From contig JAPUIX010000135.1 of assembly GCA_027296625.1 (NCBI GenBank), forward strand, positions 1-61,146: a stretch of 61,146 bases of DNA, read 5' to 3'. The notes beneath the pieces are model-generated. The model ran no database searches, had not been told where the DNA came from, and saw only the letters and a program-made list of their open reading frames with translations. Shown here piece by piece: positions 1 to 61,146 of this stretch. Position 1 is the first letter of the stretch. Each line of letters opens with the position of its first letter. Position numbers and translations under genes: made by a program. This DNA is from Gammaproteobacteria bacterium (GTDB taxonomy: Bacteria; Pseudomonadota; Gammaproteobacteria; JAKEHO01).

Positions 1-341
1 GCTCGTACGCGACCGCGTTCCCCCCAGATCTCGATTTCGCTCACATAGGCGTGTCCGAAACCCCAATCCAGAAGGGCATGGATCCCGCATTTAAAGACGA
101 TCAGCGCAGAACCAGTCGTGTCCACCTTATAGCCTGCCTCACTCCCTAAGCAGGCAGCGAGAAAATCAGGCTCGTCACCTGTCAGACAACTTGCCGCGTG
201 GAGTGTGTAGCAGCCAGCGTCCAAGAGTGCCCCGGCGCCAAGGGCTTTTTTGTAATTGTAAAACGGTAGGCAAAGCACGCGCTGCGAATACTCCTCCGTT
301 ATAGGGAGATGGTCGGGCCGATACCCAAGCCTGATTCCCAT
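1..341 (-). pseudogene. Chimeric partial frame: aminotransferase tail joined to Gfo/Idh/MocA-type oxidoreductase
   Basis: This frame runs open to the window edge (113 codons read). It is in the same frame as the flippase gene upstream, starting after that gene's TGA at 377-375, with the first ATG at 341-339. Its first 30 or so residues (LGYRPDHLPITEEYSQRVLC, then LPFY) resemble the C-terminus of a DegT-type sugar aminotransferase; compare FGWRAKDYPNATRIGQQTVS followed by LPLS in the intact aminotransferase at 4669-5865. From about NYKKALGAGALLDAGCY onward it matches the Gfo/Idh/MocA oxidoreductase core (the GGALLDLGCY segment), followed by VDTTGSALIVF and an EIEIWGERGRV end typical of that family. 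I infer an in-frame fusion left by deletion or recombination. It could instead be a gene whose real start is not visible, or an assembly join. Confidence 0.5.
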
Positions 342-374
342 TGTTCCCGGTTGGATCGGGGATATTATGTGATT

Positions 375-1292
375 TCACTTGGTCTCAGTCTGAACACCAT
401 CATTCGCCGTGATATTTCGCCACGATTTCTTTCTGAATGGGTTAATCTCCAGCCTCATTCCGCTGATTGTTCCAGTTACTATGCTGAGAACGATACTGGC
501 AAGACGATTGATAATAGCCACGCTGATAGCCAACTCCGGATTAACTGAGAACTGCATTAGCAAAAGAACCAACACGGCATCGTAGCCGCCTAATCCCATC
601 GGCATCATTGACAGAATACCCGCAAACAAGCTAACGGTTGTAATCATAAAGATCACTCCCCAATCCAAATCAATGCCAAGTAATGAGAAGATAGCCCAGT
701 GCCGCAGCACATGACTTGCGATATCCAACAACATAATGCAGGATGCCAGCGCAACAGAATGATATGTGATGGTAGTTAGGGCTCGTGTAAGTCCTCTAGC
801 AGATTTGGCGACGGTATGCCCTATCCCACTTTCGCCGGCACTAGGAAAAAGTTTGGAACGTTGTTTCCAAATGAAAACTGTAAGGGCGAGAAGAAAAATC
901 GATACAATATATATCATGATTAAATTGGTTTGTAGAATATTCTCTCTCGCCATTAGATAAACACCGGCTATACTGGTGAATCCCCAACAAGTGTAATTAA
1001 TCAGACCATCCAGCATCAGCAATGTGGAGCAATGCATAATGCCAAGCCCAGCCCTGCGCTTTAGAAGATAAATCCTGGCCGGAAGGCCCATCTTTAGAGG
1101 CAAGGAAAAACTGATCAGTGCCGTCAATGAGAAGATATAAAACAGGATCCGATAGGCTGTATGTAACGAGCTTCGGAGATAGATGAACCAACGTAAAGGT
1201 TCTGCGAGGAAATGGGCGACCGTTGCCAACAGCAACGGAACTATATACATGAGATGAATTGAATCCGGCAGCGAGGGTAGGAATTCGCTCAT
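375..1292 (-). CDS. Lysylphosphatidylglycerol synthase TM region / UPF0104-type membrane protein
   Basis: Integral inner-membrane protein of 305 residues with about eight hydrophobic segments. Two family signatures are visible: a charged loop after the second or third helix (LPLKMGLPARIYLLKRRAGL, like the PARLGE...YLL.R motif) and the C-terminal SMMPMGLGGYDAVLVLLL, like the PGGLG..E.....L segment. The family includes the flippase half of MprF and membrane proteins often found in polysaccharide and lipid-glycan clusters. Here it is the last intact gene of a compact minus-strand operon, one base after the stop of a methyltransferase. Role in moving or holding a lipid-linked glycan is inferred from context only. 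The C-terminus is polar (residues 285-305). Confidence 0.75.
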   Translation of the reverse strand: MSEFLPSLPDSIHLMYIVPLLLATVAHFLAEPLRWFIYLRSSLHTAYRILFYIFSLTALISFSLPLKMGLPARIYLLKRRAGLGIMHCSTLLMLDGLINYTCWGFTSIAGVYLMARENILQTNLIMIYIVSIFLLALTVFIWKQRSKLFPSAGESGIGHTVAKSARGLTRALTTITYHSVALASCIMLLDIASHVLRHWAIFSLLGIDLDWGVIFMITTVSLFAGILSMMPMGLGGYDAVLVLLLMQFSVNPELAISVAIINRLASIVLSIVTGTISGMRLEINPFRKKSWRNITANDGVQTETK

Positions 1293-1293
1293 C

Positions 1294-2088
1294 TTACCTA
1301 TCGGCCTGCCCAGGCACCTTTAGAATCATCCAGCGGTGCAGGGACAACCCGCCGAACCAATTAAGCCGTCTATCCAACCAGGATGCACTACCGATGAGCA
1401 TATTTAAACTTCGTGGAGAATGACGCAAAAGTAGCATTACTGGTAACAGGAGTGAGAAGAACAGCATGCCGCCAGTTGCGATTACAGTCACTCCCGCGCT
1501 GCGTGCGAGCGAAAGGTAATCTCGTGCATAAAATCCGTTTCCACCCGTGGAATTCTCCCTGCTTACGGGATGCAACCGTGCTACTAGGTCCATGTATTCT
1601 TGTCCTGGATCGAGAAAAAGCGCAACCCCACCCGGTTTCAATAGCTGGATCAGACTGCACATCACTTTTGCCCTGTCGCTCGCAGGGAGATACATGAGTG
1701 AGGTAATCGAGATTATGGTATTAAAAGATTGTGCCAAAAACGGCGCCTTCGACAAATCTGCGCAGACTACAGGGCGTCTGACGCTATCCTGATACAGCCT
1801 GCAAAAATTCATGGAGAAGTCCAGACCTGTAATGCTTATGTCAGGCCTGTTCACATTAATGATTTGGCTGATTCTTCCGAAACCACAACCTAGGTCTAAT
1901 AGATTTGAACGGTTAACGACTAAGGGGAGAAATCTTTCGTTCAATATGCAGCTGTGATACTTGTGGATCTGTTTGTTGAGTTCCTTAGGTAGTTTTTTGA
2001 ACAATACACTGGTTTCGTTACTGCCTTGTTCAGCAGCCCGTCGTTCCCAACGCTCGCGAATCTCATCATCGGGGACAGATGATTTCAT
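1294..2088 (-). CDS. Class I SAM-dependent methyltransferase
   Basis: A 264-residue protein with a Rossmann methyltransferase core. Motif I is LLDLGCGFGRIS at residues 63-74, the acidic motif II is near GLDFS, and KPGG with LFLDPG marks the later strands. A hydrophobic stretch near residues 205-220 (MLFFSLLLPVMLLL) could associate the enzyme with the membrane, as expected for a lipid-linked sugar substrate. Its ATG overlaps the TGA of the upstream glycosyltransferase by 4 bp, so translation is probably coupled. The acceptor is unknown; a glycan is the simplest guess from neighbours. Confidence 0.8.
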   Translation of the reverse strand: MKSSVPDDEIRERWERRAAEQGSNETSVLFKKLPKELNKQIHKYHSCILNERFLPLVVNRSNLLDLGCGFGRISQIINVNRPDISITGLDFSMNFCRLYQDSVRRPVVCADLSKAPFLAQSFNTIISITSLMYLPASDRAKVMCSLIQLLKPGGVALFLDPGQEYMDLVARLHPVSRENSTGGNGFYARDYLSLARSAGVTVIATGGMLFFSLLLPVMLLLRHSPRSLNMLIGSASWLDRRLNWFGGLSLHRWMILKVPGQADR

Positions 2089-3194
2089 AATTCGGTAGCG
2101 CGAATTACGCGCTGCGCCAAAATCCTGAGCTGCTGTGCCGATCGCTCGATAGACCAGCGCGTCCTCGCATACTGTCGCGATGCTTCGCCGATCTGCCGAA
2201 GTCGTTGCCGATCCGTAAGCGCTTGCTGTATTTTTTCGGCTAGGGATCTATGATTGCCAGATTTAAACACGAATCCCGTCTCTCCATCCTTGATGAGCGC
2301 TTTGAACAGCGCAAAATCAGGAATCACAACGGGCACACTTGCAGACATCGATTCTCTAACTGATGTCGGGATGAAGTGCTGAATCTGCTTGCTATAGGGA
2401 AAGACAAACAAGTCAACATGCGAAAATATTTCCGGCACGGTGACCACCGACTCAAATTTAACAGCATTTTCTGGCCATGAGTTGGATTTTGAGTTCAACA
2501 CATATTTTCTGAAGGTGAGATTTTCAAATAGTGGTGATGCGATGATCAGTCGTACGCCGTCTTTCGCGAGGATAGCCCCTGTTTTAAGAAGTAGGTCCAA
2601 GCCCCTCACCTTAAGGACATGGTCAACTCTGTTCTTGTTCTGTTGATGCATTCCAGCCATGAACAGTACTGTCGGAGGGCCCGTTGATTTGAGATTGAGC
2701 GCTGGCCAGTGATCAAATCTCAGACCAGGATCTATTACGTCACCGTGCCAGTTATCCCGTTCCCCTAGCACTAAATGGCTGACGAGTCGATCAAGCTGCC
2801 CAGGCGACACCGATGCATCGATGGAATACATTATGGTCAGGCACGGCACACCATTCCGAGAACAGATACGGTCTACGCTGGCCATGTATGACTTATTGGC
2901 TAACCCGTAATATCGGCGGAAGGTTCCGTAGGGGAAGTGGCAAACGATCTCCGGGTGATTATCTTTGATAATCGAAGATAGATTACGCAGGATGCTGAGC
3001 AAATGCTGTGGCTTCCATCTACAGCACAAGATCCTATGCTCACACGGGAATGAGCTGTACTCGTGGGCCGGACGGCTCGTGAGGACGAAAAGCTGTTCGT
3101 GGCTCCAAAGCCAATCAACCAGATCACGGACAAAGTTTTTCCTGCCTTCCGTCCAGGGTGAACAGATTTCGGGCGCGACAATTAGAGTCTTCAA
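2085..3194 (-). CDS. Glycosyltransferase, GT4-like (GT-B fold)
   Basis: A 369-residue cytoplasmic glycosyltransferase. The N-terminal half begins MKTLIVAPEICSPWTEG, with the usual open binding loop of family 4 enzymes. The C-terminal half carries the nucleotide-sugar signature: FVFPYS at 263-268, RESMSASVPVVIPD at 280-293 and DGETGFVF at 303-310, which together form the E-x7-E-like region. The final segment GEASRQYARTRWSIERSAQQ is typical of the family's C-terminal helix. It overlaps both flanking methyltransferase genes by 4 bp (ATGA), so the three form one translational unit. Donor and acceptor sugars cannot be read from sequence. Confidence 0.82.
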   Translation of the reverse strand: MKTLIVAPEICSPWTEGRKNFVRDLVDWLWSHEQLFVLTSRPAHEYSSFPCEHRILCCRWKPQHLLSILRNLSSIIKDNHPEIVCHFPYGTFRRYYGLANKSYMASVDRICSRNGVPCLTIMYSIDASVSPGQLDRLVSHLVLGERDNWHGDVIDPGLRFDHWPALNLKSTGPPTVLFMAGMHQQNKNRVDHVLKVRGLDLLLKTGAILAKDGVRLIIASPLFENLTFRKYVLNSKSNSWPENAVKFESVVTVPEIFSHVDLFVFPYSKQIQHFIPTSVRESMSASVPVVIPDFALFKALIKDGETGFVFKSGNHRSLAEKIQQALTDRQRLRQIGEASRQYARTRWSIERSAQQLRILAQRVIRATEL

Positions 3195-3937
3195 GATTTG
3201 GTACCAAATACTATGAACTGCTCTGCCAGGATTCGTAAGGGATTCGTCTTATGAAGTCTGCCAAACCAGAAAGCGAGATCCTGGGATATCAGCGCAGGAA
3301 GTATTAAATGTGTGCCTCCAATGCCGGTGATCCGTTGTACCCGAACACCTAATTCCTCGAACATGCGTTTTGTCGGATTGATCCGGTTGTAGATACTGTA
3401 AGGCGCAATGCGTCTATAACGTACAAGATTGTAGATTAAATAAGGGAGTGCCATGATCCAACGGCTGGACCAATTGTCGAAATCTACCAAGATATAACCT
3501 CCAGGCCTAAGTATTCTCAGCATCTCCCTTAGCAACTCGCGCTGCTCTTTATGAGGAAACAAATGCAAAAATCTTGTCGATACAACTAAATCGAAACTGG
3601 AATCGGGAAATGGCAACGAGGTTACGTCCGATTCCAAAAACTTCCCGTTCACTTCATGAACTGTTTTGACACGTTCCATGGCCTGTGTAAGCATCTCTGG
3701 TGTTAGGTCACAAGCAAGGAGACTGAAACCCAATTCGACCAAAAGAGCACTGGTATGTCCCGTCCCGCAGGCGACCTCGAGCAGGCTAAGATCACGGTCA
3801 AGCCGCCCTAGGGTTTCGCTAATGCCTTCATGGTGCAACAGCTGGAAAAGCTTTCCATAGCGTGATTCGTAACGTAAACGGTGATAGACGTTCGCTTCTT
3901 CTGCATAGAAATCTCTGAACCGCTTGGTATCGTTCAT
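3191..3937 (-). CDS. Class I SAM-dependent methyltransferase (UbiE/Methyltransf_11 type)
   Basis: First gene of the minus-strand glycan operon. Motif I is LLEVACGTGHT about 50 residues from the chosen start; CDLTPEML is motif II; SLPFPDSSFDLVVSTRFLHL and LRPGGYILVDFDN complete the fold. I chose the ATG at 3937-3935 because GGGGCAGG lies five bases upstream; an in-frame ATG at 3961 adds eight residues but has no Shine-Dalgarno sequence. The C-terminal part is membrane-proximal in character (WIMALPYLIYNL). Substrate unknown; sugar O-methylation or lipid-carrier modification are possible. Confidence 0.78.
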   Translation of the reverse strand: MNDTKRFRDFYAEEANVYHRLRYESRYGKLFQLLHHEGISETLGRLDRDLSLLEVACGTGHTSALLVELGFSLLACDLTPEMLTQAMERVKTVHEVNGKFLESDVTSLPFPDSSFDLVVSTRFLHLFPHKEQRELLREMLRILRPGGYILVDFDNWSSRWIMALPYLIYNLVRYRRIAPYSIYNRINPTKRMFEELGVRVQRITGIGGTHLILPALISQDLAFWFGRLHKTNPLRILAEQFIVFGTKS

Positions 3938-4351
3938 TTTTGCCTGCCCCGAAGAGTCCATTTCGAATCATTCAAAAAACATTACTATATTTATTAACCT
4001 TGATTGTGCTTACGTTTAATATAGGTGGTTTAAAAAGGCGCGCTCACACTGTGGTCACTCCTCCAACCCACCTGGAGTAGACGCCGTAGTTGTTGTCACT
4101 GGTGACGCTAGTCAAAAAATCTGCCCCGGTCGGTTAAGTGTAGTCGACCGTGCAAAGATCTGGTGCTCATCTGGCGTTTGCACTGGTAGCGGCCATGTAA
4201 ACGTGCTTCTATAATTAGACACAATTGATTATAAGCAAGTTAATTTCGGCGAGGGACGCAAGGGCCGCTTTGCTATCATTGTATATGTGGTGGGGTATCC
4301 GCCGTCACTCTCTTTTATTGCTGACATCGTACATACATTGAGAACGGATAG

Positions 4352-4525
4352 AAATCCTGGTACGCAAGATATGCGAGCAGTGGAATAAACGGTTTGTATT
4401 TTATTGGGCTTGATAATTTTTGGAATTTTCTGAGCCGTTACCTATGTGGGATCCGTGATGATGCAAAACGTCTGGCATCAAGAATAAAAGAAGAACTTCA
4501 GGATCGTCAGAATGTGACCGCATGA
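4352..4525 (+). pseudogene. C-terminal remnant of an FMO-like flavin monooxygenase
   Basis: A 57-codon open stretch following an in-frame TAG and ending in TGA. It contains INGLYFIGLDNFWNF, then LCGIRDDAKRLASRIKEEL. This resembles the C-terminal end of flavin-containing (YUCCA/FMO-like) monooxygenases, which typically finish with PGLYFVG.. followed by G(I/V)GRDAE.(I/L)A..I. No upstream part of such an enzyme (FAD or NADPH Rossmann motifs, ATGF motif) is present in any frame nearby, and no convincing start codon with a ribosome site exists. I read it as a fragment left by deletion. The family call rests on a short match. Confidence 0.42.
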
Positions 4526-4533
4526 AACGTGGT

Positions 4534-4551
4534 GTCTCGGACAACCGAGAC
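4534..4551 (+). terminator. Short hairpin, possible old terminator
   Basis: Perfect 7-bp inverted repeat GTCTCGG / CCGAGAC with loop ACAA, followed by CATATTTT. It sits 9 bases after the stop of the monooxygenase remnant, so it may be that gene's former terminator; the T-run is interrupted. Confidence 0.35.
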
Positions 4552-4668
4552 CATATTTTCAGCGAATTGCTCGAATGGGCACAAATAATATGTGTTGATT
4601 GGCTCAGCGGTTGATTGACACATAGGGGATTAACCAGATTTTACTAATAAAATATTGGCGACGTCGCG

Positions 4669-5865
4669 CTAGCCACAAATCCTCTGAACAGCACGAATGA
4701 CGTCCTCCACATCGGTGTCAGTGAGTTTCGCCGATAATGGCAGGCTGACCGTTTGTTGGCCGATGCGCGTGGCATTGGGGTAATCTTTCGCTCGCCAGCC
4801 GAAGGTGCGTTGGTAGTACGGATGTTCGGGTATGCTCAAGTAATGGACCCCGACGCCGATGTTTTGCTGTGTCATGGCATCGAGGAAGGCGTCACGGCCC
4901 ATCCCCGTTGCTTCTTCGTTGACTAATAGGGTGTAGAGATGATAGGCGTGGCGTGTGTCCGCTGGCGGCTCTGGGGGCCGGTAGATAGGGAGTTTACTGA
5001 AGGCCTGTTGGTAATGGTCCCAAATGGCCTTCCGGCGATTCCAATTTTTGTCTACGCGGGCCAATTGATGAATACCAATGGCCGCTTGGAGGTCCATCAT
5101 GTTGTATTTAAAACCACAATCTTCAACCTGATAGTGCTTATACCCTACATCGCTAAAGCGTTTCCACGCGTCTTGACTCAGTCCGTGAAGCGCGAGGGAC
5201 TTGATGCGTTTAATGTGTTCGGGATCGTGCGCGATGTTCATACCGCCTTCGCCGGTAACCACATTTTTCGTAACGTAAAAACTGAAGCAACCAAAATCTC
5301 CAATCGTTCCTGCTTTACGTCCCTTAAACTCTGTTTCGATGGCGTGCGCACAATCTTCGATGACGAGCAGTTTATGACGCTCTGCAATTTCCATGATTGC
5401 ATCCATATCACAGGCACGTCCAGCAAAGTGGACAGGCAAAATAGCCCGTGTTTTAGGCGTAATACATGCTTCAATCGAATCTGGGTCAATGTTCATCGAA
5501 TGCACATCGACATCCGCCAATACGGGCGTTGCGCCGGCGTGAATGATGGCATTCACCGTCGCACAAAAGGTCAATGCTGTGGTAATGACCTCATCGCCCG
5601 GCGCGAGATTAGCAGCACGTAAGCTAAGATGCAGCGCGGCTGTGCAGGAACTTAGAGCAGCGACTAAGGATGAATCGACTCCCTTATATCCGGCGAAATC
5701 GCCTTCGAATTGGGTAACCTTGGGACCGGTACCCAACCATCCCGAGCGCATCGTGACGAGGACTTCATCGATTTCGGCTTGCTCTATTTGCGGTGCACCG
5801 AACACCAGAAGTTCGCTCCGCATGGGGTCGAATTTGGGGGTTTGCTTTTTGGAGTTGTCGTTCAA
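4669..5865 (-). CDS. DegT/DnrJ/EryC1/StrS-family PLP-dependent sugar aminotransferase
   Basis: A 398-residue aminotransferase of the nucleotide-sugar class (ArnB/WecE/VioA/PseC type). The PLP lysine is K200 in FSFYVTKNVVTGEGG; D171 in VIEDCAHAIETE holds the PLP ring nitrogen; the GTGPKVTQFE segment near 45-54 and YNMMDLQAAIG are family landmarks. It overlaps rmlA by 4 bp (ATGA) and follows rmlB, so its likely substrate is dTDP-4-keto-6-deoxyglucose, giving a dTDP-4-amino-4,6-dideoxyhexose with glutamate as donor. Which epimer (Qui4N or Fuc4N type) cannot be told. The length is normal for the family. Confidence 0.88.
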   Translation of the reverse strand: MNDNSKKQTPKFDPMRSELLVFGAPQIEQAEIDEVLVTMRSGWLGTGPKVTQFEGDFAGYKGVDSSLVAALSSCTAALHLSLRAANLAPGDEVITTALTFCATVNAIIHAGATPVLADVDVHSMNIDPDSIEACITPKTRAILPVHFAGRACDMDAIMEIAERHKLLVIEDCAHAIETEFKGRKAGTIGDFGCFSFYVTKNVVTGEGGMNIAHDPEHIKRIKSLALHGLSQDAWKRFSDVGYKHYQVEDCGFKYNMMDLQAAIGIHQLARVDKNWNRRKAIWDHYQQAFSKLPIYRPPEPPADTRHAYHLYTLLVNEEATGMGRDAFLDAMTQQNIGVGVHYLSIPEHPYYQRTFGWRAKDYPNATRIGQQTVSLPLSAKLTDTDVEDVIRAVQRICG

Positions 5866-6596
5866 GAGTGCGGTAGGATTTTATTGTTATTGCTTATCAT
5901 AATTTGGTTGGCCTCAAACAGAGATTCGAACGTCCCGGCGTCGGTCCAACGGCCACGGCAAATATCGTATTGAAGCTGATTCTTTTCTATGTATGCATTG
6001 TTGACAGTGGTGATCTCAAACTCACCGCGCGCCGAAGGTTTAATACTTCGAATGATGTCGAAGATCTGATCATCGTAGAAGTAGAGCCCTATAACGGCGT
6101 ACGATGATTTGGGATTGCTCGGTTTTTCCTGAATCTCAAGAACCTGATGCTCATCGAGCGCTGCAACGCCGAAGCGTTCCGGATCACCCACTTTTTTCAG
6201 GAGAACACGCGCACCTTTGTCTTGTTTCTGGAAATTGTCTGCATAAGGCGCAATGCTATATTCGAAAACATTATCGCCGAGAATAACGCAGATTTTTTCG
6301 GCTACGATGAAATCTTCTGCCAACGCGAGCGCGTGCGCAATTCCACCCACTTTCTCCTGAACTTTGTAGCTGAGGATGCACCCAAACTCCTCTCCACTAC
6401 CAAGGCAGCGAACGACGTCGCCCATGTGCAGGGTACTGGTTACGACCAAAATGCTTCGAATCCCCGCACCTGTAAGCTGCCTGATCGGGTGGAACAGCAT
6501 TGGCTCGGCGCCGACGGGGAGTAGGTGCTTATTTGTTGCTTTTGTTAGTGGATGCAGCCGTGTACCAAGCCCGCCGGCCAATATGACCCCTTTCAT
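5862..6596 (-). CDS. rmlA: Glucose-1-phosphate thymidylyltransferase, short form
   Basis: Sugar-phosphate nucleotidyltransferase of 244 residues. The signature GGLGTRLHPLTKATNKHLLP is at residues 8-27, with LGDN as the metal-binding strand and EIQEKPSNP and GLYFYD as product-site segments. It makes dTDP-glucose from glucose-1-phosphate and dTTP, feeding the dehydratase encoded just upstream. It lacks the C-terminal allosteric dimer helices of the roughly 290-residue enterobacterial RmlA, so it belongs to the short class. The gene starts 3 bases after the rmlB stop and overlaps the aminotransferase by 4 bp. A preference for another NTP cannot be excluded. Confidence 0.85.
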   Translation of the reverse strand: MKGVILAGGLGTRLHPLTKATNKHLLPVGAEPMLFHPIRQLTGAGIRSILVVTSTLHMGDVVRCLGSGEEFGCILSYKVQEKVGGIAHALALAEDFIVAEKICVILGDNVFEYSIAPYADNFQKQDKGARVLLKKVGDPERFGVAALDEHQVLEIQEKPSNPKSSYAVIGLYFYDDQIFDIIRSIKPSARGEFEITTVNNAYIEKNQLQYDICRGRWTDAGTFESLFEANQIMISNNNKILPHS

Positions 6597-6599
6597 TGC

Positions 6600-7655
6600 T
6601 TAACCCAGTCCCAACCGTTCGCCCTGATAGCTTCCTGATATTACTCGTTCACACCAATCGAGATTTTTCATATACCAGTGGACCGTCTTACGTAAACCTG
6701 AAGCAAAGCTCTCCTGTGGTTGCCAGTCAAGTTCCGTCTGGAGCTTTTCAGTGCTCATAGCGTAGCGCAGATCATGTCCCGGGCGGTCAGTTACGAACTC
6801 TATGAGATTGCTGTGTGGGTTGTTGCCTTTGTTGGGACTGAGTTCATCAAGCAGGCCGCACAGCGTGTGGACTACTTCAATATTCGCCATTTCGCAGTGA
6901 CCGCCGATGTTGTAACTCGCTCCGACCTTACCGCGCAGCAAGATCTGATATAAGGCGCGAACGTGGTCTTCTACATAAAGCCAGTCACGAACGTTCTTTC
7001 CCGTACCGTAAACGGGCAGTGGCTCTCCCTTCAATGCAGCCAGGATGATTAGTGGAATGAGCTTTTCTGGAAACTGATAGGGGCCGTAGTTGTTGGAACA
7101 GTTACTGATGGTGACGGGTAGACCAAAAGTATGATACCAGCTGCGTACTAGGTGGTCCGCCGCTGCCTTGCTTGCAGAATAGGGCGAGTTTGGCGCATAC
7201 GGTGTCGTTTCGGAAAATGCTGGATCAGACGGTTCCAACGATCCGAAAACCTCATCCGTGGAGGTGTGGTGGAATCTGAAATTGCGTTGCTGCTCGGGTA
7301 GCAGGCCACGCCAATAGTCCCTTGCTGCCTCGAGCAGCGTGTAGGTGCCGACGATGTTGGAGTGAATAAAGGCGCTGGGAGAATCAATGGATCGATCAAC
7401 ATGCGATTCAGCTGCGAGATGTACAATCGCGTCGGGCGCAAAATCCATAACAATATTCCGCATAGCGGAAGCGTCGCATATGTCTACTTGTGCAAATGAG
7501 TAACGGGTAGAATCCTCAAAATCTTGAATGGTCAATAGGCTTCCAGGAAAAGTTAGCTTATCGACGTTAAAAATCTCGACATCGGTCTCGTCCAAGAGAT
7601 ACCGAATCAGGTTAGATCCAATAAAGCCGGCGCCACCGGTTACTAAGATTTTCAA
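6600..7655 (-). CDS. rmlB: dTDP-glucose 4,6-dehydratase
   Basis: Extended short-chain dehydrogenase of 351 residues. The NAD-binding motif is [10 protein letters not shown] at 6-15, the catalytic triad elements are T133-D134-E135 in [10 protein letters not shown] and Y159-x3-K163 in YSASK, and substrate-loop segments [19 protein letters not shown] and [15 protein letters not shown] are present. It converts dTDP-glucose to dTDP-4-keto-6-deoxyglucose. It is first in the rmlB-rmlA-aminotransferase operon. No rmlC or rmlD lies in the window, which argues for a 4-amino sugar rather than rhamnose as end product here. Confidence 0.95.
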
Positions 7656-7702
7656 TGTTTAATCCCCAAATTATGGACAGGGCATTACCTTTGTGAACTT
7701 AC

Positions 7703-7730
7703 ATTGTATATGGGACATGAGGGCAGGCAA
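7703..7730 (-). promoter_or_regulatory. Candidate sigma-70 promoter of the rmlB operon
   Basis: On minus, TTGCCT, 16 bases, then TACAAT, ending about 48 bases before the rmlB ATG. The -10 box matches consensus at five of six positions, the -35 at four. Read by eye only. Confidence 0.4.
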
Positions 7731-7841
7731 GATCAAAGGCCACTGAACTCATGTGATCTGTGACGTAGTTCTTTTTAAATGCTGTACGTTGGGCGAAGTC
7801 GGTTGAGCGTCTTTAATCGGATTGCATGACCGATGTTTTAG

Positions 7842-8633
7842 TTAGAGTAAGCCGGCAACGTGTGGCTCAATCGTCCTAAGGATGGCCTTGTATATTTTGG
7901 GATTACCCGCGGCGATGTTACCGCTCTGAAGGTAATCATGACCCCCATTCATGTCACTTACCAACCCACCAGCTTCTTGAACGAGGAGGACCCCCGCCGC
8001 CATGTCCCATTCTCGTAGCCCAAACTCCCAAAAGCCATCGAAACGGCCACAGGCCACATAGGCCAGATCTAAAGCAGCAGATCCGGCTCGTCTGATCCCG
8101 GATGTAGTGGGGAACAAAGACTTAAAGGTGGCAAGGTAGACCTCAAGTCGTTTTTGGTCTTTAAATGGGAATCCCGTGCCAAGCAGTGCGCCTTCCAGCT
8201 TAGTTTGTCGACTTACCCGGATCCGCCGATCATTCAATAAAGCCCCTGATCCGCGGGTGGCGGTAAACAGTTCCTGGCGAAGCGGGTCATACACGACGCC
8301 CTGTTCGAGCACGCCCTTGTGCATCAGCGCAATGGATACGGCAAACTGCGGGAAACCGTGAAGATAATTGGTAGTGCCGTCCAAAGGGTCGATAATCCAT
8401 TGATACGCATCGTCTCCTTGTCTACCGCTCTCTTCAGCAAGGATGGCATGATGGGGATATGCCTTATGTATAGTTCGGATGATCGCGTCTTCGGCCTGCC
8501 GGTCCACCTCTGTGACGAAGTCATTGTACCCTTTTGTGGTTACCTCTAGGCCCTGAACCCGGTCCATATGTCTTACAATGATATCCCCAGCGGTACGGGC
8601 TGCGCGGGCAGCAATGTTGAGCATGGGGTGCAT
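7842..8633 (-). CDS. suhB: Inositol-1-monophosphatase family protein SuhB
   Basis: A 263-residue magnesium-dependent phosphatase. Metal ligands are seen in AEESG (E67, E68) and in IDPLDGTTNY (D82, D85), with the late W209-D210 of REWDMAAG. SuhB hydrolyses inositol-1-phosphate and, in E. coli, also acts with Nus factors in rRNA transcription antitermination. I start it at MHPMLNIAARAART, which aligns with known SuhB N-termini; the frame stays open for 61 more codons upstream, but that part overlaps trmJ and is not family-like. It diverges from trmJ, the usual gammaproteobacterial arrangement. Confidence 0.92.
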   Translation of the reverse strand: MHPMLNIAARAARTAGDIIVRHMDRVQGLEVTTKGYNDFVTEVDRQAEDAIIRTIHKAYPHHAILAEESGRQGDDAYQWIIDPLDGTTNYLHGFPQFAVSIALMHKGVLEQGVVYDPLRQELFTATRGSGALLNDRRIRVSRQTKLEGALLGTGFPFKDQKRLEVYLATFKSLFPTTSGIRRAGSAALDLAYVACGRFDGFWEFGLREWDMAAGVLLVQEAGGLVSDMNGGHDYLQSGNIAAGNPKIYKAILRTIEPHVAGLL

Positions 8634-8662
8634 GTGGGATCTCTGCTTGTTTGGCCATGGGC

Positions 8663-8691
8663 ATTGTACGGGCCGATTCACGATCATTGAA
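8663..8691 (-). promoter_or_regulatory. Candidate promoter for suhB
   Basis: On minus, TTCAAT, 17 bases, then TACAAT in the 88-bp divergent suhB/trmJ spacer, about 30 bases before the suhB ATG. The -10 is good, the -35 weak. Confidence 0.35.
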
Positions 8692-8721
8692 GGTTGCAAC
8701 GACAAACCTGATGATTGCGGC

Positions 8722-9468
8722 ATGACCTTGCAGATAGTTGACAATATTCGCATGGTGCTCGTCGCGACCAGCCATTCCGGCAATATCGGCGCGGCCGCCC
8801 GAGCGATGAAAGCCATGGGCCAGCGACGGCTCTACCTCGTTCGGCCAAAGACGTTCCCTTGTGCGGAGGCCACGGCGCGTGCCGCCGGCGCGGATGATGT
8901 ATTAGCAGAAGCACAGATGTTTCGATCACTCCAGGAGGCCCTTGCGGGATGTGGCCTTGTTATCGGGACGAGTGCGCGCCAACGGAGCATCTCCTGGCCC
9001 ACACTTGATCCGGTTGGTTGCGCGGGTCGGGTTGTGCAGGAAGCGCAAAGCGGTGAGGTCGCGTTAGTCTTTGGGCGCGAGCGCACAGGACTTACCAACG
9101 AAGAGCTCGATCTATGTAATTACGTTGTGCAGATACCTACCGATCCAGCATTTAACTCATTGAACGTGGCTGCCGCGGTTCAGATCATCAGCTATGAAAT
9201 TATGAAGGCGGCCTCTAGCAACGATCGATCAAAGGATCACGATGAGGGTGACGCACCGCTCGCAACTGCCGAGCAGATGACACAATTCTACACGCATCTC
9301 GAGCGGTTAATGATCGAAATCACGTTTATGGATCCAGATAAGCCGCGCCGGCTCATGCGTCGCCTAAAGCGCCTCTTTAACCGCGCGCAACCCGATCAGA
9401 ATGAGATCAATATACTGCGGGGAATACTGGCGGCCGCCGAGAAGGCGGTGAGAAATGCTCGTGATTAA
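8722..9468 (+). CDS. trmJ: tRNA (cytidine/uridine-2'-O-)-methyltransferase TrmJ
   Basis: SPOUT-class methyltransferase of 248 residues that 2'-O-methylates position 32 of several tRNAs. The three knot motifs are visible: TSHSGNIGAAARAM at 16-29, LVFGRERTGLTNEEL at 115-129 and IPTDPAFNSLNVAAAV at 138-153. The longest open frame starts at 8578, but homologues begin just before VDNIRMVLVATSHSGN, so ATG 8722 is the sensible start and gives E. coli-like length. It is convergent with purM, only 3 bases between stops. Confidence 0.93.
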   Translation: MTLQIVDNIRMVLVATSHSGNIGAAARAMKAMGQRRLYLVRPKTFPCAEATARAAGADDVLAEAQMFRSLQEALAGCGLVIGTSARQRSISWPTLDPVGCAGRVVQEAQSGEVALVFGRERTGLTNEELDLCNYVVQIPTDPAFNSLNVAAAVQIISYEIMKAASSNDRSKDHDEGDAPLATAEQMTQFYTHLERLMIEITFMDPDKPRRLMRRLKRLFNRAQPDQNEINILRGILAAAEKAVRNARD

Positions 9469-9471
9469 GGA

Positions 9472-10521
9472 CTATCCGGTGTTCTCGATTCGTACGCTCT
9501 CCTCACGGCGTGCCTCGACTGTGCCAATTCGCCAGGCTCTCTCCCCTGAATCTTGAAGACACCGTAAGGCATCTTGCGCGTCTTCTTCTGGGATGCAGGC
9601 AACCATACCGATCCCACAATTAAACGTTCGGTACATTTCCTTGGTCTCAATTCGGCCTTTCTCTTGCAACCACTGGAAAATTGGCAGGTGATCCCACGTG
9701 GATGCATCAATGTTCGCACACGCAGTTGACGGCAACATTCGAGGGATGTTTTCGATTAACCCACCACCCGTGATGTGTGCTAGGCCATGCACCGGCACCT
9801 TCACTATCAACTGGCGTATGGGTTGGACGTATACGCGAGTCGGTTCTAACAGGACAGCGCCAAGCGGCTCGCCAAAGAAGTCTTGCTCTAGGTCCGCTTT
9901 TCCCCGTGCTATCACTTTGCGGATGAGGGAGTAGCCATTGGCGTGAGGCCCGTTGGATGCAATACCGATAAGCGCGTCTCCGATTGTGACCTGATGCCCA
10001 TCGATACAGTCGTCTCGTTCGACAATGCCAACGCAAAATCCAGCCAGATCATAGTCGCCCACGGCATACAGATCCGGCATCTCCGCAGTCTCGCCACCAA
10101 CCAGTGCCGTGCCCGCCAGTTCACAGCCGTGGGCAATCCCGGAGATAACCTCCGTTGCCAGGTCCACGTCGAGGCGCGCACAGGCGTAATAGTCAAGAAA
10201 GAATAATGGCTCAGCACCCTGTACGATGAGGTCATTCACGCACATCGCAACGAGATCAATGCCGATGGTGTTGTGTTTGCCCATGGCGAGTGCGAGCTTC
10301 AGCTTGGTTCCAACGCCATCGGTGGTGGATACCAGGATCGGTTTCCGGTAATCAAGCTTTGACAGATCAAACAATGCGCCAAAGCCTCCCAATCGGCCCA
10401 TGACGCCCGGGCGTTGTGTGCGATCCGCGATAGCTTTGATGCGATCGATCAGCCGGTCGCCCCGGTCGACGCTAACACCTGCGTCCTCATAGGTGAGAGG
10501 GGATTGATCACGAGAGCTCAC
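9472..10521 (-). CDS. purM: Phosphoribosylformylglycinamidine cyclo-ligase (AIR synthetase)
   Basis: Fifth step of purine synthesis: ATP-dependent ring closure of FGAM to AIR. Family landmarks are LTYEDAGVSVDRGD near the N-terminus, VMGRLGGFGALF, VSTTDGVGTKLKLA, GIDLVAMCVNDLIVQGAEPL, and GGGLIENIPRMLP. There is no ATG near the family N-terminus; I use GTG at 10521 (VSSRDQSPLTYEDAGV), giving 349 residues, close to the usual 345. The open frame extends 45 codons upstream but overlaps the divergent gene's leader. No purN follows on this strand. Confidence 0.92.
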   Translation of the reverse strand: MSSRDQSPLTYEDAGVSVDRGDRLIDRIKAIADRTQRPGVMGRLGGFGALFDLSKLDYRKPILVSTTDGVGTKLKLALAMGKHNTIGIDLVAMCVNDLIVQGAEPLFFLDYYACARLDVDLATEVISGIAHGCELAGTALVGGETAEMPDLYAVGDYDLAGFCVGIVERDDCIDGHQVTIGDALIGIASNGPHANGYSLIRKVIARGKADLEQDFFGEPLGAVLLEPTRVYVQPIRQLIVKVPVHGLAHITGGGLIENIPRMLPSTACANIDASTWDHLPIFQWLQEKGRIETKEMYRTFNCGIGMVACIPEEDAQDALRCLQDSGERAWRIGTVEARREESVRIENTG

Positions 10522-10598
10522 GGGAAGTAATGGTATCGGGCAAGCCTGGGCCGCTGCAAATCTTGACTTGGGATGGGCTCTCGCATAGCGTGCCGCGC

Positions 10599-11657
10599 AT
10601 GAGCCGTTACATACGTATCCTCTGCCTGATTGCACTCTTTTCCCCCGGGATATCATCCGCTGCGAATGTGTCTGGTCTGTACGAAGCGGAGGTACCCGTT
10701 ATCGATCAAGCCGCTGCCACACGTGAGAAGGGGGTAGCAACAGCGCTTCGCGTGGTGTTGGTCAAGGTGACCGGTGACCGAAATGTGGCCAGCCGATCGG
10801 CTATTGTGCCTTTGCTGGAGGAGGCCCAGCGCTACGTCCAGCAATATCGTTATCGTGCGGTCTCGCCGACGACAGCCGATGGTTCAGTGTTGCCGGAGGA
10901 AAGCCTAGAGCTTTGGGTGCGTTTCGACGCTGGGACGCTTGATAAACGGCTCCGGGATCTTGGAGTGCCAATATGGGGGAAGCAGCGCCCGTCGACGCTC
11001 GTGTGGCTGGTGGTGGAAGATGAGGGCGGGCGTCGACTGATCGGCACGGATGAGGAATCCGAATATCTATCTGTTCTGAAAGAGCGGGCAAGCGTGCGGG
11101 GGATCCCAATGCTTATCCCTCTGCTGGACCTCGAAGACAATGCGCGTCTCAAGCCCAGCGATGTGTGGGGGGGGTTTAGAGAGCCTATCCTAAAGGCATC
11201 CGAACGATATCATTCGGACACGGTGCTTTCTGGGCGGATCGTGCCCATTTTTCCGGGACTGTGGGAGGCGCGTTGGGAATTTTATCTGGATGGACAGTCC
11301 GTAAGCTGGATCTCCCAGGGAGATCTTCCGGCATTTGTAATTGATGAAGGAATTGACACGCTTGCTGATAATCTAGCCGCGCGGTTTGTTCGTACAGGGG
11401 TGTATACAGAGAAAACTGGCGTGGAAGTGGTCGTAACGGATATCTTTAACGTGGACGAGTATGCGCGGACACTGCACTATCTGCAATCCTTAAAGGCGGT
11501 GACTGGCGTTCAGGTCAAACGTGTTGATCCTGGCAAAGTGACGTTTCTTGTCACGGCACATGGCGGTGCGGATGCAATCGCGCAAGCAGTTTCGCTAGGC
11601 AAAACGCTGGAGCGGATTACATATAGTGCCGGGCCGTCCTATCGATTGTTGCGCTAG
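10599..11657 (+). CDS. DUF2066 domain-containing exported protein
   Basis: A 352-residue protein with an N-terminal signal peptide (MSRYIRILCLIALFSPGISS, cut near SSAA). The body starts VSGLYEAEVPVIDQ and includes AATALRVVLVKVTGDR-like features (VATALRVVLVKVTG as read) and LLEEAQRYVQQYRYRAV, recognised landmarks of DUF2066 proteins. The function is unknown. Position between purM (divergent) and hda (downstream) is typical of gammaproteobacteria. I take the ATG at 10599 so that the signal peptide is N-terminal; an earlier ATG at 10530 adds 23 residues that overlap nothing useful and lack signal character. Confidence 0.85.
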   Translation: MSRYIRILCLIALFSPGISSAANVSGLYEAEVPVIDQAAATREKGVATALRVVLVKVTGDRNVASRSAIVPLLEEAQRYVQQYRYRAVSPTTADGSVLPEESLELWVRFDAGTLDKRLRDLGVPIWGKQRPSTLVWLVVEDEGGRRLIGTDEESEYLSVLKERASVRGIPMLIPLLDLEDNARLKPSDVWGGFREPILKASERYHSDTVLSGRIVPIFPGLWEARWEFYLDGQSVSWISQGDLPAFVIDEGIDTLADNLAARFVRTGVYTEKTGVEVVVTDIFNVDEYARTLHYLQSLKAVTGVQVKRVDPGKVTFLVTAHGGADAIAQAVSLGKTLERITYSAGPSYRLLR

Positions 11658-11765
11658 TGAGGATCATCGCATCGTGGCGATTGGACAGGAGTCTTCTCTC
11701 GCGGCTGGTATTATGGATCTGATGTTCCCGCCACACAGATCGTACGAAATACCCCTTAATGCATC

Positions 11766-12476
11766 ATGGACGTGATCGACCGTAGTGGTGTTCAATTGCC
11801 TCTCGGATTTGCTCCACAGGAGGCAGTTACCTTCGCGACATATCTTCCGGGTCCTAATGGCTATGTGGTCCGGTTTCTGCAACGTTTGTGCGACGGCATC
11901 GAAAAGGGAAGTGTTTACCTTTGGGGTCGACGTGACACGGGCAAAACTCACCTTCTGCAGGCGACTTGTCAGCAGGTCGCTGAGCACGGCGGAAGATCGG
12001 TGTATCTGCCGTTATCACAGATAGCTCGGCTATCCACGGGGGTGCTGGAGGATCTAGAGGAGCTCGACGTTATTTGTGTCGATGATGTTGACAAGATTGC
12101 GGGACACAGCAATTGGGAACAGGCGCTGTTTCATCTGTACAACCGTTTACGTGAGTGCAGCAAGCCCATGGTCGTCACCGGGCGGACCAGCCCACGGGCA
12201 TTGGGCCTGCAACTCATTGATCTAACTACTCGGCTTGGCTGGGGGCTTGTGTTCCAGCTTAAGGCACTCGCCGATGATGAGAAGGTTAGGGCCTTACAGC
12301 AGTGCGCAGTGGCGCGTGGCTTTGAGCTACCCGTTGACGTTGGAGATTTTCTGTTGAGGCGCTGCCCGCGTGACATGGGGGCGCTGTTTGACTTATTGAA
12401 TCAGCTGGATGAGGCATCGCTCGCGGCACAGCGCCGCCTCACCGTACCCTTTGTCAAGACCTTGCTTGATATCTAA
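11766..12476 (+). CDS. hda: DnaA regulatory inactivator Hda
   Basis: AAA+ DnaA paralogue of 236 residues that, bound to the DNA-loaded sliding clamp, triggers hydrolysis of DnaA-ATP after initiation. A clamp-binding-like hexapeptide QLPLGF lies at 10-15, in the place of the QLSLPL motif of E. coli Hda. The Walker A is GRRDTGKT at 54-61, a standard form unlike the degenerate E. coli one; VICVDDVD at 102-109 is Walker B. The sensor region ends LGWGLVFQLKALADDEKVRAL. Preceded by 108 bp in which I see no gene. Confidence 0.9.
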   Translation: MDVIDRSGVQLPLGFAPQEAVTFATYLPGPNGYVVRFLQRLCDGIEKGSVYLWGRRDTGKTHLLQATCQQVAEHGGRSVYLPLSQIARLSTGVLEDLEELDVICVDDVDKIAGHSNWEQALFHLYNRLRECSKPMVVTGRTSPRALGLQLIDLTTRLGWGLVFQLKALADDEKVRALQQCAVARGFELPVDVGDFLLRRCPRDMGALFDLLNQLDEASLAAQRRLTVPFVKTLLDI

Positions 12477-12645
12477 CGCACAAGCGCTCAAGCACTCGGA
12501 GCAAATTGACACCCGATCCAAAAAACACAGAGATAAAAGCACCGTTCGGTAGATCCTATCTGTAGAGGGATGTTATCTTTGCCTGCAGTGGCTGATGGGA
12601 TGCTTCTCCGGTCAGGACCACGAGCACCCAGAAGGGGGGACGGCT

Positions 12646-13353
12646 ATGCAGGTTAATCGCGTCGAGGCTAGTCAGGGCTGGGCTTGGATCACATGCGGAT
12701 GGCGGCTCTTCATGGCCAGTCCCGGCCTGTGGATTGCTTTGCTAATCATCTACCTCGCCATTGAGGTGATCTTGTCATTCATACCCGGTGTTGGTGGGCT
12801 GATTCTGATGGTCATATCCCCGGCACTCTATGGGGGTATGCTCTACGGGGCCCGATCGCTTGATCGTGGAGGAGAACTCGGGGTTGGGCATTTGTTTATT
12901 GGTTTCACCGATCCCAAGATGCGCGGGCCGTTACTCAGCCTTGGGGGACTGCTTTTGCTCGCGCTCGTCGTGACGCTTGTCATTGGTCAAGTTCTTTCAG
13001 GCGGCGCGTTACTACCTGCACTTGGGCAGGCTCAGACAGGCCAGCCACAAGCGTTAGCAGGTGGTGTTTTGATCGCCGTGCTCGTGAGCCTTTCAATTTG
13101 GTTACTGGTGTTGATGGCCTTTATTTATGCGTCGCCACTGGTGATGTTTTCCGGTGGCAAACCGATACCTGCACTGAAAAGCAGTTTTGTGGCCTGTCTT
13201 CGCAACTTTCTACCGGTCTCGGTCTTCAGTCTCATTTATCTCGGCTTGGCGATCGTGGCCGCGATTCCATTTGGTCTGGGGTTTCTTGTCTTAATCCCTG
13301 TAACCTTTGGTGCCTTGTATTGCAGTTATAAGAGTATCTATGGGGATGGATGA
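12646..13353 (+). CDS. BPSS1780-family inner-membrane protein
   Basis: A 235-residue protein with about five to six membrane segments: residues about 25-45, 50-70, 95-120, 135-160 and 185-225. The start MQVNRVEASQGWAWITCGWRLF matches the N-terminal pattern (V.A..G..W...G..LF) of the BPSS1780 family of uncharacterised membrane proteins. A strong ribosome site AAGGGGGG lies just before the ATG at 12646, deciding it over the ATG at 12595. Function unknown. The 12477-12645 spacer contains TTGACA at about 12507, but no clear -10 partner. Confidence 0.75.
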   Translation: MQVNRVEASQGWAWITCGWRLFMASPGLWIALLIIYLAIEVILSFIPGVGGLILMVISPALYGGMLYGARSLDRGGELGVGHLFIGFTDPKMRGPLLSLGGLLLLALVVTLVIGQVLSGGALLPALGQAQTGQPQALAGGVLIAVLVSLSIWLLVLMAFIYASPLVMFSGGKPIPALKSSFVACLRNFLPVSVFSLIYLGLAIVAAIPFGLGFLVLIPVTFGALYCSYKSIYGDG

Positions 13354-13394
13354 TGCGCCCTGCTGCACCTCTCGCGGGCTATTGGGGTTCCTCG

Positions 13395-14021
<627 letters not shown>

Positions 14022-14369
14022 TTAGAGGATTTCGAGAACCTTCTCGGGTGGACGTCCGATCCGCGCCTTGCTCTTGCTTAGAACAATGGGGCGTTCAATC
14101 AAAATGGGATAGTCAAGCATCGCCGAGATCAGCGCCTCTCGGCTCAACGCTTTGTCATCGAGTTTTTCTTGCTTATATACGCTCTCATTCTTTCTCATCA
14201 GGTCCCGGGGCTCCAATTCCAGCAACGCCAAGATTCTCTCTAGGGTCGCCCTGTCCGGCGGTGTCTTGAGATACTCGATGACATCCGGATCGATGTTTCG
14301 CTTGCGAATGAGATCGAGCGTCTGTCGAGATTTTGAACAGCGCGGATTGTGGTAGATAGTCACTTTCAT
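14022..14369 (-). CDS. arsC: Glutaredoxin-dependent ArsC-family reductase
   Basis: A 115-residue thioredoxin-fold protein. The active site is C11 in NPRCSKSRQTLDLI, with the catalytic-support segment IERPIVLSKSKARIGRPPE near the C-terminus containing the R(P)I..... and IGRPPE hallmarks of ArsC. The family reduces arsenate to arsenite using glutathione and glutaredoxin. There is no ars regulator or efflux pump nearby and it is co-transcribed with wrbA, so a general redox role is as likely as arsenic resistance. Confidence 0.88.
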   Translation of the reverse strand: MKVTIYHNPRCSKSRQTLDLIRKRNIDPDVIEYLKTPPDRATLERILALLELEPRDLMRKNESVYKQEKLDDKALSREALISAMLDYPILIERPIVLSKSKARIGRPPEKVLEIL

Positions 14370-14400
14370 AGAATGCCTATCCTTCGTCCTGTCTAAAGAA

Positions 14401-14431
14401 ATGCTATTCTACTCGAGGTTGCGCCTGTCAA
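14401..14431 (-). promoter_or_regulatory. Candidate promoter of arsC-wrbA
   Basis: A perfect -35 TTGACA on minus (plus 14426-14431) is followed after 19 bases by TAGCAT, with an alternative TAGAAT at 14 bases. The spacing is non-ideal either way, so the exact -10 is uncertain. Confidence 0.35.
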
Positions 14432-14559
14432 TGAATAATTCCAATCTATCACGCTGACGTTGCCGCTTGAACTGTGTAAAACGGGTAAATATTAGATGAC
14501 GGTCTATGATTCGCAAGAATTTGTTTGCGTTCTCATCGATGCTCATGTTGTCAATGACG

Positions 14560-14565
14560 TATAAT
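14560..14565 (+). promoter_or_regulatory. TATAAT -10 box upstream of yihY
   Basis: Perfect -10 hexamer 59 bases before the yihY start, in a 254-bp divergent spacer. No good -35 at 16-18 bases; the nearest is TCGATG at 18. Confidence 0.35.
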
Positions 14566-14623
14566 CAAATCCAATGAAATCATTGCGGCGCTTCAACTAG
14601 CGTTCTGATCTGGACAGACTCTT

Positions 14624-15868
14624 ATGCCAAGGCGAGTGCTTGACAAAATCATAAACCAATGCAAGTGGATCATGGATTTTCTTGTGTTTGTTACGAGACA
14701 GTTCATGGCCGACGGGTGTCAGCGAACTGCAGCATCGCTTTCCTATACGACGGTTTTGTCTTTGGTCCCGTTGATAGCCGTTATGTTCGTCGCTCTCAAG
14801 GCATTTCCGGTATACCAAGACCTCGGCAATGAAATCCAAGATTATATCTTTCGAAATTTTGTGCCCGCCGCGAGTGAATCCGTGCAGAGCCATATCCAGC
14901 AGTTTGCGACCCGTGCTACGCAACTGACTGCCGCCGGGATCATCTTTTTGGTGCTCATTGCGGTCATGATGATGGTAACCATTGAAAATGCCTTAAATAA
15001 GATTTGGCGGGTGCATGCAAAACGTCACGCACTATCGAGCTTCGCGATGTATTGGGCGGTACTCACACTCGGCCCGTTACTAGTCGGGGTGGGATTAGTA
15101 GCGACATCGTATGTCGTCTCGTTACCATTGGTTTCGGACGTGGAAGTACGGCTTGGTCTCAAGACCCGGTTTATTGCATGGACGCCCTTCGTAACGACAA
15201 CGCTCGCATTTACGCTCTTGTACATGCTGGTGCCCAACCGACGCGTACCGTTTCGCCCTGCGGTAATCGGCGGTGTCGTGGCCGCGCTGTTATTCGAAGT
15301 GGCCAAGCGGGGCTTTGCCTTCTACGTCACACATTTCCCGACCTATGAGGCGATCTATGGCGCCCTGGTCAGCATTCCGCTGTTCCTGGTTTGGGTATAT
15401 TTATCTTGGCTTGTGATCCTGCTCGGCGCAGAGATCACCCGTAGCCTGGTCACGTTTCCGACCTGGCGCCGACATGTCAAGGCATATGGTGATGAGGGCT
15501 TCTTTGTCGCCGCCTACCGTACCATCGGGCAGCTGTGGGAGGCTCAAAGGCGGGGTCGCTCGATTTCGACGGAGGAGATCGTCAAGAAGGAGCGGCGCAT
15601 CGACGATGAGCGTGCCACGGCGGTGCTCGACCGGCTTGTGCAGGCCCGGTGGGTGCATCGGACGGCGTCCGGTAAGTGGGTCTTGTCGCGGGATCTGGGT
15701 CAGCAGACCTTGCTGGAACTCTACGAGTCGGTGCCAGGTCCCCTGCCTGTCACGAACGCGAGCGGGGGTCAGCAGGATGAGTGGGACACGGCCTTGCGTA
15801 CTGTGCTCGAGGGTCAAGGCAAGTCGATGCAGGTCCCGTTAAAATCCCTTTATGAGGGCAGCCCGTAA
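14624..15868 (+). CDS. YihY family inner-membrane protein with C-terminal winged-helix domain
   Basis: A 414-residue protein of the YihY/BrkB (formerly RNase BN) family. The N-terminal DGCQRTAASLSYTTVLSLVP segment and six membrane helices up to about residue 270 are typical (ending VWVYLSWLVILLGAEITRSL). The remaining 130 residues are soluble and look like a winged helix (GRSISTEEIVKKERRIDDER, VLDRLVQARWVHRTASGKWVL), as in longer family members. Function is not established; the RNase BN name was an error for E. coli YihY. It is convergent with the next gene, 20 bp apart. Confidence 0.88.
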   Translation: MPRRVLDKIINQCKWIMDFLVFVTRQFMADGCQRTAASLSYTTVLSLVPLIAVMFVALKAFPVYQDLGNEIQDYIFRNFVPAASESVQSHIQQFATRATQLTAAGIIFLVLIAVMMMVTIENALNKIWRVHAKRHALSSFAMYWAVLTLGPLLVGVGLVATSYVVSLPLVSDVEVRLGLKTRFIAWTPFVTTTLAFTLLYMLVPNRRVPFRPAVIGGVVAALLFEVAKRGFAFYVTHFPTYEAIYGALVSIPLFLVWVYLSWLVILLGAEITRSLVTFPTWRRHVKAYGDEGFFVAAYRTIGQLWEAQRRGRSISTEEIVKKERRIDDERATAVLDRLVQARWVHRTASGKWVLSRDLGQQTLLELYESVPGPLPVTNASGGQQDEWDTALRTVLEGQGKSMQVPLKSLYEGSP

Positions 15869-15888
15869 GCTGCAACGGTTGCGTGGGG

Positions 15889-17523
15889 CTATGTGCGCTT
15901 GTAGCTGAATTGCTCCAGGGAGGCAGTTGACTCTAACAATTTATCTGCACGGACCTGGAACGTCTCCTCGCCTACACTGATCTCCAAGGAACGGCCTTCT
16001 TGGTATAGCCCGTTTGTTGTGATCAAAGAGATCTCTCGATCTTGTTCGGGTGTGGCAATAAGAATGGCCCGCCGATGTTCCGTATCAGCCGGCCCCCCAA
16101 CGAGCGCACACACCGTTGCCGGTCGGACCTTCGATGCAAGGATCTGAATTCCCAATTTATGTTCCATGTTTTTATGGATCATCAACCAGCGCACGACACC
16201 GATTGTCCAATCGTCTTCGGTACCATTATGCCCGGGCATCTTAAGACCGACGAGTTCGCCGATGCGAACAGGCTGCTGGAGCTTTGCATTCTTGAATACG
16301 GCAAGGCCGCCAGGCCCCTGATTGATGACATTCCAGTTTTCTGCGGAATAGACGCGTGCGCGTTGCGCGGGTTGCCTCTGGTTGATCTTTTCCCGTACGA
16401 TGATTTCGCCTTCCTCCTCCGCGTCCTGAATGGCTTTGACAAAGTCGTGTTGGCCGTTCAAGTAAAAGTAGGTGGCATTAATTCCGCAGGTTATCTCCAT
16501 GGTTGTCGCCTTGGGCTCTCGCGGAAACGCTCGCCGGGGTGGGAGCCCCCAAACCTTCAATAAATGACCTAGCAGCACCTTCGCGTAGTGCGGGGAAAAT
16601 TGAAGCCTCGCGTCCCGGCCATGTCCTGATTGGATCCGATCGAGATGCTGCTGGACGATGCCCTCCAATGGTCTGCAGTCAAATAAGCGATGATGGTCGG
16701 TGATCGTCTCAAACCGAAACTTTACATACGGTATCGGTCGCGTATCGCTCTTTAGATCCACAACAAAATACCCACTTGCTTCCTTGACTGGCTGAAATCC
16801 GCCTAGATGCGTTTGAGTTGCCCATTCCTCAAGCTGGTCGTAGATCTCCCAGATTGCGCCATAGGGGAGCTGGTGGGGATCGCCAACGGCCGCCAGCAGG
16901 ATCTGTTTGTACGTATGGTCAATGGTTGTTTGCTTATCGCTGTCGTCGTCGGGCGTGTCTAGCAACGTCATATGTTCATTAAGCCGTTCCGCCAGTTCAT
17001 AGATCGAGCTAAGCTCTCGCCACACATTCTTTGGCGTTGGCGCGTATCCTTGAAAACTGAGTATCAATGCATGCGCCAGGTAGTGCATGCCGAAGAGCAT
17101 GCCTTCAATCGGTGGTTTGCTTTTTCCCCACAGTGATTTTTTTGAAACACTGTCATTCAATATGAGTTTGCAGGCAAAGGCCATTTCAACAGCAAGCTTT
17201 TTCATCGCCGCAACCTGCATGTGCGCTGTCTCGATGCTCTGGAGATTCCGTTCAGCGCTGGACTTGATGCGGGACTCGATAAAGTATTGATAGGGACGGT
17301 GATAAAGCTGCACCAGTTCAAGCCGAGTCGAAGGCTTGACGGATTGTATGTTGGTTGCTCGGAGCGCCGCCTGTAGAAGCTGACTGGTGCTTTCAAAATC
17401 AGTGTAGGGCAGGGAATTCAGCCATTCCTCGACATGGATGGGACGGGTTTCGACGAGCTTACCTTTCGCGGTGTCTCTTGTCGGGATGGAATCTTGTTCG
17501 GGATTCATGTGCCTTCGTCCCAT
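15889..17523 (-). CDS. Large uncharacterised protein with PilZ-like C-terminal domain
   Basis: A 544-residue cytoplasmic protein with no signal peptide or membrane segment. The first 300 or so residues are mostly helical and unrecognised. A region near residues 400-475 (NVINQGPGGLAVFKNAKLQQ, then VRIGELVGLKM, WTIGVVRWLM and KLGIQIL) resembles a PilZ fold: (D/N)xSxxG, G(D/E)xVxL, IGxVRW, xGIxf. The canonical second motif N/D-x-S-x-x-G reads N-Q-G-P-G-G, and the RxxxR element is not clear, so cyclic-di-GMP binding is doubtful. An in-frame ATG five codons in (MNPEQDS) is a possible start. No operon partner. Confidence 0.6.
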   Translation of the reverse strand: MGRRHMNPEQDSIPTRDTAKGKLVETRPIHVEEWLNSLPYTDFESTSQLLQAALRATNIQSVKPSTRLELVQLYHRPYQYFIESRIKSSAERNLQSIETAHMQVAAMKKLAVEMAFACKLILNDSVSKKSLWGKSKPPIEGMLFGMHYLAHALILSFQGYAPTPKNVWRELSSIYELAERLNEHMTLLDTPDDDSDKQTTIDHTYKQILLAAVGDPHQLPYGAIWEIYDQLEEWATQTHLGGFQPVKEASGYFVVDLKSDTRPIPYVKFRFETITDHHRLFDCRPLEGIVQQHLDRIQSGHGRDARLQFSPHYAKVLLGHLLKVWGLPPRRAFPREPKATTMEITCGINATYFYLNGQHDFVKAIQDAEEEGEIIVREKINQRQPAQRARVYSAENWNVINQGPGGLAVFKNAKLQQPVRIGELVGLKMPGHNGTEDDWTIGVVRWLMIHKNMEHKLGIQILASKVRPATVCALVGGPADTEHRRAILIATPEQDREISLITTNGLYQEGRSLEISVGEETFQVRADKLLESTASLEQFSYKRT

Positions 17524-17947
17524 TCAACGGTCATGCTGAGGGAGCAATCGGTTTCGGCCCGAGTGCAGCATTGCAGGGGGAGTCTGTTATGGGCACGCGT
17601 CCCGTAACGGCTTGCAACTGATCGACTTCGTTGGGCCTCGTCTGGCTCACTGCTCTGGGCCTCTTTTTGTCTGTGCCGCCGCGCACCGGGCACGCGGGGC
17701 CTGAATGCTAAATATAACCACAACGCAATAAGGTTTCCAGAAAAACGGGAGGGCCTGGGGAGGCACCGGCGGGGGTTATCATCAAGGCAGCGGGGCCCCG
17801 AAACGCCAGACGGGGACGCTTTGCGCCTATTGGGGTAAGCCTTACCCCATCTAAAGGGTCAGTGCCTCATACTCGTCGTGACGTTGCAATTTCCGGCCTG
17901 ATCGGGGACATTTTTAGCCGTTTTGTGGATAGCAACCAAGGTTACCC
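17524..17947. other. Intergenic region with a 19-bp palindrome
   Basis: A GC-rich 424-bp spacer between the PilZ-like gene (minus) and acyP (plus). I find no gene with coding character in it. Besides the palindrome at 17831-17849 it contains several G/C-rich partial repeats around 17680-17815. It must carry the promoters of both flanking genes. Confidence 0.6.
17831..17849. repeat. 19-bp perfect palindrome, operator-like
   Basis: TGGGGTAAGCCTTACCCCA is a 9-bp inverted repeat around one central base, about 100 bp before acyP. The odd length fits a dimeric regulator site; a small mobile hairpin is the alternative. No T-run follows, so it is not a terminator. Confidence 0.55.
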
Positions 17948-18217
17948 ATGACGGGGTGTAGGCACTGCTTTGTGTCGGGACGCGTTCAGGGCGTGTTTTT
18001 CCGGGCCGAGACGGGCCAGCAGGCGCGAGGACTCGGTCTTACCGGCTGGGTGCGTAACGTGCCGGACGGGCGGGTCGAGGTGATGGCCTGTGGCAAGCCC
18101 ACTGACGTGGAACAGCTGTGTGCCTGGCTGTGGCACGGTCCTGACTTCGCAGAGGTCACAAATGTGACATGCGAGCCGGCGGACGATCAGGGCCTTGATC
18201 GTTTTGAAGTCCGCTAA
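17948..18217 (+). CDS. acyP: Acylphosphatase
   Basis: An 89-residue protein with the complete acylphosphatase signature. [20 protein letters not shown] carries the phosphate loop with R19, and [13 protein letters not shown] contains N37, the two catalytic residues. It hydrolyses carboxyl-phosphate bonds. The C-terminus (FEVR) is standard. Its stop codon overlaps that of convergent proS by 4 bp. Confidence 0.93.
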
Positions 18218-19959
18218 ATCGGCGCGACTTCGGTTGGCATGGTCAGCGCGCTTTTCGAGATTCTGGACTCGATAAATGGAATGACTTCGCTGAGTGGCAC
18301 CTGTTGAGATTCGGCATCGACTCGCCCCTTATACTCCGCTTCCTCGATATCGAGTCCTCGATCGCTGACAACCAGTCTGTGCGGGATACCGATAAGCTCC
18401 ATGTCGGCAAACATGACCCCGGGCCGTTCTTGGCGATCATCCAGTAATACCTCGATGCTCGCTGCGGACAACGTGTTGTAAAGTGTCATAACGGCGTCGC
18501 GCAGCCTGCGTGATTTGTGCATATTTATCGGTATAAGCGCGAGAGCGAAAGGCGCGATCGCCGTCGGCCAAATAATCCCGTGTTCATCGTGATTTTGTTC
18601 TATTGATGCGGCGACAATTCGGGAAACGCCAATGCCATAGCACCCCATAATCAGGTTCACAGCATCACCGTTCTCGTCGAGACACACAGCCTTCATCGTT
18701 GCACTGTACTTATCGCCCAGCTGAAAGATGTGTCCTACCTCGATGCCGCGGGCGATATCCAGGGTGCCTTTCCCATCCGGACTGGGATCGCCTTTGATTG
18801 CGTTTCGAACGTCAGCGACCTTCGGCTCGGGCAAGTCACGTCCCCAGTTGACTCCGATCAGGTGTTGCCCTGCTTCATTGGCACCGCACACGAAGTCTGC
18901 GAGGTGCGCGGCCTGATGATCGACAATCACAGGAACCATGAGGCCTACAGGGCCAATGGAACCAAGCTCACAACCGATAACTGCGCTGACCTCGGCTTCG
19001 TCAGCGAAAGTAAGCGGGGCAGCGACCTCAGGTAACTTTTCAACCTTCACTTTGTTGAGTTCATGATCGCCCCTCAGCACGATTGCAACCAGACCGCCGT
19101 CCGAACCCGTAACCAATAGCGTCTTTGCGCAGCGCTCGGGGGGCACTTTTAGGTAACGGCTTACCTCCTCGATGGTGTGCTGGTTGGGAGTGTTAACGCG
19201 TTGCATCACCTCTTTAAGTTTCGGCCGCGGGCCCTTCGGTGGGAGGGCTTCTGCCAATTCAAGGTTTGCGGCATAGCTGTTCTCATTATTGAAAGCAATG
19301 CGGTCCTCGCCGGAGGATGCCAGCACATGAAACTCGTGGGATAAGCTTCCCCCGATGTTCCCCGTTCCGGCACGAACGGCTCGAAACTTCAAGCCCATGC
19401 GGGTGAAGATGCGCGAATAGACCTCATACATCAGTTCATAGGTTTCTTGCAACGAACCTTGAGTTAAGTGAAACGAGTAGGCATCCTTCATTAGGAATTC
19501 GCGGGCCCGCATGATGCCAAAACGCGGTCTCACCTCATCCCGGAACTTAGTTTGGATTTGGTAAAAGTTCGCTGGGAGTTGTTTGTAGCTACGGATCTCG
19601 CGGCGGACCAGGTCTGTGATGATCTCTTCATGCGTAGGGCCGAGGCAGAAGTCACGCTGATGCCGGTCCTTCAGGCGTAACAACTCAGGACCATACTCGT
19701 CCCATCGGCCCGACTCTTGCCAGAGTTCAGCCGGCTGGACACCGGGCATCCACAGCTCCTGTGCGCCGACGGCATCCATCTCGTCGCGAATGATCGCTTC
19801 CACCTTGCGTAAGACCCGTAATCCCAGTGGCAACCAGGTATAGATGCCGGCGGCCAGCTGACGGACCATACCGGCGCGCACCATTAACTGGTGACTTACG
19901 ACCTCCGCGTCAGCCGGTGGATCCCTCAGTGTCGCCAGCAGAAATTGGGAAATACGCAT
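18214..19959 (-). CDS. proS: Prolyl-tRNA synthetase, bacterial type with editing domain
   Basis: Class II synthetase of 581 residues. Motif 2 is [20 protein letters not shown], followed by DAYSFH; TxE-type [16 protein letters not shown] is the motif 1-2 linker, and [20 protein letters not shown] is motif 3. The inserted cis-editing (YbaK-like) domain spans about residues 225-400 with CAKTLLVTG and [18 protein letters not shown]-terminal anticodon-binding domain is present ([10 protein letters not shown] to the end). It is transcribed away from DUF4124 gene to its right on the same strand, with 192 bp between. Confidence 0.95.
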
Positions 19960-19993
19960 GGTGATGTAGCACGCCCGGATGAAGAGATTGCGG

Positions 19994-19999
19994 ATTCTA
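19994..19999 (-). promoter_or_regulatory. TAGAAT -10 box of proS
   Basis: On minus, GGGGTAGAATCCGC lies about 35 bases before the proS ATG. The -35 region contains CTTGCGG at slightly long spacing; weak. Confidence 0.35.
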
Positions 20000-20151
20000 C
20001 CCCAAACGGGGCCGCAAGCGCATGGCGTCGTGTCGTGACCACCCGGCTAACTAGGTCGTTGGTTGGGATGTTGGGTATGAAACGCTCGCGGAGCCGATGC
20101 AAGTCTCCTTTCCTGGGAGATGGCTTCTACCAGCCGAAAATTGATCGCAAA

Positions 20152-20616
20152 TTACTTGCAATACTTATCGACGTCTGCCTGGTACTTTTTGATGGCCGCC
20201 CGGTGTTCCTCGTCGGTTCGTATGACCCACTCGCCCGATTCATCCTTTGAACGTACTCGTCGCCTATTTTGTAGTTCTGTGAGATTTCTTGTTGCGATCT
20301 GACAGTTCGTTGCCATAGCCGCCTTAAGCTCGTTGGCCTTACGCTGCTCTTCGGCCTGTGTTGCCCTTTCCTTACGTAATGTGTCTAGCTGCCTCTGAGT
20401 CTCTTGCAATTCATTGATTGCATCGTCCGAATCCGCCGGCTGCGGCGGCGGTTTGATGGACTCCGCTTGCTGACCAGGGGGGGGATTCTGCCCGTAATGC
20501 ACCACACCTTCTTCATCAATCCATTTATAGATTCTGGCGGACAGCGGAGATGATCCAAACACCCACAGGAGTAACAAGGTGGCGAGTAACACAGTGACTG
20601 GTGTGAGTTTCTGCAT
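20152..20616 (-). CDS. DUF4124 domain-containing exported protein
   Basis: A 154-residue protein with signal peptide MQKLTPVTVLLATLLLLWVF...SARIY. It is followed at once by the DUF4124 motif IYKWIDEEGVVHYGQNPPPG, then a charged coiled-coil rich in Q/E/R (DAINELQETQRQLDTLRKER) and a C-terminal CQIATRNLTELQNRRRVRS segment with two cysteines overall. These proteins are periplasmic, function unknown. I choose the ATG at 20616 because the upstream 93 codons are not signal-like and overlap the ilvB leader region. Confidence 0.85.
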   Translation of the reverse strand: MQKLTPVTVLLATLLLLWVFGSSPLSARIYKWIDEEGVVHYGQNPPPGQQAESIKPPPQPADSDDAINELQETQRQLDTLRKERATQAEEQRKANELKAAMATNCQIATRNLTELQNRRRVRSKDESGEWVIRTDEEHRAAIKKYQADVDKYCK

Positions 20617-20700
20617 TGGCCTTGATCTCAAGCACGCCGGCACGCTGTCGCTTACAGTGAAGCATATCTTGGCCAGCGGCGCTATGCACAGGCCCCCGAA

Positions 20701-20769
20701 AACGACGGGTGCCGGAACAACCCAGCCCGCCAAGCTGAAGCTCCCGTGGCAGGCTGGGCGCCCGTCGTT
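20701..20769 (+). repeat. Large hairpin between DUF4124 gene and ilvB
   Basis: Outer arms AACGACGGG (20701-20709) and CCCGTCGTT (20761-20769) pair perfectly, followed by a T-G wobble and a G-C pair. A 9-base left bulge comes next, then inner arms CCCAGCC (20721-20727) and GGCTGGG (20752-20758). GCCA/TGGC may close it further. No T-run follows. It could be an ilv leader structure or a REP-like element. Confidence 0.55.
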
Positions 20770-20887
20770 GAGGTGCCCGGTGCGCCTAGTGGGGGCCGCA
20801 TCTTGACCTCTGGAGCGAATGCCAGTAACGTTTTGTAGTTTCACTGTATTTTTTGTGTGTTCACAGTAATGTTTGGAGTTGTTGGGT

Positions 20888-22615
20888 GTGGGCAAGTCAA
20901 GAGAAAACCTGCGCGGTGCTGAAATCTTCGTCCGCTGCTTAAAGGATGAAGGGGTCGAGCATATTTTTGGCTACCCCGGTGGCGCCGTGCTACACATCTA
21001 TGACGCGCTGTTTAAACAGGATGATGTAAAGCATATCCTGGTTCGCCACGAGCAAGGCGCCACCCATGCAGCCGACGGGTATGCGCGTGCGACTGGCAAA
21101 CCTGGTGTCGTGCTCGTCACCTCGGGTCCAGGCGCCACGAACTGTGTTACAGGCATCGCCACCGCCTATATGGACTCTATCCCGATGGTGGTTTTTACCG
21201 GACAGGTGCCGACACAGCTCATTGGCAATGATGCATTCCAGGAGGTCGATGCCATTGGCATCACGCGCCCCTGTGTGAAGCATAACTTCCTGGTTAGGGA
21301 CGTAAGGGATCTGGCGTTGACCATCAAGAAGGCATTTTATATCGCATCGAGCGGCCGTCCCGGGCCCGTTGTGGTGGATGTTCCCAAGGACGTGACCGCT
21401 GATACCTGCGAATATGACTATCCTGAACACGTTGAGCTACGGTCCTATAGGCCAGTGACCAAGGGGCATCCAGGCCAGATAAAGAGAGCCGTGTCGCTGA
21501 TCCTGTCGGCCAAGCGCCCGATGATCTATTCGGGTGGGGGCGTCATTCTCGATGATGCCAGTGACGCGCTTGTCGAGTTCACGCAACGTTTAGGGTACCC
21601 CATAACCAATACCCTCATGGGACTCGGCGGTTATTCAGCTACGGACAAGCAATTTATCGGTATGCTCGGGATGCACGGGACCTACGAGGCTAATATGGCG
21701 ATGCATCAATGTGATGTGCTGATTGCGATTGGTGCTCGCTTCGATGACCGGGTGACGGGGGATCTGGAGAAATTCTGTCCCGAAGCGAAGATCGTGCACA
21801 TCGACATTGATCCTTCATCCATATCCAAGAACGTTCCTGTTGATATACCGATTGTTGGCAGTGTGGGCAACGTGCTGCGTGACATGATCCAGTTGATCAA
21901 GCAAGGTAAGGTCAAGCCGGATCAAAAGGCCCTTGACGCTTGGTGGCAGCAGATCAAGCAGTGGCAGAGCATGGACTGCCTCAAGTACAACAGGAAGAGT
22001 AAGGTTATCAAGCCGCAATACGTTCTTGAGAAGCTCTATGAGCTGACCAAAGGCGACGCCTATGTAACTTCTGACGTCGGCCAGCACCAGATGTGGGCAG
22101 CGCAATTCTATAAGTTTACCAAGCCTCGGCGCTGGATTAACTCGGGCGGGCTTGGCACTATGGGATTCGGACTACCCGCTGCCATGGGCGTGCAGGTACG
22201 CTTTCCTAATGAAGTCGTCTGTTGCGTTACTGGTGAGGCCAGTCTGGTTATGTGTATTCAGGAACTATCAACGTGCAAACAATATGACCTGCCGCTCAAA
22301 ATCATTAACCTCAACAACCGCTATATGGGGATGGTCCGCCAGTGGCAAGAATTTTTCTACGCTGGGCGCTATTCATATTCCTATATGGAGGCATTACCGG
22401 ATTTCGTCAAGTTGGCAGAGAGCTTCGGTCATGTTGGCATGCAGATCAAGCAAACGGGTGACGTAGAAGCCGCATTAAAGGAAGCGCTAGGAATGAAGGA
22501 TCGTCTGGTGCTTATGGATTTTATCACTGACCAGACCGAGAACGTTTATCCCATGATCGCATCGGGTAAGGGCCAGCATGAGATGCACCTTTCGCCAGAA
22601 AGGGAACTGGCCTGA
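20888..22615 (+). CDS. ilvB: Acetolactate synthase large subunit
   Basis: ThDP- and FAD-dependent enzyme, 575 residues, condensing two pyruvates (or pyruvate and 2-ketobutyrate) at the first common step of valine/isoleucine/leucine synthesis. Landmarks: GAEIFVRCLKDEGVEHIFGY, the catalytic Glu in RHEQGATHAADGYARA, FTGQVPTQLIGNDAFQE, and GGLGTMGFGLPAAMG. The ThDP motif reads GEASLVMCIQELSTCKQYDL ending in NLNN; the usual GDG/GEG is GEA. I use GTG 20888, 9 bases after GGAG; a TTG at 20873 is the longest alternative but has no ribosome site. First gene of ilvB-ilvH-ilvC. Confidence 0.93.
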   Translation: MGKSRENLRGAEIFVRCLKDEGVEHIFGYPGGAVLHIYDALFKQDDVKHILVRHEQGATHAADGYARATGKPGVVLVTSGPGATNCVTGIATAYMDSIPMVVFTGQVPTQLIGNDAFQEVDAIGITRPCVKHNFLVRDVRDLALTIKKAFYIASSGRPGPVVVDVPKDVTADTCEYDYPEHVELRSYRPVTKGHPGQIKRAVSLILSAKRPMIYSGGGVILDDASDALVEFTQRLGYPITNTLMGLGGYSATDKQFIGMLGMHGTYEANMAMHQCDVLIAIGARFDDRVTGDLEKFCPEAKIVHIDIDPSSISKNVPVDIPIVGSVGNVLRDMIQLIKQGKVKPDQKALDAWWQQIKQWQSMDCLKYNRKSKVIKPQYVLEKLYELTKGDAYVTSDVGQHQMWAAQFYKFTKPRRWINSGGLGTMGFGLPAAMGVQVRFPNEVVCCVTGEASLVMCIQELSTCKQYDLPLKIINLNNRYMGMVRQWQEFFYAGRYSYSYMEALPDFVKLAESFGHVGMQIKQTGDVEAALKEALGMKDRLVLMDFITDQTENVYPMIASGKGQHEMHLSPERELA

Positions 22616-22617
22616 AC

Positions 22618-23109
22618 ATGCGCCATATCCTGTCGTTATTGTTGGAAAATGAAGCGGGCACACTCTCACGAGTTGCCGGGCTATTCTCCGCACGCAGTTA
22701 CAATATCGAATGTCTCACGGTTGCCCCGACTGAAGATCCGACGGTGTCGCGCATGACGCTGGTTACTGACGGGTCGGACGAGATCATCGAGCAGATCACG
22801 AAACAGCTGAACAAGATGATCGATGTGATCAAGGTCGTTGACCTGGAGAACAATAAGCACATTGAACGGGAGTTGGTGCTGGTCAAAATCATGGCCAAGG
22901 GCGCTAGTCGGGATGAACTTAAAAGGCTTGTCGACATTTTTCGTGGTCGTGTCATTGATGTCACAGAAACCACATATACCATCGAACTGACTGGTAACGG
23001 TGGCAAGGTCAATGCATTTATCGAAGCACTCGACAAAAAGTCGATTATTGAAGTCGTGCGTTCCGGTGTGTCGGGCATCGCCCGTGGCGATAAAGGGGTG
23101 CACGTCTAA
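22618..23109 (+). CDS. ilvH: Acetolactate synthase regulatory subunit
   Basis: A 163-residue small subunit with an N-terminal ACT domain: HILSLLLENEAGTLSRVAGL and FSARSYNIECLTVAPTEDP. It also has the C-terminal extension (ELVLVKIMAKGASRDEL) typical of IlvH/IlvN. It activates the catalytic subunit and gives valine feedback inhibition. The start is 2 bases after the ilvB stop. The effector-binding Gly-Asn region matches family members, so valine sensitivity is expected. Confidence 0.95.
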   Translation: MRHILSLLLENEAGTLSRVAGLFSARSYNIECLTVAPTEDPTVSRMTLVTDGSDEIIEQITKQLNKMIDVIKVVDLENNKHIERELVLVKIMAKGASRDELKRLVDIFRGRVIDVTETTYTIELTGNGGKVNAFIEALDKKSIIEVVRSGVSGIARGDKGVHV

Positions 23110-23161
23110 GCCATCATACGGTTTAATGAACGTGGCCCCAATGCCGGTGCCGTCAGATTAA

Positions 23162-24199
<1,038 letters not shown>

Positions 24200-24335
24200 T
24201 AACAGCCGCTGTGTGAGGCGACTTTTTGAAAAGCAAGGATGCAGAGGCGGTTCTCGGATGAACCTATTAAACAGTATCTCATAGAAAAGGCGGTTGCGTA
24301 TCGGGAAGTCGATCGATCCAACATAATTCAGCACG

Positions 24336-25037
24336 ATGCCTACAAACCGCTATCCGGTAATTGCCCGCGAAGGTTGGCCAGTTCTGTTGGCTATTGCGAT
24401 GATCGCAATTGTCCTTAACAACGTGATTGGCTTGCTTGCTGCCGTTCCCGTGTGGGCGTTGTTTGGCAGCATGGTGTATCTTTTTCGCGATCCGCCTCGC
24501 AATGTGCCAGCTAGTCCGCTCGCCGTTGTGAGCCCTGTGCACGGCACAGTCATCGTGGTGGACAATGTGCGAGATCAGTGGCTCCAGCGCGAAGCGCAGC
24601 ATGTCCAGATCAAAATGTCCTGTGTGGAGATTTTTTCCTTACGCAGTCCAATTGAGGGTAAGCTGATAAAGCAATGGTCATCCCGCTTCAAAGATGACGG
24701 CCTGGTCGGGCGCGATAACCAGCAACATGCGTTCTGGATCCAGACGGACGAGCAGGATGATGTCCTTTTCGCGGTAACGGCTCCCGGTTTGACTTCCCGT
24801 CTCAGATTCTATGTGAGCCCTGGCGAAAGGGTGGGGCAGGGCCAACGGTGCGGCTATCTATATTTTGGTGGTGTCGTCGATGTGCTAGCGCCCGTCAATA
24901 CACGGGTCAGCATCAACGTCGGTGATAAGGTTATTGCCGGTTCGTCGGTCCTCGCCCAGTTGGTCCATGAAAGTGGTGTTACGGTGCTCTCAGCGGTGGG
25001 CGCTGCGCCCGTCAACAAAACTTTGGAACGAATTTAG
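24336..25037 (+). CDS. psd: Phosphatidylserine decarboxylase family protein, apparent loss of pyruvoyl serine
   Basis: A 233-residue protein of the short (Asd/Psd-B) class: N-terminal membrane anchor at about 12-42 (PVLLAIAMIAIVLNNVIGLL), FRDPPRNVPASPLAVVSPVHG, and IKMSCVEIFSLRSPIEGKL. Active enzymes self-cleave at a Gly-Ser in an FGSRVD-type segment, the Ser becoming the pyruvoyl cofactor. Here the equivalent reads YFGGVVDVLAP (Gly-Gly, codons at 24867-24872). Later AGSS lies where others have AGET, so it is unlikely to replace it. Next to pssA, which would supply phosphatidylserine. Either non-enzymatic or using an unrecognised mechanism. Confidence 0.8.
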   Translation: MPTNRYPVIAREGWPVLLAIAMIAIVLNNVIGLLAAVPVWALFGSMVYLFRDPPRNVPASPLAVVSPVHGTVIVVDNVRDQWLQREAQHVQIKMSCVEIFSLRSPIEGKLIKQWSSRFKDDGLVGRDNQQHAFWIQTDEQDDVLFAVTAPGLTSRLRFYVSPGERVGQGQRCGYLYFGGVVDVLAPVNTRVSINVGDKVIAGSSVLAQLVHESGVTVLSAVGAAPVNKTLERI

Positions 25038-25048
25038 GCCAGTCCAAC

Positions 25049-25807
25049 GTGGAAAAACGTCGCAGAGGAATCTATCTACTGCCGAATCTGTTTACGACAG
25101 CTGCATTGTTTGCTGGTTTCTATGCCATTGTGGCTGCTATGAACAGCCGTTTTGGCGTGGCCGCCATCGCTATTTTCATCGCCATGGTTCTCGACGGCAT
25201 TGATGGCAGGGTCGCTCGGCTGACAAACACGCAGAGCGACTTTGGTGTGCACTATGACAGTCTGTCCGATATGGTATGTTTTGGCCTTGCGCCGGCCCTT
25301 ATCATGTACCAATGGTCGCTGTTCGGGTTGGGAAAGGTGGGTTGGTTGGCCGCCTTCATCTATGCAGCAGCTGCTACATTGCGTCTTGCCCGCTTTAACA
25401 CCCAAGTAGGGATCGCCGACAAGCGCTATTTCCAGGGCCTTGCAACTCCTGCGGCAGCGGCCCTCATTGCAGGGACTGTTTGGCTTGGCGACCGCTACGG
25501 GCTAAGGGACGGGACCACCGTTATTCCCTTTGCTTTCTGCATAACCATTGCGGCGGGGCTATTGATGGTCAGCAACATTCGATACCATAGTTTTAAGCAG
25601 CTCGACCTAAAAGGCCGGGTGCCTTTTGTCACGGTCTTGGTTATCGTGTTTGTGTTTGTATTTGTATCAATCGAACCCTCCCTCGTGCTATTTTCGCTCT
25701 TTATGCTCTATGCCTTGTCTGGCCCCGTTATGACCTTGGCTGTTTTGCGAAAGCATCGTGCAGCTCGTAAGTCACTTGACACCTCAAGGGATGCCGAGCG
25801 CAGGTAG
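25049..25807 (+). CDS. pssA: CDP-diacylglycerol-serine O-phosphatidyltransferase
   Basis: Membrane enzyme of 252 residues of the CDP-alcohol phosphatidyltransferase family (type II Pss, with about seven to eight membrane segments). The signature DG-x2-AR-x8-G-x3-D-x3-D is complete: LDGIDGRVARLTNTQSDFGV then HYDSLSDM. It makes phosphatidylserine from CDP-diacylglycerol and serine. GTG start at 25049, 11 bases after psd, so the two are co-transcribed; together they would be the phosphatidylethanolamine pathway if psd were active. Confidence 0.93.
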   Translation: MEKRRRGIYLLPNLFTTAALFAGFYAIVAAMNSRFGVAAIAIFIAMVLDGIDGRVARLTNTQSDFGVHYDSLSDMVCFGLAPALIMYQWSLFGLGKVGWLAAFIYAAAATLRLARFNTQVGIADKRYFQGLATPAAAALIAGTVWLGDRYGLRDGTTVIPFAFCITIAAGLLMVSNIRYHSFKQLDLKGRVPFVTVLVIVFVFVFVSIEPSLVLFSLFMLYALSGPVMTLAVLRKHRAARKSLDTSRDAERR

Positions 25808-25810
25808 GGC

Positions 25811-25839
25811 TTGGAAAACTCGCGGAATCCCGCTATATT
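25811..25839 (+). promoter_or_regulatory. Sigma-70 promoter before the leucine leader and leuA
   Basis: TTGGAA, exactly 17 bases, then TATATT, starting just past the pssA stop. The -10 matches five of six and the -35 four of six. Predicted start point near 25846, giving an 80-base lead to the leader peptide ATG. Confidence 0.6.
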
Positions 25840-25925
25840 CTTAACGGGTGAAGCGAGAAAATGATTTGGGAACCCCTGTGAAAGGCACCACATACAAATT
25901 TTTTGGACTTTCCTGTTGCCCTCTA

Positions 25926-25982
25926 ATGGTGCCGGGCCTACGATCCTTGCTGTGCCTGCCGCTAACGCGGCTGCTGCCCTAG
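25926..25982 (+). CDS. Leucine-rich leader peptide of leuA (leuL-like)
   Basis: ATG at 25926 to TAG at 25980-25982 encodes MVPGLRSLLCLPLTRLLP, 18 residues, 7 of them leucine, spelled with CTA, TTG and CTG codons. It lies 130 bp before leuA and downstream of a good promoter. The last Leu and stop codons sit inside a hairpin. This is the layout of transcription attenuation: scarce Leu-tRNA stalls the ribosome and changes RNA folding. Too short for gene finders; direct reading of sequence, role inferred. Confidence 0.7.
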   Translation: MVPGLRSLLCLPLTRLLP

Positions 25983-25991
25983 TCAGGGCAG
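25974..25991 (+). promoter_or_regulatory. Leader hairpin over the Leu codons and stop
   Basis: CTGCCCT / AGGGCAG, 7 bp perfect with loop AGTC, covering the last Leu codon and the TAG of the leader peptide. It is in the place of the 1:2 pause hairpin of amino-acid operon leaders. It is not followed by a T-run. Confidence 0.55.
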
Positions 25992-26032
25992 AACAAATCG
26001 CATTCCTAAATTTCACTATTAGAACGTTCCTT

Positions 26033-26060
26033 AGCGCGAGAGCGCTTGAGCGGAGTTTTT
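26033..26060 (+). terminator. Candidate attenuator terminator before leuA
   Basis: AGCGC-GAGA-GCGCT (5 bp, extendable with mismatches) followed 9 bases later by GTTTTT. It is in the place of a leader terminator, but the stem is short and the T-run is not adjacent. Alternative pairing with the leader hairpin was not evident by eye. Confidence 0.3.
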
Positions 26061-26109
26061 ATGTCGGTAATTCAAATATTAGTGGTAGATTAAGCAACGG
26101 AGTGGGGCC

Positions 26110-27645
26110 ATGAAAGATAGGTTGATCATATTCGATACAACGCTCCGAGATGGGGAGCAGAGTCCTGGCGCGTCTATGAATCGGGACGAGAAGCTCCGTA
26201 TCGCCAAGGCGCTGGAAAAAATGGGTGTTGATGTGATTGAATCAGGATTCCCTATCGCAAGTCGCGGGGATTTCGAAGCTGTTCAGAGTGTCGCCGCCGC
26301 AGTCACGGAAAGTATCGTTTGTGGTCTTGCGCGAGCGCTTGAAAAAGATATTGACGTTGCGGCTGATGCACTGAAAAAAGCGAAGTCTGCACGGATTCAT
26401 ACATTTATCGCCACCTCTCCCATCCATATGGAGAAGAAGCTTCGGATGAAACCCGAGGAGGTGCTCGAGCAAGCTGTGCGTGCTGTTAAGCGGGCGCGCC
26501 AATATACGGATGATGTGGAATTTTCGCCGGAGGATGCTGGGCGTTCGGATAGCGACTTTCTTTGCCGAGTATTAGAAGCCGTTATTGACGCGGGCGCAAA
26601 AACGGTGAATATCCCGGACACGGTGGGTTATAGTTTTCCGCATCACTTTGGCGCGCTTATAAAGGAGCTCATAGAACGTGTGCCGAATTCTGATAAAGCC
26701 GTTTTCTCGGTCCACTGTCACAATGATCTCGGTCTTGCCGTAGGCAATTCGTTGTCTGCGGTGATGAACGGCGCCCGTCAGGTTGAATGCACGATCAACG
26801 GATTGGGTGAGCGTGCCGGGAATGCGGCCCTTGAAGAGGTGGTGATGGCAGTTCGGACACGACAAGACATTTTTCCATGTGATGTCGGACTCGACACGAC
26901 TCAGATCTTAAACTGTTCTCGGTTGGTATCGAATATCACTGGATTTCCTGTACAGCCGAATAAAGCGATTGTCGGCGCAAATGCTTTTGCCCATGAGTCG
27001 GGAATTCACCAGGACGGCGTGCTGAAAAGCCGTGATACGTATGAAATCATGCGTGCTGAGGAGGTTGGCTGGAAGGCCAATCGTATGGTGCTCGGCAAAC
27101 ATTCCGGTCGGAACGCATTCCGGACGCGCCTTAAGGAGCTCAATGTGGAATTCGACCGTGAGGAGGACCTTAACGCGGCGTTTATTCGATTTAAAGAACT
27201 CGCCGACAAGAAGCATGAGATCTTTGATGAAGATCTCCAGGCGATCGTTACCGATACTACGCATGATGCGGCTAATGAACGGGTTAAACTTGTAGCGCTG
27301 AGAGTATGTTCGGAAACCGGTGAGACTCCGAAGGCTGCTGTCACTTTGGTCGTCGATGGTGAGGAGAAACAGAGTACGGCCGACGGTAGTGGGCCGGTGG
27401 ACGCCACATTCAAGGGTATTGAGCGTATTATCAACAGTGGTTGCGTGCTGCAACTCTACTCGGTCAACGCCATTACCACGGGTACGGATTCCCAGGGAGA
27501 AGTGACCGTGCGCGTGGACAAGGGAGGACGGATCGTCAATGGGCAAGGTGCCGATACTGATATCGTGATCGCGTCGGCTAAGGCATATATTAATGCACTC
27601 AATAAAATTCTTGATCCTGTGACGCGGACGCACCCGCAAGTATGA
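26110..27645 (+). CDS. leuA: 2-isopropylmalate synthase
   Basis: First committed step of leucine synthesis (acetyl-CoA plus 2-ketoisovalerate), 511 residues. The TIM-barrel catalytic part has [16 protein letters not shown], the metal-binding [10 protein letters not shown] and [18 protein letters not shown], and [12 protein letters not shown]. The C-terminal LeuA regulatory domain from about 390 ([12 protein letters not shown]..., [10 protein letters not shown]) gives leucine inhibition. Preceded by GGAGTGGGG and ATG. The stop overlaps the next start by 4 bp. Confidence 0.96.
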
Positions 27646-28364
27646 GCGTTACCCACCGGCAACAGCAATATCTTCGGGCGATGGGGATCGACGTGTGGGT
27701 GCGGCGTGGCCCAGAGGCCAAAGAAAAGGCGCCAGCCAAGCCGACCGTGCCACAACGGAGCGCTGCGGGTGGAACCGTGGTGGCGGACATTGATGCCATT
27801 GCCCAGATGGACTGGGAAACGTTGCGGAAAACGGTAGCGGGCTGTGTGCGGTGCGCGCTCCATGAGAGCCGTAGTCAAACCGTATTCGGCGTTGGTTCTC
27901 GGACGGCGGACTGGCTACTTGTCGGTGAGGCGCCTGGTGTTGATGAGGACAGAAAGGGGGAGCCCTTTGTTGGACGGGCCGGTCAGTTGCTGAATGCTAT
28001 GTTACTGGCAATGGGGCTTAAGCGAGAGGAGGTATTCATCGCTAACATTCTGAAATGTTGGCCTCCGAAGAACCGTGATCCGGGGCCAGAAGAAGTTATG
28101 TGTTGCGAGCCTTATCTTAAGCGGCAGATTCAGCTGATAGAGCCTAAGATCATTCTGGCGTTGGGCCGAGTTGCGGCACATAATCTCCTAAAAGCGGACA
28201 CGCCGATTGGACGCATGCGTGGTAAACGATATGAGTACTTGAGCCTCGGTATCCCCGTGGTGGTGACCTATCATCCCGCTTATCTGTTGCGTTCACCTAG
28301 GGAGAAACAAAAGGTCTGGCAAGATCTACAGTTTGGGAAACGTGTATTGGAAGGTATGCTATGA
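27642..28364 (+). CDS. Uracil-DNA glycosylase, family 4 (Fe-S)
   Basis: A 240-residue base-excision enzyme. The Fe-S ligands C68-x2-C71, C139 and C154 or C155 are all present; motif 1 is [20 protein letters not shown] at 95-114 and the C-terminal motif is YHPAYLLR. It removes uracil from DNA. The N-terminal 60 residues (rich in A, P, K) are not conserved and look flexible. ATG overlaps the leuA stop (ATGA), so it is co-transcribed with leuA and rimI, the latter a common pairing. Confidence 0.9.
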
Positions 28365-28828
28365 GCGCGGTTCTTCAATCGCCGGTTATCCAGTTTCGTC
28401 CTATGCACGAGACAGATCTGGCTGAGGTGATGGTGATCGAACAGGAAGCGTATGCTTTCCCTTGGTCGCCGGGCATTTTTTGTGATTGCTTGCATGTTGG
28501 GTACTGCTGCTGGGTTTTGGAACAGGATGGTGTCGTCGATGCCTATGCAGTAATGTCAATGGGTGCCGGCGAGTCGCATATCCTTAATCTGTGTGTGAGA
28601 CCCACGGTTCAGAGGTCAGGATTAGGCGGGGCGATGTTGCGACATCTGCTCATGTTGGCGCGCAAATACAAAGCAGAATGCATGTTGCTTGAAGTTAGGC
28701 CCTCGAACAGGGCAGCTTTGCGCCTGTATCGTTCAGCAGGCTTCGACGAGGTGGGGATGCGGCGTCGCTACTATCCTGCGACAAGGGGACGCGAGGATGC
28801 GTTGATTTTGGCCCGCAACCTGGAATAA
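28361..28828 (+). CDS. rimI: Ribosomal-protein-S18-alanine N-acetyltransferase
   Basis: GNAT acetyltransferase of 155 residues. Acetyl-CoA-binding motif A is VQRSGLGGAMLRHLL, preceded by the core strand LNLCVRP; LEVRPSNRAALRLYRSAGF and VGMRRRYYP are RimI landmarks (the substrate-loop YY). It acetylates the N-terminal alanine of ribosomal protein S18. Overlaps the glycosylase by 4 bp. The N-terminal 12 residues are longer than E. coli RimI but harmless. Confidence 0.9.
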   Translation: MSAVLQSPVIQFRPMHETDLAEVMVIEQEAYAFPWSPGIFCDCLHVGYCCWVLEQDGVVDAYAVMSMGAGESHILNLCVRPTVQRSGLGGAMLRHLLMLARKYKAECMLLEVRPSNRAALRLYRSAGFDEVGMRRRYYPATRGREDALILARNLE

Positions 28829-28872
28829 GACTCGTATCGTTTGATCGTTGATCCTTTAAAGGCCAACTTGCT

Positions 28873-29814
28873 ATGGCATCATCAGCCCGTTTCGCACCCA
28901 AGAAAGTTGACGCGAATGCGCTGGCTGTGCCGACCATCGAGTCCTGTATTGGCAATACGCCGTTAGTTAGATTGCAGCGCTTGCCGGGCGATCGCCGTAA
29001 TCTACTTCTGGTGAAGCTCGAAGGTGACAATCCTGCTGGCTCTGTGAAGGATCGCCCGGCCATTAGCATGCTTAATGGTGCTGAAGCCCGCGGGGAGATT
29101 CAGCGAGGCGATACCCTCATTGAGGCTACCAGCGGGAATACCGGGATCGCACTTGCGATGGTGGCGGCGATAAAGGGCTACCGAATGGTGCTGGTGATGC
29201 CCGATCACTTGAGCGCCGAACGGGTTGCCGTGATGAAGGCTTTTGGGGCCGAGATCATTTTAACGCCAGGCAAAGGGAGCATGGAGACCGCAAGGGATGT
29301 CGCCCGAGAAATGGAGGTGGCAGGCGAGGGCAGGGTTCTGGACCAGTTCGCCAACCCGGATAACGCACGCGCCCATTACGAGGGCACGGGGCCAGAGATC
29401 TGGCGAGACACCGAGCGCCGCATCACCCACTTTGTCAGTGCGATGGGGACCACCGGCACGATCATGGGAGTATCCAGGTACCTTAAGGAGCAGGACCCAA
29501 GTATTCAGATCATCGGTGTACAGCCTGAAGACGGCACCTGCATTCCGGGGATCCGGCGTTGGCCTACCGCGTACGTGCCGAAAATCTTCGAACCTCACCG
29601 TGTTGACCGGGTCATAGATGTGGGCCAGACGGAGGCCGAAGAGACCACCCGGGCGCTGGCCGCCCGTGAGGGTATCTTTGCTGGGATATCTTCCGGGGGC
29701 GCCGTGGCCGCAGCACTCCGGCTCTCGGGTGAGCTTGAGAATGCGGTCATCGTCACGATCATTTGCGACCGGGGAGATCGCTATCTGTCGACGGACGTGT
29801 TTCCAGGCGCTTAG
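28873..29814 (+). CDS. cysM: Cysteine synthase B
   Basis: PLP enzyme of 313 residues making cysteine from O-acetylserine and sulfide or thiosulfate. K59 in NPAGSVKDRPA binds PLP; TSGNTGIALAM is the asparagine loop and SAMGTTGTIMGVSRYL is the phosphate-binding glycine loop. GTCIPGIRRWP and the short C-terminus ending STDVFPGA identify CysM rather than CysK. Its 3' end overlaps the next gene's N-terminus. Confidence 0.93.
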   Translation: MASSARFAPKKVDANALAVPTIESCIGNTPLVRLQRLPGDRRNLLLVKLEGDNPAGSVKDRPAISMLNGAEARGEIQRGDTLIEATSGNTGIALAMVAAIKGYRMVLVMPDHLSAERVAVMKAFGAEIILTPGKGSMETARDVAREMEVAGEGRVLDQFANPDNARAHYEGTGPEIWRDTERRITHFVSAMGTTGTIMGVSRYLKEQDPSIQIIGVQPEDGTCIPGIRRWPTAYVPKIFEPHRVDRVIDVGQTEAEETTRALAAREGIFAGISSGGAVAAALRLSGELENAVIVTIICDRGDRYLSTDVFPGA

Positions 29815-31909
29815 TGGGCATCCGCCTCTCGCTATCGGCGGGCTGCTCGTCATCTTTTCGTTTTCAGCAACAATTCCCGCCGCGACTGTCGAATCCATTC
29901 GGCTTACCCTCGATAGTGTTCAAGCACCATTGTGGCGGGCGCACGGTGTATCGATAGAGCTTACTTTGCGAGGGCGTGAGCGTGCAGAACTTCGCCTTCA
30001 CGCGGAACGTCTCGAGCTGCCCTGGCCTGTCGACTCACTTGCCGACATTCGCTTGGATTGCCTGGCGGCAATCGAGGCCCAGGAAATAGCGTGTGAGGAG
30101 GGCACGCTTGCGCTACAAAGCGCTGTGCTCGATGCGCCGCACCTCAACGTAGCGTTTCGCTATGGAGTTAGTGACGGCACGCTCGCGTTCACCGTTGCCG
30201 ATGGGCCCGTTGCCGGTGGCACCCTCGCGGTTGAGGGACGTCTTGCCGGGCAGCGCTGGGACCTTCACGTTCAAGGCGTAGATTTGAGAGCACAGCGTTT
30301 GAGCGAGGCACTCCGGGCGTTGTCACTGTGGCCGGAGGGGTATGTGATAGAGCACGGAAGGTTGAGCACGACAGCGCGCATCAGGGGCGAAGGCGGATCG
30401 GTCGTTCGCTTGGAGGCCAAAGGGCGTGTGGCGGCTTTGGCTTTCGACGGTCCAAGTGCCGGTGAAGATGTTAACGCGGAGTATGACTTCACGCTTGAGC
30501 GTGGTGCGGCAGGTTGGGTAGCAGAAGTAGAAGGGGCGCTCACCCAGGGTCTTGTATTTATCGAACCGGGTCTGAAAGTGGGTTCTATTTCACCAGGTTT
30601 TACATTCGATGTGCAGGGAGATCCTCTTAGGCTCCACGTCGCCGCAGGATGGAATGCAGAAGCAAAGCAGCTCAGCCTCAGTTATGGTTTCTTAGACCAT
30701 CCCGGGGTCGTGCGCGCCGACGGTGCTGCGTTGCTGTCATTGGGTAGTGACAGTCCAGTTCAGATGCTGACACTAAAAGCGGCGCAGGCTCAGATGGGAC
30801 CGTTGTATGAAACCTATCTTCAGCCGCTCCTTATCAGTTCAAGTTTTAATGCGCTGAGCGCTACTGGACAGATCGATCTCGAGATCAAATTGGACTCAGG
30901 GCGTCTGTCCGAAATCCTCTTGGGCTTCGAGCATGTCGAGATACGGGACACACAAGGGCGTTTCGGCATTGCTGATGTGAATGGTAGCTTTGCCTTTAGC
31001 AGTGCGTCTGAGCCGCGGCTGAGCGAGCTGCAATGGGGCGGCGCCAGTCTTTATCGCCTCGATTTTGGTGCAGGGTCGCTGGCAGCCGTTACTCAGGATC
31101 GGTCGTTGCGTTTAGTGGGCGACACATTTATCCCGTTTCTTGACGGGGGGTTGCGCATCGACACGTTAGCGTATCAACAGGCAGCACCCGACGAGATTGG
31201 GCTTGAATTCGGAGGCGTGCTTACGCCCGTTTCATTAGAAGCGTTTTGCCGTGCCATGGATTGGCCGATTTTGTCGGGTAAAGTGTCAGGAATCATTCCA
31301 GGGCTACACTACAAGGATAAGGCACTGACAATAGATGGCAAGGTGCTCGTCAGGGCGTTTGATGGCAATGTCGTGGTCCATAATTTAGTGGTTGAAGATC
31401 TATTCGGAACCGTGCCTGTTCTTGACACGGACATCGATTTCAAGGGGTTGGATCTTGAGCCACTGACCCAGGCATTTTCCTTTGGTAGGATTGAAGGAAG
31501 GCTGGGCGGTGTAGTGCGTCAGTTGCGAATGGAGGACTGGCAGCCTGTGTCCTTTAAAGCAAGCTTCTATACGCCGGAGGGCGACCAATCCCGTCACCGC
31601 ATCAGTCGGAAGGCTATCGATAACTTGACGACTTTGGGTGGTGGAGGTGCCTCGACAGCGATTTCAAATACGTTTATCGGTGTATTCAAAGAATTCTCCT
31701 ATGATCGCCTAGGACTAAGCTGTCATCTCTCGAACGGCGTCTGTGAGATGGGCGGAGTGGGACCGGCAAATGGCGGTTATTACATCGTGAAGCGTGGCTT
31801 GCTGCCGCCCTGGATCGATGTGAAAGGTTTCAATCGGGAGGTCGACTGGGCGGTATTAGTGGATCGGCTTAAGGTCATAACGCAGGGAGGCAGCCCCGTA
31901 ATTAAGTGA
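29741..31909 (+). CDS. YdbH/AsmA-like intermembrane protein
   Basis: Up to 722 residues; beta-rich with a signal-like N-terminus (PPLAIGGLLVIFSFSATIPA, cut near IPAAT). The body is a long run of short alternating strands with no helices (e.g. LTLRGRERAELRLHAERLEL), as in AsmA/YdbH/TamB-type lipid-transfer proteins. The C-terminal segments SRKAIDNLTTLGGGGAST and GLSCHLSNGVCEMGG match the YdbH (PF11739-like) C-terminus, and the next gene is a YdbL homologue, as in the E. coli ydbH-ynbE-ydbL operon. The start is uncertain: the open frame begins at 29618, the ATG at 29741 puts the signal near the N-terminus. It overlaps cysM by 74 bp. Confidence 0.7.
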   Translation: MRSSSRSFATGEIAICRRTCFQALSGHPPLAIGGLLVIFSFSATIPAATVESIRLTLDSVQAPLWRAHGVSIELTLRGRERAELRLHAERLELPWPVDSLADIRLDCLAAIEAQEIACEEGTLALQSAVLDAPHLNVAFRYGVSDGTLAFTVADGPVAGGTLAVEGRLAGQRWDLHVQGVDLRAQRLSEALRALSLWPEGYVIEHGRLSTTARIRGEGGSVVRLEAKGRVAALAFDGPSAGEDVNAEYDFTLERGAAGWVAEVEGALTQGLVFIEPGLKVGSISPGFTFDVQGDPLRLHVAAGWNAEAKQLSLSYGFLDHPGVVRADGAALLSLGSDSPVQMLTLKAAQAQMGPLYETYLQPLLISSSFNALSATGQIDLEIKLDSGRLSEILLGFEHVEIRDTQGRFGIADVNGSFAFSSASEPRLSELQWGGASLYRLDFGAGSLAAVTQDRSLRLVGDTFIPFLDGGLRIDTLAYQQAAPDEIGLEFGGVLTPVSLEAFCRAMDWPILSGKVSGIIPGLHYKDKALTIDGKVLVRAFDGNVVVHNLVVEDLFGTVPVLDTDIDFKGLDLEPLTQAFSFGRIEGRLGGVVRQLRMEDWQPVSFKASFYTPEGDQSRHRISRKAIDNLTTLGGGGASTAISNTFIGVFKEFSYDRLGLSCHLSNGVCEMGGVGPANGGYYIVKRGLLPPWIDVKGFNREVDWAVLVDRLKVITQGGSPVIK

Positions 31910-32022
31910 TGTGCGTGGTACTATCCTGCGACATCGGGAACTCAGTGGGATCATTTTGGTACGAAGTAAAACACGGCTCAGTAATCATATGATCTGTTAA
32001 ATTCCCTAGAGAGGATGAATGA

Positions 32023-32646
32023 ATGGCGAAACTGCTAAGACTGATCGTTGGTTTGTTGGGTTTCAGCTTGATGGCCTGTGTGACGGTGAACATTTATTTC
32101 CCGGCCGCCGCCGCCGAGCAAGCTGCAGATAAAATTATCAAAGACGTCTATGGGACTCAGTCGGGTGATGAGGCGACATCGCCCGCCCCAGGGTCAATGG
32201 ACGAGCCTTCTGGTCTGGTGGAACCGCCCGTCAACCACAATGCAAAGCCGGTCGGACTCATTGATGTTGTTTTACCGGTGGCGTATGCCGAAGAGCCCGA
32301 TCTCACAATCTCAACGCCGGGCATTCGTAAATTAACCGCGGCGATGGAGCAGCGTCACAAGACATTACGATCCTACTATGACAGCGGCGCCGTCGGCATG
32401 ACGCGGAACGCCCTTATCGCCGAGCGCGATCCCAAGGCGATCCCTGTAAAAGACCGCAATAAGGTGAAGCAGCTCGTGGCTAATGAAAATCGGGATCGTA
32501 ATAACCTCTATAAGGAAATTGCGAAGGCGAATGGGCATCCTGAGTGGGAAAATGATATTCGGGATACTTTCGCTAAGCGCTGGGTTGCGAACGCGCCTTC
32601 CGGGTGGTGGTACCAGGACAAAGCGGGAACCTGGAAGCAGAAATAA
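32023..32646 (+). CDS. YdbL-family (DUF1318) lipoprotein
   Basis: A 207-residue exported protein. The signal sequence ends LMAC (lipobox), then VTVNIYFPAAAAEQAADKII, a segment seen in this family. A proline-rich linker follows, and the DUF1318 domain runs from about 95: STPGIRKLTAAMEQRHKTL, NALIAERDPKA, NPHW-like GHPEWENDIR and the end WWYQDKAGTW. GAGAGG eight bases upstream supports the ATG. Together with the YdbH-like gene upstream, this suggests an envelope lipid-transport pair. No separate ynbE-like lipoprotein gene was found between them. Confidence 0.82.
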   Translation: MAKLLRLIVGLLGFSLMACVTVNIYFPAAAAEQAADKIIKDVYGTQSGDEATSPAPGSMDEPSGLVEPPVNHNAKPVGLIDVVLPVAYAEEPDLTISTPGIRKLTAAMEQRHKTLRSYYDSGAVGMTRNALIAERDPKAIPVKDRNKVKQLVANENRDRNNLYKEIAKANGHPEWENDIRDTFAKRWVANAPSGWWYQDKAGTWKQK

Positions 32647-32667
32647 CGATAATTAGCAACATCCGCG

Positions 32668-33444
32668 ATGAACGTGCTTGTCTTTGATATAGAGACCGTG
32701 CCAGATGTTGCGACTGGGCGCCGCTTATATGGTGTTAATGGTCTAAGTGACAAGGATATGGCGGAGGTGATGTTTAGTCGGCGGCGGCAGGAGACGGGTG
32801 GGAGCACGGACTTCCTGCGACATTACCTGCATCGGATCGTCGCGATATCCGTGGTGTTGCGGACAAGCGACCGCTTAAGCGTGTGGTCGCTCGGTGAGCC
32901 TGATTCGCCGGAGGCTGATCTCGTCCAACGTTTCTTTGACGGACTTGATCGATACAGCCCGATCCTGGTGTCCTGGAACGGTAACACGTTCGATCTCCCG
33001 GTGTTGCATTACCGTGGGCTATTGCATGGTATCAGTGCACCGCGTTACTGGGATACTGGTGATGATGACCAAAGCTTTCGCTGGAACAATTACCTGAATC
33101 GGTACCACCAACGGCATACGGATTTGATGGATGTGCTTGCGAGTTATGATCAGCGAGCCTTTGCACCCCTGCATGACGTAGCTACGATGCTGGGCTTTCC
33201 CGGCAAACTGGGCATGAGTGGTGCAGATGTGTGGGATCGGTATCTTGCGGGTGACGTTAAGGCGGTTCGTAGCTACTGTGAGACGGATGTCCTCAATACC
33301 TATTTGATCTATTTGCGCTACCAGCTCATCCGAGGCCACCTCACCGCTCAAGGCTATGACGATCAATGCGGACAGGCGCGGGAGATGCTAAAGCAGGAAG
33401 CCGAACCTCATATGCTTGAATTTCTTCGCGCTTGGGACGTTTGA
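32668..33444 (+). CDS. Predicted 3'-5' exonuclease, PolB-like (DEDDy)
   Basis: A 258-residue nuclease of the DNA_pol_B_exo2 family. Exo I is VFDIET with D7 and E9; Exo II is SWNGNTFDLPVLHYR with D109; Exo III is YCETDVLNTYLIY with Y203 and D207, giving the DEDDy set. A stand-alone proofreading-like exonuclease; its biological substrate is not settled. 21 bp after the YdbL gene. Confidence 0.87.
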   Translation: MNVLVFDIETVPDVATGRRLYGVNGLSDKDMAEVMFSRRRQETGGSTDFLRHYLHRIVAISVVLRTSDRLSVWSLGEPDSPEADLVQRFFDGLDRYSPILVSWNGNTFDLPVLHYRGLLHGISAPRYWDTGDDDQSFRWNNYLNRYHQRHTDLMDVLASYDQRAFAPLHDVATMLGFPGKLGMSGADVWDRYLAGDVKAVRSYCETDVLNTYLIYLRYQLIRGHLTAQGYDDQCGQAREMLKQEAEPHMLEFLRAWDV

Positions 33445-33587
33445 CTGTCATCCTGCCACAGCGTTGGCGGGTCCAATGTCGTGGGGACGTAAAAATACCA
33501 TGCGCTGTCTATCTGACCCCAATGCGATGAGCGCTCAAGAGATTGCCCGCCACTGATTGCACGGTCATGGTCTTGGCACGGTAGGTT

Positions 33588-35150
33588 ATGTCAAACAAAC
33601 TTGAGCAGGACCGGGCAGAGCACCTCGCGCATAGCATGGGTGTGATGGGAAGCCCGTGTTTTTCTAGCTTGTTTCTCATGTTGATCATTATGGTGGGCGG
33701 CTGTGCCGATCCTGCTACCAACAATATCCGTTTCGGCATGGCGGCAGCGCCGGTCACGCTCGACCCGCGTTTTGCAACCGATGCCGCCTCATATCGGATA
33801 AACCGCTTGCTCTATGCGCGCCTTGTGGATTTTGATGCCGCAGAGCAACCCGCACCGGCACTCGCAACCTGGCAAAGGCTAGGCCCCACACATTACCGTT
33901 TCATCCTCAAGGACGATGGAAGGGTGTTTCATGATGGAAGCCAGTTGACGTCTGTGGACGTGAAGGCCACGTACGACTCGGTGCTGGACGCTGCAGTTGG
34001 GTCGCCCCATCGCGGATCGCTGACTGTGATCAAGCAGATCGAGACGTTGGATGAGAAGACACTCGATTTTCATCTGCATAAGCCCGACCCACTCTTTCCA
34101 GGGCGCCTCACGATCGGCATCCTGCCTCATCGACTCATCGCCTCGGACCACCCGTTTAACCATCACCCGCTAGGTAGCGGCCCGCTAAGGTTCGTTGACT
34201 GGCCGGAGCAAGGCCAGCTGATATTACGCCGCGACCGCGATCGTCTGACATTGGAGATGATCGTCGTTGTCGACCCAACCGTGCGTGTCCTGAAACTCCT
34301 TAGCAGTGAAATCGATCTGATCCAGGGGGATCTTCCGCAGGAGTTGATCGCCTGGCTGGAAGAGCGACCTGCAATATATGTTCAGCGAGGGCGTGGTAGT
34401 ACGTTCACTTATCTTGGGTTTAACTTAGATGACCCCGTTGTGGGCGACATCAACATACGCCGCGCAATTGCATACGCATTAGATCGGGATTCCATTATCA
34501 ACTATGTTATGGGCAATGCTGCACGCAAGGCCAATGCCATGCTACGGCCCGACCATTGGGCGGGCCACCCAGGCCTCTCGGAATATGCATATGATCCTGA
34601 TAAGGCGCGTGCCTTGGTCCAGCGCGCTGGTTATGGCTTACAACGGCCGGTGGAAATCACCTATAAGACATCTAACCATCCCTTTCGGGTACGTCTTGCG
34701 ACCATCATCCAGCATCAGCTTGAGCAGGTGGGTATTGGTGTCGATCTGAAGAGCTACGACTGGGGTACATTCTACGGAGATATCAAGGCCGGGCGCTTTC
34801 AGATGTACAGCCTATCGTGGGTGGGTTTGAAACTACCTGATATATTTCGTTACGTATTTCACAGTACCAGTGTGCCACCAAAAGGGGCGAACCGCGGTAG
34901 ATTTGTGAGCACGCAGGCGGATCGCCTTATTGAAGCGGCTGAAGATACCCTGGACTTAAATGTCCAGGCCACGATCTATCGTGCGTTACAGACTTATTTG
35001 TTAGAAGAATTGCCCTATGTCCCCTTGTGGTACGAGGACAATGTGCTGGTGGCAAGACATGATATTGTGGGTTATGCCTTGGCTCCAGACGGTAATTACG
35101 ATGGCTTGATGAAGGTCCACCGCGTCCCGCAAGCTTTTTTCGAACCTTGA
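33588..35150 (+). CDS. Oligopeptide ABC transporter substrate-binding lipoprotein
   Basis: Up to 520 residues, SBP_bac_5 family. The signal ends LIIMVGGC (lipobox), so it is an outer-face inner- or outer-membrane lipoprotein. TLDPRFATDAASYRINRLLY, LKDDGRVFHDGSQLTSVDVK and FNLDDPVVGDINIRRAIAYA followed by LDRD are classic for peptide-binding proteins (DppA/OppA/MppA). The initiator could also be ATG 33636, just before the hydrophobic core. The matching permeases lie at 39257-40974, 4.1 kb away, beyond an unrelated block. No ATPase genes are in the window. Confidence 0.87.
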   Translation: MSNKLEQDRAEHLAHSMGVMGSPCFSSLFLMLIIMVGGCADPATNNIRFGMAAAPVTLDPRFATDAASYRINRLLYARLVDFDAAEQPAPALATWQRLGPTHYRFILKDDGRVFHDGSQLTSVDVKATYDSVLDAAVGSPHRGSLTVIKQIETLDEKTLDFHLHKPDPLFPGRLTIGILPHRLIASDHPFNHHPLGSGPLRFVDWPEQGQLILRRDRDRLTLEMIVVVDPTVRVLKLLSSEIDLIQGDLPQELIAWLEERPAIYVQRGRGSTFTYLGFNLDDPVVGDINIRRAIAYALDRDSIINYVMGNAARKANAMLRPDHWAGHPGLSEYAYDPDKARALVQRAGYGLQRPVEITYKTSNHPFRVRLATIIQHQLEQVGIGVDLKSYDWGTFYGDIKAGRFQMYSLSWVGLKLPDIFRYVFHSTSVPPKGANRGRFVSTQADRLIEAAEDTLDLNVQATIYRALQTYLLEELPYVPLWYEDNVLVARHDIVGYALAPDGNYDGLMKVHRVPQAFFEP

Positions 35151-35158
35151 TCATGTGA

Positions 35159-35653
35159 ATGATTGCTGCTCCCTATATTGAAGTGGATCTGACCCGCCAG
35201 CGCTTGCGCCTTAGAGTCGACGAAGAAGTGGTGGCGGATTATGTAGTCTCGACGGCCAAGAACGGAGCTGGCGAGCTGTACGACAGCGAATGTACGCCGC
35301 GCGGCAAGCATGTGATTCGCGCCAAGATCGGCACCGGTTATCCAAAGAACGCCGTGCTGGTCGAGCGCAGGGCAACCGGTGAAATCTACACGTCGGCATT
35401 GCGTAAGAAGTATCCCGGACGCGATTGGATTCTGACCCGAATTCTTTGGCTAAGCGGATTGGAAGCGGGCCGAAATCGCGGAGGCCAGGTGGATACCTTG
35501 CGGCGATGTGTCTACATCCACGGGGCCCCAAACGATGTGGCAATGGGAGTACCTGGCTCGCGCGGTTGCGTTCGCATGCGCAATGCTGACATTCTTGACT
35601 TATACGATCGCGTCTGCGTCAGCACTCGCGTTGTGATCATTGAGGATGAGTGA
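35159..35653 (+). CDS. YkuD-domain L,D-transpeptidase or L,D-carboxypeptidase without signal peptide
   Basis: A 164-residue YkuD protein. The active site is complete: H121 in YIHGAP and C137 in GVPGSRGCVRM. The fold begins YIEVDLTRQRLRLRVDEEVV. There is no signal peptide or membrane segment, so the enzyme should be cytosolic, unlike murein-crosslinking Ldts. Cytosolic YkuD enzymes such as ElsL of Acinetobacter act as L,D-carboxypeptidases on recycled muropeptides. It lies 8 bp after the peptide-binding lipoprotein gene and is part of a set with permeases and nagZ, which supports that role. Direct activity is inferred. Confidence 0.8.
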   Translation: MIAAPYIEVDLTRQRLRLRVDEEVVADYVVSTAKNGAGELYDSECTPRGKHVIRAKIGTGYPKNAVLVERRATGEIYTSALRKKYPGRDWILTRILWLSGLEAGRNRGGQVDTLRRCVYIHGAPNDVAMGVPGSRGCVRMRNADILDLYDRVCVSTRVVIIEDE

Positions 35654-35825
35654 GGCGCCGGCGGGAGGGATTCCGTCTTCGCTCCAGCGTGATTTGGACC
35701 GAAGGAAGGTGTTAGGGGCGCTTTGAGATACGCCCACGGGCTCGCTATTGGCCTCATCGGTGATGCTGTAGTTAGTTTGGGCATCAGATGCTGACACGTT
35801 AAGGTGGATGGGGCTCGCAGCTCGC

Positions 35826-35845
35826 CCCCGTTAAGGGGTATTTTT
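35826..35845 (+). terminator. Weak terminator-like hairpin
   Basis: CCCC-GTTAA-variant loop-GGGG followed by TATTTTT, 170 bp past the YkuD gene. The stem is only 4 bp, so it is weak. Confidence 0.3.
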
Positions 35846-35868
35846 CGGCTCATCCGGGCCTTCCTTGT

Positions 35869-35893
35869 CAACCGATTCGACCGCTGTGCGTTA
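35869..35893 (+). promoter_or_regulatory. ECF-like promoter candidate before the repeat protein
   Basis: CAACC at 35869-35873, 15 bases, then CGTTA at 35889-35893, resembling the AAC...CGT pattern of many ECF sigma promoters. It is about 45 bases before the start codon and upstream of the operon encoding a sigma factor, so autoregulation is possible. Pattern is loose. Confidence 0.3.
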
Positions 35894-35936
35894 ATGCGTG
35901 TATTAGGCCTTTTTAACTACAGTTGAGGAATCGGAA

Positions 35937-36698
35937 ATGCTAAAAGTTATCCTTTTTGTCAGTGCCATATTCGGCGCACTCATTGTAATGCCAGCCGTCG
36001 CCGGAGAGTACGATAGGGGCGACCGCGTTGAGCATCGTTTCGACCAGCGGGGTGATCGGATCGAAGAGCGCCTGGATGCGCGTGGAGATAGCATCGAAGA
36101 GCGGCTTGATGCCAAAGGCGATCGGATTGATGCTTACTATGAGCGACGCGCAGTACAGGCCCGTGACGCCGGACACGACGAGCTGGCAGAGCGCCTCGAG
36201 CGTCGTGGCGAGGTAATCGATGGGCGTCTTGATCGCAAGGGGAACCGCATGGATAGACGTTTGGATCATAAAGGTGATCGAATTGATTCGCGCCTTGATC
36301 ACAGAGGTGATCGCCTTGATGCGCGGTACGATCGCAAACACGAACAGATGGATCGCCGTGGTGACCGGATTGAAGAGCGCCTGGATGCGCGTGGAGACAG
36401 AATCGAAAGGCGATTGGATGTCAAAGGCGATCGGCTTGAGGCACGGTTTGATCAACGCGCGGAGCGGGCGGGTGAAGCCGGTTACAATAAGGTAGCGCGC
36501 AAGCTGGAACATAGGGGCAATGTCGTTGACAGGCGCCTTGATAAGAAAGGTAAACGCGCCAACCGGCGGCTGAACCATAAGGGGCACCATGCTGATGCGC
36601 GAATTGATCGTGAGCATGGCCGATGGAACGATCGCGGCGAACGCTCGCAGCAGCAAGGACGATCCGTAGAACAGCGCGTAAGGCGTCGCCAACGGTAA
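35937..36698 (+). CDS. Exported highly charged protein of 11-residue repeats
   Basis: A 253-residue protein with signal peptide (cut near AVAGEY). The rest is almost entirely imperfect 11-mers of the pattern GDRI(D/E)xRLDxR/K, very rich in R, D, K and E. An internal duplication of 103 residues is clear: GDRIEERLDARG at 39 and 142, and the inserted (Y/F)xxRA...AG...LExRG unit at 66 and 169. Hendecad periodicity suggests a long parallel coiled coil, but the charge pattern also fits a disordered polyampholyte. The family is known in gammaproteobacteria but without function. Good ribosome site GAGGAA. Next gene is a sigma factor. Confidence 0.85.
   Translation: MLKVILFVSAIFGALIVMPAVAGEYDRGDRVEHRFDQRGDRIEERLDARGDSIEERLDAKGDRIDAYYERRAVQARDAGHDELAERLERRGEVIDGRLDRKGNRMDRRLDHKGDRIDSRLDHRGDRLDARYDRKHEQMDRRGDRIEERLDARGDRIERRLDVKGDRLEARFDQRAERAGEAGYNKVARKLEHRGNVVDRRLDKKGKRANRRLNHKGHHADARIDREHGRWNDRGERSQQQGRSVEQRVRRRQR
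36051..36668 (+). repeat. 309-bp internal duplication in the repeat-protein gene
   Basis: The stretch from 36051 recurs at 36360 (offset 309 bp, 103 codons). The 5' ends of the two copies are nearly identical at DNA level (GATCGAAGAGCGCCTGGATG against GATTGAAGAGCGCCTGGATG) and diverge further on, consistent with an older duplication whose repeats still exchange. Confidence 0.75.
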
Positions 36699-36707
36699 TT
36701 GCAGTTG

Positions 36708-36739
36708 GCAGTCGGCCGCCTATGAGTGCGGCCGACTGC
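36708..36739 (+). repeat. 12-bp perfect inverted repeat over the sigma-factor start
   Basis: GCAGTCGGCCGC and GCGGCCGACTGC pair perfectly with loop CTATGAGT. The GTG at 36726, the first in-frame start, lies at the loop edge. No T-run follows. It either ends transcription inefficiently after the repeat gene or controls translation of the sigma factor. Confidence 0.65.
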
Positions 36740-37343
36740 AGGCTTAGGCGATGAACACGTGCAGTCTACTGCGCAAGTTAGTGAGAGGGGATTTACGCTG
36801 GATAGTACCGAGGCCCTCGATCGTTTTCTCGTTGACATCCAAGGGCGAGCATTTCGAATGGCGCAGATCGCGACAGGCAATAATGACGACGCGCTCGATG
36901 TCATTCAGGATGCCATGCTCAAATTGGTGCAGCGCTACGCTGACCGCAGTGAGTCGGATTGGGGCCCGTTGTTCTATCGTATCCTGCAAAGCCGGCTACG
37001 AGACTGGCACCGTCGCACAACCGTCCGCAACCGCTTTCGGATTTGGCTGGGTACCGGCAAGCCTAATCGGCGGGATGCACCGGATCCCATACAGGAGCTA
37101 CCAGACCGGCGTAAGGATAATCCGGAACAGATGCTTCAGATGGGACGGACACTGGACGCTTTGGAAGCGGCGCTCCATTGTCTTCCCCTGCGCCAGCAGC
37201 AAGCGTTTTTGCTGCGTGTCTGGGAAGGGCTGGACGTCGCACAAACTGCTCGTGCCATGGGCTGTACCGAGGGCAGTGTCAAGACGCATTACTCCCGTGC
37301 GGTTCATAGGTTGCGAGAAAAACTCGGCGAGGAGTGGCCATGA
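36726..37343 (+). CDS. RNA polymerase sigma factor, ECF-like (sigma-70 family)
   Basis: Region 2 is seen in [24 protein letters not shown] and [19 protein letters not shown]; region 4 is [20 protein letters not shown] followed by [20 protein letters not shown]. The protein has up to 205 residues. It belongs to a sigma-factor group found upstream of DUF3619 and DUF3106 genes. The first in-frame start (GTG 36726) lies in a stable hairpin; the true start may be GTG near 36759 or a rarer codon downstream of GAGAGGGG. The next gene overlaps by 4 bp (ATGA) and may encode an anti-sigma-like partner. Confidence 0.85.
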
Positions 37344-37684
37344 GCGTGATTGATCGAGAGAAACGTTTTCTTGATTCCGTTCGGGCAGAGTTGGACAGGA
37401 GCGTCGCGCACCTAGATGCGGCGACAAACGCACAGCTCAACCAAGCACGTCGCCGAGCGTTCGAAGAGCGCGCCCAGCCTCTATGGCAAATTGGACTGCT
37501 TCCGGCCGGGGTATTCGCTACAGCGTGCGTCGCATTGATTGTGTTCACGCTCGCTGCACCTCCGTTCTCATGGCGGGAGATGATCTTGCAAGATGTAGAG
37601 CTGATCTCCTCGCTCGATAGCTTAGATCTCTATGAGGACCTCGAGTTTTATGAGTGGCTTGAGGCTTATGAACAAGCAAGTTAG
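37340..37684 (+). CDS. DUF3619-like membrane protein, possible anti-sigma
   Basis: A 114-residue protein: cytosolic N-terminus ([20 protein letters not shown], basic), one membrane helix ([20 protein letters not shown]) and an acidic periplasmic tail ending [17 protein letters not shown]. The topology and position right after a sigma factor (4-bp ATGA overlap) fit an anti-sigma factor, but no recognised anti-sigma domain is seen. Confidence 0.7.
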
Positions 37685-37886
37685 TTGGATTGTCATCTCA
37701 GCGATGTTTTTCTCACTCGCTTCAGCTGCCGACGATGCCGGGCTTAATGATACGCTTGATCCGGAGATCCTCGAGTTTCTGGGTGGGTGGGAAAGTGCCG
37801 AAGGCGAATGGCTGGATCCCATAAGTTTTGAGGATCCAATCTTGAGTGAGGCAACTAACCAATCGGTTGGACAGGACGATGAATAA
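37668..37886 (+). CDS. Small exported protein of the sigma operon
   Basis: About 72 residues with signal peptide [20 protein letters not shown], then an acidic mature part ADDAGLNDTLDPEILEFLGG ending in WLDP. It overlaps the gene before (17 bp) and after (8 bp), so it is co-translated. Similar short E/D-rich exported proteins accompany DUF3106 sigma operons. Function unknown. Confidence 0.65.
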   Translation: MNKQVSWIVISAMFFSLASAADDAGLNDTLDPEILEFLGGWESAEGEWLDPISFEDPILSEATNQSVGQDDE

Positions 37887-38577
37887 AGTAACTCTGTACT
37901 TTGCTGTTCTACTACTTGCCTCCGCCGCTGCCGTTCGCGCGGATGATGGCCTGCCGTGGGATCAGCTAGCGCCGGAGGAACAGGAGATCCTCAAGCGCTT
38001 TGAGAATGAGTGGGGCCACCTACCGCCGGCGCGGCGCGAGCGGCTACAGAAGGGGGCAAGGCGTTGGCAGGAAATGAGCCCTGAACAGCGTGAAACGGCG
38101 CGCGACAAACTCCAGCGTTGGAAAGCACTGGAGCCGGAACAGCGTGAGCGCATTCGTCAGCGCTATGAACATTTTCGTGCTTTGCCACCGGAGCAACAGG
38201 AACGACTGCGGCGTCGCCATGCATCGTTTAAACAATTGCCTCCTGAAGAGCGACGGGCGCTACGGGAGCGTTGGCAACAATTATCCCCAGAGGAACGCAG
38301 GGCCAAGCGCCAAGAGTGGCAAAAGATCCCGCGTAGTGAACGTAACCGCATGCGGGAGCACCTGCCCAATATGTCGCCCGAGGAACGCCGTGCCTTCCGG
38401 GATAAATGGCAGCAGATGTCTCCGGAAGAGCGTCGGCAATTCGTGAGGCAGCGCCGTCAGGATCGGTCGCATGATAGGCTGCAGGGTGGTAGGAATAAGC
38501 AAGGAACACATGCGCCTCATGACCAAGGAGCGCCGGCAAGATCAGCGCCCGACAATGGTGGCTCAGCGGTGCCGTGA
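37879..38577 (+). CDS. DUF3106 domain exported protein
   Basis: A 232-residue protein with signal peptide MNKVTLYFAVLLLASAAAVR. The mature part is made of 15-18-residue charged helical repeats ending in -SPEERR-/-PEQRE- (LSPEERRAKRQEWQ, MSPEERRAFRDKWQQ), the DUF3106 signature. It is last in the sigma operon. Role not known; the repeated charged helices resemble CpxP-like periplasmic sensors only in general appearance. The C-terminal tail is polar and low-complexity. Confidence 0.8.
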   Translation: MNKVTLYFAVLLLASAAAVRADDGLPWDQLAPEEQEILKRFENEWGHLPPARRERLQKGARRWQEMSPEQRETARDKLQRWKALEPEQRERIRQRYEHFRALPPEQQERLRRRHASFKQLPPEERRALRERWQQLSPEERRAKRQEWQKIPRSERNRMREHLPNMSPEERRAFRDKWQQMSPEERRQFVRQRRQDRSHDRLQGGRNKQGTHAPHDQGAPARSAPDNGGSAVP

Positions 38578-38630
38578 CAGTTGCAAGCCTTGTATGGACA
38601 GATCTAGAGGTGCTAAGAAAAGGGAAGGTC

Positions 38631-39113
38631 TTAGGATGATCGCTGGGACTTGATGGTTTCCTTGATTAAGGTTTGAGCGAATTTCTTTATCTGTGTGTCA
38701 TAGAGCGCGAGCTCTCCGCCAGTTTTGATCGCAGAAAGTGCAATTCTTGCGATCAAAATCAGAAGTAGTAGGACGATGATCCAGGCTACATAATAGGATA
38801 GCCGTAAGGAGTTATCTTTAGTCGGGTTTTGCTCACCCATTGCGGTTGGATTGTTTCCCGATAGTATGCCGTCCTGCTGGTCAGAGAGCGCAGATGGTTG
38901 CGTTAAGTTCTTTTGTTTCGAAGGTGCAATCAACTTGTCAATGTTGGACCCTTTATCAATTGCGCGTGCGAAGCGTTCTATTTCGGCAGGATTTCGATAT
39001 AGGCCCCACGCTTCGTTGATGACCTCAATAGCGGCCCATAGGCCCACAATCAATAGCGCGACTCCTACAAGCCGCACAAATATGCCCATCACGCTGATAC
39101 CGAACTCCATCAA
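38631..39113 (-). CDS. Unrecognised two-helix membrane protein
   Basis: 160 residues, no recognised family. TM1 lies near residues 9-30 (MGIFVRLVGVALLIVGLWAA) and TM2 at about 108-130 (AWIIVLLLLILIARIAL); the middle loop is polar and the C-terminus carries an amphipathic Lys-rich helix (IKKFAQTLIKETIKSQ). The ATG is preceded by GGAGG. It sits alone on minus between the sigma operon and the peptide permeases and appears somewhat AT-richer than its neighbours. It might be an insertion. Confidence 0.6.
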   Translation of the reverse strand: MMEFGISVMGIFVRLVGVALLIVGLWAAIEVINEAWGLYRNPAEIERFARAIDKGSNIDKLIAPSKQKNLTQPSALSDQQDGILSGNNPTAMGEQNPTKDNSLRLSYYVAWIIVLLLLILIARIALSAIKTGGELALYDTQIKKFAQTLIKETIKSQRSS

Positions 39114-39138
39114 AGCGCCATCCTCCGAGTAAATACCT

Positions 39139-39144
39139 ATTATA
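39139..39144 (-). promoter_or_regulatory. TATAAT -10 box of the membrane protein gene
   Basis: Perfect TATAAT on minus 26 bases before the ATG. No -35 match at 16-18 bases, but a ribosome site GGAGG is present. Confidence 0.35.
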
Positions 39145-39256
39145 TTTTACGTACCGAGTTTAATTGCTACAGGGGTCAGAACGAGTAGCTGCTTGTCTTT
39201 CTTATTGACAGTATACCGTTTTTGCGCGATCAACGGATTCCAGTGATAATCCGGCC

Positions 39257-40180
39257 ATGTTGCGCTTCCTGATCACGCGCCTCGTTAGCGCCACCGTGGT
39301 TGTCTTCGGCGTGATCACTATCGTCTTTCTTCTTATTCATTTGGTGCCGGGCGACCCGGTTGAGGTCATGCTGGGGGAGGCGGCGCAGCCAGCAGACCGG
39401 GACGCGCTACGGCAGGTCCTAGGGCTTGATCAACCGCTTTGGGTGCAATGGGGCAGGTATGTTCAAGGGCTTGCGCATTTGGACCTGGGCATGTCCTTAC
39501 ATTCCAAGCGGCCCATCGTGGATATATTGGGGGAGCGTGTGCCCGCAACGCTCCTCCTTGCGGCGGCGGGATTGCTGGTGGCCGTTGTGATTGCTTTGCC
39601 GCTCGGAATATTGGCGGCGGTGCGCAAGGGCACGGCCTGGGACCAGGGATCTATGGCATTTGCCATGCTTGGGGTGTCCATTCCAAACTTCTGGATGGGC
39701 CCGCTGCTGATACTGGTGTTTTCTTTTTGGCTCGGGTGGTTTCCCGTGAGCGGCATGGAGGGGATACGCTCTCTTGTGTTGCCGGCATTTACGCTCGGGA
39801 CTGCCCTTGCGGCCATTCTTTCGCGCATGGTACGCGCTGCGTTGCTTGAGGTGCTCAGCGAGGACTATATTCGCGCAGCTCGTGCCAAGGGCCTCAATAA
39901 CCGGACAGTAGTGCTTCACCATGGGTTGAGAAATGCTGCTTTGCCCGTGATCACGGTCCTCGGCCTCCAGCTAGGAGCCCTACTTGGGGGCGCAGTGATT
40001 ACAGAAACCATATTCGCATGGCCCGGTATCGGACAGTTGACCATCGAAGCGATCCAACGTCGGGACTATCCTGTGGTCCAAGCCTGCGTGATGTTAATCA
40101 GCTTGGCTTATGTGTTGGTGAACACACTGACAGACGTAGCTTATGCTGCGCTTGATCCGCGGGTGCGATTGCACACGTGA
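39257..40180 (+). CDS. Peptide ABC transporter permease, DppB-like
   Basis: A 307-residue permease with six membrane helices. The N-terminal FLITRLVSATVVVFGVITIV and LGLDQPLWVQWGRYVQGL are DppB hallmarks. The EAA loop is EDYIRAARAKGLNNRTVVLH. It pairs with the next gene and probably with the binding protein at 33588. Candidate -35 TTGACA at about 39214. No ATPase in the window. Confidence 0.88.
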   Translation: MLRFLITRLVSATVVVFGVITIVFLLIHLVPGDPVEVMLGEAAQPADRDALRQVLGLDQPLWVQWGRYVQGLAHLDLGMSLHSKRPIVDILGERVPATLLLAAAGLLVAVVIALPLGILAAVRKGTAWDQGSMAFAMLGVSIPNFWMGPLLILVFSFWLGWFPVSGMEGIRSLVLPAFTLGTALAAILSRMVRAALLEVLSEDYIRAARAKGLNNRTVVLHHGLRNAALPVITVLGLQLGALLGGAVITETIFAWPGIGQLTIEAIQRRDYPVVQACVMLISLAYVLVNTLTDVAYAALDPRVRLHT

Positions 40181-40974
40181 GCATACGATTAGCGCTTCCC
40201 ACGGCAGTCATGGTGCTCTGGTGCTCTGTTGCCCTAATTGCACCGTGGTTGCCGCTGGAACCCGATGAGATCTTTTTATCAAAGATTCTAATGCGCCCCA
40301 GCTCGGAAGCCTGGCTAGGTTACGACGATCTTGGTCGTTCGATCGCGGATCGCCTGGCGATGGGGGCTCGCACATCACTCGCTGTCGCATTCTCAGTTAT
40401 ATTTGTCTCGCTTGTGGTTGGTATATTTGTGGGGATAGTGAGTGCATGGCTTGGAGGATGGTGGGACCATGTGATTGTTCGCATCATCGATATCTTCATC
40501 GCCTTTCCCGGCATCCTGCTTGCTATTGCATTGGCGGGGCTATTGGGGCCTGGTATCGCGAATGCAGTGATTGCTCTGGCGGTTGTAGGCTGGGTAGGTT
40601 TTGCGCGGTTGGCCCGCGCACAAACCTTGACTGTAAAACACCGGGAACACATTGATGCGGCACGGTCCCTCGGAACAGGGCGTTGGCGGATCGGTGCACG
40701 CCATCTGTTGCCATTGATCACTGCACCGCTCATTGTGGAAGCAACGTTTGGAATCGCAAGCGTGGTTATTGCCGAGGCCAGCTTATCGTTCTTGGGATTG
40801 GGTGTGCAGCCGCCAGCCGCTTCTTGGGGGAGTATGATCCGTGATGGCACACGCTACATGCTGGTTTCACCGCACATGGTATTGGCCCCGGGGTTGGCGA
40901 TTCTACTCGTCGTACTCTCAATCAATCTGCTTGGCGATAGGCTGCGTGATTGGATGGATGTGCGCAGGAAATAA
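40177..40974 (+). CDS. Peptide ABC transporter permease, DppC-like
   Basis: A 265-residue partner of the DppB-like protein. GTG start overlaps its stop (GTGA). GYDDLGRSIADRLAMGARTS and the EAA loop EHIDAARSLGTGRWRIGARH are typical of DppC; the C-terminus ends SINLLGDRLRDWMDVR as in family members. It lies 54 bp upstream of nagZ, in line with a role in muropeptide import. Confidence 0.88.
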   Translation: MSIRLALPTAVMVLWCSVALIAPWLPLEPDEIFLSKILMRPSSEAWLGYDDLGRSIADRLAMGARTSLAVAFSVIFVSLVVGIFVGIVSAWLGGWWDHVIVRIIDIFIAFPGILLAIALAGLLGPGIANAVIALAVVGWVGFARLARAQTLTVKHREHIDAARSLGTGRWRIGARHLLPLITAPLIVEATFGIASVVIAEASLSFLGLGVQPPAASWGSMIRDGTRYMLVSPHMVLAPGLAILLVVLSINLLGDRLRDWMDVRRK

Positions 40975-41028
40975 TAGGTCTCGTGTGTCCAATTCATACA
41001 ATGGTCCGTCCGTGATTGAGGAATAGCG

Positions 41029-42087
41029 ATGTCGCTCGGGTCTATTATGTTTGACGTTGCCGGGGCAGCGTTGCAACCCGAAGAACGGGAGATGCTTCAA
41101 CATCCGCTTACTGGTGGTGTGATCCTCTTTAGTCGTAACTATGAATCGCCCGATCAAATCGGAGAGTTCGTGGACGAAATCCATCGACTAAGGGAACCAC
41201 GTCTGCTCGTGGCGGTTGATCATGAAGGGGGCCGAGTGCAGCGATTCCGGCAAGGCTTTACGCAACTACCTGCCTGCGGTTTGTTGGGCGAGATCTATGG
41301 ATCAGATAGCGAAAGGGGTGTGCGCCTTGCCGAGGATGTGGGTTGGGTGATGGCCGCCGAGCTGCGTGCCATTGGAGTGGATTTCAGTTTTTCACCGGTG
41401 CTGGATCTGAGAAAGGGTGTGAGCAAGGTTATTGATGATCGTGCGTTTCATCGCAACGCGGAGGCTGTCGCAGCGCTTGCCTATGCTTATGTGAAAGGGA
41501 TGAAAAACGCGGGTATGGGCGCTGTAGGCAAGCACTTTCCCGGGCACGGTTCCGTGGCCGAGGATTCCCATCATACAATGCCGGTGGATAGTCGGCGCTT
41601 TGAGGACATTGAAATGGAAGATCTTGTGCCATTTGAGCGCCTTATTCACTATGGGATCCCCGCCATGATGCCCGCCCACGTGATCTTCTCTCGTGTGGAT
41701 GACCGGCCGTCTGGCTTTTCCGCCGTATGGCTGAAACAGGTGCTGCGCAACCAGCTTGGATTTCAGGGTGCTGTATTCAGCGATGATATTGGCATGGCGG
41801 CGGCGGGAGTGGCTGGCGACTTCGTGGAACGTGCCCGCAGTGCCTTGGATGCGGGTTGTGATATGGTCGTGATTTGTAACAATCTCGACGGGGCCGCTGA
41901 GATCTTGGAGAAGCTTGGACAACATCCAGACCCGACTTCTCAGGTCCGACTGATGCGTATGCATGGGCGACCAGCACAAGATCGCATTGCGCTGCGAAAC
42001 GATGAGAAGTGGCAGCGTGTGTCATGCGCGGTCGAAGCCATCGAACAGGCCCCAGAGCTGAATCTCGGCGATGATCAACTTGCCTAA
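41029..42087 (+). CDS. nagZ: Beta-N-acetylglucosaminidase, GH3
   Basis: Cytosolic enzyme of 352 residues, no signal peptide, that cleaves GlcNAc from 1,6-anhydro-muropeptides. The NagZ signature is GKHFPGHG at 167-174 with the D179-S-H181 acid-base loop (VAEDSHHTMPVD), and the nucleophile lies in VFSDDIGMAAA. DHEGGRVQRF is also conserved. It follows peptide permeases and a YkuD enzyme, forming a murein recycling set. Confidence 0.95.
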   Translation: MSLGSIMFDVAGAALQPEEREMLQHPLTGGVILFSRNYESPDQIGEFVDEIHRLREPRLLVAVDHEGGRVQRFRQGFTQLPACGLLGEIYGSDSERGVRLAEDVGWVMAAELRAIGVDFSFSPVLDLRKGVSKVIDDRAFHRNAEAVAALAYAYVKGMKNAGMGAVGKHFPGHGSVAEDSHHTMPVDSRRFEDIEMEDLVPFERLIHYGIPAMMPAHVIFSRVDDRPSGFSAVWLKQVLRNQLGFQGAVFSDDIGMAAAGVAGDFVERARSALDAGCDMVVICNNLDGAAEILEKLGQHPDPTSQVRLMRMHGRPAQDRIALRNDEKWQRVSCAVEAIEQAPELNLGDDQLA

Positions 42088-42190
42088 GTTAGCCGATGAG
42101 TCATTCTGCGATGACAGATGAACGTCCCTACCCAACACAGGCATGATGCGACTCATTGATTTACGCTTCAATCAGCGCGGAAAACGCAAG

Positions 42191-43108
42191 ATGCGGATCG
42201 TAACACCCCTCATGTTGACACTTTTTACCTTGTCGTCAGCCTGGGCTGAGCAGGGATTGTCCGCTGTATGCGAGCCCCTTGTGCTAGTGGCCGATGGGGC
42301 GCCTGTTACGCTCAAGCATTCCAAGGGATTATTGTGGAAGGTGTCTAAAAGTTTCACCAAACCAAGTTATCTGTTTGGCACTATGCACGTGGTGGATCCA
42401 CGTATCGTGAATCTGCCTCCGGCCGTGCAAGTGGTATTTGACCAAAGCGACACCTTTGTGATGGAAGCGGTGCTCGATGTCCCGGAGATGCTGGAGTTTT
42501 CTCAGATGATGTTTTTCGCGGATGGAACCCGTCTTGATGCGCTTTTAGGTGATCAGCTTTTTGATATGACTGCGGACGCCTTGGCTTACTATGGCATATC
42601 AAGAGAGGTGGCTGAGAGCATGAAGCCATGGGGCGCCTATTTGACATTGAATATTCCTCCTGCACTTGGCGTCCCACTGGACTTTATGTTGCTTGAAAGT
42701 GCTCGCATTAACGGTGCCGCTGTGTATGGCCTGGAGACGCTCAATGAGCAGGCCCGCGTCATGGATGATATGGCTATTGACGACCAGGTGAAGCTGCTGC
42801 GAGATACCGTCTGCAATTACGATGTTGTACAGAAGGACATAGAACAGATGAAGGATCGCTATTTAGATCGTGACTTGGCAGGGTTGTGGGCCTTTACAGA
42901 CAAGTACGAGGTACAGGATACCGCGGGCTACCAGAAGCTCATGACCAGACTTCTGTCAGACCGTAATCGTCGTATGGTCGAGCGAATGCAGCCGATGTTG
43001 GCTAGAGGTAATGCCTTCATCGCCATTGGTGCGCTTCATTTGCCCGGGAACCGCGGTGTACTATCACTATTGGAGGAGCGCGGATACAGCGTCACGCCAG
43101 TTTATTGA
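42191..43108 (+). CDS. TraB/GumN family exported protein
   Basis: About 305 residues from the chosen ATG, with signal peptide MRIVTPLMLTLFTLSSAWA. The metal-binding TraB motifs are GTMHVVDP and, near the end, GALHLPG; also ESARINGAAVYGLETLNEQ. This family includes Tiki-type metalloproteases; bacterial members are uncharacterised. An ATG at 42143 adds 16 residues before the signal peptide; neither has a good ribosome site. Confidence 0.82.
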   Translation: MRIVTPLMLTLFTLSSAWAEQGLSAVCEPLVLVADGAPVTLKHSKGLLWKVSKSFTKPSYLFGTMHVVDPRIVNLPPAVQVVFDQSDTFVMEAVLDVPEMLEFSQMMFFADGTRLDALLGDQLFDMTADALAYYGISREVAESMKPWGAYLTLNIPPALGVPLDFMLLESARINGAAVYGLETLNEQARVMDDMAIDDQVKLLRDTVCNYDVVQKDIEQMKDRYLDRDLAGLWAFTDKYEVQDTAGYQKLMTRLLSDRNRRMVERMQPMLARGNAFIAIGALHLPGNRGVLSLLEERGYSVTPVY

Positions 43109-43194
43109 CAGGTTGGTCGCGCTACTATCCAGTATCACGTTTGAACGCCCAAGCGAACGTAGTCTAATTCCAGCGACAACAATCGCTCACCTTG

Positions 43195-44343
43195 ATGGGG
43201 AATGAGGGTATGCAACATTTTTTGAACATGCTGACAGGCTTTCTTGGTGAAAATGACTGGGTGGCCCAGGTCTTCATCGTGGTTTTCGTGGCGCTGCTGA
43301 TTGATTTTGTGCAACGACGCATCTTGAACAGGCTGCATGTGAAACTTGTAAAGACCGAGAATTTTTGGGACGACTCAGTCGTCGATTCGCTTAAACAGCC
43401 GCTCAGCCTGTTGATCTGGATATTTGGCATCGCCTTTGCCGCCAGTATCGTGAGCCAGGAGACGGAGGCAGTCATCTTTGAGGCCGTGGAGCCCATCCGC
43501 TATGTCGCTATCATCGCGACATTGGCCTGGTTTCTCATCCGATTAATCCAGCGGGCCGAGGCGAACATCATTGCCAAGCGCGTGGCGGCGGGAAAGCCCT
43601 ATGACCGCACCACGATGGACGCCGTTGCCAAGCTGCTGCGGCTGTCCGTCATCATTACCGCGGTACTTGTGGCGATGCAAACGCTGGGCTTCAGTGTAGC
43701 GGGCGTAGTGGCCTTCGGGGGCGTTGGTGGTATTGCCATCGGCTTTGCGGCTCAGTCCCTGCTTGCCAATTTCTTTGGCGCCATAATGATCTATCTCGAT
43801 CGCCCGTTTGAGGTCGGTGACTGGATACGATCCCCGGATCGAGATATTGAAGGGACAGTGGAAGACATCGGTTGGCGGCTCACGCGCATTCGAACCTTCG
43901 ACAAGCGTCCCTTATATGTCCCCAACTCCACGTTCACGCAGATTGCGGTGGAGAACCCGTCGAGGATGCACAATCGGCGTATTAAAGAAACCATCGGTAT
44001 ACGGTATGACGACGCCAACAAGATGGGGAAGATCGTGCAAGAGGTGGAAAACATGCTACGCGAGCATCCTGAGATCGAAACCGATCAGATGCTCATGGTG
44101 AATTTCAATACCTTTGCAGCATCCTCGCTTGACTTTTTTATCTATACCTTTACCAAGACCACGGACTGGGCGAAGTATCATAAGGTCAAGCAAGATGTTT
44201 TACTGCGCATCCTAGAGATCATCGATTCCCATGGGGCCGAGGTGGCCTTTCCGACCTCTACGGTGCATATCCCGAATGGCCTCCCAACCTACCATGAGAC
44301 TGCTGATCGGGAAGCCCCGCCACAGGAACGCCTGGCGCGCTGA
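43195..44343 (+). CDS. MscS-family mechanosensitive channel
   Basis: A 382-residue protein with four helices and MscS pore: AGVVAFGGVGGIAIGFAAQS followed by LLANFFGAIMIYLDRPFEVG, then the beta domain. YVPNSTFTQIAVENPSRM and the C-terminal alpha-beta domain complete it. It is a medium-size MscS relative (YbdG/YnaI-like layout). ATG 43195 is preceded by an in-frame TTG at 43192. Confidence 0.87.
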   Translation: MGNEGMQHFLNMLTGFLGENDWVAQVFIVVFVALLIDFVQRRILNRLHVKLVKTENFWDDSVVDSLKQPLSLLIWIFGIAFAASIVSQETEAVIFEAVEPIRYVAIIATLAWFLIRLIQRAEANIIAKRVAAGKPYDRTTMDAVAKLLRLSVIITAVLVAMQTLGFSVAGVVAFGGVGGIAIGFAAQSLLANFFGAIMIYLDRPFEVGDWIRSPDRDIEGTVEDIGWRLTRIRTFDKRPLYVPNSTFTQIAVENPSRMHNRRIKETIGIRYDDANKMGKIVQEVENMLREHPEIETDQMLMVNFNTFAASSLDFFIYTFTKTTDWAKYHKVKQDVLLRILEIIDSHGAEVAFPTSTVHIPNGLPTYHETADREAPPQERLAR

Positions 44344-44476
44344 GGCTCCTGTGTCGTGACCATGACAGGTCGGCGCTGGCGTTGGGGCGGCAGCAAGTAC
44401 GCCAAGGCTTGCTTCTTCGAATCTTCCGTATACAGGTGACTTTGCTTCCGGGCAGGGTGCCTGTACGCTTATCGCC

Positions 44477-45307
44477 ATGGATTTGGAATTTACGAAAATG
44501 CACGGTCTCGGAAATGATTTCGTGCTGTTCAACGCCCTTGCGGACCCCATCACGTTGAGCCCGGAGCAGATTCGATTTATCGCGGATCGCCGTTTTGGCG
44601 TGGGCTGCGATCAAGTCTTGTTGCTGGAATCTGCTAATGTACCAGGTGCGGACGTGCGCTTTCGGATTTACAATGCGGATGGCGCTGAGGTGGAACAGTG
44701 CGGAAACGGTGTCCGTTGTGTCGGTCGCTTTCTTTGGGAACATGGCCTTGTGGACAAGGATGAGATTGTGGTGGAGACCCTCAATGGACTGCTGACGCTG
44801 TACCGTCAGGCGAATGGGCAGGTTAAAGTAACGATGGGGATCCCAGAATTTGCACCGGAGGAGATCCCCATGCTTGCCAAATCGGCCGCAAACAGTTATG
44901 TACTACAGGTGGGAGACGAGCAGATCGAAGTCGCTGCAGTGTCTATGGGTAATCCCCACGCGATCATTAAAGTTGACGATACCGACGCAGCGCCGGTACG
45001 TAAGCTAGGACCCCTCGTTGAACGGCACGAAGTATTTCCAAACGGCGCCAATGTCAGCTTTATGCAGGTCATCGATTCTTCCCACATTCGCTTACGGGTC
45101 TGGGAAAGAGGGGTTGGGGAGACCCTGGCTTGCGGGACGGGTGCCTGTGCGGCGGTGGTCGCAGGGCACCTGTTATCCTTGCTCGATGACGACGTCGACG
45201 TCACACTGCCGGGCGGACATCTGCAGATTCGTTGGCGGGGTGGCCAGGAACCGGTCTGGATGACGGGCCCTGCGACTCAGGTATTTGAGGGGCGCATTGA
45301 GCTATGA
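44477..45307 (+). CDS. dapF: Diaminopimelate epimerase
   Basis: 276 residues; converts LL-DAP to meso-DAP for lysine and murein. The two catalytic cysteines are C75 in EQCGNGVRC and C219 in LACGTGACAA. FTKMHGLGNDFVL and GNPHAIIKV are conserved. It overlaps DUF484 by 4 bp, the usual dapF-DUF484-xerC order. Confidence 0.96.
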   Translation: MDLEFTKMHGLGNDFVLFNALADPITLSPEQIRFIADRRFGVGCDQVLLLESANVPGADVRFRIYNADGAEVEQCGNGVRCVGRFLWEHGLVDKDEIVVETLNGLLTLYRQANGQVKVTMGIPEFAPEEIPMLAKSAANSYVLQVGDEQIEVAAVSMGNPHAIIKVDDTDAAPVRKLGPLVERHEVFPNGANVSFMQVIDSSHIRLRVWERGVGETLACGTGACAAVVAGHLLSLLDDDVDVTLPGGHLQIRWRGGQEPVWMTGPATQVFEGRIEL

Positions 45308-46008
45308 CGACTCAGAAGAAGATTGGGGTAGAACCACCACTGCTGACCGCGGAAGCAGTGGCCGCTTATTTGAGGGAAAATCCGCGATTCTTTGTTGACC
45401 ATGTAGAGTTGCTGGCAGACCTTAAGATTCCCCATGCAACCGGGGAGGCGGTATCACTGGTTGAGCGCCAGGTGTCGGTGCTGCGCGATCAAAACTACCA
45501 GTTGCACAAAAAGCTTCGGGAACTGGTGGATATAGCGCGAGGTAACGAAGAGCTGGCACGCCGCATGCATCGCATGATCTTGACCCTGATGGATGCTCAG
45601 AGTCCTGAAGCGGTCTTTCATAGTCTAAAGGAGCATCTCCGCAACGACTTCAAGGCCGATGTCATTATCGTGCGCGTATTTGCCAAAGCAGTGGTTGACG
45701 AGAGTATCGCGGGCGAAGAGTTCGTTGGCAGGGATGTTCCGGAGAAGGCCCTGTTTGCGGAGCTTATTACACGTGCGCAGCCTTCATGCGGTCGCTTAAA
45801 ACGTAAACAGCAAGCTTACCTATTCGGTGGTGAGCGGGACGATATCGCCTCTGCCGTATTGGTTCCGCTGCACGGTGCTGGCTGGGGTGGGGTGATGGCC
45901 ATAGGCAGCTATGATCCGCAGCGCTTCCACCCTGGTCTGGGCGTCGAGCTGCTCGCGAATATGGGCGAGATTGTGAGTTTAATTTTGAATTCGTGGATCG
46001 CCGATTAG
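45304..46008 (+). CDS. DUF484 family (GAF-like) protein
   Basis: 234 residues. The N-terminal AVAAYLRENPRFFVDHVELL and VSLVERQVSVLRDQN coiled coil are standard; a GAF-like fold follows with SAVLVPL and GGVMAIGSYDPQRFHPGLG. Conserved between dapF and xerC in gammaproteobacteria, function unknown. Confidence 0.9.
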   Translation: MTTQKKIGVEPPLLTAEAVAAYLRENPRFFVDHVELLADLKIPHATGEAVSLVERQVSVLRDQNYQLHKKLRELVDIARGNEELARRMHRMILTLMDAQSPEAVFHSLKEHLRNDFKADVIIVRVFAKAVVDESIAGEEFVGRDVPEKALFAELITRAQPSCGRLKRKQQAYLFGGERDDIASAVLVPLHGAGWGGVMAIGSYDPQRFHPGLGVELLANMGEIVSLILNSWIAD

Positions 46009-46020
46009 GCGGTGTGACAC

Positions 46021-46911
46021 TTGCAAACGTCAGCGATCGAACGGTTTCTCGAGACCCTCAACCACCTTTCTGTCAACACCCGCAACGCTTATCGATGCGA
46101 TTTGAGCTTCCTCGTCTGCTACTGCGGCAGAGAAGGGATTGATACTTGGAGAGCGTTGGATGCCGGGCACATACGTGCATTTATCGCCTGGCGTCACCGT
46201 CAGGGAATCGGCGGGCGTAGCCTACAACGCAGTCTCTCGGCGGTCAGAACCTTCTACAGGTTTCTTTCTGACGAGGGCGTCGTCACCCATAATCCTGCGG
46301 AGGGGATTTACGCCCCGAAGACGCCTCGCAAGTTGCCAAAGGTCCTGGATGTCGATCAAACGACACGCCTAGTGGATATCAATGCCGCCGATCCCCTAGC
46401 GCAGCGGGATCGCGCCATGCTGGAGTTGATGTATTCCTCAGGACTTAGGCTTTCCGAACTGGTCGCCCTGAACATGGACGAAGTGGATCTTGACGATGCC
46501 ATCGTGGGCGTGACGGGCAAGGGCAACAAACGGCGTTATGTGCCCATTGGGCGATATGCCGTCGACGCACTGAACCGGTGGCTGCAGATCCGAGGCGGGT
46601 TGGCCAGTTCCGAGGAAACTGCATTGTTTGTTAGTCGGCGTGGTAAGCGCCTAGGCGCGCGAGCGGTGCAGGAGCGCCTCCGGCAGTGGGCTATTCGACA
46701 GGGACTTCCAACTCATGTTCATCCACACATGCTCCGGCACTCCTTCGCAAGCCATTTATTGGAATCCAGCGGTGATCTGCGTGCTGTCCAGGAATTGTTG
46801 GGCCACGCGGATATCAGGACAACACAAGTGTATACGCATCTGGATTTTCAGCACCTCGCGAAGGTCTACGATGCGGCTCACCCACGCGCTCGCAGGAAAA
46901 AAAGTTCATAA
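46021..46911 (+). CDS. xerC: Tyrosine recombinase XerC
   Basis: 296 residues; resolves chromosome dimers at dif with XerD. Catalytic residues R143 (SSGLRLSE), K167 (GKGNKRR), H236-x2-R239, H262 (LLGHADI) and Y271 (TTQVYTH) are all present. TTG start at 46021, since an in-frame TGA lies just upstream. Confidence 0.95.
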   Translation: MQTSAIERFLETLNHLSVNTRNAYRCDLSFLVCYCGREGIDTWRALDAGHIRAFIAWRHRQGIGGRSLQRSLSAVRTFYRFLSDEGVVTHNPAEGIYAPKTPRKLPKVLDVDQTTRLVDINAADPLAQRDRAMLELMYSSGLRLSELVALNMDEVDLDDAIVGVTGKGNKRRYVPIGRYAVDALNRWLQIRGGLASSEETALFVSRRGKRLGARAVQERLRQWAIRQGLPTHVHPHMLRHSFASHLLESSGDLRAVQELLGHADIRTTQVYTHLDFQHLAKVYDAAHPRARRKKSS

Positions 46912-47023
46912 CCCCTGCCAAACGCAGCGGTTCTGAGGGTGCATAGTTCCTTATTGATCAGCTTTTCTGAGGATGTGCTGAGTTCGTGTACAATGCTCAT
47001 CGTCACCCGATGAGTTCAGGCAA

Positions 47024-47575
47024 TTGCAACAGTTTCAGGGCACTACGGTACTTTCTGTGCGTCGTCATGGTCGTGTGGTGATCGGCGGCGACGGGCAGGT
47101 CTCGTCCGGCAATACGATTATGAAGGGTAATGCCCGCAAGGTGCGCCGCCTGTTCCACGACACCGTTCTCGCCGGGTTTGCGGGCGGAACAGCAGATGCC
47201 TTTACCCTGTTCGAGCGCTTCGAAGGCAAACTGGAAACGCATCAGGGAAATCTAACCCGCGCGGCGGTTGAACTGGCTAAGGACTGGCGCACCGATCGTA
47301 TTTTGCGCCGCCTTGAGGCCATGCTCGCTGTCGCAGACAAGTCCACGTCGCTCATTATCTCGGGCAACGGAGATGTGATCGAGCCCGAGGATAATCTGAT
47401 GGCCATTGGCTCTGGGGCGCCCTATGTCCAAGCCGCGGCACGTGCCTTGCTGGACCATACAGAAATGGACGCACGAACCATCGTTGAGACTGCGCTCAAC
47501 ATTGCGGCAGATATTTGCGTCTATACCAACCATCAGTTGACCATCGATGAACTGGATGCAACCGAAAGGGAATAA
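47024..47575 (+). CDS. hslV: ATP-dependent protease peptidase subunit HslV
   Basis: 183 residues; proteasome-like N-terminal threonine hydrolase. The TTG start gives [18 protein letters not shown], so a six-residue extension precedes the catalytic Thr (T7) and must be removed, unlike the Met-Thr of E. coli. [20 protein letters not shown] is conserved, and the C-terminus retains the Na-binding-type region. TACAAT at about 46989 is a possible -10. Confidence 0.93.
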
Positions 47576-47587
47576 TTACGTTACGCG

Positions 47588-48931
47588 ATGAATTTGATGA
47601 CAGAGCTGACCCCTCAGGCCATTGTCAAGGAATTGAACAAGCACATTGTGGGACAGACCGCGGCAAAGCGGGCGGTGGCGATCGCTCTGCGTAATCGCTG
47701 GCGCAGGTCCCAAGTACCTGAAGAACTCAGAAACGAAATTACCCCGAAGAATATCCTGATGATTGGCCCCACTGGGGTGGGTAAAACAGAAATCGCGCGA
47801 CGTCTTGCGAAGCTGGCCAATGCGCCCTTTATCAAGATTGAGGCAACAAAATTTACGGAGGTCGGATATGTCGGTCGTGATGTCGAATCCATCATCCGGG
47901 ATCTGATGGACGTTGCGGCAAAGATGACCCGGGAGGAGGAGCTTCGCAAAGTACGTCGCCGTGGCGAAGAGGCTGCTGAGGAGCGTGTGCTCGATATTTT
48001 GTTACCAAGAGCTCGGGGTGTTAGCGAGAAGTCTGAGGATGAAGCAGCGGAAACGTCATCAACCCGAGAGCGGTTTCGCCTGATGCTACGTGAAGGAGGA
48101 CTAGCTGAGAAAGAAATCGAGGTGGAAGTCAGCGTGCCCGCGATCGGCGTAGAGATTATGGCGCCGCCGGGAATGGAGGAGATGACCAGCCAGCTCCAGG
48201 ATATGTTTCAAAATCTTGGAGGAGGACGAAAGCGCGTTCGTAGGGTGCGTGTGAAAGACGCGTTGAAGCTCCTAGCTGAGGAAGAAGCGTCGAAGCTCAT
48301 CAATGATGAGGACCTTAAGGCACGTGTCCTGGAAAATGTGGAACAGAACGGCATCGTTTTTCTCGATGAGATCGACAAGATAGCGAAACGCTCAGAACAT
48401 GGCGGGCCCGATGTATCTCGTGAGGGAGTGCAAAGAGATTTATTGCCAATAGTGGAGGGCTCCACCGTAACAACCAAGTATGGGATGGTAAGAACCGACT
48501 TCATTCTTTTTATTGCCTCAGGTTCGTTCCTGATGGTAAAACCTTCCGACCTTATCCCGGAACTGCAGGGCCGTCTTCCCATTCGAGTTGAGTTAGATGC
48601 ACTTGGTGTTGACGATTTTGTTCGAATTCTCACAGAGCCGGATGCGTCTTTGACGGAACAGTATGCGGCGCTCATGGAGAGCGAAGGAGTCACGGTGGAG
48701 TTCACCAAAGACGCACTTAGCCGAATCGCAGAGATGGCCTGGCAGGTCAATGAAACAACAGAGAATATCGGCGCTAGGCGGCTACATACAGTGATGGAAC
48801 GCCTGCTGGAGGAACTCTCCTTCGAGGCGTCTGCCAGGCGCGGTGAGAACGTGCGAATCGATGCAGCCTATGTGAATGCTCATCTCGGTGCTCTCATCCA
48901 GGACGAAGACCTAACACGTTATATTCTCTAG
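47588..48931 (+). CDS. hslU: ATP-dependent protease ATPase subunit HslU
   Basis: 447 residues, AAA+ unfoldase of HslVU. Walker [10 protein letters not shown], Walker [14 protein letters not shown], pore motif [10 protein letters not shown], sensor 2 [10 protein letters not shown], and the HslV-docking C-terminus RYIL. It lies 12 bp after hslV. Confidence 0.96.
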
Positions 48932-49014
48932 ATGTGTTTGCCCAGGATGTCCGTGCAGGACATGGGCGCTCCTTTTTTTATCCGCAAACTGATAAGAAAG
49001 AGAAACAAAAGGAA

Positions 49015-49380
49015 ATGGCCAAGCCAATCCCCACCATGATCAACTTGCACCAGGCTTCGCGTGTACTTGAAATCAGCTTTGATGATGGATCTCAATTCGA
49101 TCTTTCCTGCGAACTTCTAAGGGCTTATTCACCCTCGGCGGAAGTGCGTGGCCACGGTGCCGGACAAGGCGTTCTGCAAACAGGCAAGGAGATGGTTACG
49201 ATCCGAAATATTGAGCAGGTAGGTAACTACGCGGTGAAGTTAGATTTCGACGATGGACATAACACAGGCATCTATTCCTGGGACTACCTGTACGATCTAG
49301 GGCAGAACAAAGAGCGCTATTGGCAAGAGTATCTCGCCGCACTTGAGAAGGCAGGATATCAGCGCGACCCCGTGAAATGA
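49015..49380 (+). CDS. DUF971 (GBBH-like) protein
   Basis: 121 residues. [20 protein letters not shown] then [20 protein letters not shown] and [20 protein letters not shown] are DUF971 landmarks. AAAAGGA before ATG 49015 decides this start over GTG 48934. It overlaps ubiE by 4 bp, as in many gammaproteobacteria. Confidence 0.9.
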
Positions 49381-50126
49381 GCAGCTCTGGCACAATGTAT
49401 TTTGGCAGTCAGCCCGTCTCCCCGGATGAGAAGACTCGTCGGGTCAAGCACGTATTTGATTCCGTTGCACCGCGTTACGATGTGATGAATGACCTGATGT
49501 CATTGGGTGTTCACCGCTTGTGGAAACGCTTTATGGTACATTTGGCTGGTGTTCGCCGTGACCATCAGGTGCTGGATGTGGCTGGGGGCACGGGCGACCT
49601 GGCGTACCACTTTGCGCACCTTGTTGGCCCGAAAGGCAGGGTGGTGCTTGCCGACATCAATCCTTCAATGCTGGCGCTTGGCAGGGATTCGCTCATCAAT
49701 CGAGGATTGGTCACGAACGTTCATTATGTCCAGGCCGACGTGGAGTGCTTGCCTTTTCCAGACAATGTGTTCGACTGCGTCAGTATTGCGTTTGGGTTAC
49801 GCAATGTGACCGATCAACAAACGGCGCTTGCTTCCATGTATAGGAGCTTGAAATTTGGAGGACGCTTGCTGATTTTGGAGTTTTCCCATGTGACTCTTCC
49901 ATTTCTTAAGCGCGCCTATGATGCGTATTCGTTCAGGATCCTGCCGTGGCTAGGTAATGTGGTAGCAGGCGATACGAAGAGCTATCAATACTTGGTTGAG
50001 TCGATCCGCAAACATCCTAATCAGGAATCGCTTGTCGAGTTAATGGGTAACGCAGGCTTTGTGCATATTGATTATTACAATCTTTCGGGTGGTATTGTCG
50101 CTGTTCATAGAGGACATAAAGTGTGA
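49377..50126 (+). CDS. ubiE: Ubiquinone/menaquinone methyltransferase UbiE
   Basis: 249 residues; C-methylation step of ubiquinone synthesis. [20 protein letters not shown], motif [15 protein letters not shown], and [11 protein letters not shown] are diagnostic; the C-terminus is [12 protein letters not shown]. First of the ubi genes. Confidence 0.95.
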
Positions 50127-50175
50127 ACGTCTACGTCGGAAGCCCCCAGGTTTATTTCAAGTTCTTTAGGACGCC

Positions 50176-50799
50176 GTGTTGACTATCCCGGCATCCTTTA
50201 TTGTCAATCTTGAGAAATGGCTTAACCAGCTTATTCAGCTTGACCCCGCAGCGAGGGGGGCGTTTGGAGAACTGTCAGGTAAAGTGATCGCGGTTGAGTT
50301 TATAGAACCCGCCGTTGTTTTTTATCTTCTGCCGCAGGAAGAAGGCATTCGTTTGCACACCGCTTTTGAGGGTGCCGTCAATGTGCGCATTTCGGGCAGG
50401 CCATTGGCACTCCTTTCGATGGCGATGCGCCGCCCAGGCGATCAACCTACGGTGTCTGGTGACGTGGAAGTGAGCGGGGATGTCCGGCTTGCTCAGCGAT
50501 TTCAGCGGATCTTGGATGAAGTGGATATCGATTGGGAAGAGCTGTTATCCCGCTGGGTTGGAGACATCGCCGCTCATCAGCTTGGCAAGTTTGGGAGAAG
50601 CTTGCGTGAATGGGCGGGTGAGACCAAGCGTACCCTGGAAATGGACATATCGGAGTACCTTCGGGAGGAGAGCGACCTTGTCGCACGTCAGGAGGATGTC
50701 GCTGAGTTCGTCGATGCGGTGGACACGTTGCGAGGCGATCTAGATCGGCTCGAAGAGAGCCTTAAGCAAATAGAACGCGACGCACTGGAGGAGCGATAG
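50176..50799 (+). CDS. ubiJ: Ubiquinone biosynthesis accessory factor UbiJ
   Basis: 207 residues, SCP2-like lipid-binding domain (residues 1-110, with VSGDVEVSGDVRLAQRFQRI) and a C-terminal coiled coil (ETKRTLEMDISEYL to the end). It organises the UbiE-K complex. GTG start at 50176. Between ubiE and ubiB as usual. Confidence 0.88.
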   Translation: MLTIPASFIVNLEKWLNQLIQLDPAARGAFGELSGKVIAVEFIEPAVVFYLLPQEEGIRLHTAFEGAVNVRISGRPLALLSMAMRRPGDQPTVSGDVEVSGDVRLAQRFQRILDEVDIDWEELLSRWVGDIAAHQLGKFGRSLREWAGETKRTLEMDISEYLREESDLVARQEDVAEFVDAVDTLRGDLDRLEESLKQIERDALEER

Positions 50800-50809
50800 C
50801 GTTACCGTC

Positions 50810-52477
50810 ATGGTGACCCCTGGACAGTTTCTTCGGATACTCACGATTCAACGGGTCCTGATCCGTCATGGCCTCGATGAAATCATCTTGGCTACTCATT
50901 TGTTTAGGCCGGTTAGATTCCTGCTCTATCTCCTGCCATGGAATTGGATGCACAGTCATCAGGTACCGAGGGCAGAGCGCCTACGTCGGGCACTTGAAGA
51001 TCTTGGCCCTATCTTTGTGAAGTTCGGACAACTCCTGTCCACCCGTCGTGATCTGTTGCCCGACGACATCGTAGCGGAACTGGCTAGGCTTCAAGATAGC
51101 GTTCCCCCATTTCCCGGTGATGTCGCACGGCAAATTATCGAAAAGGCATATGGACATGGTGTGGATGAGGTGTTTGTTGAATTCAACGAGACGCCATTGG
51201 CATCCGCCTCAATCGCACAGGTTCACGCAGCCAGACTAAGGGACGGGCGAGAGATGATCGTCAAAGTGGTGCGGCCCGGCATTGAGAAAGGGATCCGACG
51301 GGATGTAGGTCTTCTGTTTATCCTTGCGGATATGGCGGAGCGCTATTGGCGTGACGGCAAGTACCTGCGGCCGACCCGGGTAGTCGCTGAGTTTGAAAAA
51401 ACTTTGCTAAACGAATTGGACTTGATGCGCGAGGCGGCTAATGCTTCGCAACTGCGGCGGAATTTTGCGCATTCGGAGCAACTATACGTACCGGAGGTGG
51501 ATTGGGGGCTCACCCGTCGCAACGTCATGGTTATGGAGCGCATTTCTGGGATACCCGTCAGCGACATTGATGGGTTAAAGCGGGCCGGCATCGATCTGAG
51601 GTGGCTAGCCGAGGCGGGCGTGGAATCGTTTTTCACCCAGGTCTTTCGCGATAGTTTCTTCCACGCGGATATGCACCCAGGCAACATCTTCGTGACGGTG
51701 CCAGATGGAGGTCAATCCGCGAAATTTGTGTTTGTGGACTTTGGGATTATGGGTTCCCTGAGCGAGTACGATCAAAGATATCTGGCCGAAAACTTCTTGG
51801 CCTTTTTGAAGCGCGACTATCGTCGAGTTGCAGAATTGCATGTCGAATCCGGCTGGGTGCCGCCGGGAACGCGTGTTGACGAATTTGAATTCGCGATCCG
51901 TACCGTCTGCGAGCCACTCTTCGAGCGTCCCCTGAAGGAGATCTCATTTGGTCGTCTGTTGTTTGGGCTATTTCAAACAGCGCGGCGCTTTAATATGGAG
52001 ATTCTCCCTCAACTGATCCTGTTGCAAAAGACGCTGGTAAACATTGAAGGTCTCGGTCGGCAGCTTTACCCCGACTTGGACCTATGGCAGACGGCTAGGC
52101 CCCTGCTCGAGCGATGGATGGGTAAACGCGTAGGTGTGCGGGGTCTCGTGAAGAGCACACGGGAAAATTTTCCCTTATGGGTCGAAAAGTTGCCGGATTT
52201 GCCGAATAAATTGATTGACCTGGTCGAGCGTGCGAGGAATGGGAAACTTCAAGTGGAGTGGCATTCGACAGAAATCGAAAGGCTGCGCCGGGAGATTCGG
52301 CAGACAAACCGCCGAAGTGTCCTGACCATCATTGCATCAGCGTTTATCATCAGCGCCGCCCTAGTGTTCGCTCTCGATGGATTTACACCGACGATGTTGG
52401 GGAGTGCTCCGGTCTTGACCTGGCTATTGGGAGGTCTGGGTGTGCTGATGTTGCTTGCCGCGTCTAGCGATATGTAA
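50810..52477 (+). CDS. ubiB: Ubiquinone biosynthesis ATPase UbiB
   Basis: 555 residues, atypical protein-kinase-like. KxGQ motif is FVKFGQLLSTR, the Ala-rich nucleotide loop is PLASASIAQVHAA, HADMHPGN and FVDFGIMG are the catalytic loop and DFG equivalent; two C-terminal TM helices (from about 505). Convergent with the DJ-1 gene. Confidence 0.94.
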   Translation: MVTPGQFLRILTIQRVLIRHGLDEIILATHLFRPVRFLLYLLPWNWMHSHQVPRAERLRRALEDLGPIFVKFGQLLSTRRDLLPDDIVAELARLQDSVPPFPGDVARQIIEKAYGHGVDEVFVEFNETPLASASIAQVHAARLRDGREMIVKVVRPGIEKGIRRDVGLLFILADMAERYWRDGKYLRPTRVVAEFEKTLLNELDLMREAANASQLRRNFAHSEQLYVPEVDWGLTRRNVMVMERISGIPVSDIDGLKRAGIDLRWLAEAGVESFFTQVFRDSFFHADMHPGNIFVTVPDGGQSAKFVFVDFGIMGSLSEYDQRYLAENFLAFLKRDYRRVAELHVESGWVPPGTRVDEFEFAIRTVCEPLFERPLKEISFGRLLFGLFQTARRFNMEILPQLILLQKTLVNIEGLGRQLYPDLDLWQTARPLLERWMGKRVGVRGLVKSTRENFPLWVEKLPDLPNKLIDLVERARNGKLQVEWHSTEIERLRREIRQTNRRSVLTIIASAFIISAALVFALDGFTPTMLGSAPVLTWLLGGLGVLMLLAASSDM

Positions 52478-52488
52478 TTGCGGCAGTC

Positions 52489-53040
52489 TTATGGCCTGAC
52501 CAGCGCGCGTTCCACTTCGTCACGCTTGGCCTTGCCCGTGAGCGCCTCAATCAGGGCGAGGGCAAAATCCATCGCGGTACCCGGGCCTCGCGAGGTGATG
52601 ACCTTACCGTCTCTGACTACGGCGTCCCCTGATACCAGCTGCGCTTGGTGGTTGACACTATCCAGACTGCCCGGGTAGGCGGTCGCTTTCTTGCCCCGCA
52701 ACAGTCCTGCATTGGCTAACACCTTCGGAGCCGCACAGATGGCGGCAGTGAATCTTTCACTGTTCGCCATCTTCTTGAGGAGTTCCTTCACGCGCGGATC
52801 TTCGTCGAGGTTGTCCGCTCCGAGTAAGCCCCCCGGCAGTACAACCATGTCGTAGTCTCGCGTCAGTGCCTCGTCGAGATTTGTGTCAGGCATAATTCTT
52901 ACGCCGTGGCTCGCTCTCACGAGTTGATCATCGAGGCCAGCAGTGACGACATCGATACCTGCGCGTCGCAGGATATCGACAATGGTGACCGCCTCTAATT
53001 CTTCGCATCCATCTGCGAGCGGGACAAGGACAGTTGCCAT
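52489..53040 (-). CDS. DJ-1/YajL family protein
   Basis: 183 residues. DGCEELEAV with E14, AAICAAPKVLA with the reactive C102, and HG at 45-46 fit YajL/DJ-1 (protein/nucleotide deglycase or chaperone activities reported). It overlaps the upstream deacetylase by 46 bp, long for this operon. Confidence 0.88.
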   Translation of the reverse strand: MATVLVPLADGCEELEAVTIVDILRRAGIDVVTAGLDDQLVRASHGVRIMPDTNLDEALTRDYDMVVLPGGLLGADNLDEDPRVKELLKKMANSERFTAAICAAPKVLANAGLLRGKKATAYPGSLDSVNHQAQLVSGDAVVRDGKVITSRGPGTAMDFALALIEALTGKAKRDEVERALVRP

Positions 53041-53840
53041 TCTGTGTCGCTCCGTGTGCGATAAGCGATCATCTCCCTCAGGCTCACCAGATGGACCCCA
53101 TAGTCGCTGAGTGATGGGAGCACCCTGGACAATACCGCGATCGTTTTGGGATGCGGGTGAGCGATGGCAAGCGCAGTGCCTTGCTGCTTAGCGAGCGCAA
53201 CCAGTCGCTCAAACTGGGCGTTAATGTGTGTTGCATCCTGAACATTATCGAGGAAGACATCTCGCGTTAGATTGGGTACATGGTTCCGCCTGGCGATATC
53301 CGCTGCAACCGTGTATGGAGTGGTTCGGCTGTCAACGAAGAAGTAGCCATGTTCCCGGATAGTTTCGATCAGCCATTGCATGGGTCCTGGGTGGCGGGTT
53401 AGAAGGCTGCCCATGTGGTTGTTGATGCCGGTTGCGAGTGGCACCGACATCATGGCGCGTTGTAGTGTATCAACGAACTGGGTGTGGCTCATCTCGATTG
53501 TCAAGGCACTCGGTTCGAGCAAATGATTACCGCTAGTGGATTGCATCGGCATATGCAGGAGCACCTCTTTACCTTTCCTCGATGCTTCGAGGGCTAATTC
53601 GTTGCCGTTCGGCGAAAAAGGAAGGATGCTGTAGGCCAATGGTCCGGGGAGTGCAATGGCTTCCCGTCCCTCATGGAGTCCATAGCCCATGTCGTCGATG
53701 ATGATGCTAATTTGTGGGCGCGCCCCATTGTCGTATTCGGCGCCTTGGATGCCCAGCCCTGATATTAAACCAACGCAGACAGCGAGTCCCCTGACGGGCA
53801 GACTCAGCCGCGACCGACGATTCTTTATTGGCAAGGTCAA
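52995..53840 (-). CDS. Divergent polysaccharide deacetylase (YibQ-like)
   Basis: 281 residues, secreted. After the signal region comes PQISIIIDDMGYGLHEGREA, then LPFSPNGNELALEASRKGKE and HPHPKTIAVL. These match the divergent deacetylase family, as found next to envC in E. coli (yibQ). It overlaps ctpA by 4 bp. Confidence 0.87.
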   Translation of the reverse strand: MTLPIKNRRSRLSLPVRGLAVCVGLISGLGIQGAEYDNGARPQISIIIDDMGYGLHEGREAIALPGPLAYSILPFSPNGNELALEASRKGKEVLLHMPMQSTSGNHLLEPSALTIEMSHTQFVDTLQRAMMSVPLATGINNHMGSLLTRHPGPMQWLIETIREHGYFFVDSRTTPYTVAADIARRNHVPNLTRDVFLDNVQDATHINAQFERLVALAKQQGTALAIAHPHPKTIAVLSRVLPSLSDYGVHLVSLREMIAYRTRSDTEWQLSLSRSQMDAKN

Positions 53841-55180
53841 GTGGATTTTCGATTGAGTATGGCGAGTCCCTTCAATAGGTTGAGCGCTTCATACAGCTCG
53901 TAGTCCGTCGTTGCAAGCGACTCTGTGCTCTCATCTGCGGATGCCGGGGACTCGACGTCAGTTTTCTCGCTGTCTTTCTGGTCACTCTCCGTATCGTGGT
54001 TCTGAAGATGTCTCGCAAGATTCGATTCCTTGACTGTTGGTATGGCATCCTCGTCCGCTTCAGCGAGCTTAATTTTGCCAAGCTTAATATCTGGGGTGAT
54101 TCCTTCGGCTTGTATGGAACGCCCGGCCGGGGTGTAGTAACGGGCGGTCGTCAGCTTTAATGCAGCACTATTATTCATTGGCAAGATGGTCTGCACTGAA
54201 CCTTTACCAAAAGTTTGACTGCCGATAATCAGGGCGCGTTTATGATCCTGGAGCGCACCAGCTACAATCTCCGATGCGGAGGCCGAGCCCTCATTAACGA
54301 GGACAACCAATGGAGCGCCTTTCAAAAAGTCTGGGGGCCTTGCATTGAATTTCAATTCAGAGTCTTTGACACGACCCTCGGTATAGACGATCAGACCTTT
54401 AACGAGAAAAACATCGGAGACGGCGACGGCAGCGCTCAGGATCCCGCCAGGGTTATTGCGAAGGTCCAGAACCAATCCTTCCAGCTCCCCGCCGTTTTCT
54501 TTTTTGAGTGCGCTGAGTTCCTCGCGTAGATGCTCACCGGTAGCCGCCTGAAAGTGTGATACCCGAATGTAGCCGAACCCCGGCTCAAGGGTACGGCCCT
54601 TCACACTCTGTACCGTGATGATTGCCCGAGTGATCTTAATCGTAAGCGGCTTATCCTCGTCCTCCCTCACGATCGTCAGAGTAATATCTGTACCAGGGGC
54701 CCCGCGCATACTCTTGACTGCCTCATTCAAGCTGAGTCCCTTCACAGGGGTATCGTCTAAACGAATGATCAAATCCCCGGCCTTGATACCAGCCCGCTGG
54801 GCCGGCGTGTCATCGATGGGGGCAATGACCTTGACGAAACCATCCTCCATGCTGACCTCAATCCCGAGTCCCCCGAACTCGCCCGTCGTTCCTTCCTGAA
54901 GTTCCTTGTAGGCTTCCTCATCAAGGTAATCGGAATGTGGATCCAGCCCGGCCAGCATGCCACGGATCGCGTTCTCTAAGAGGGCCGAATCTTCAACCGG
55001 TTCCACATAATCGTTTTTTATCTTGGCGAAAACCTCGGTAAAGGTGCGGAGTTCATCCAAAGGCAGTGATTTGGCATCTTTGTTGGTATTTTGTTCAACG
55101 TCACTCTCACCAATGGCAATTTGCACCCCAAGCACGAGTCCGAGGATTAGAATCAATATGTTTCGCGCCACAGAATTCAT
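53837..55180 (-). CDS. ctpA: C-terminal processing peptidase, S41 family
   Basis: About 447 residues, with signal/anchor NILILILGLVLGVQIAIG, a PDZ domain (GIEVSMEDGFVKVIAPIDDT) and the Ser-Lys dyad: NEGSASASEIVAGALQDHK and FGKGSVQTI. GGAG eight bases before ATG 55180 decides it over 55198. The C-terminal 70 residues are acidic and non-conserved. In operon with envC. Confidence 0.92.
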   Translation of the reverse strand: MNSVARNILILILGLVLGVQIAIGESDVEQNTNKDAKSLPLDELRTFTEVFAKIKNDYVEPVEDSALLENAIRGMLAGLDPHSDYLDEEAYKELQEGTTGEFGGLGIEVSMEDGFVKVIAPIDDTPAQRAGIKAGDLIIRLDDTPVKGLSLNEAVKSMRGAPGTDITLTIVREDEDKPLTIKITRAIITVQSVKGRTLEPGFGYIRVSHFQAATGEHLREELSALKKENGGELEGLVLDLRNNPGGILSAAVAVSDVFLVKGLIVYTEGRVKDSELKFNARPPDFLKGAPLVVLVNEGSASASEIVAGALQDHKRALIIGSQTFGKGSVQTILPMNNSAALKLTTARYYTPAGRSIQAEGITPDIKLGKIKLAEADEDAIPTVKESNLARHLQNHDTESDQKDSEKTDVESPASADESTESLATTDYELYEALNLLKGLAILNRKST

Positions 55181-55346
55181 TGAGTTCACTCCATGCATAG
55201 TATTTGGAGCCAGTTCTGGCCTAATTCACGGGGGTTAGCCGTTTGCTGAAGGCTCTCTTGGCCTGACGCCGTAGCCGATGGCAAGGCCCAGATCGGCACG
55301 GGCAACGCTAAAGCATACAAGTGCGAGGCATAGGGTGACAAGTTAT

Positions 55347-56537
55347 CTATCGGGCTTGACGGCTGCGGCGGCACCACAATGCAGGATTCTGGGGCTCACC
55401 CTCGTGCCTGATCTCGAAATAGAGGCCGTTGTTAGTCTGCCCGCCGGTGTTACCCACGCTTGCGATGACCTCGCCAGCCTCAACCCAGTCTCCTACGGAT
55501 TTGTAGAGGCTCTGGTTGTGTCCATAGACGCTCATGTACCCCTCCCCGTGGTCGATGATGATCAGGAGGCCTAAAGTCCGGAACCAATCCGCGAATACGA
55601 CACGGCCATGATTGATTGCTTGTAGCTCCTCGCCAGGGCGTGCGCTGATGAAAACGCCTTGCCATTTGAGCGAGGCTTCTTTTTTCGGGCTGCCAAAACG
55701 GATCACGAGTTTGCCGTCTACAGGCCAAGTGAGTTTGCCTTTCAGCGTTGCGAACGGCTCCACATCGTCAAGCGGTTCGAGTGGCGCGGGCGCGACCTCG
55801 CCCAATGATTCGACCAGCGCTTCCAAGCGGCGCTCATCCTTTCGGTGTCGTTCAAGCTCCTCTCCATGCCGGTCTAATTCTTGGTGCAGCCGAGCAATAA
55901 GCCGTTTCCTCGATGCCCGGTAGGCTGTGATCTTATCGATGCTTTCAAGTTGCTCGACCTTAAGGTCTTGTAATGCTTGCGCCTCAAGCTTGATCGATTC
56001 TTCAATGGCGCTGATAGCGCCGAGCTTTTCTTTCGCCAGTGCGATCCGCTGGGTCCTGGCCCGATTGTGATATTCATAGTAGATGAGCACCCGCCCCATA
56101 GCAGACGGATCTTGCTGGTTGAGTAACAACTTCAGAAAGTCATGCTGTCCCATCATGTACGCTGCGCGAATTTGCTGTGCCAGCTGGTCGCGCTCACTAA
56201 TAATTTTGGCTTGGTTCGCACGCCTCGATCGTTCTAGATCTTCCAACGTTACGAGCTTTTCTTTTATTGAGCGTTCTATTTCCTCCAATCGCTTGGCGGC
56301 CTTGCCAATGGCCACCTCGGTGTCGCGGAGTTGCTTGTAAACGGAATCTGCTTTGGCTTGTGTCGTATCCAGCTCACGCTGGACGCCTTCGATGCGAGAG
56401 CGCAGCGTTTCCAGCTCAGTGGTTTTCTCGTTATCTGTTGGTGGCGCGGCCGCCCCGACGGCTGTGAGGCATAAGGAGAAAGTAACAGATTGCCAGACGG
56501 GCAGAAAAGCTGGGGGCATCCAGCGACGTTTCGGCAT
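55347..56537 (-). CDS. envC: Murein hydrolase activator EnvC
   Basis: 396 residues: signal peptide, long coiled coil (residues about 35-255) and degenerate LytM domain. The LytM metal ligands are lost, as KWQGVFIS and LYFEIRHEG show (H to Q, H to Y), as in EnvC. It activates AmiA/B amidases at division. 17 bp after gpmI. Confidence 0.9.
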   Translation of the reverse strand: MPKRRWMPPAFLPVWQSVTFSLCLTAVGAAAPPTDNEKTTELETLRSRIEGVQRELDTTQAKADSVYKQLRDTEVAIGKAAKRLEEIERSIKEKLVTLEDLERSRRANQAKIISERDQLAQQIRAAYMMGQHDFLKLLLNQQDPSAMGRVLIYYEYHNRARTQRIALAKEKLGAISAIEESIKLEAQALQDLKVEQLESIDKITAYRASRKRLIARLHQELDRHGEELERHRKDERRLEALVESLGEVAPAPLEPLDDVEPFATLKGKLTWPVDGKLVIRFGSPKKEASLKWQGVFISARPGEELQAINHGRVVFADWFRTLGLLIIIDHGEGYMSVYGHNQSLYKSVGDWVEAGEVIASVGNTGGQTNNGLYFEIRHEGEPQNPALWCRRSRQAR

Positions 56538-56554
56538 AAGCGCGCGGACTGAGC

Positions 56555-58144
56555 CTAATTCCCGATGGTTGCCTCGGCAGGGTACTCCACAAGGTGTACA
56601 AGGTTGTGTCCGGTCATCTCCGCCGGTTTTTCCAGCCCCATCAAGTGGAGCATGGTCGGTGCAATATCCGACAATGCCCCGGTCGTTGGTAATATGTCGG
56701 CGGCGCGGCCAACATAGATCAGGGGAACCGGATTGCTTGTGTGCGCAGTATGTGGTTGACCACGCGCCTTCTCCGTCGTGAACCCCCGCATCTGTTCAGC
56801 GTTGCCATGGTCAGCTGTGATTAACAGCTCGCCGCCGACCTTTTGAGTCGCATCCACGATCTTTCCGAGGCAGTCATCGATGGCTTCGACGGCCTTGACT
56901 GTCGCGTTGAAGTCTCCTGAATGGCCGACCAAGTCGGCATTTGCGAAGTTGCAAATGATGGCATCGTATCGGCGATTATCAATGGCCTCAACCAATCGGG
57001 TCGTGATTTGATTGGCACTCATCTCCGGCTTGAGATCGTATGTGGAGACGCGAGGTGACGGGATAAGTATACGGTCCTCACCCGGAAACTCCCGTTCCTC
57101 GCCTCCGTCAAAAAAATACGTGACATGGGCATACTTTTCTGTTTCTGCGATCCGCAATTGTCGAAGGCCAAACTTTGAAATGTATTCGCCGAAAACGTTC
57201 CTGAGCGTTTCTGGGGGGAACGCCACTGGAATATCATAGTCCGCACTGTATGCAGTGAGACTGATAAATGCGCCAAGTTGCGGCGTATGGTCACGCGGAA
57301 AGTAGTCAAAGTTTGGTTCAATGAAGGCTTGGGTCAACTGCCGTGCACGGTCCGCACGGTAATTTGCGAATATGACGATATCACCGTCTTGAACACTAAT
57401 GGGGCGCTCCCCACTGGGGACAATGGCGGTTGATTTCACAAATTCATCCGTCTCACCCCGCCCATAAGCTATGTCCAGCGCAATCAATGGATCCTCCGAT
57501 CGATAGTCCGCTTTACCCTGGCTGATGAGATCGTATGTGTACAGCGTCCGCGCCCAGCGCTTGTCTCTGTCCATAGCAAAGTAACGCCCGATTAGCGAAG
57601 CGATGCGGCCGCTCCCCAGTTTCGAAAAATGCATCTGGGCTTGTTGGATGGATTCGGCCGCACTCTTTGGTGGTCTGTCGCGCCCGTCGAGAAAGGCATG
57701 GAGATAGACCTTTTCCACACCGCGCCGAGCTGCGATCTCCATGATGGCGAAAATGTGATCTTCGTGGCTGTGTACACCCCCGGGGGATAGCAAGCCGATG
57801 ACGTGCACGGCATGTTGGGTGGTAGCAGCTTTATCAATCGCGTCTGTAAGCACTTTATTTTTGAAGAACGAGTCGTCGTCAATCGCGCGGGAAATACGGC
57901 TGAATTCCTGATCGACAATTCGACCCGCACCAATGTGCATGTGCCCAACCTCGGAATTTCCCATCTGGTTATCGGGCAAGCCAACGTCCACCCCGGAGCA
58001 AAGCAACAGCGTGTGCGGATATTCTTCCCACAGGCTCTCCCAAACGGGTGTGTTGGCGCTATGGATGGCGTTGTATAAGGTGTTTTCGCTGTAGCCCCAC
58101 CCGTCAAGCACGATCAGAACGATGGGTCTGCGGCGCGTGGTCAT
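56555..58144 (-). CDS. gpmI: 2,3-bisphosphoglycerate-independent phosphoglycerate mutase
   Basis: 529 residues, Mn-dependent, alkaline phosphatase fold. VLIVLDGWGYSE with D14, catalytic S64 in QMGNSEVGH, RDRPPKSA, and late TADHGNAEQM are visible. Heads the gpmI-envC-ctpA operon, diverging from the rhodanese gene. Confidence 0.96.
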   Translation of the reverse strand: MTTRRRPIVLIVLDGWGYSENTLYNAIHSANTPVWESLWEEYPHTLLLCSGVDVGLPDNQMGNSEVGHMHIGAGRIVDQEFSRISRAIDDDSFFKNKVLTDAIDKAATTQHAVHVIGLLSPGGVHSHEDHIFAIMEIAARRGVEKVYLHAFLDGRDRPPKSAAESIQQAQMHFSKLGSGRIASLIGRYFAMDRDKRWARTLYTYDLISQGKADYRSEDPLIALDIAYGRGETDEFVKSTAIVPSGERPISVQDGDIVIFANYRADRARQLTQAFIEPNFDYFPRDHTPQLGAFISLTAYSADYDIPVAFPPETLRNVFGEYISKFGLRQLRIAETEKYAHVTYFFDGGEEREFPGEDRILIPSPRVSTYDLKPEMSANQITTRLVEAIDNRRYDAIICNFANADLVGHSGDFNATVKAVEAIDDCLGKIVDATQKVGGELLITADHGNAEQMRGFTTEKARGQPHTAHTSNPVPLIYVGRAADILPTTGALSDIAPTMLHLMGLEKPAEMTGHNLVHLVEYPAEATIGN

Positions 58145-58498
58145 AGGCCTAAGGTCGGCGGTTGTGTCGCTTGCTTTAGCAGTGGTGGGTGCCAGAGTGT
58201 TGATCTATCTGCAATCTGATCGCTTGCAAATACTGGGAGGTGTCACAGCTCGATTAGGTGACTATGCAATCCTCGCAAGCGCTTAGGGCTATTCCTTATA
58301 TGATGGGTCTTATCGTCACCAACTTATATATAGGGTACCACGAAATGGCCCTTCTCTGACATGCTTAATTTGCCAAATACGTGAGAACCTTCGTGGACAA
58401 AAGAGAAATAAATCGTATCATGCGTTGGACTAAATTTGGCGGCAAACTTACTGCCAGCCCATGCAGTATCTCCCGTTAATCACGCGAGCGATTTTTTA
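58145..58498. other. Divergent intergenic region gpmI / rhodanese
   Basis: 354 bp holding promoters for both sides. TTATATATAG around 58322-58331 looks AT-rich enough for a -10, but no paired -35 is convincing. No gene seen. Confidence 0.5.
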
Positions 58499-58924
58499 AT
58501 GGACCGTTATATTGAGTTTGTTGTTAATTATTGGTTCCTTTTCGCGCTGCTGGCAGTCATTCTCGTTTTGCTTGGCTGGAATCTATTAGGGAGCAGGTTT
58601 CTAGGTGTTAAGCAGGTCGGGCCTATGCAGGCCACGCAGCTAATGAATCGCCAGGATGCAGTTGTTGTTGACGTCCGGGATAAAGCCGATTTTTCCGATG
58701 GTCATATCCTAAATGCACTACATAAACCATTAACACAGCTCCAAGATTTACCAAGAGCGCTAGCAAAATACCGCGCGCGACCTGTTATTATTTATTGCAC
58801 TAATGGCTCTGCGTCCGTACGCGCGTGCAGGACCTTGTTAAAGGAGGAGTTTACACAAGTGTACAATTTAAAAGGTGGTATCCTTGCCTGGCGAAATGCA
58901 AATCTCCCACTGACAAAAAAATGA
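58499..58924 (+). CDS. Membrane-anchored rhodanese-like protein (YibN-like)
   Basis: 141 residues: N-terminal TM helix (NYWFLFALLAVILVLLGWNL) and a rhodanese domain with VVDVRDKADFSDGHILNA and active-site Cys in IYCTNGSASVRA. ATG at 58499 chosen, since family members start MDRYIEFVVNYW; the open frame reaches 58436. In E. coli yibN is followed by grxC; here secB follows directly. Confidence 0.88.
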   Translation: MDRYIEFVVNYWFLFALLAVILVLLGWNLLGSRFLGVKQVGPMQATQLMNRQDAVVVDVRDKADFSDGHILNALHKPLTQLQDLPRALAKYRARPVIIYCTNGSASVRACRTLLKEEFTQVYNLKGGILAWRNANLPLTKK

Positions 58925-59001
58925 TGTTATCGCAAGCCCGAAGTGCTTTTTGCGACGAAGACTAAAAAAGATGCCCAGAGCTCTAATCTTGGAAGCAAAA
59001 T

Positions 59002-59502
59002 ATGACGGAACAATCTGAGACGCCGAAGCCCGCTGGTCAAGCGCAGACTCGATCCGGCCAGCTCATGATCCAGAAGGTTTATACCAAGGACCTCTCGTTT
59101 GAGACACCCCATTCACCCCAGATTTTCTCGGAAGATTGGAAACCAACGGTTAACCTCCAGCTTGCGAATCATGCGACAACACACGGTAACGATCTTTACG
59201 AGGTTGTGTTGACCGTGACGGTCACAGTGACATTTGCGGAGAAAACAGTCTATCTGGCCGAGGTAAACCAAGCAGGGATCTTCCAAGTCAGTGGCTTCCC
59301 GGAAAATTTGAAAGCGAGGGTGCTTGCCACCATGTGTCCCAATATCCTATATCCCTTTGCGCGGGAGATGGTTTCGGACTTGGTGACCCGCGGGGGATTC
59401 CCGCAATTGCTGCTGGCGCCGGTGAATTTCGAGGCCCTCTATGCGGAGCAAGTGAGGCAGCAAAGCGGGGATGCCGCAAACCCACCGGCGGTAACGCATT
59501 AA
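59002..59502 (+). CDS. secB: Protein-export chaperone SecB
   Basis: 166 residues. IQKVYTKDLSFETPHSPQIF and EVNQAGIFQVSGFP, CPNILYPFAREMVSDLVTRG and GFPQLLLAPVNFEALY are SecB hallmarks. Tetrameric cytosolic chaperone for Sec export. Upstream of gpsA as in E. coli. Confidence 0.96.
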   Translation: MTEQSETPKPAGQAQTRSGQLMIQKVYTKDLSFETPHSPQIFSEDWKPTVNLQLANHATTHGNDLYEVVLTVTVTVTFAEKTVYLAEVNQAGIFQVSGFPENLKARVLATMCPNILYPFAREMVSDLVTRGGFPQLLLAPVNFEALYAEQVRQQSGDAANPPAVTH

Positions 59503-59544
59503 TCCTAACTCTCATTCCACCACCTTATTCATCAGGCACTGGCG

Positions 59545-60555
59545 ATGGCAAGCGATACAACACCGGTGCTGGTAGCAGGCGCAGGTTCATGGGGGACTGC
59601 GCTTGCGATCGTGCTGACGCGCAATCATCAGCCGACCTATTTATGGGGACGCAACAGGGAAACCATGGCCGCCCTCAAGCGCGATCGAACCAACAAACGC
59701 TACCTCCCTGGGTATGGTTTCCAGGACCTCTTGGAACCCGTGGATGACTTGGCTGCCGTCCTGTCAGGCGTGAATGACATCGTCATTGCGGTCCCATGTC
59801 AGGGCCTGCGGAGTGTCCTGGAACTCATTGCGCGCGCCTCCCATGCGGGAATTCGGATCTGTATGGCGTGCAAGGGCTTGGAGGCGGGGACCCAGCTACT
59901 CAACCATGAGGTGGCTGGTGAGGTCTTGGGTGAGGAGGTGCCCACGGCTGTACTTTCGGGACCGTCCTTTGCAGTGGAAGTCGCCAAAGGCCTGCCGACC
60001 GCCGTCACGGTGGCATCCAGTGATGCGAAATTTGCCTCTGACCTCGCCAGGCGATTTCACAGTGAGTCATTCAGGACCTACACCAATGACGATATCATCG
60101 GTGTCGAGGTCGGCGGCGCGGTGAAAAATGTCTTGGCGATTGCGGCTGGCATCGCCGATGGACTCGGGTTCGGTGCCAATACCCGTACCGCGCTGATCAC
60201 GCGCGGGCTTGCAGAGATCATACGCCTCGGCGTGGCCTTGGGCGGGAAGCGCGAGACCTTTATGGGGCTGGCGGGACTGGGGGATCTGGTGTTGACCGCG
60301 ACCGAGGATCAGTCGCGTAATCGACGTTTTGGGCTTGCGCTCGCCAAAGGGGCCACGGTGGAGCAGGCCCTGGCGCAGATCGGCCAGGTTGTCGAAGGCG
60401 TGCGGACAGCCTATGAAGTCGATACGCTTGCGCAAAAATTGGGTATCGAGATGCCCATTACCCATCAGGTGGTTCGGGTCTTAAGTGGCGAGAGCACGCC
60501 CCGCGAGGCGGTGCAGGCCTTGCTCGCCCGGGATCCCAAGGCAGAAACCCTCTGA
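59545..60555 (+). CDS. gpsA: NAD(P)-dependent glycerol-3-phosphate dehydrogenase
   Basis: 336 residues; makes G3P for phospholipids. Nucleotide loop GAGSWGTALA, catalytic Lys in GGAVKNVLAIAAGIADGLGF, GLGDLVLTAT and the substrate segment are all standard. 42 bp after secB. Confidence 0.95.
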   Translation: MASDTTPVLVAGAGSWGTALAIVLTRNHQPTYLWGRNRETMAALKRDRTNKRYLPGYGFQDLLEPVDDLAAVLSGVNDIVIAVPCQGLRSVLELIARASHAGIRICMACKGLEAGTQLLNHEVAGEVLGEEVPTAVLSGPSFAVEVAKGLPTAVTVASSDAKFASDLARRFHSESFRTYTNDDIIGVEVGGAVKNVLAIAAGIADGLGFGANTRTALITRGLAEIIRLGVALGGKRETFMGLAGLGDLVLTATEDQSRNRRFGLALAKGATVEQALAQIGQVVEGVRTAYEVDTLAQKLGIEMPITHQVVRVLSGESTPREAVQALLARDPKAETL

Positions 60556-60632
60556 GCTGGCCCTGGACAAGGATCCGCCGTTAATCGCAAATCGCGTTGG
60601 CGCGCAAGCACCTGACGCACAGACCGGGATGA

Positions 60633-61146
60633 ATGACTGACCCGAAACAACTCATCAAAGACTATTGCCGGGAGAGTGACCACGGGGCATTCAGCGCGTT
60701 CTACCGGCAACAGGCGCCTCGCCTGTGGCGCTTCCTGGTCGCGCGGGGTTGCTCCCAGGATGCCGCTTATGATCTGTTGTCCGAGGCTTTTGCGCGCTTT
60801 ATTCAAGTGGTCTGCAAGGATCCCCGCGCCCCAGTGGCGCTGCTCTATCGCATTGCCGTGAACGCCCACATCGACAGCTACCGCCGCCAAACCGCCTCCC
60901 CGGTCCGCTTTGACAGCGACGTCGTCGATGCCGCGACCGAGTTATCCGTTGAGGCGAGCGATGAACACGAGTATCTTCGTACAGTGATCGGGACGCTGGA
61001 TGAGAAAGAACAGAACCTCTTGCTGATGCGTTATTGGATTGGATTAACACACCGGGAAGTGGCTGAGGTTTTGGGCTTACCCCCCGGCACGGTGCGCCGC
61101 CAATGTGCGGCGGCTGTGAAGAAACTACGGCAACGATGGCAGGTCG
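60633..61146 (+). CDS. Sigma-70 family (ECF-like) sigma factor, cut by window end
   Basis: Partial, 171 codons. MTDPKQLIKDYCRESDHGAF, then region 2 LWRFLVARGCSQDAAYDLLS, YRIAVNAHIDSYRR, and region 4 LDEKEQNLLLMRYWIGLTHR with VAEVLGLPPGTVRRQCAAAV. It differs in sequence from the sigma factor at 36726, so two unrelated ECF-type regulators lie in the window. The partner genes are outside. Confidence 0.85.
   Translation, partial: MTDPKQLIKDYCRESDHGAFSAFYRQQAPRLWRFLVARGCSQDAAYDLLSEAFARFIQVVCKDPRAPVALLYRIAVNAHIDSYRRQTASPVRFDSDVVDAATELSVEASDEHEYLRTVIGTLDEKEQNLLLMRYWIGLTHREVAEVLGLPPGTVRRQCAAAVKKLRQRWQV

Follow-up and report, generated by a model that had tools for sequence, protein, structure and literature searches.

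A Conserved Leucine Leader Upstream of leuA in a Gammaproteobacterium Looks More Like a Switch on Translation than a Textbook Transcription Attenuator

The pssA-leuA Spacer

The DNA analysed here, referred to below as the window, is a stretch of 61,146 nucleotides from a gammaproteobacterial genome assembly (contig JAPUIX010000135.1). In it, a spacer of about 303 nt (25808-26109) between pssA and leuA holds a promoter-like site, a leucine-rich frame, two hairpins and a T-run. The features of the region are as follows.

25811-25839, + strand: promoter-like site TTGGAA-17-TATATT (-35 box 25811-25816, 17 nt, -10 box 25834-25839)
25878-25982, + strand: probable leucine leader peptide frame, 34 aa, GTG 25878 to TAG 25982, supported by conservation in a sister genome
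25884-25933, + strand: in-frame hairpin GGCACCA...TGGTGCC, predicted in the window and the sister
25934-25951, + strand: Leu-codon stretch predicted to pair with the Shine-Dalgarno (SD) region 26093-26109 (MFE fold; duplex -20.2 kcal/mol)
25938-25976, + strand: seven Leu codons, CTA TTG CTG CTG CTA CTG CTG
25974-25991, + strand: hairpin 1, CTGCCCT-AGTC-AGGGCAG, spanning the last Leu codon, the Pro codon and the stop
25999-26002, + strand: CGCA, a possible remnant of the pseudoknot strand ACGCA of relatives, from a match to model R1
26025-26060, + strand: terminator-like hairpin CGTTC-CTT-AGCGC-GAGA-GCGCT-T-GAGCG, then GAG TTTTT (-14.5 kcal/mol)
26093-26109, + strand: SD region of leuA, with GGAG at 26099-26102, the predicted partner of the Leu-codon stretch
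26110-27645, + strand: leuA, 2-isopropylmalate synthase, 511 aa, assigned from matches to solved LeuA structures (best match 3rmj, E 2.9e-159)

A sequence-only reading of this DNA had listed the promoter, a perfect hairpin over the last Leu and stop codons, and a second hairpin with a T-run, and all three are present: the promoter-like site has the sequence given there, hairpin 1 lies at 25974-25991, and the second hairpin (26025-26052) is followed by TTTTT at 26056-26060. Searches of the window's own genome, genus, family and order gave one sister genome only, from the same genus, and class-wide sampling was therefore used for all wider comparisons. The spacer of the sister is 77% identical to that of the window at the DNA level, and the spacer alignment places an almost identical box, TTGGAA-17-TATAGT, at the position of the promoter-like site. 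No similar sequence was found in the E. coli genomes searched with the spacer.

A ten-codon ATG..TAA frame (26061-26093) lies directly after the T-run, with GGAG in front of it. As a second leader this AUG-started frame of 10 aa was dropped; its start codon is missing in the sister.

The Leader Frame and the Hairpin at Its Stop

The 18-codon frame with 7 leucines noted earlier, from ATG 25926 to TAG 25980-25982, does exist, but it stays open upstream as far as GTG 25878, and the leader is probably 34 codons long. The sister has an ATG exactly at the position of GTG 25878 (ATG AAC GGC ACC ACA versus GTG AAA GGC ACC ACA in the window) and a GTG, not an ATG, at the position of ATG 25926, and the leaders of relatives typically have 30-40 codons, which makes 25878 the more probable start, although neither genome has a clear SD ahead of it. 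The 34-codon peptides, VKGTTYKFFGLSCCPLMVPGLRSLLCLPLTRLLP in the window and MNGTTAKHRGCFHCSLVVPELRAHALLPGARLLP in the sister, share their length, start position and RLLP-stop ending, and the sister peptide has 5 Leu codons. Frames with at least 7 Leu in their last 15 codons appeared in 0.2% of 2000 dinucleotide shuffles of the window spacer. Both arms of the in-frame hairpin at 25884-25933 are kept in the sister, without covariation; ATG 25926 is situated at the edge of its 3' arm.

Not a letter of hairpin 1 differs between the window and the sister, and a TGC..GCA hairpin at the stop of the top frame was seen in 1.6% of 2000 dinucleotide shuffles of the window spacer.

Conservation of the Leader across the Class

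Two samples were read: 80 gammaproteobacterial leuA loci, and an unbiased set of 128 regions upstream of leuA, taken from 202 genomes drawn across the class. In the unbiased set, a Leu-rich frame (5 or more Leu among the 15 codons before its stop) precedes leuA in 94 of the 128 regions versus 12.2 +/- 2.3 after shuffling, and 71 of the 128 carry a TGC..GCA hairpin at the stop of that frame versus 2.0 +/- 1.1. The proposed check of the short frame and its pairing in relatives thus came out in favour of both, the Leu-rich frame and the stop hairpin being conserved class-wide. The Streptomyces and Moraxella plasmid copies of leuA that were examined are without a leader.

The commonest leader ending among relatives is L-R-L-L-P-stop. 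A nonredundant set of 108 loci has hairpin 1 at the leader stop, with stem variants that are compensatory (TGCC/GGCA, TGCCGC/GCGGCA, TGCGCC/GGCGCA and TGCGCT/AGCGCA); these loci were chosen by the pairing of hairpin 1, and the evidence is therefore the comparison with shuffles and not the fraction that pairs. Since the hairpin is kept where variants move the stop outside the loop, it reflects a constraint on the RNA and not the Pro codon alone.

Codon usage at the leader end was compared with that of leuA over the last eight codons before hairpin 1 in the leaders of relatives. The rare codon CTA makes up 56 of 447 Leu codons in leaders versus 47 of 2307 in leuA, an enrichment of about sixfold, which fits what a sensor of Leu-tRNA would use. 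Of the 92 Arg codons in this part of the leaders, 45 are the rare codon CGA, versus 118 of 2080 in leuA; the preference might reflect a slow codon or an RNA motif. Relatives mostly have CGA as the Arg codon directly ahead of the final Leu codons (as in loci L004, L006, L019 and L036), also where hairpin 2, described below, is lacking.

A -10 box is recognisable in 85 loci, and in 40 of these the distance from its end to the leader ATG is 6-8 nt; the search was biased to strong boxes and ATG starts, not to that distance. Such spacing suggests that the leader transcripts of relatives start at or very near the AUG, i.e., that the leader peptides are translated from leaderless messages. The corresponding distance from the -10 box to the leader start is 38 nt in the window and the sister.

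Hairpin 2 and a Putative Pseudoknot in Relatives

Depending on the search, 45 to 67 loci carry a second conserved element, hairpin 2 (CCY-GGCG-RGG, then ACGCA), positioned 10-25 nt past hairpin 1. Its fourth pair is standard (CG, GC, TA or AT) in 57 of 67 loci, versus 19 and 42 when slid. The loop GGCG occurs with a downstream ACGC (52 loci) or ACGT (5 loci), while the loop GACG occurs with ACGT only (4 of 4, near-duplicates removed). This pattern is suggestive of a pseudoknot between the loop and the downstream strand in relatives; it is suggestive rather than overwhelming because the GACG loops represent about three lineages. Pairing of CGCA with UGCG of CTGCGA in place of the pseudoknot was also considered, and is unsupported in loci with the GACG loop.

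The window and sister leaders lack both hairpin 2 and the pseudoknot. Within the window, model R1 matches best at 25973-26005 (12.6 bits, E 0.005 in 65.7 kb); in a search of the whole genome the leader of leuA is the sixth match (E 0.18, not significant), so R1 alone cannot identify this leader. The top match in that genome, antisense within a ddl-like gene, was taken as chance. In the class search, 32 R1 matches had E<=1e-7 and a known leuA position, and all are within about 200 nt upstream of leuA.

Pairing of the Leucine Codons with the leuA SD

The duplexes predicted between the Leu run and the cognate SD are stronger than those with non-cognate SDs (z -5.8). When loci are stratified by GC, the signal is strongest at -18..-4 of leuA and vanishes between -60 and -22; on the leader side it is located in the Leu run. 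It persists when each of 52 families is represented by a single locus (z -3.5 to -4.3; controls null). The Leu run and the SD share a Watson-Crick run of 7 or more in 20 of 108 loci, versus 7.8 for non-cognate pairs and 8.7 for shuffled codon order; the figures for a control region are 6 versus 2.1 and 4.0, respectively. When the Leu run is masked in the folds of relatives, the SD is freed (+0.107 versus +0.013 for shuffles, p 4e-6). Compared with codon-order shuffles, however, duplex energies are not better over the loci as a whole (mean z -0.15, p 0.16). The pairing is thus supported for the set of loci, and strongly in a minority of them (e.g., L150 and L023), and the covariation of Leu codons with the SD across families favours translational attenuation.

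In the window itself the SD duplex is no better than with shuffled codon order (p 0.42), and the same is true of the sister (p 0.47). Masking of the Leu run in the window folds does not free the SD (unpaired probability 0.27 -> 0.14), as another stretch, TCCTGTTGC, is available as a pairing partner.

In Methylococcaceae loci L056, L060, L064 and L065, small hairpins that could hide the SD precede the leuA start (e.g., CTCCAT-ga-ATGGAG before TTTTT ATG), which may be another route to SD control after a Leu leader.

The Terminator-Like Hairpin

The hairpin at 26025-26052 is separated from its T-run by three unpaired nucleotides (GAG). The sister keeps both the hairpin (-15.2 kcal/mol), its pairing preserved by one-sided changes, and the five T, and this makes a terminator peculiar to the window's lineage possible. 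A generic terminator scan of the window did not list the hairpin; a separate scan of leuA upstream regions did. Elements composed of a hairpin and a T-run are present in 15 of 108 related loci, where about 7 are expected, and that of the window is among the best. Folding of nascent transcripts gave no antiterminator in the window or the sister: the terminator-like hairpin forms with or without the leader masked. The claim that the spacer has the architecture of transcription attenuation can therefore be retained in part, as far as the Leu leader peptide and structured RNA are concerned, but no antiterminator was found and most relatives are without the terminator. Lineage-specific transcription termination at 26025-26060 is possible.

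Relation to Known Leucine Leaders

Textbook examples of leucine leaders before leuA come from enterobacteria, where the leuL transcription attenuator (Rfam Leu_leader) has Leu codons, including CTA, in the middle of the peptide, a terminator with a T-run, and an antiterminator. The window leader resembles leuL in its CTA-containing Leu codons before leuA and its terminator-like hairpin with a T-run; it differs in that no antiterminator was found and in the position of the Leu codons, which are at the stop and not mid-peptide, and most of its relatives differ further in having no terminator. In the window no Rfam model reached its gathering score, and nine relatives gave no match at E<=1.

The known system that comes closest is the LEU element found before leuA in Actinobacteria, which comprises a leader with a Leu run, a pseudoknot, and a base stem between Leu codons and the leuA SD (Seliverstov et al. 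2005, PMC1262725). The leaders described here share with it the Leu-run peptide and, in relatives only, a putative pseudoknot; a base stem is predicted in the window and backed by class-wide covariation, but is not significant for the window taken singly. They differ in that the pseudoknot of relatives is built from other sequence and is missing from the window and the sister, and in that the Leu codons reach the stop codon, which hairpin 1 covers; no sequence similarity to the LEU element is seen by eye. The four actinobacterial leuA upstream regions that were read (L216-L219, from Nocardia, Nonomuraea, Tsukamurella and Microbacterium) have a Leu run and a start a few nt after a -10-like box, and thus follow a plan common with the gammaproteobacterial leaders but with different sequence and structure. 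By analogy, the window leader may work like the LEU element; membership is not claimed. PLSDB contains large Nocardia farcinica and Nonomuraea replicons, labelled plasmids, that carry leuA with the LEU element.

In the open papers searched, this form of leader appears undescribed outside Actinobacteria and enterobacteria-type leaders; an earlier description in the older attenuator literature is possible.

Proposed Mechanism and Alternatives

The leader before leuA is very probably a real leucine-sensing switch, and its features resemble a control of leuA translation more than a textbook transcription attenuator. It is a diverged member of a widespread and apparently undescribed variant of the leuA leader. 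Sequence comparison provides the conserved frame, hairpin 1, the enrichment of rare codons and the SD covariation of relatives; from these we infer ribosome stalling, a response to leucine, the switch itself, and such a role for the window's own SD pairing. Transcription from the promoter in the spacer would yield an mRNA whose first frame codes for a short peptide, with Leu codons, Pro and the stop at its end. With ample Leu-tRNA, ribosomes would finish the peptide and depart, hairpin 1 would close over the stop, and the Leu-codon stretch would be free to pair with the leuA SD, so that leuA would be translated poorly. With Leu-tRNA in short supply, a ribosome would wait on the Leu codons; both this stretch and the 5' arm of hairpin 1 would then be covered, and translation of leuA could proceed. 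In the window's lineage the terminator-like hairpin may add transcription termination. This reading, in which stalling on Leu codons controls access to the SD and termination may contribute, is the one that we favour with moderate confidence; the lineage may use the translational mode, the termination mode, or both together.

Classical transcription attenuation, in which the position of the ribosome on the Leu codons decides termination at the second hairpin and its T-run, is rather unlikely, although the parts are in the correct order and the hairpin with its five T, kept in the sister at a similar predicted energy, ranks high among the 108 loci. It is set back by the lack of an antiterminator, by the formation of the hairpin under any masking, by the three nucleotides between stem and T-run, and by the small number of related loci with such an element, about twice the expectation. 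We regard it as improbable that the leader RNA is regulated otherwise than by stalling, e.g., by a protein on hairpin 1 and the pseudoknot, the Leu-rich peptide being a by-product of a constraint for CUG-rich RNA. As this explanation would have it, hairpin 1 and the GGCG/ACGC element are features of the RNA, and protein binding was proposed for the actinobacterial LEU element since mutations of its Leu codons departed from the predictions of attenuation (PMC1262725). The enrichment of CTA among leader Leu codons is, however, a signature at the level of the frame, and hairpin 1 is in register with the stop of that frame.

Slightly more improbable still is decay of the element in the window's lineage to a state in which it no longer works. 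The loss of hairpin 2, the five Leu codons of the sister, the weak start context (GTG with no clear SD) and the low R1 score would agree with decay, but hairpin 1 has stayed identical in two genomes whose spacers share 77% DNA identity, and the frame length, the promoter and the second hairpin are kept as well.

A broader proposal, which we put forward tentatively and hold to be somewhat less probable than the translational switch favoured above, is that of a class-wide riboregulator of leuA: the Leu codons of an often leaderless frame would act as the anti-SD, with a stop-codon hairpin and a small pseudoknot in between, forming a translational attenuator parallel or related to the LEU element, and the window would have swapped the pseudoknot for a terminator. 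The leader form occurs in many gammaproteobacterial families, has its own putative hairpin-pseudoknot structure, and has no Rfam family. If its Leu codons double as the anti-SD, one and the same RNA segment would be both the sensor and the switch.
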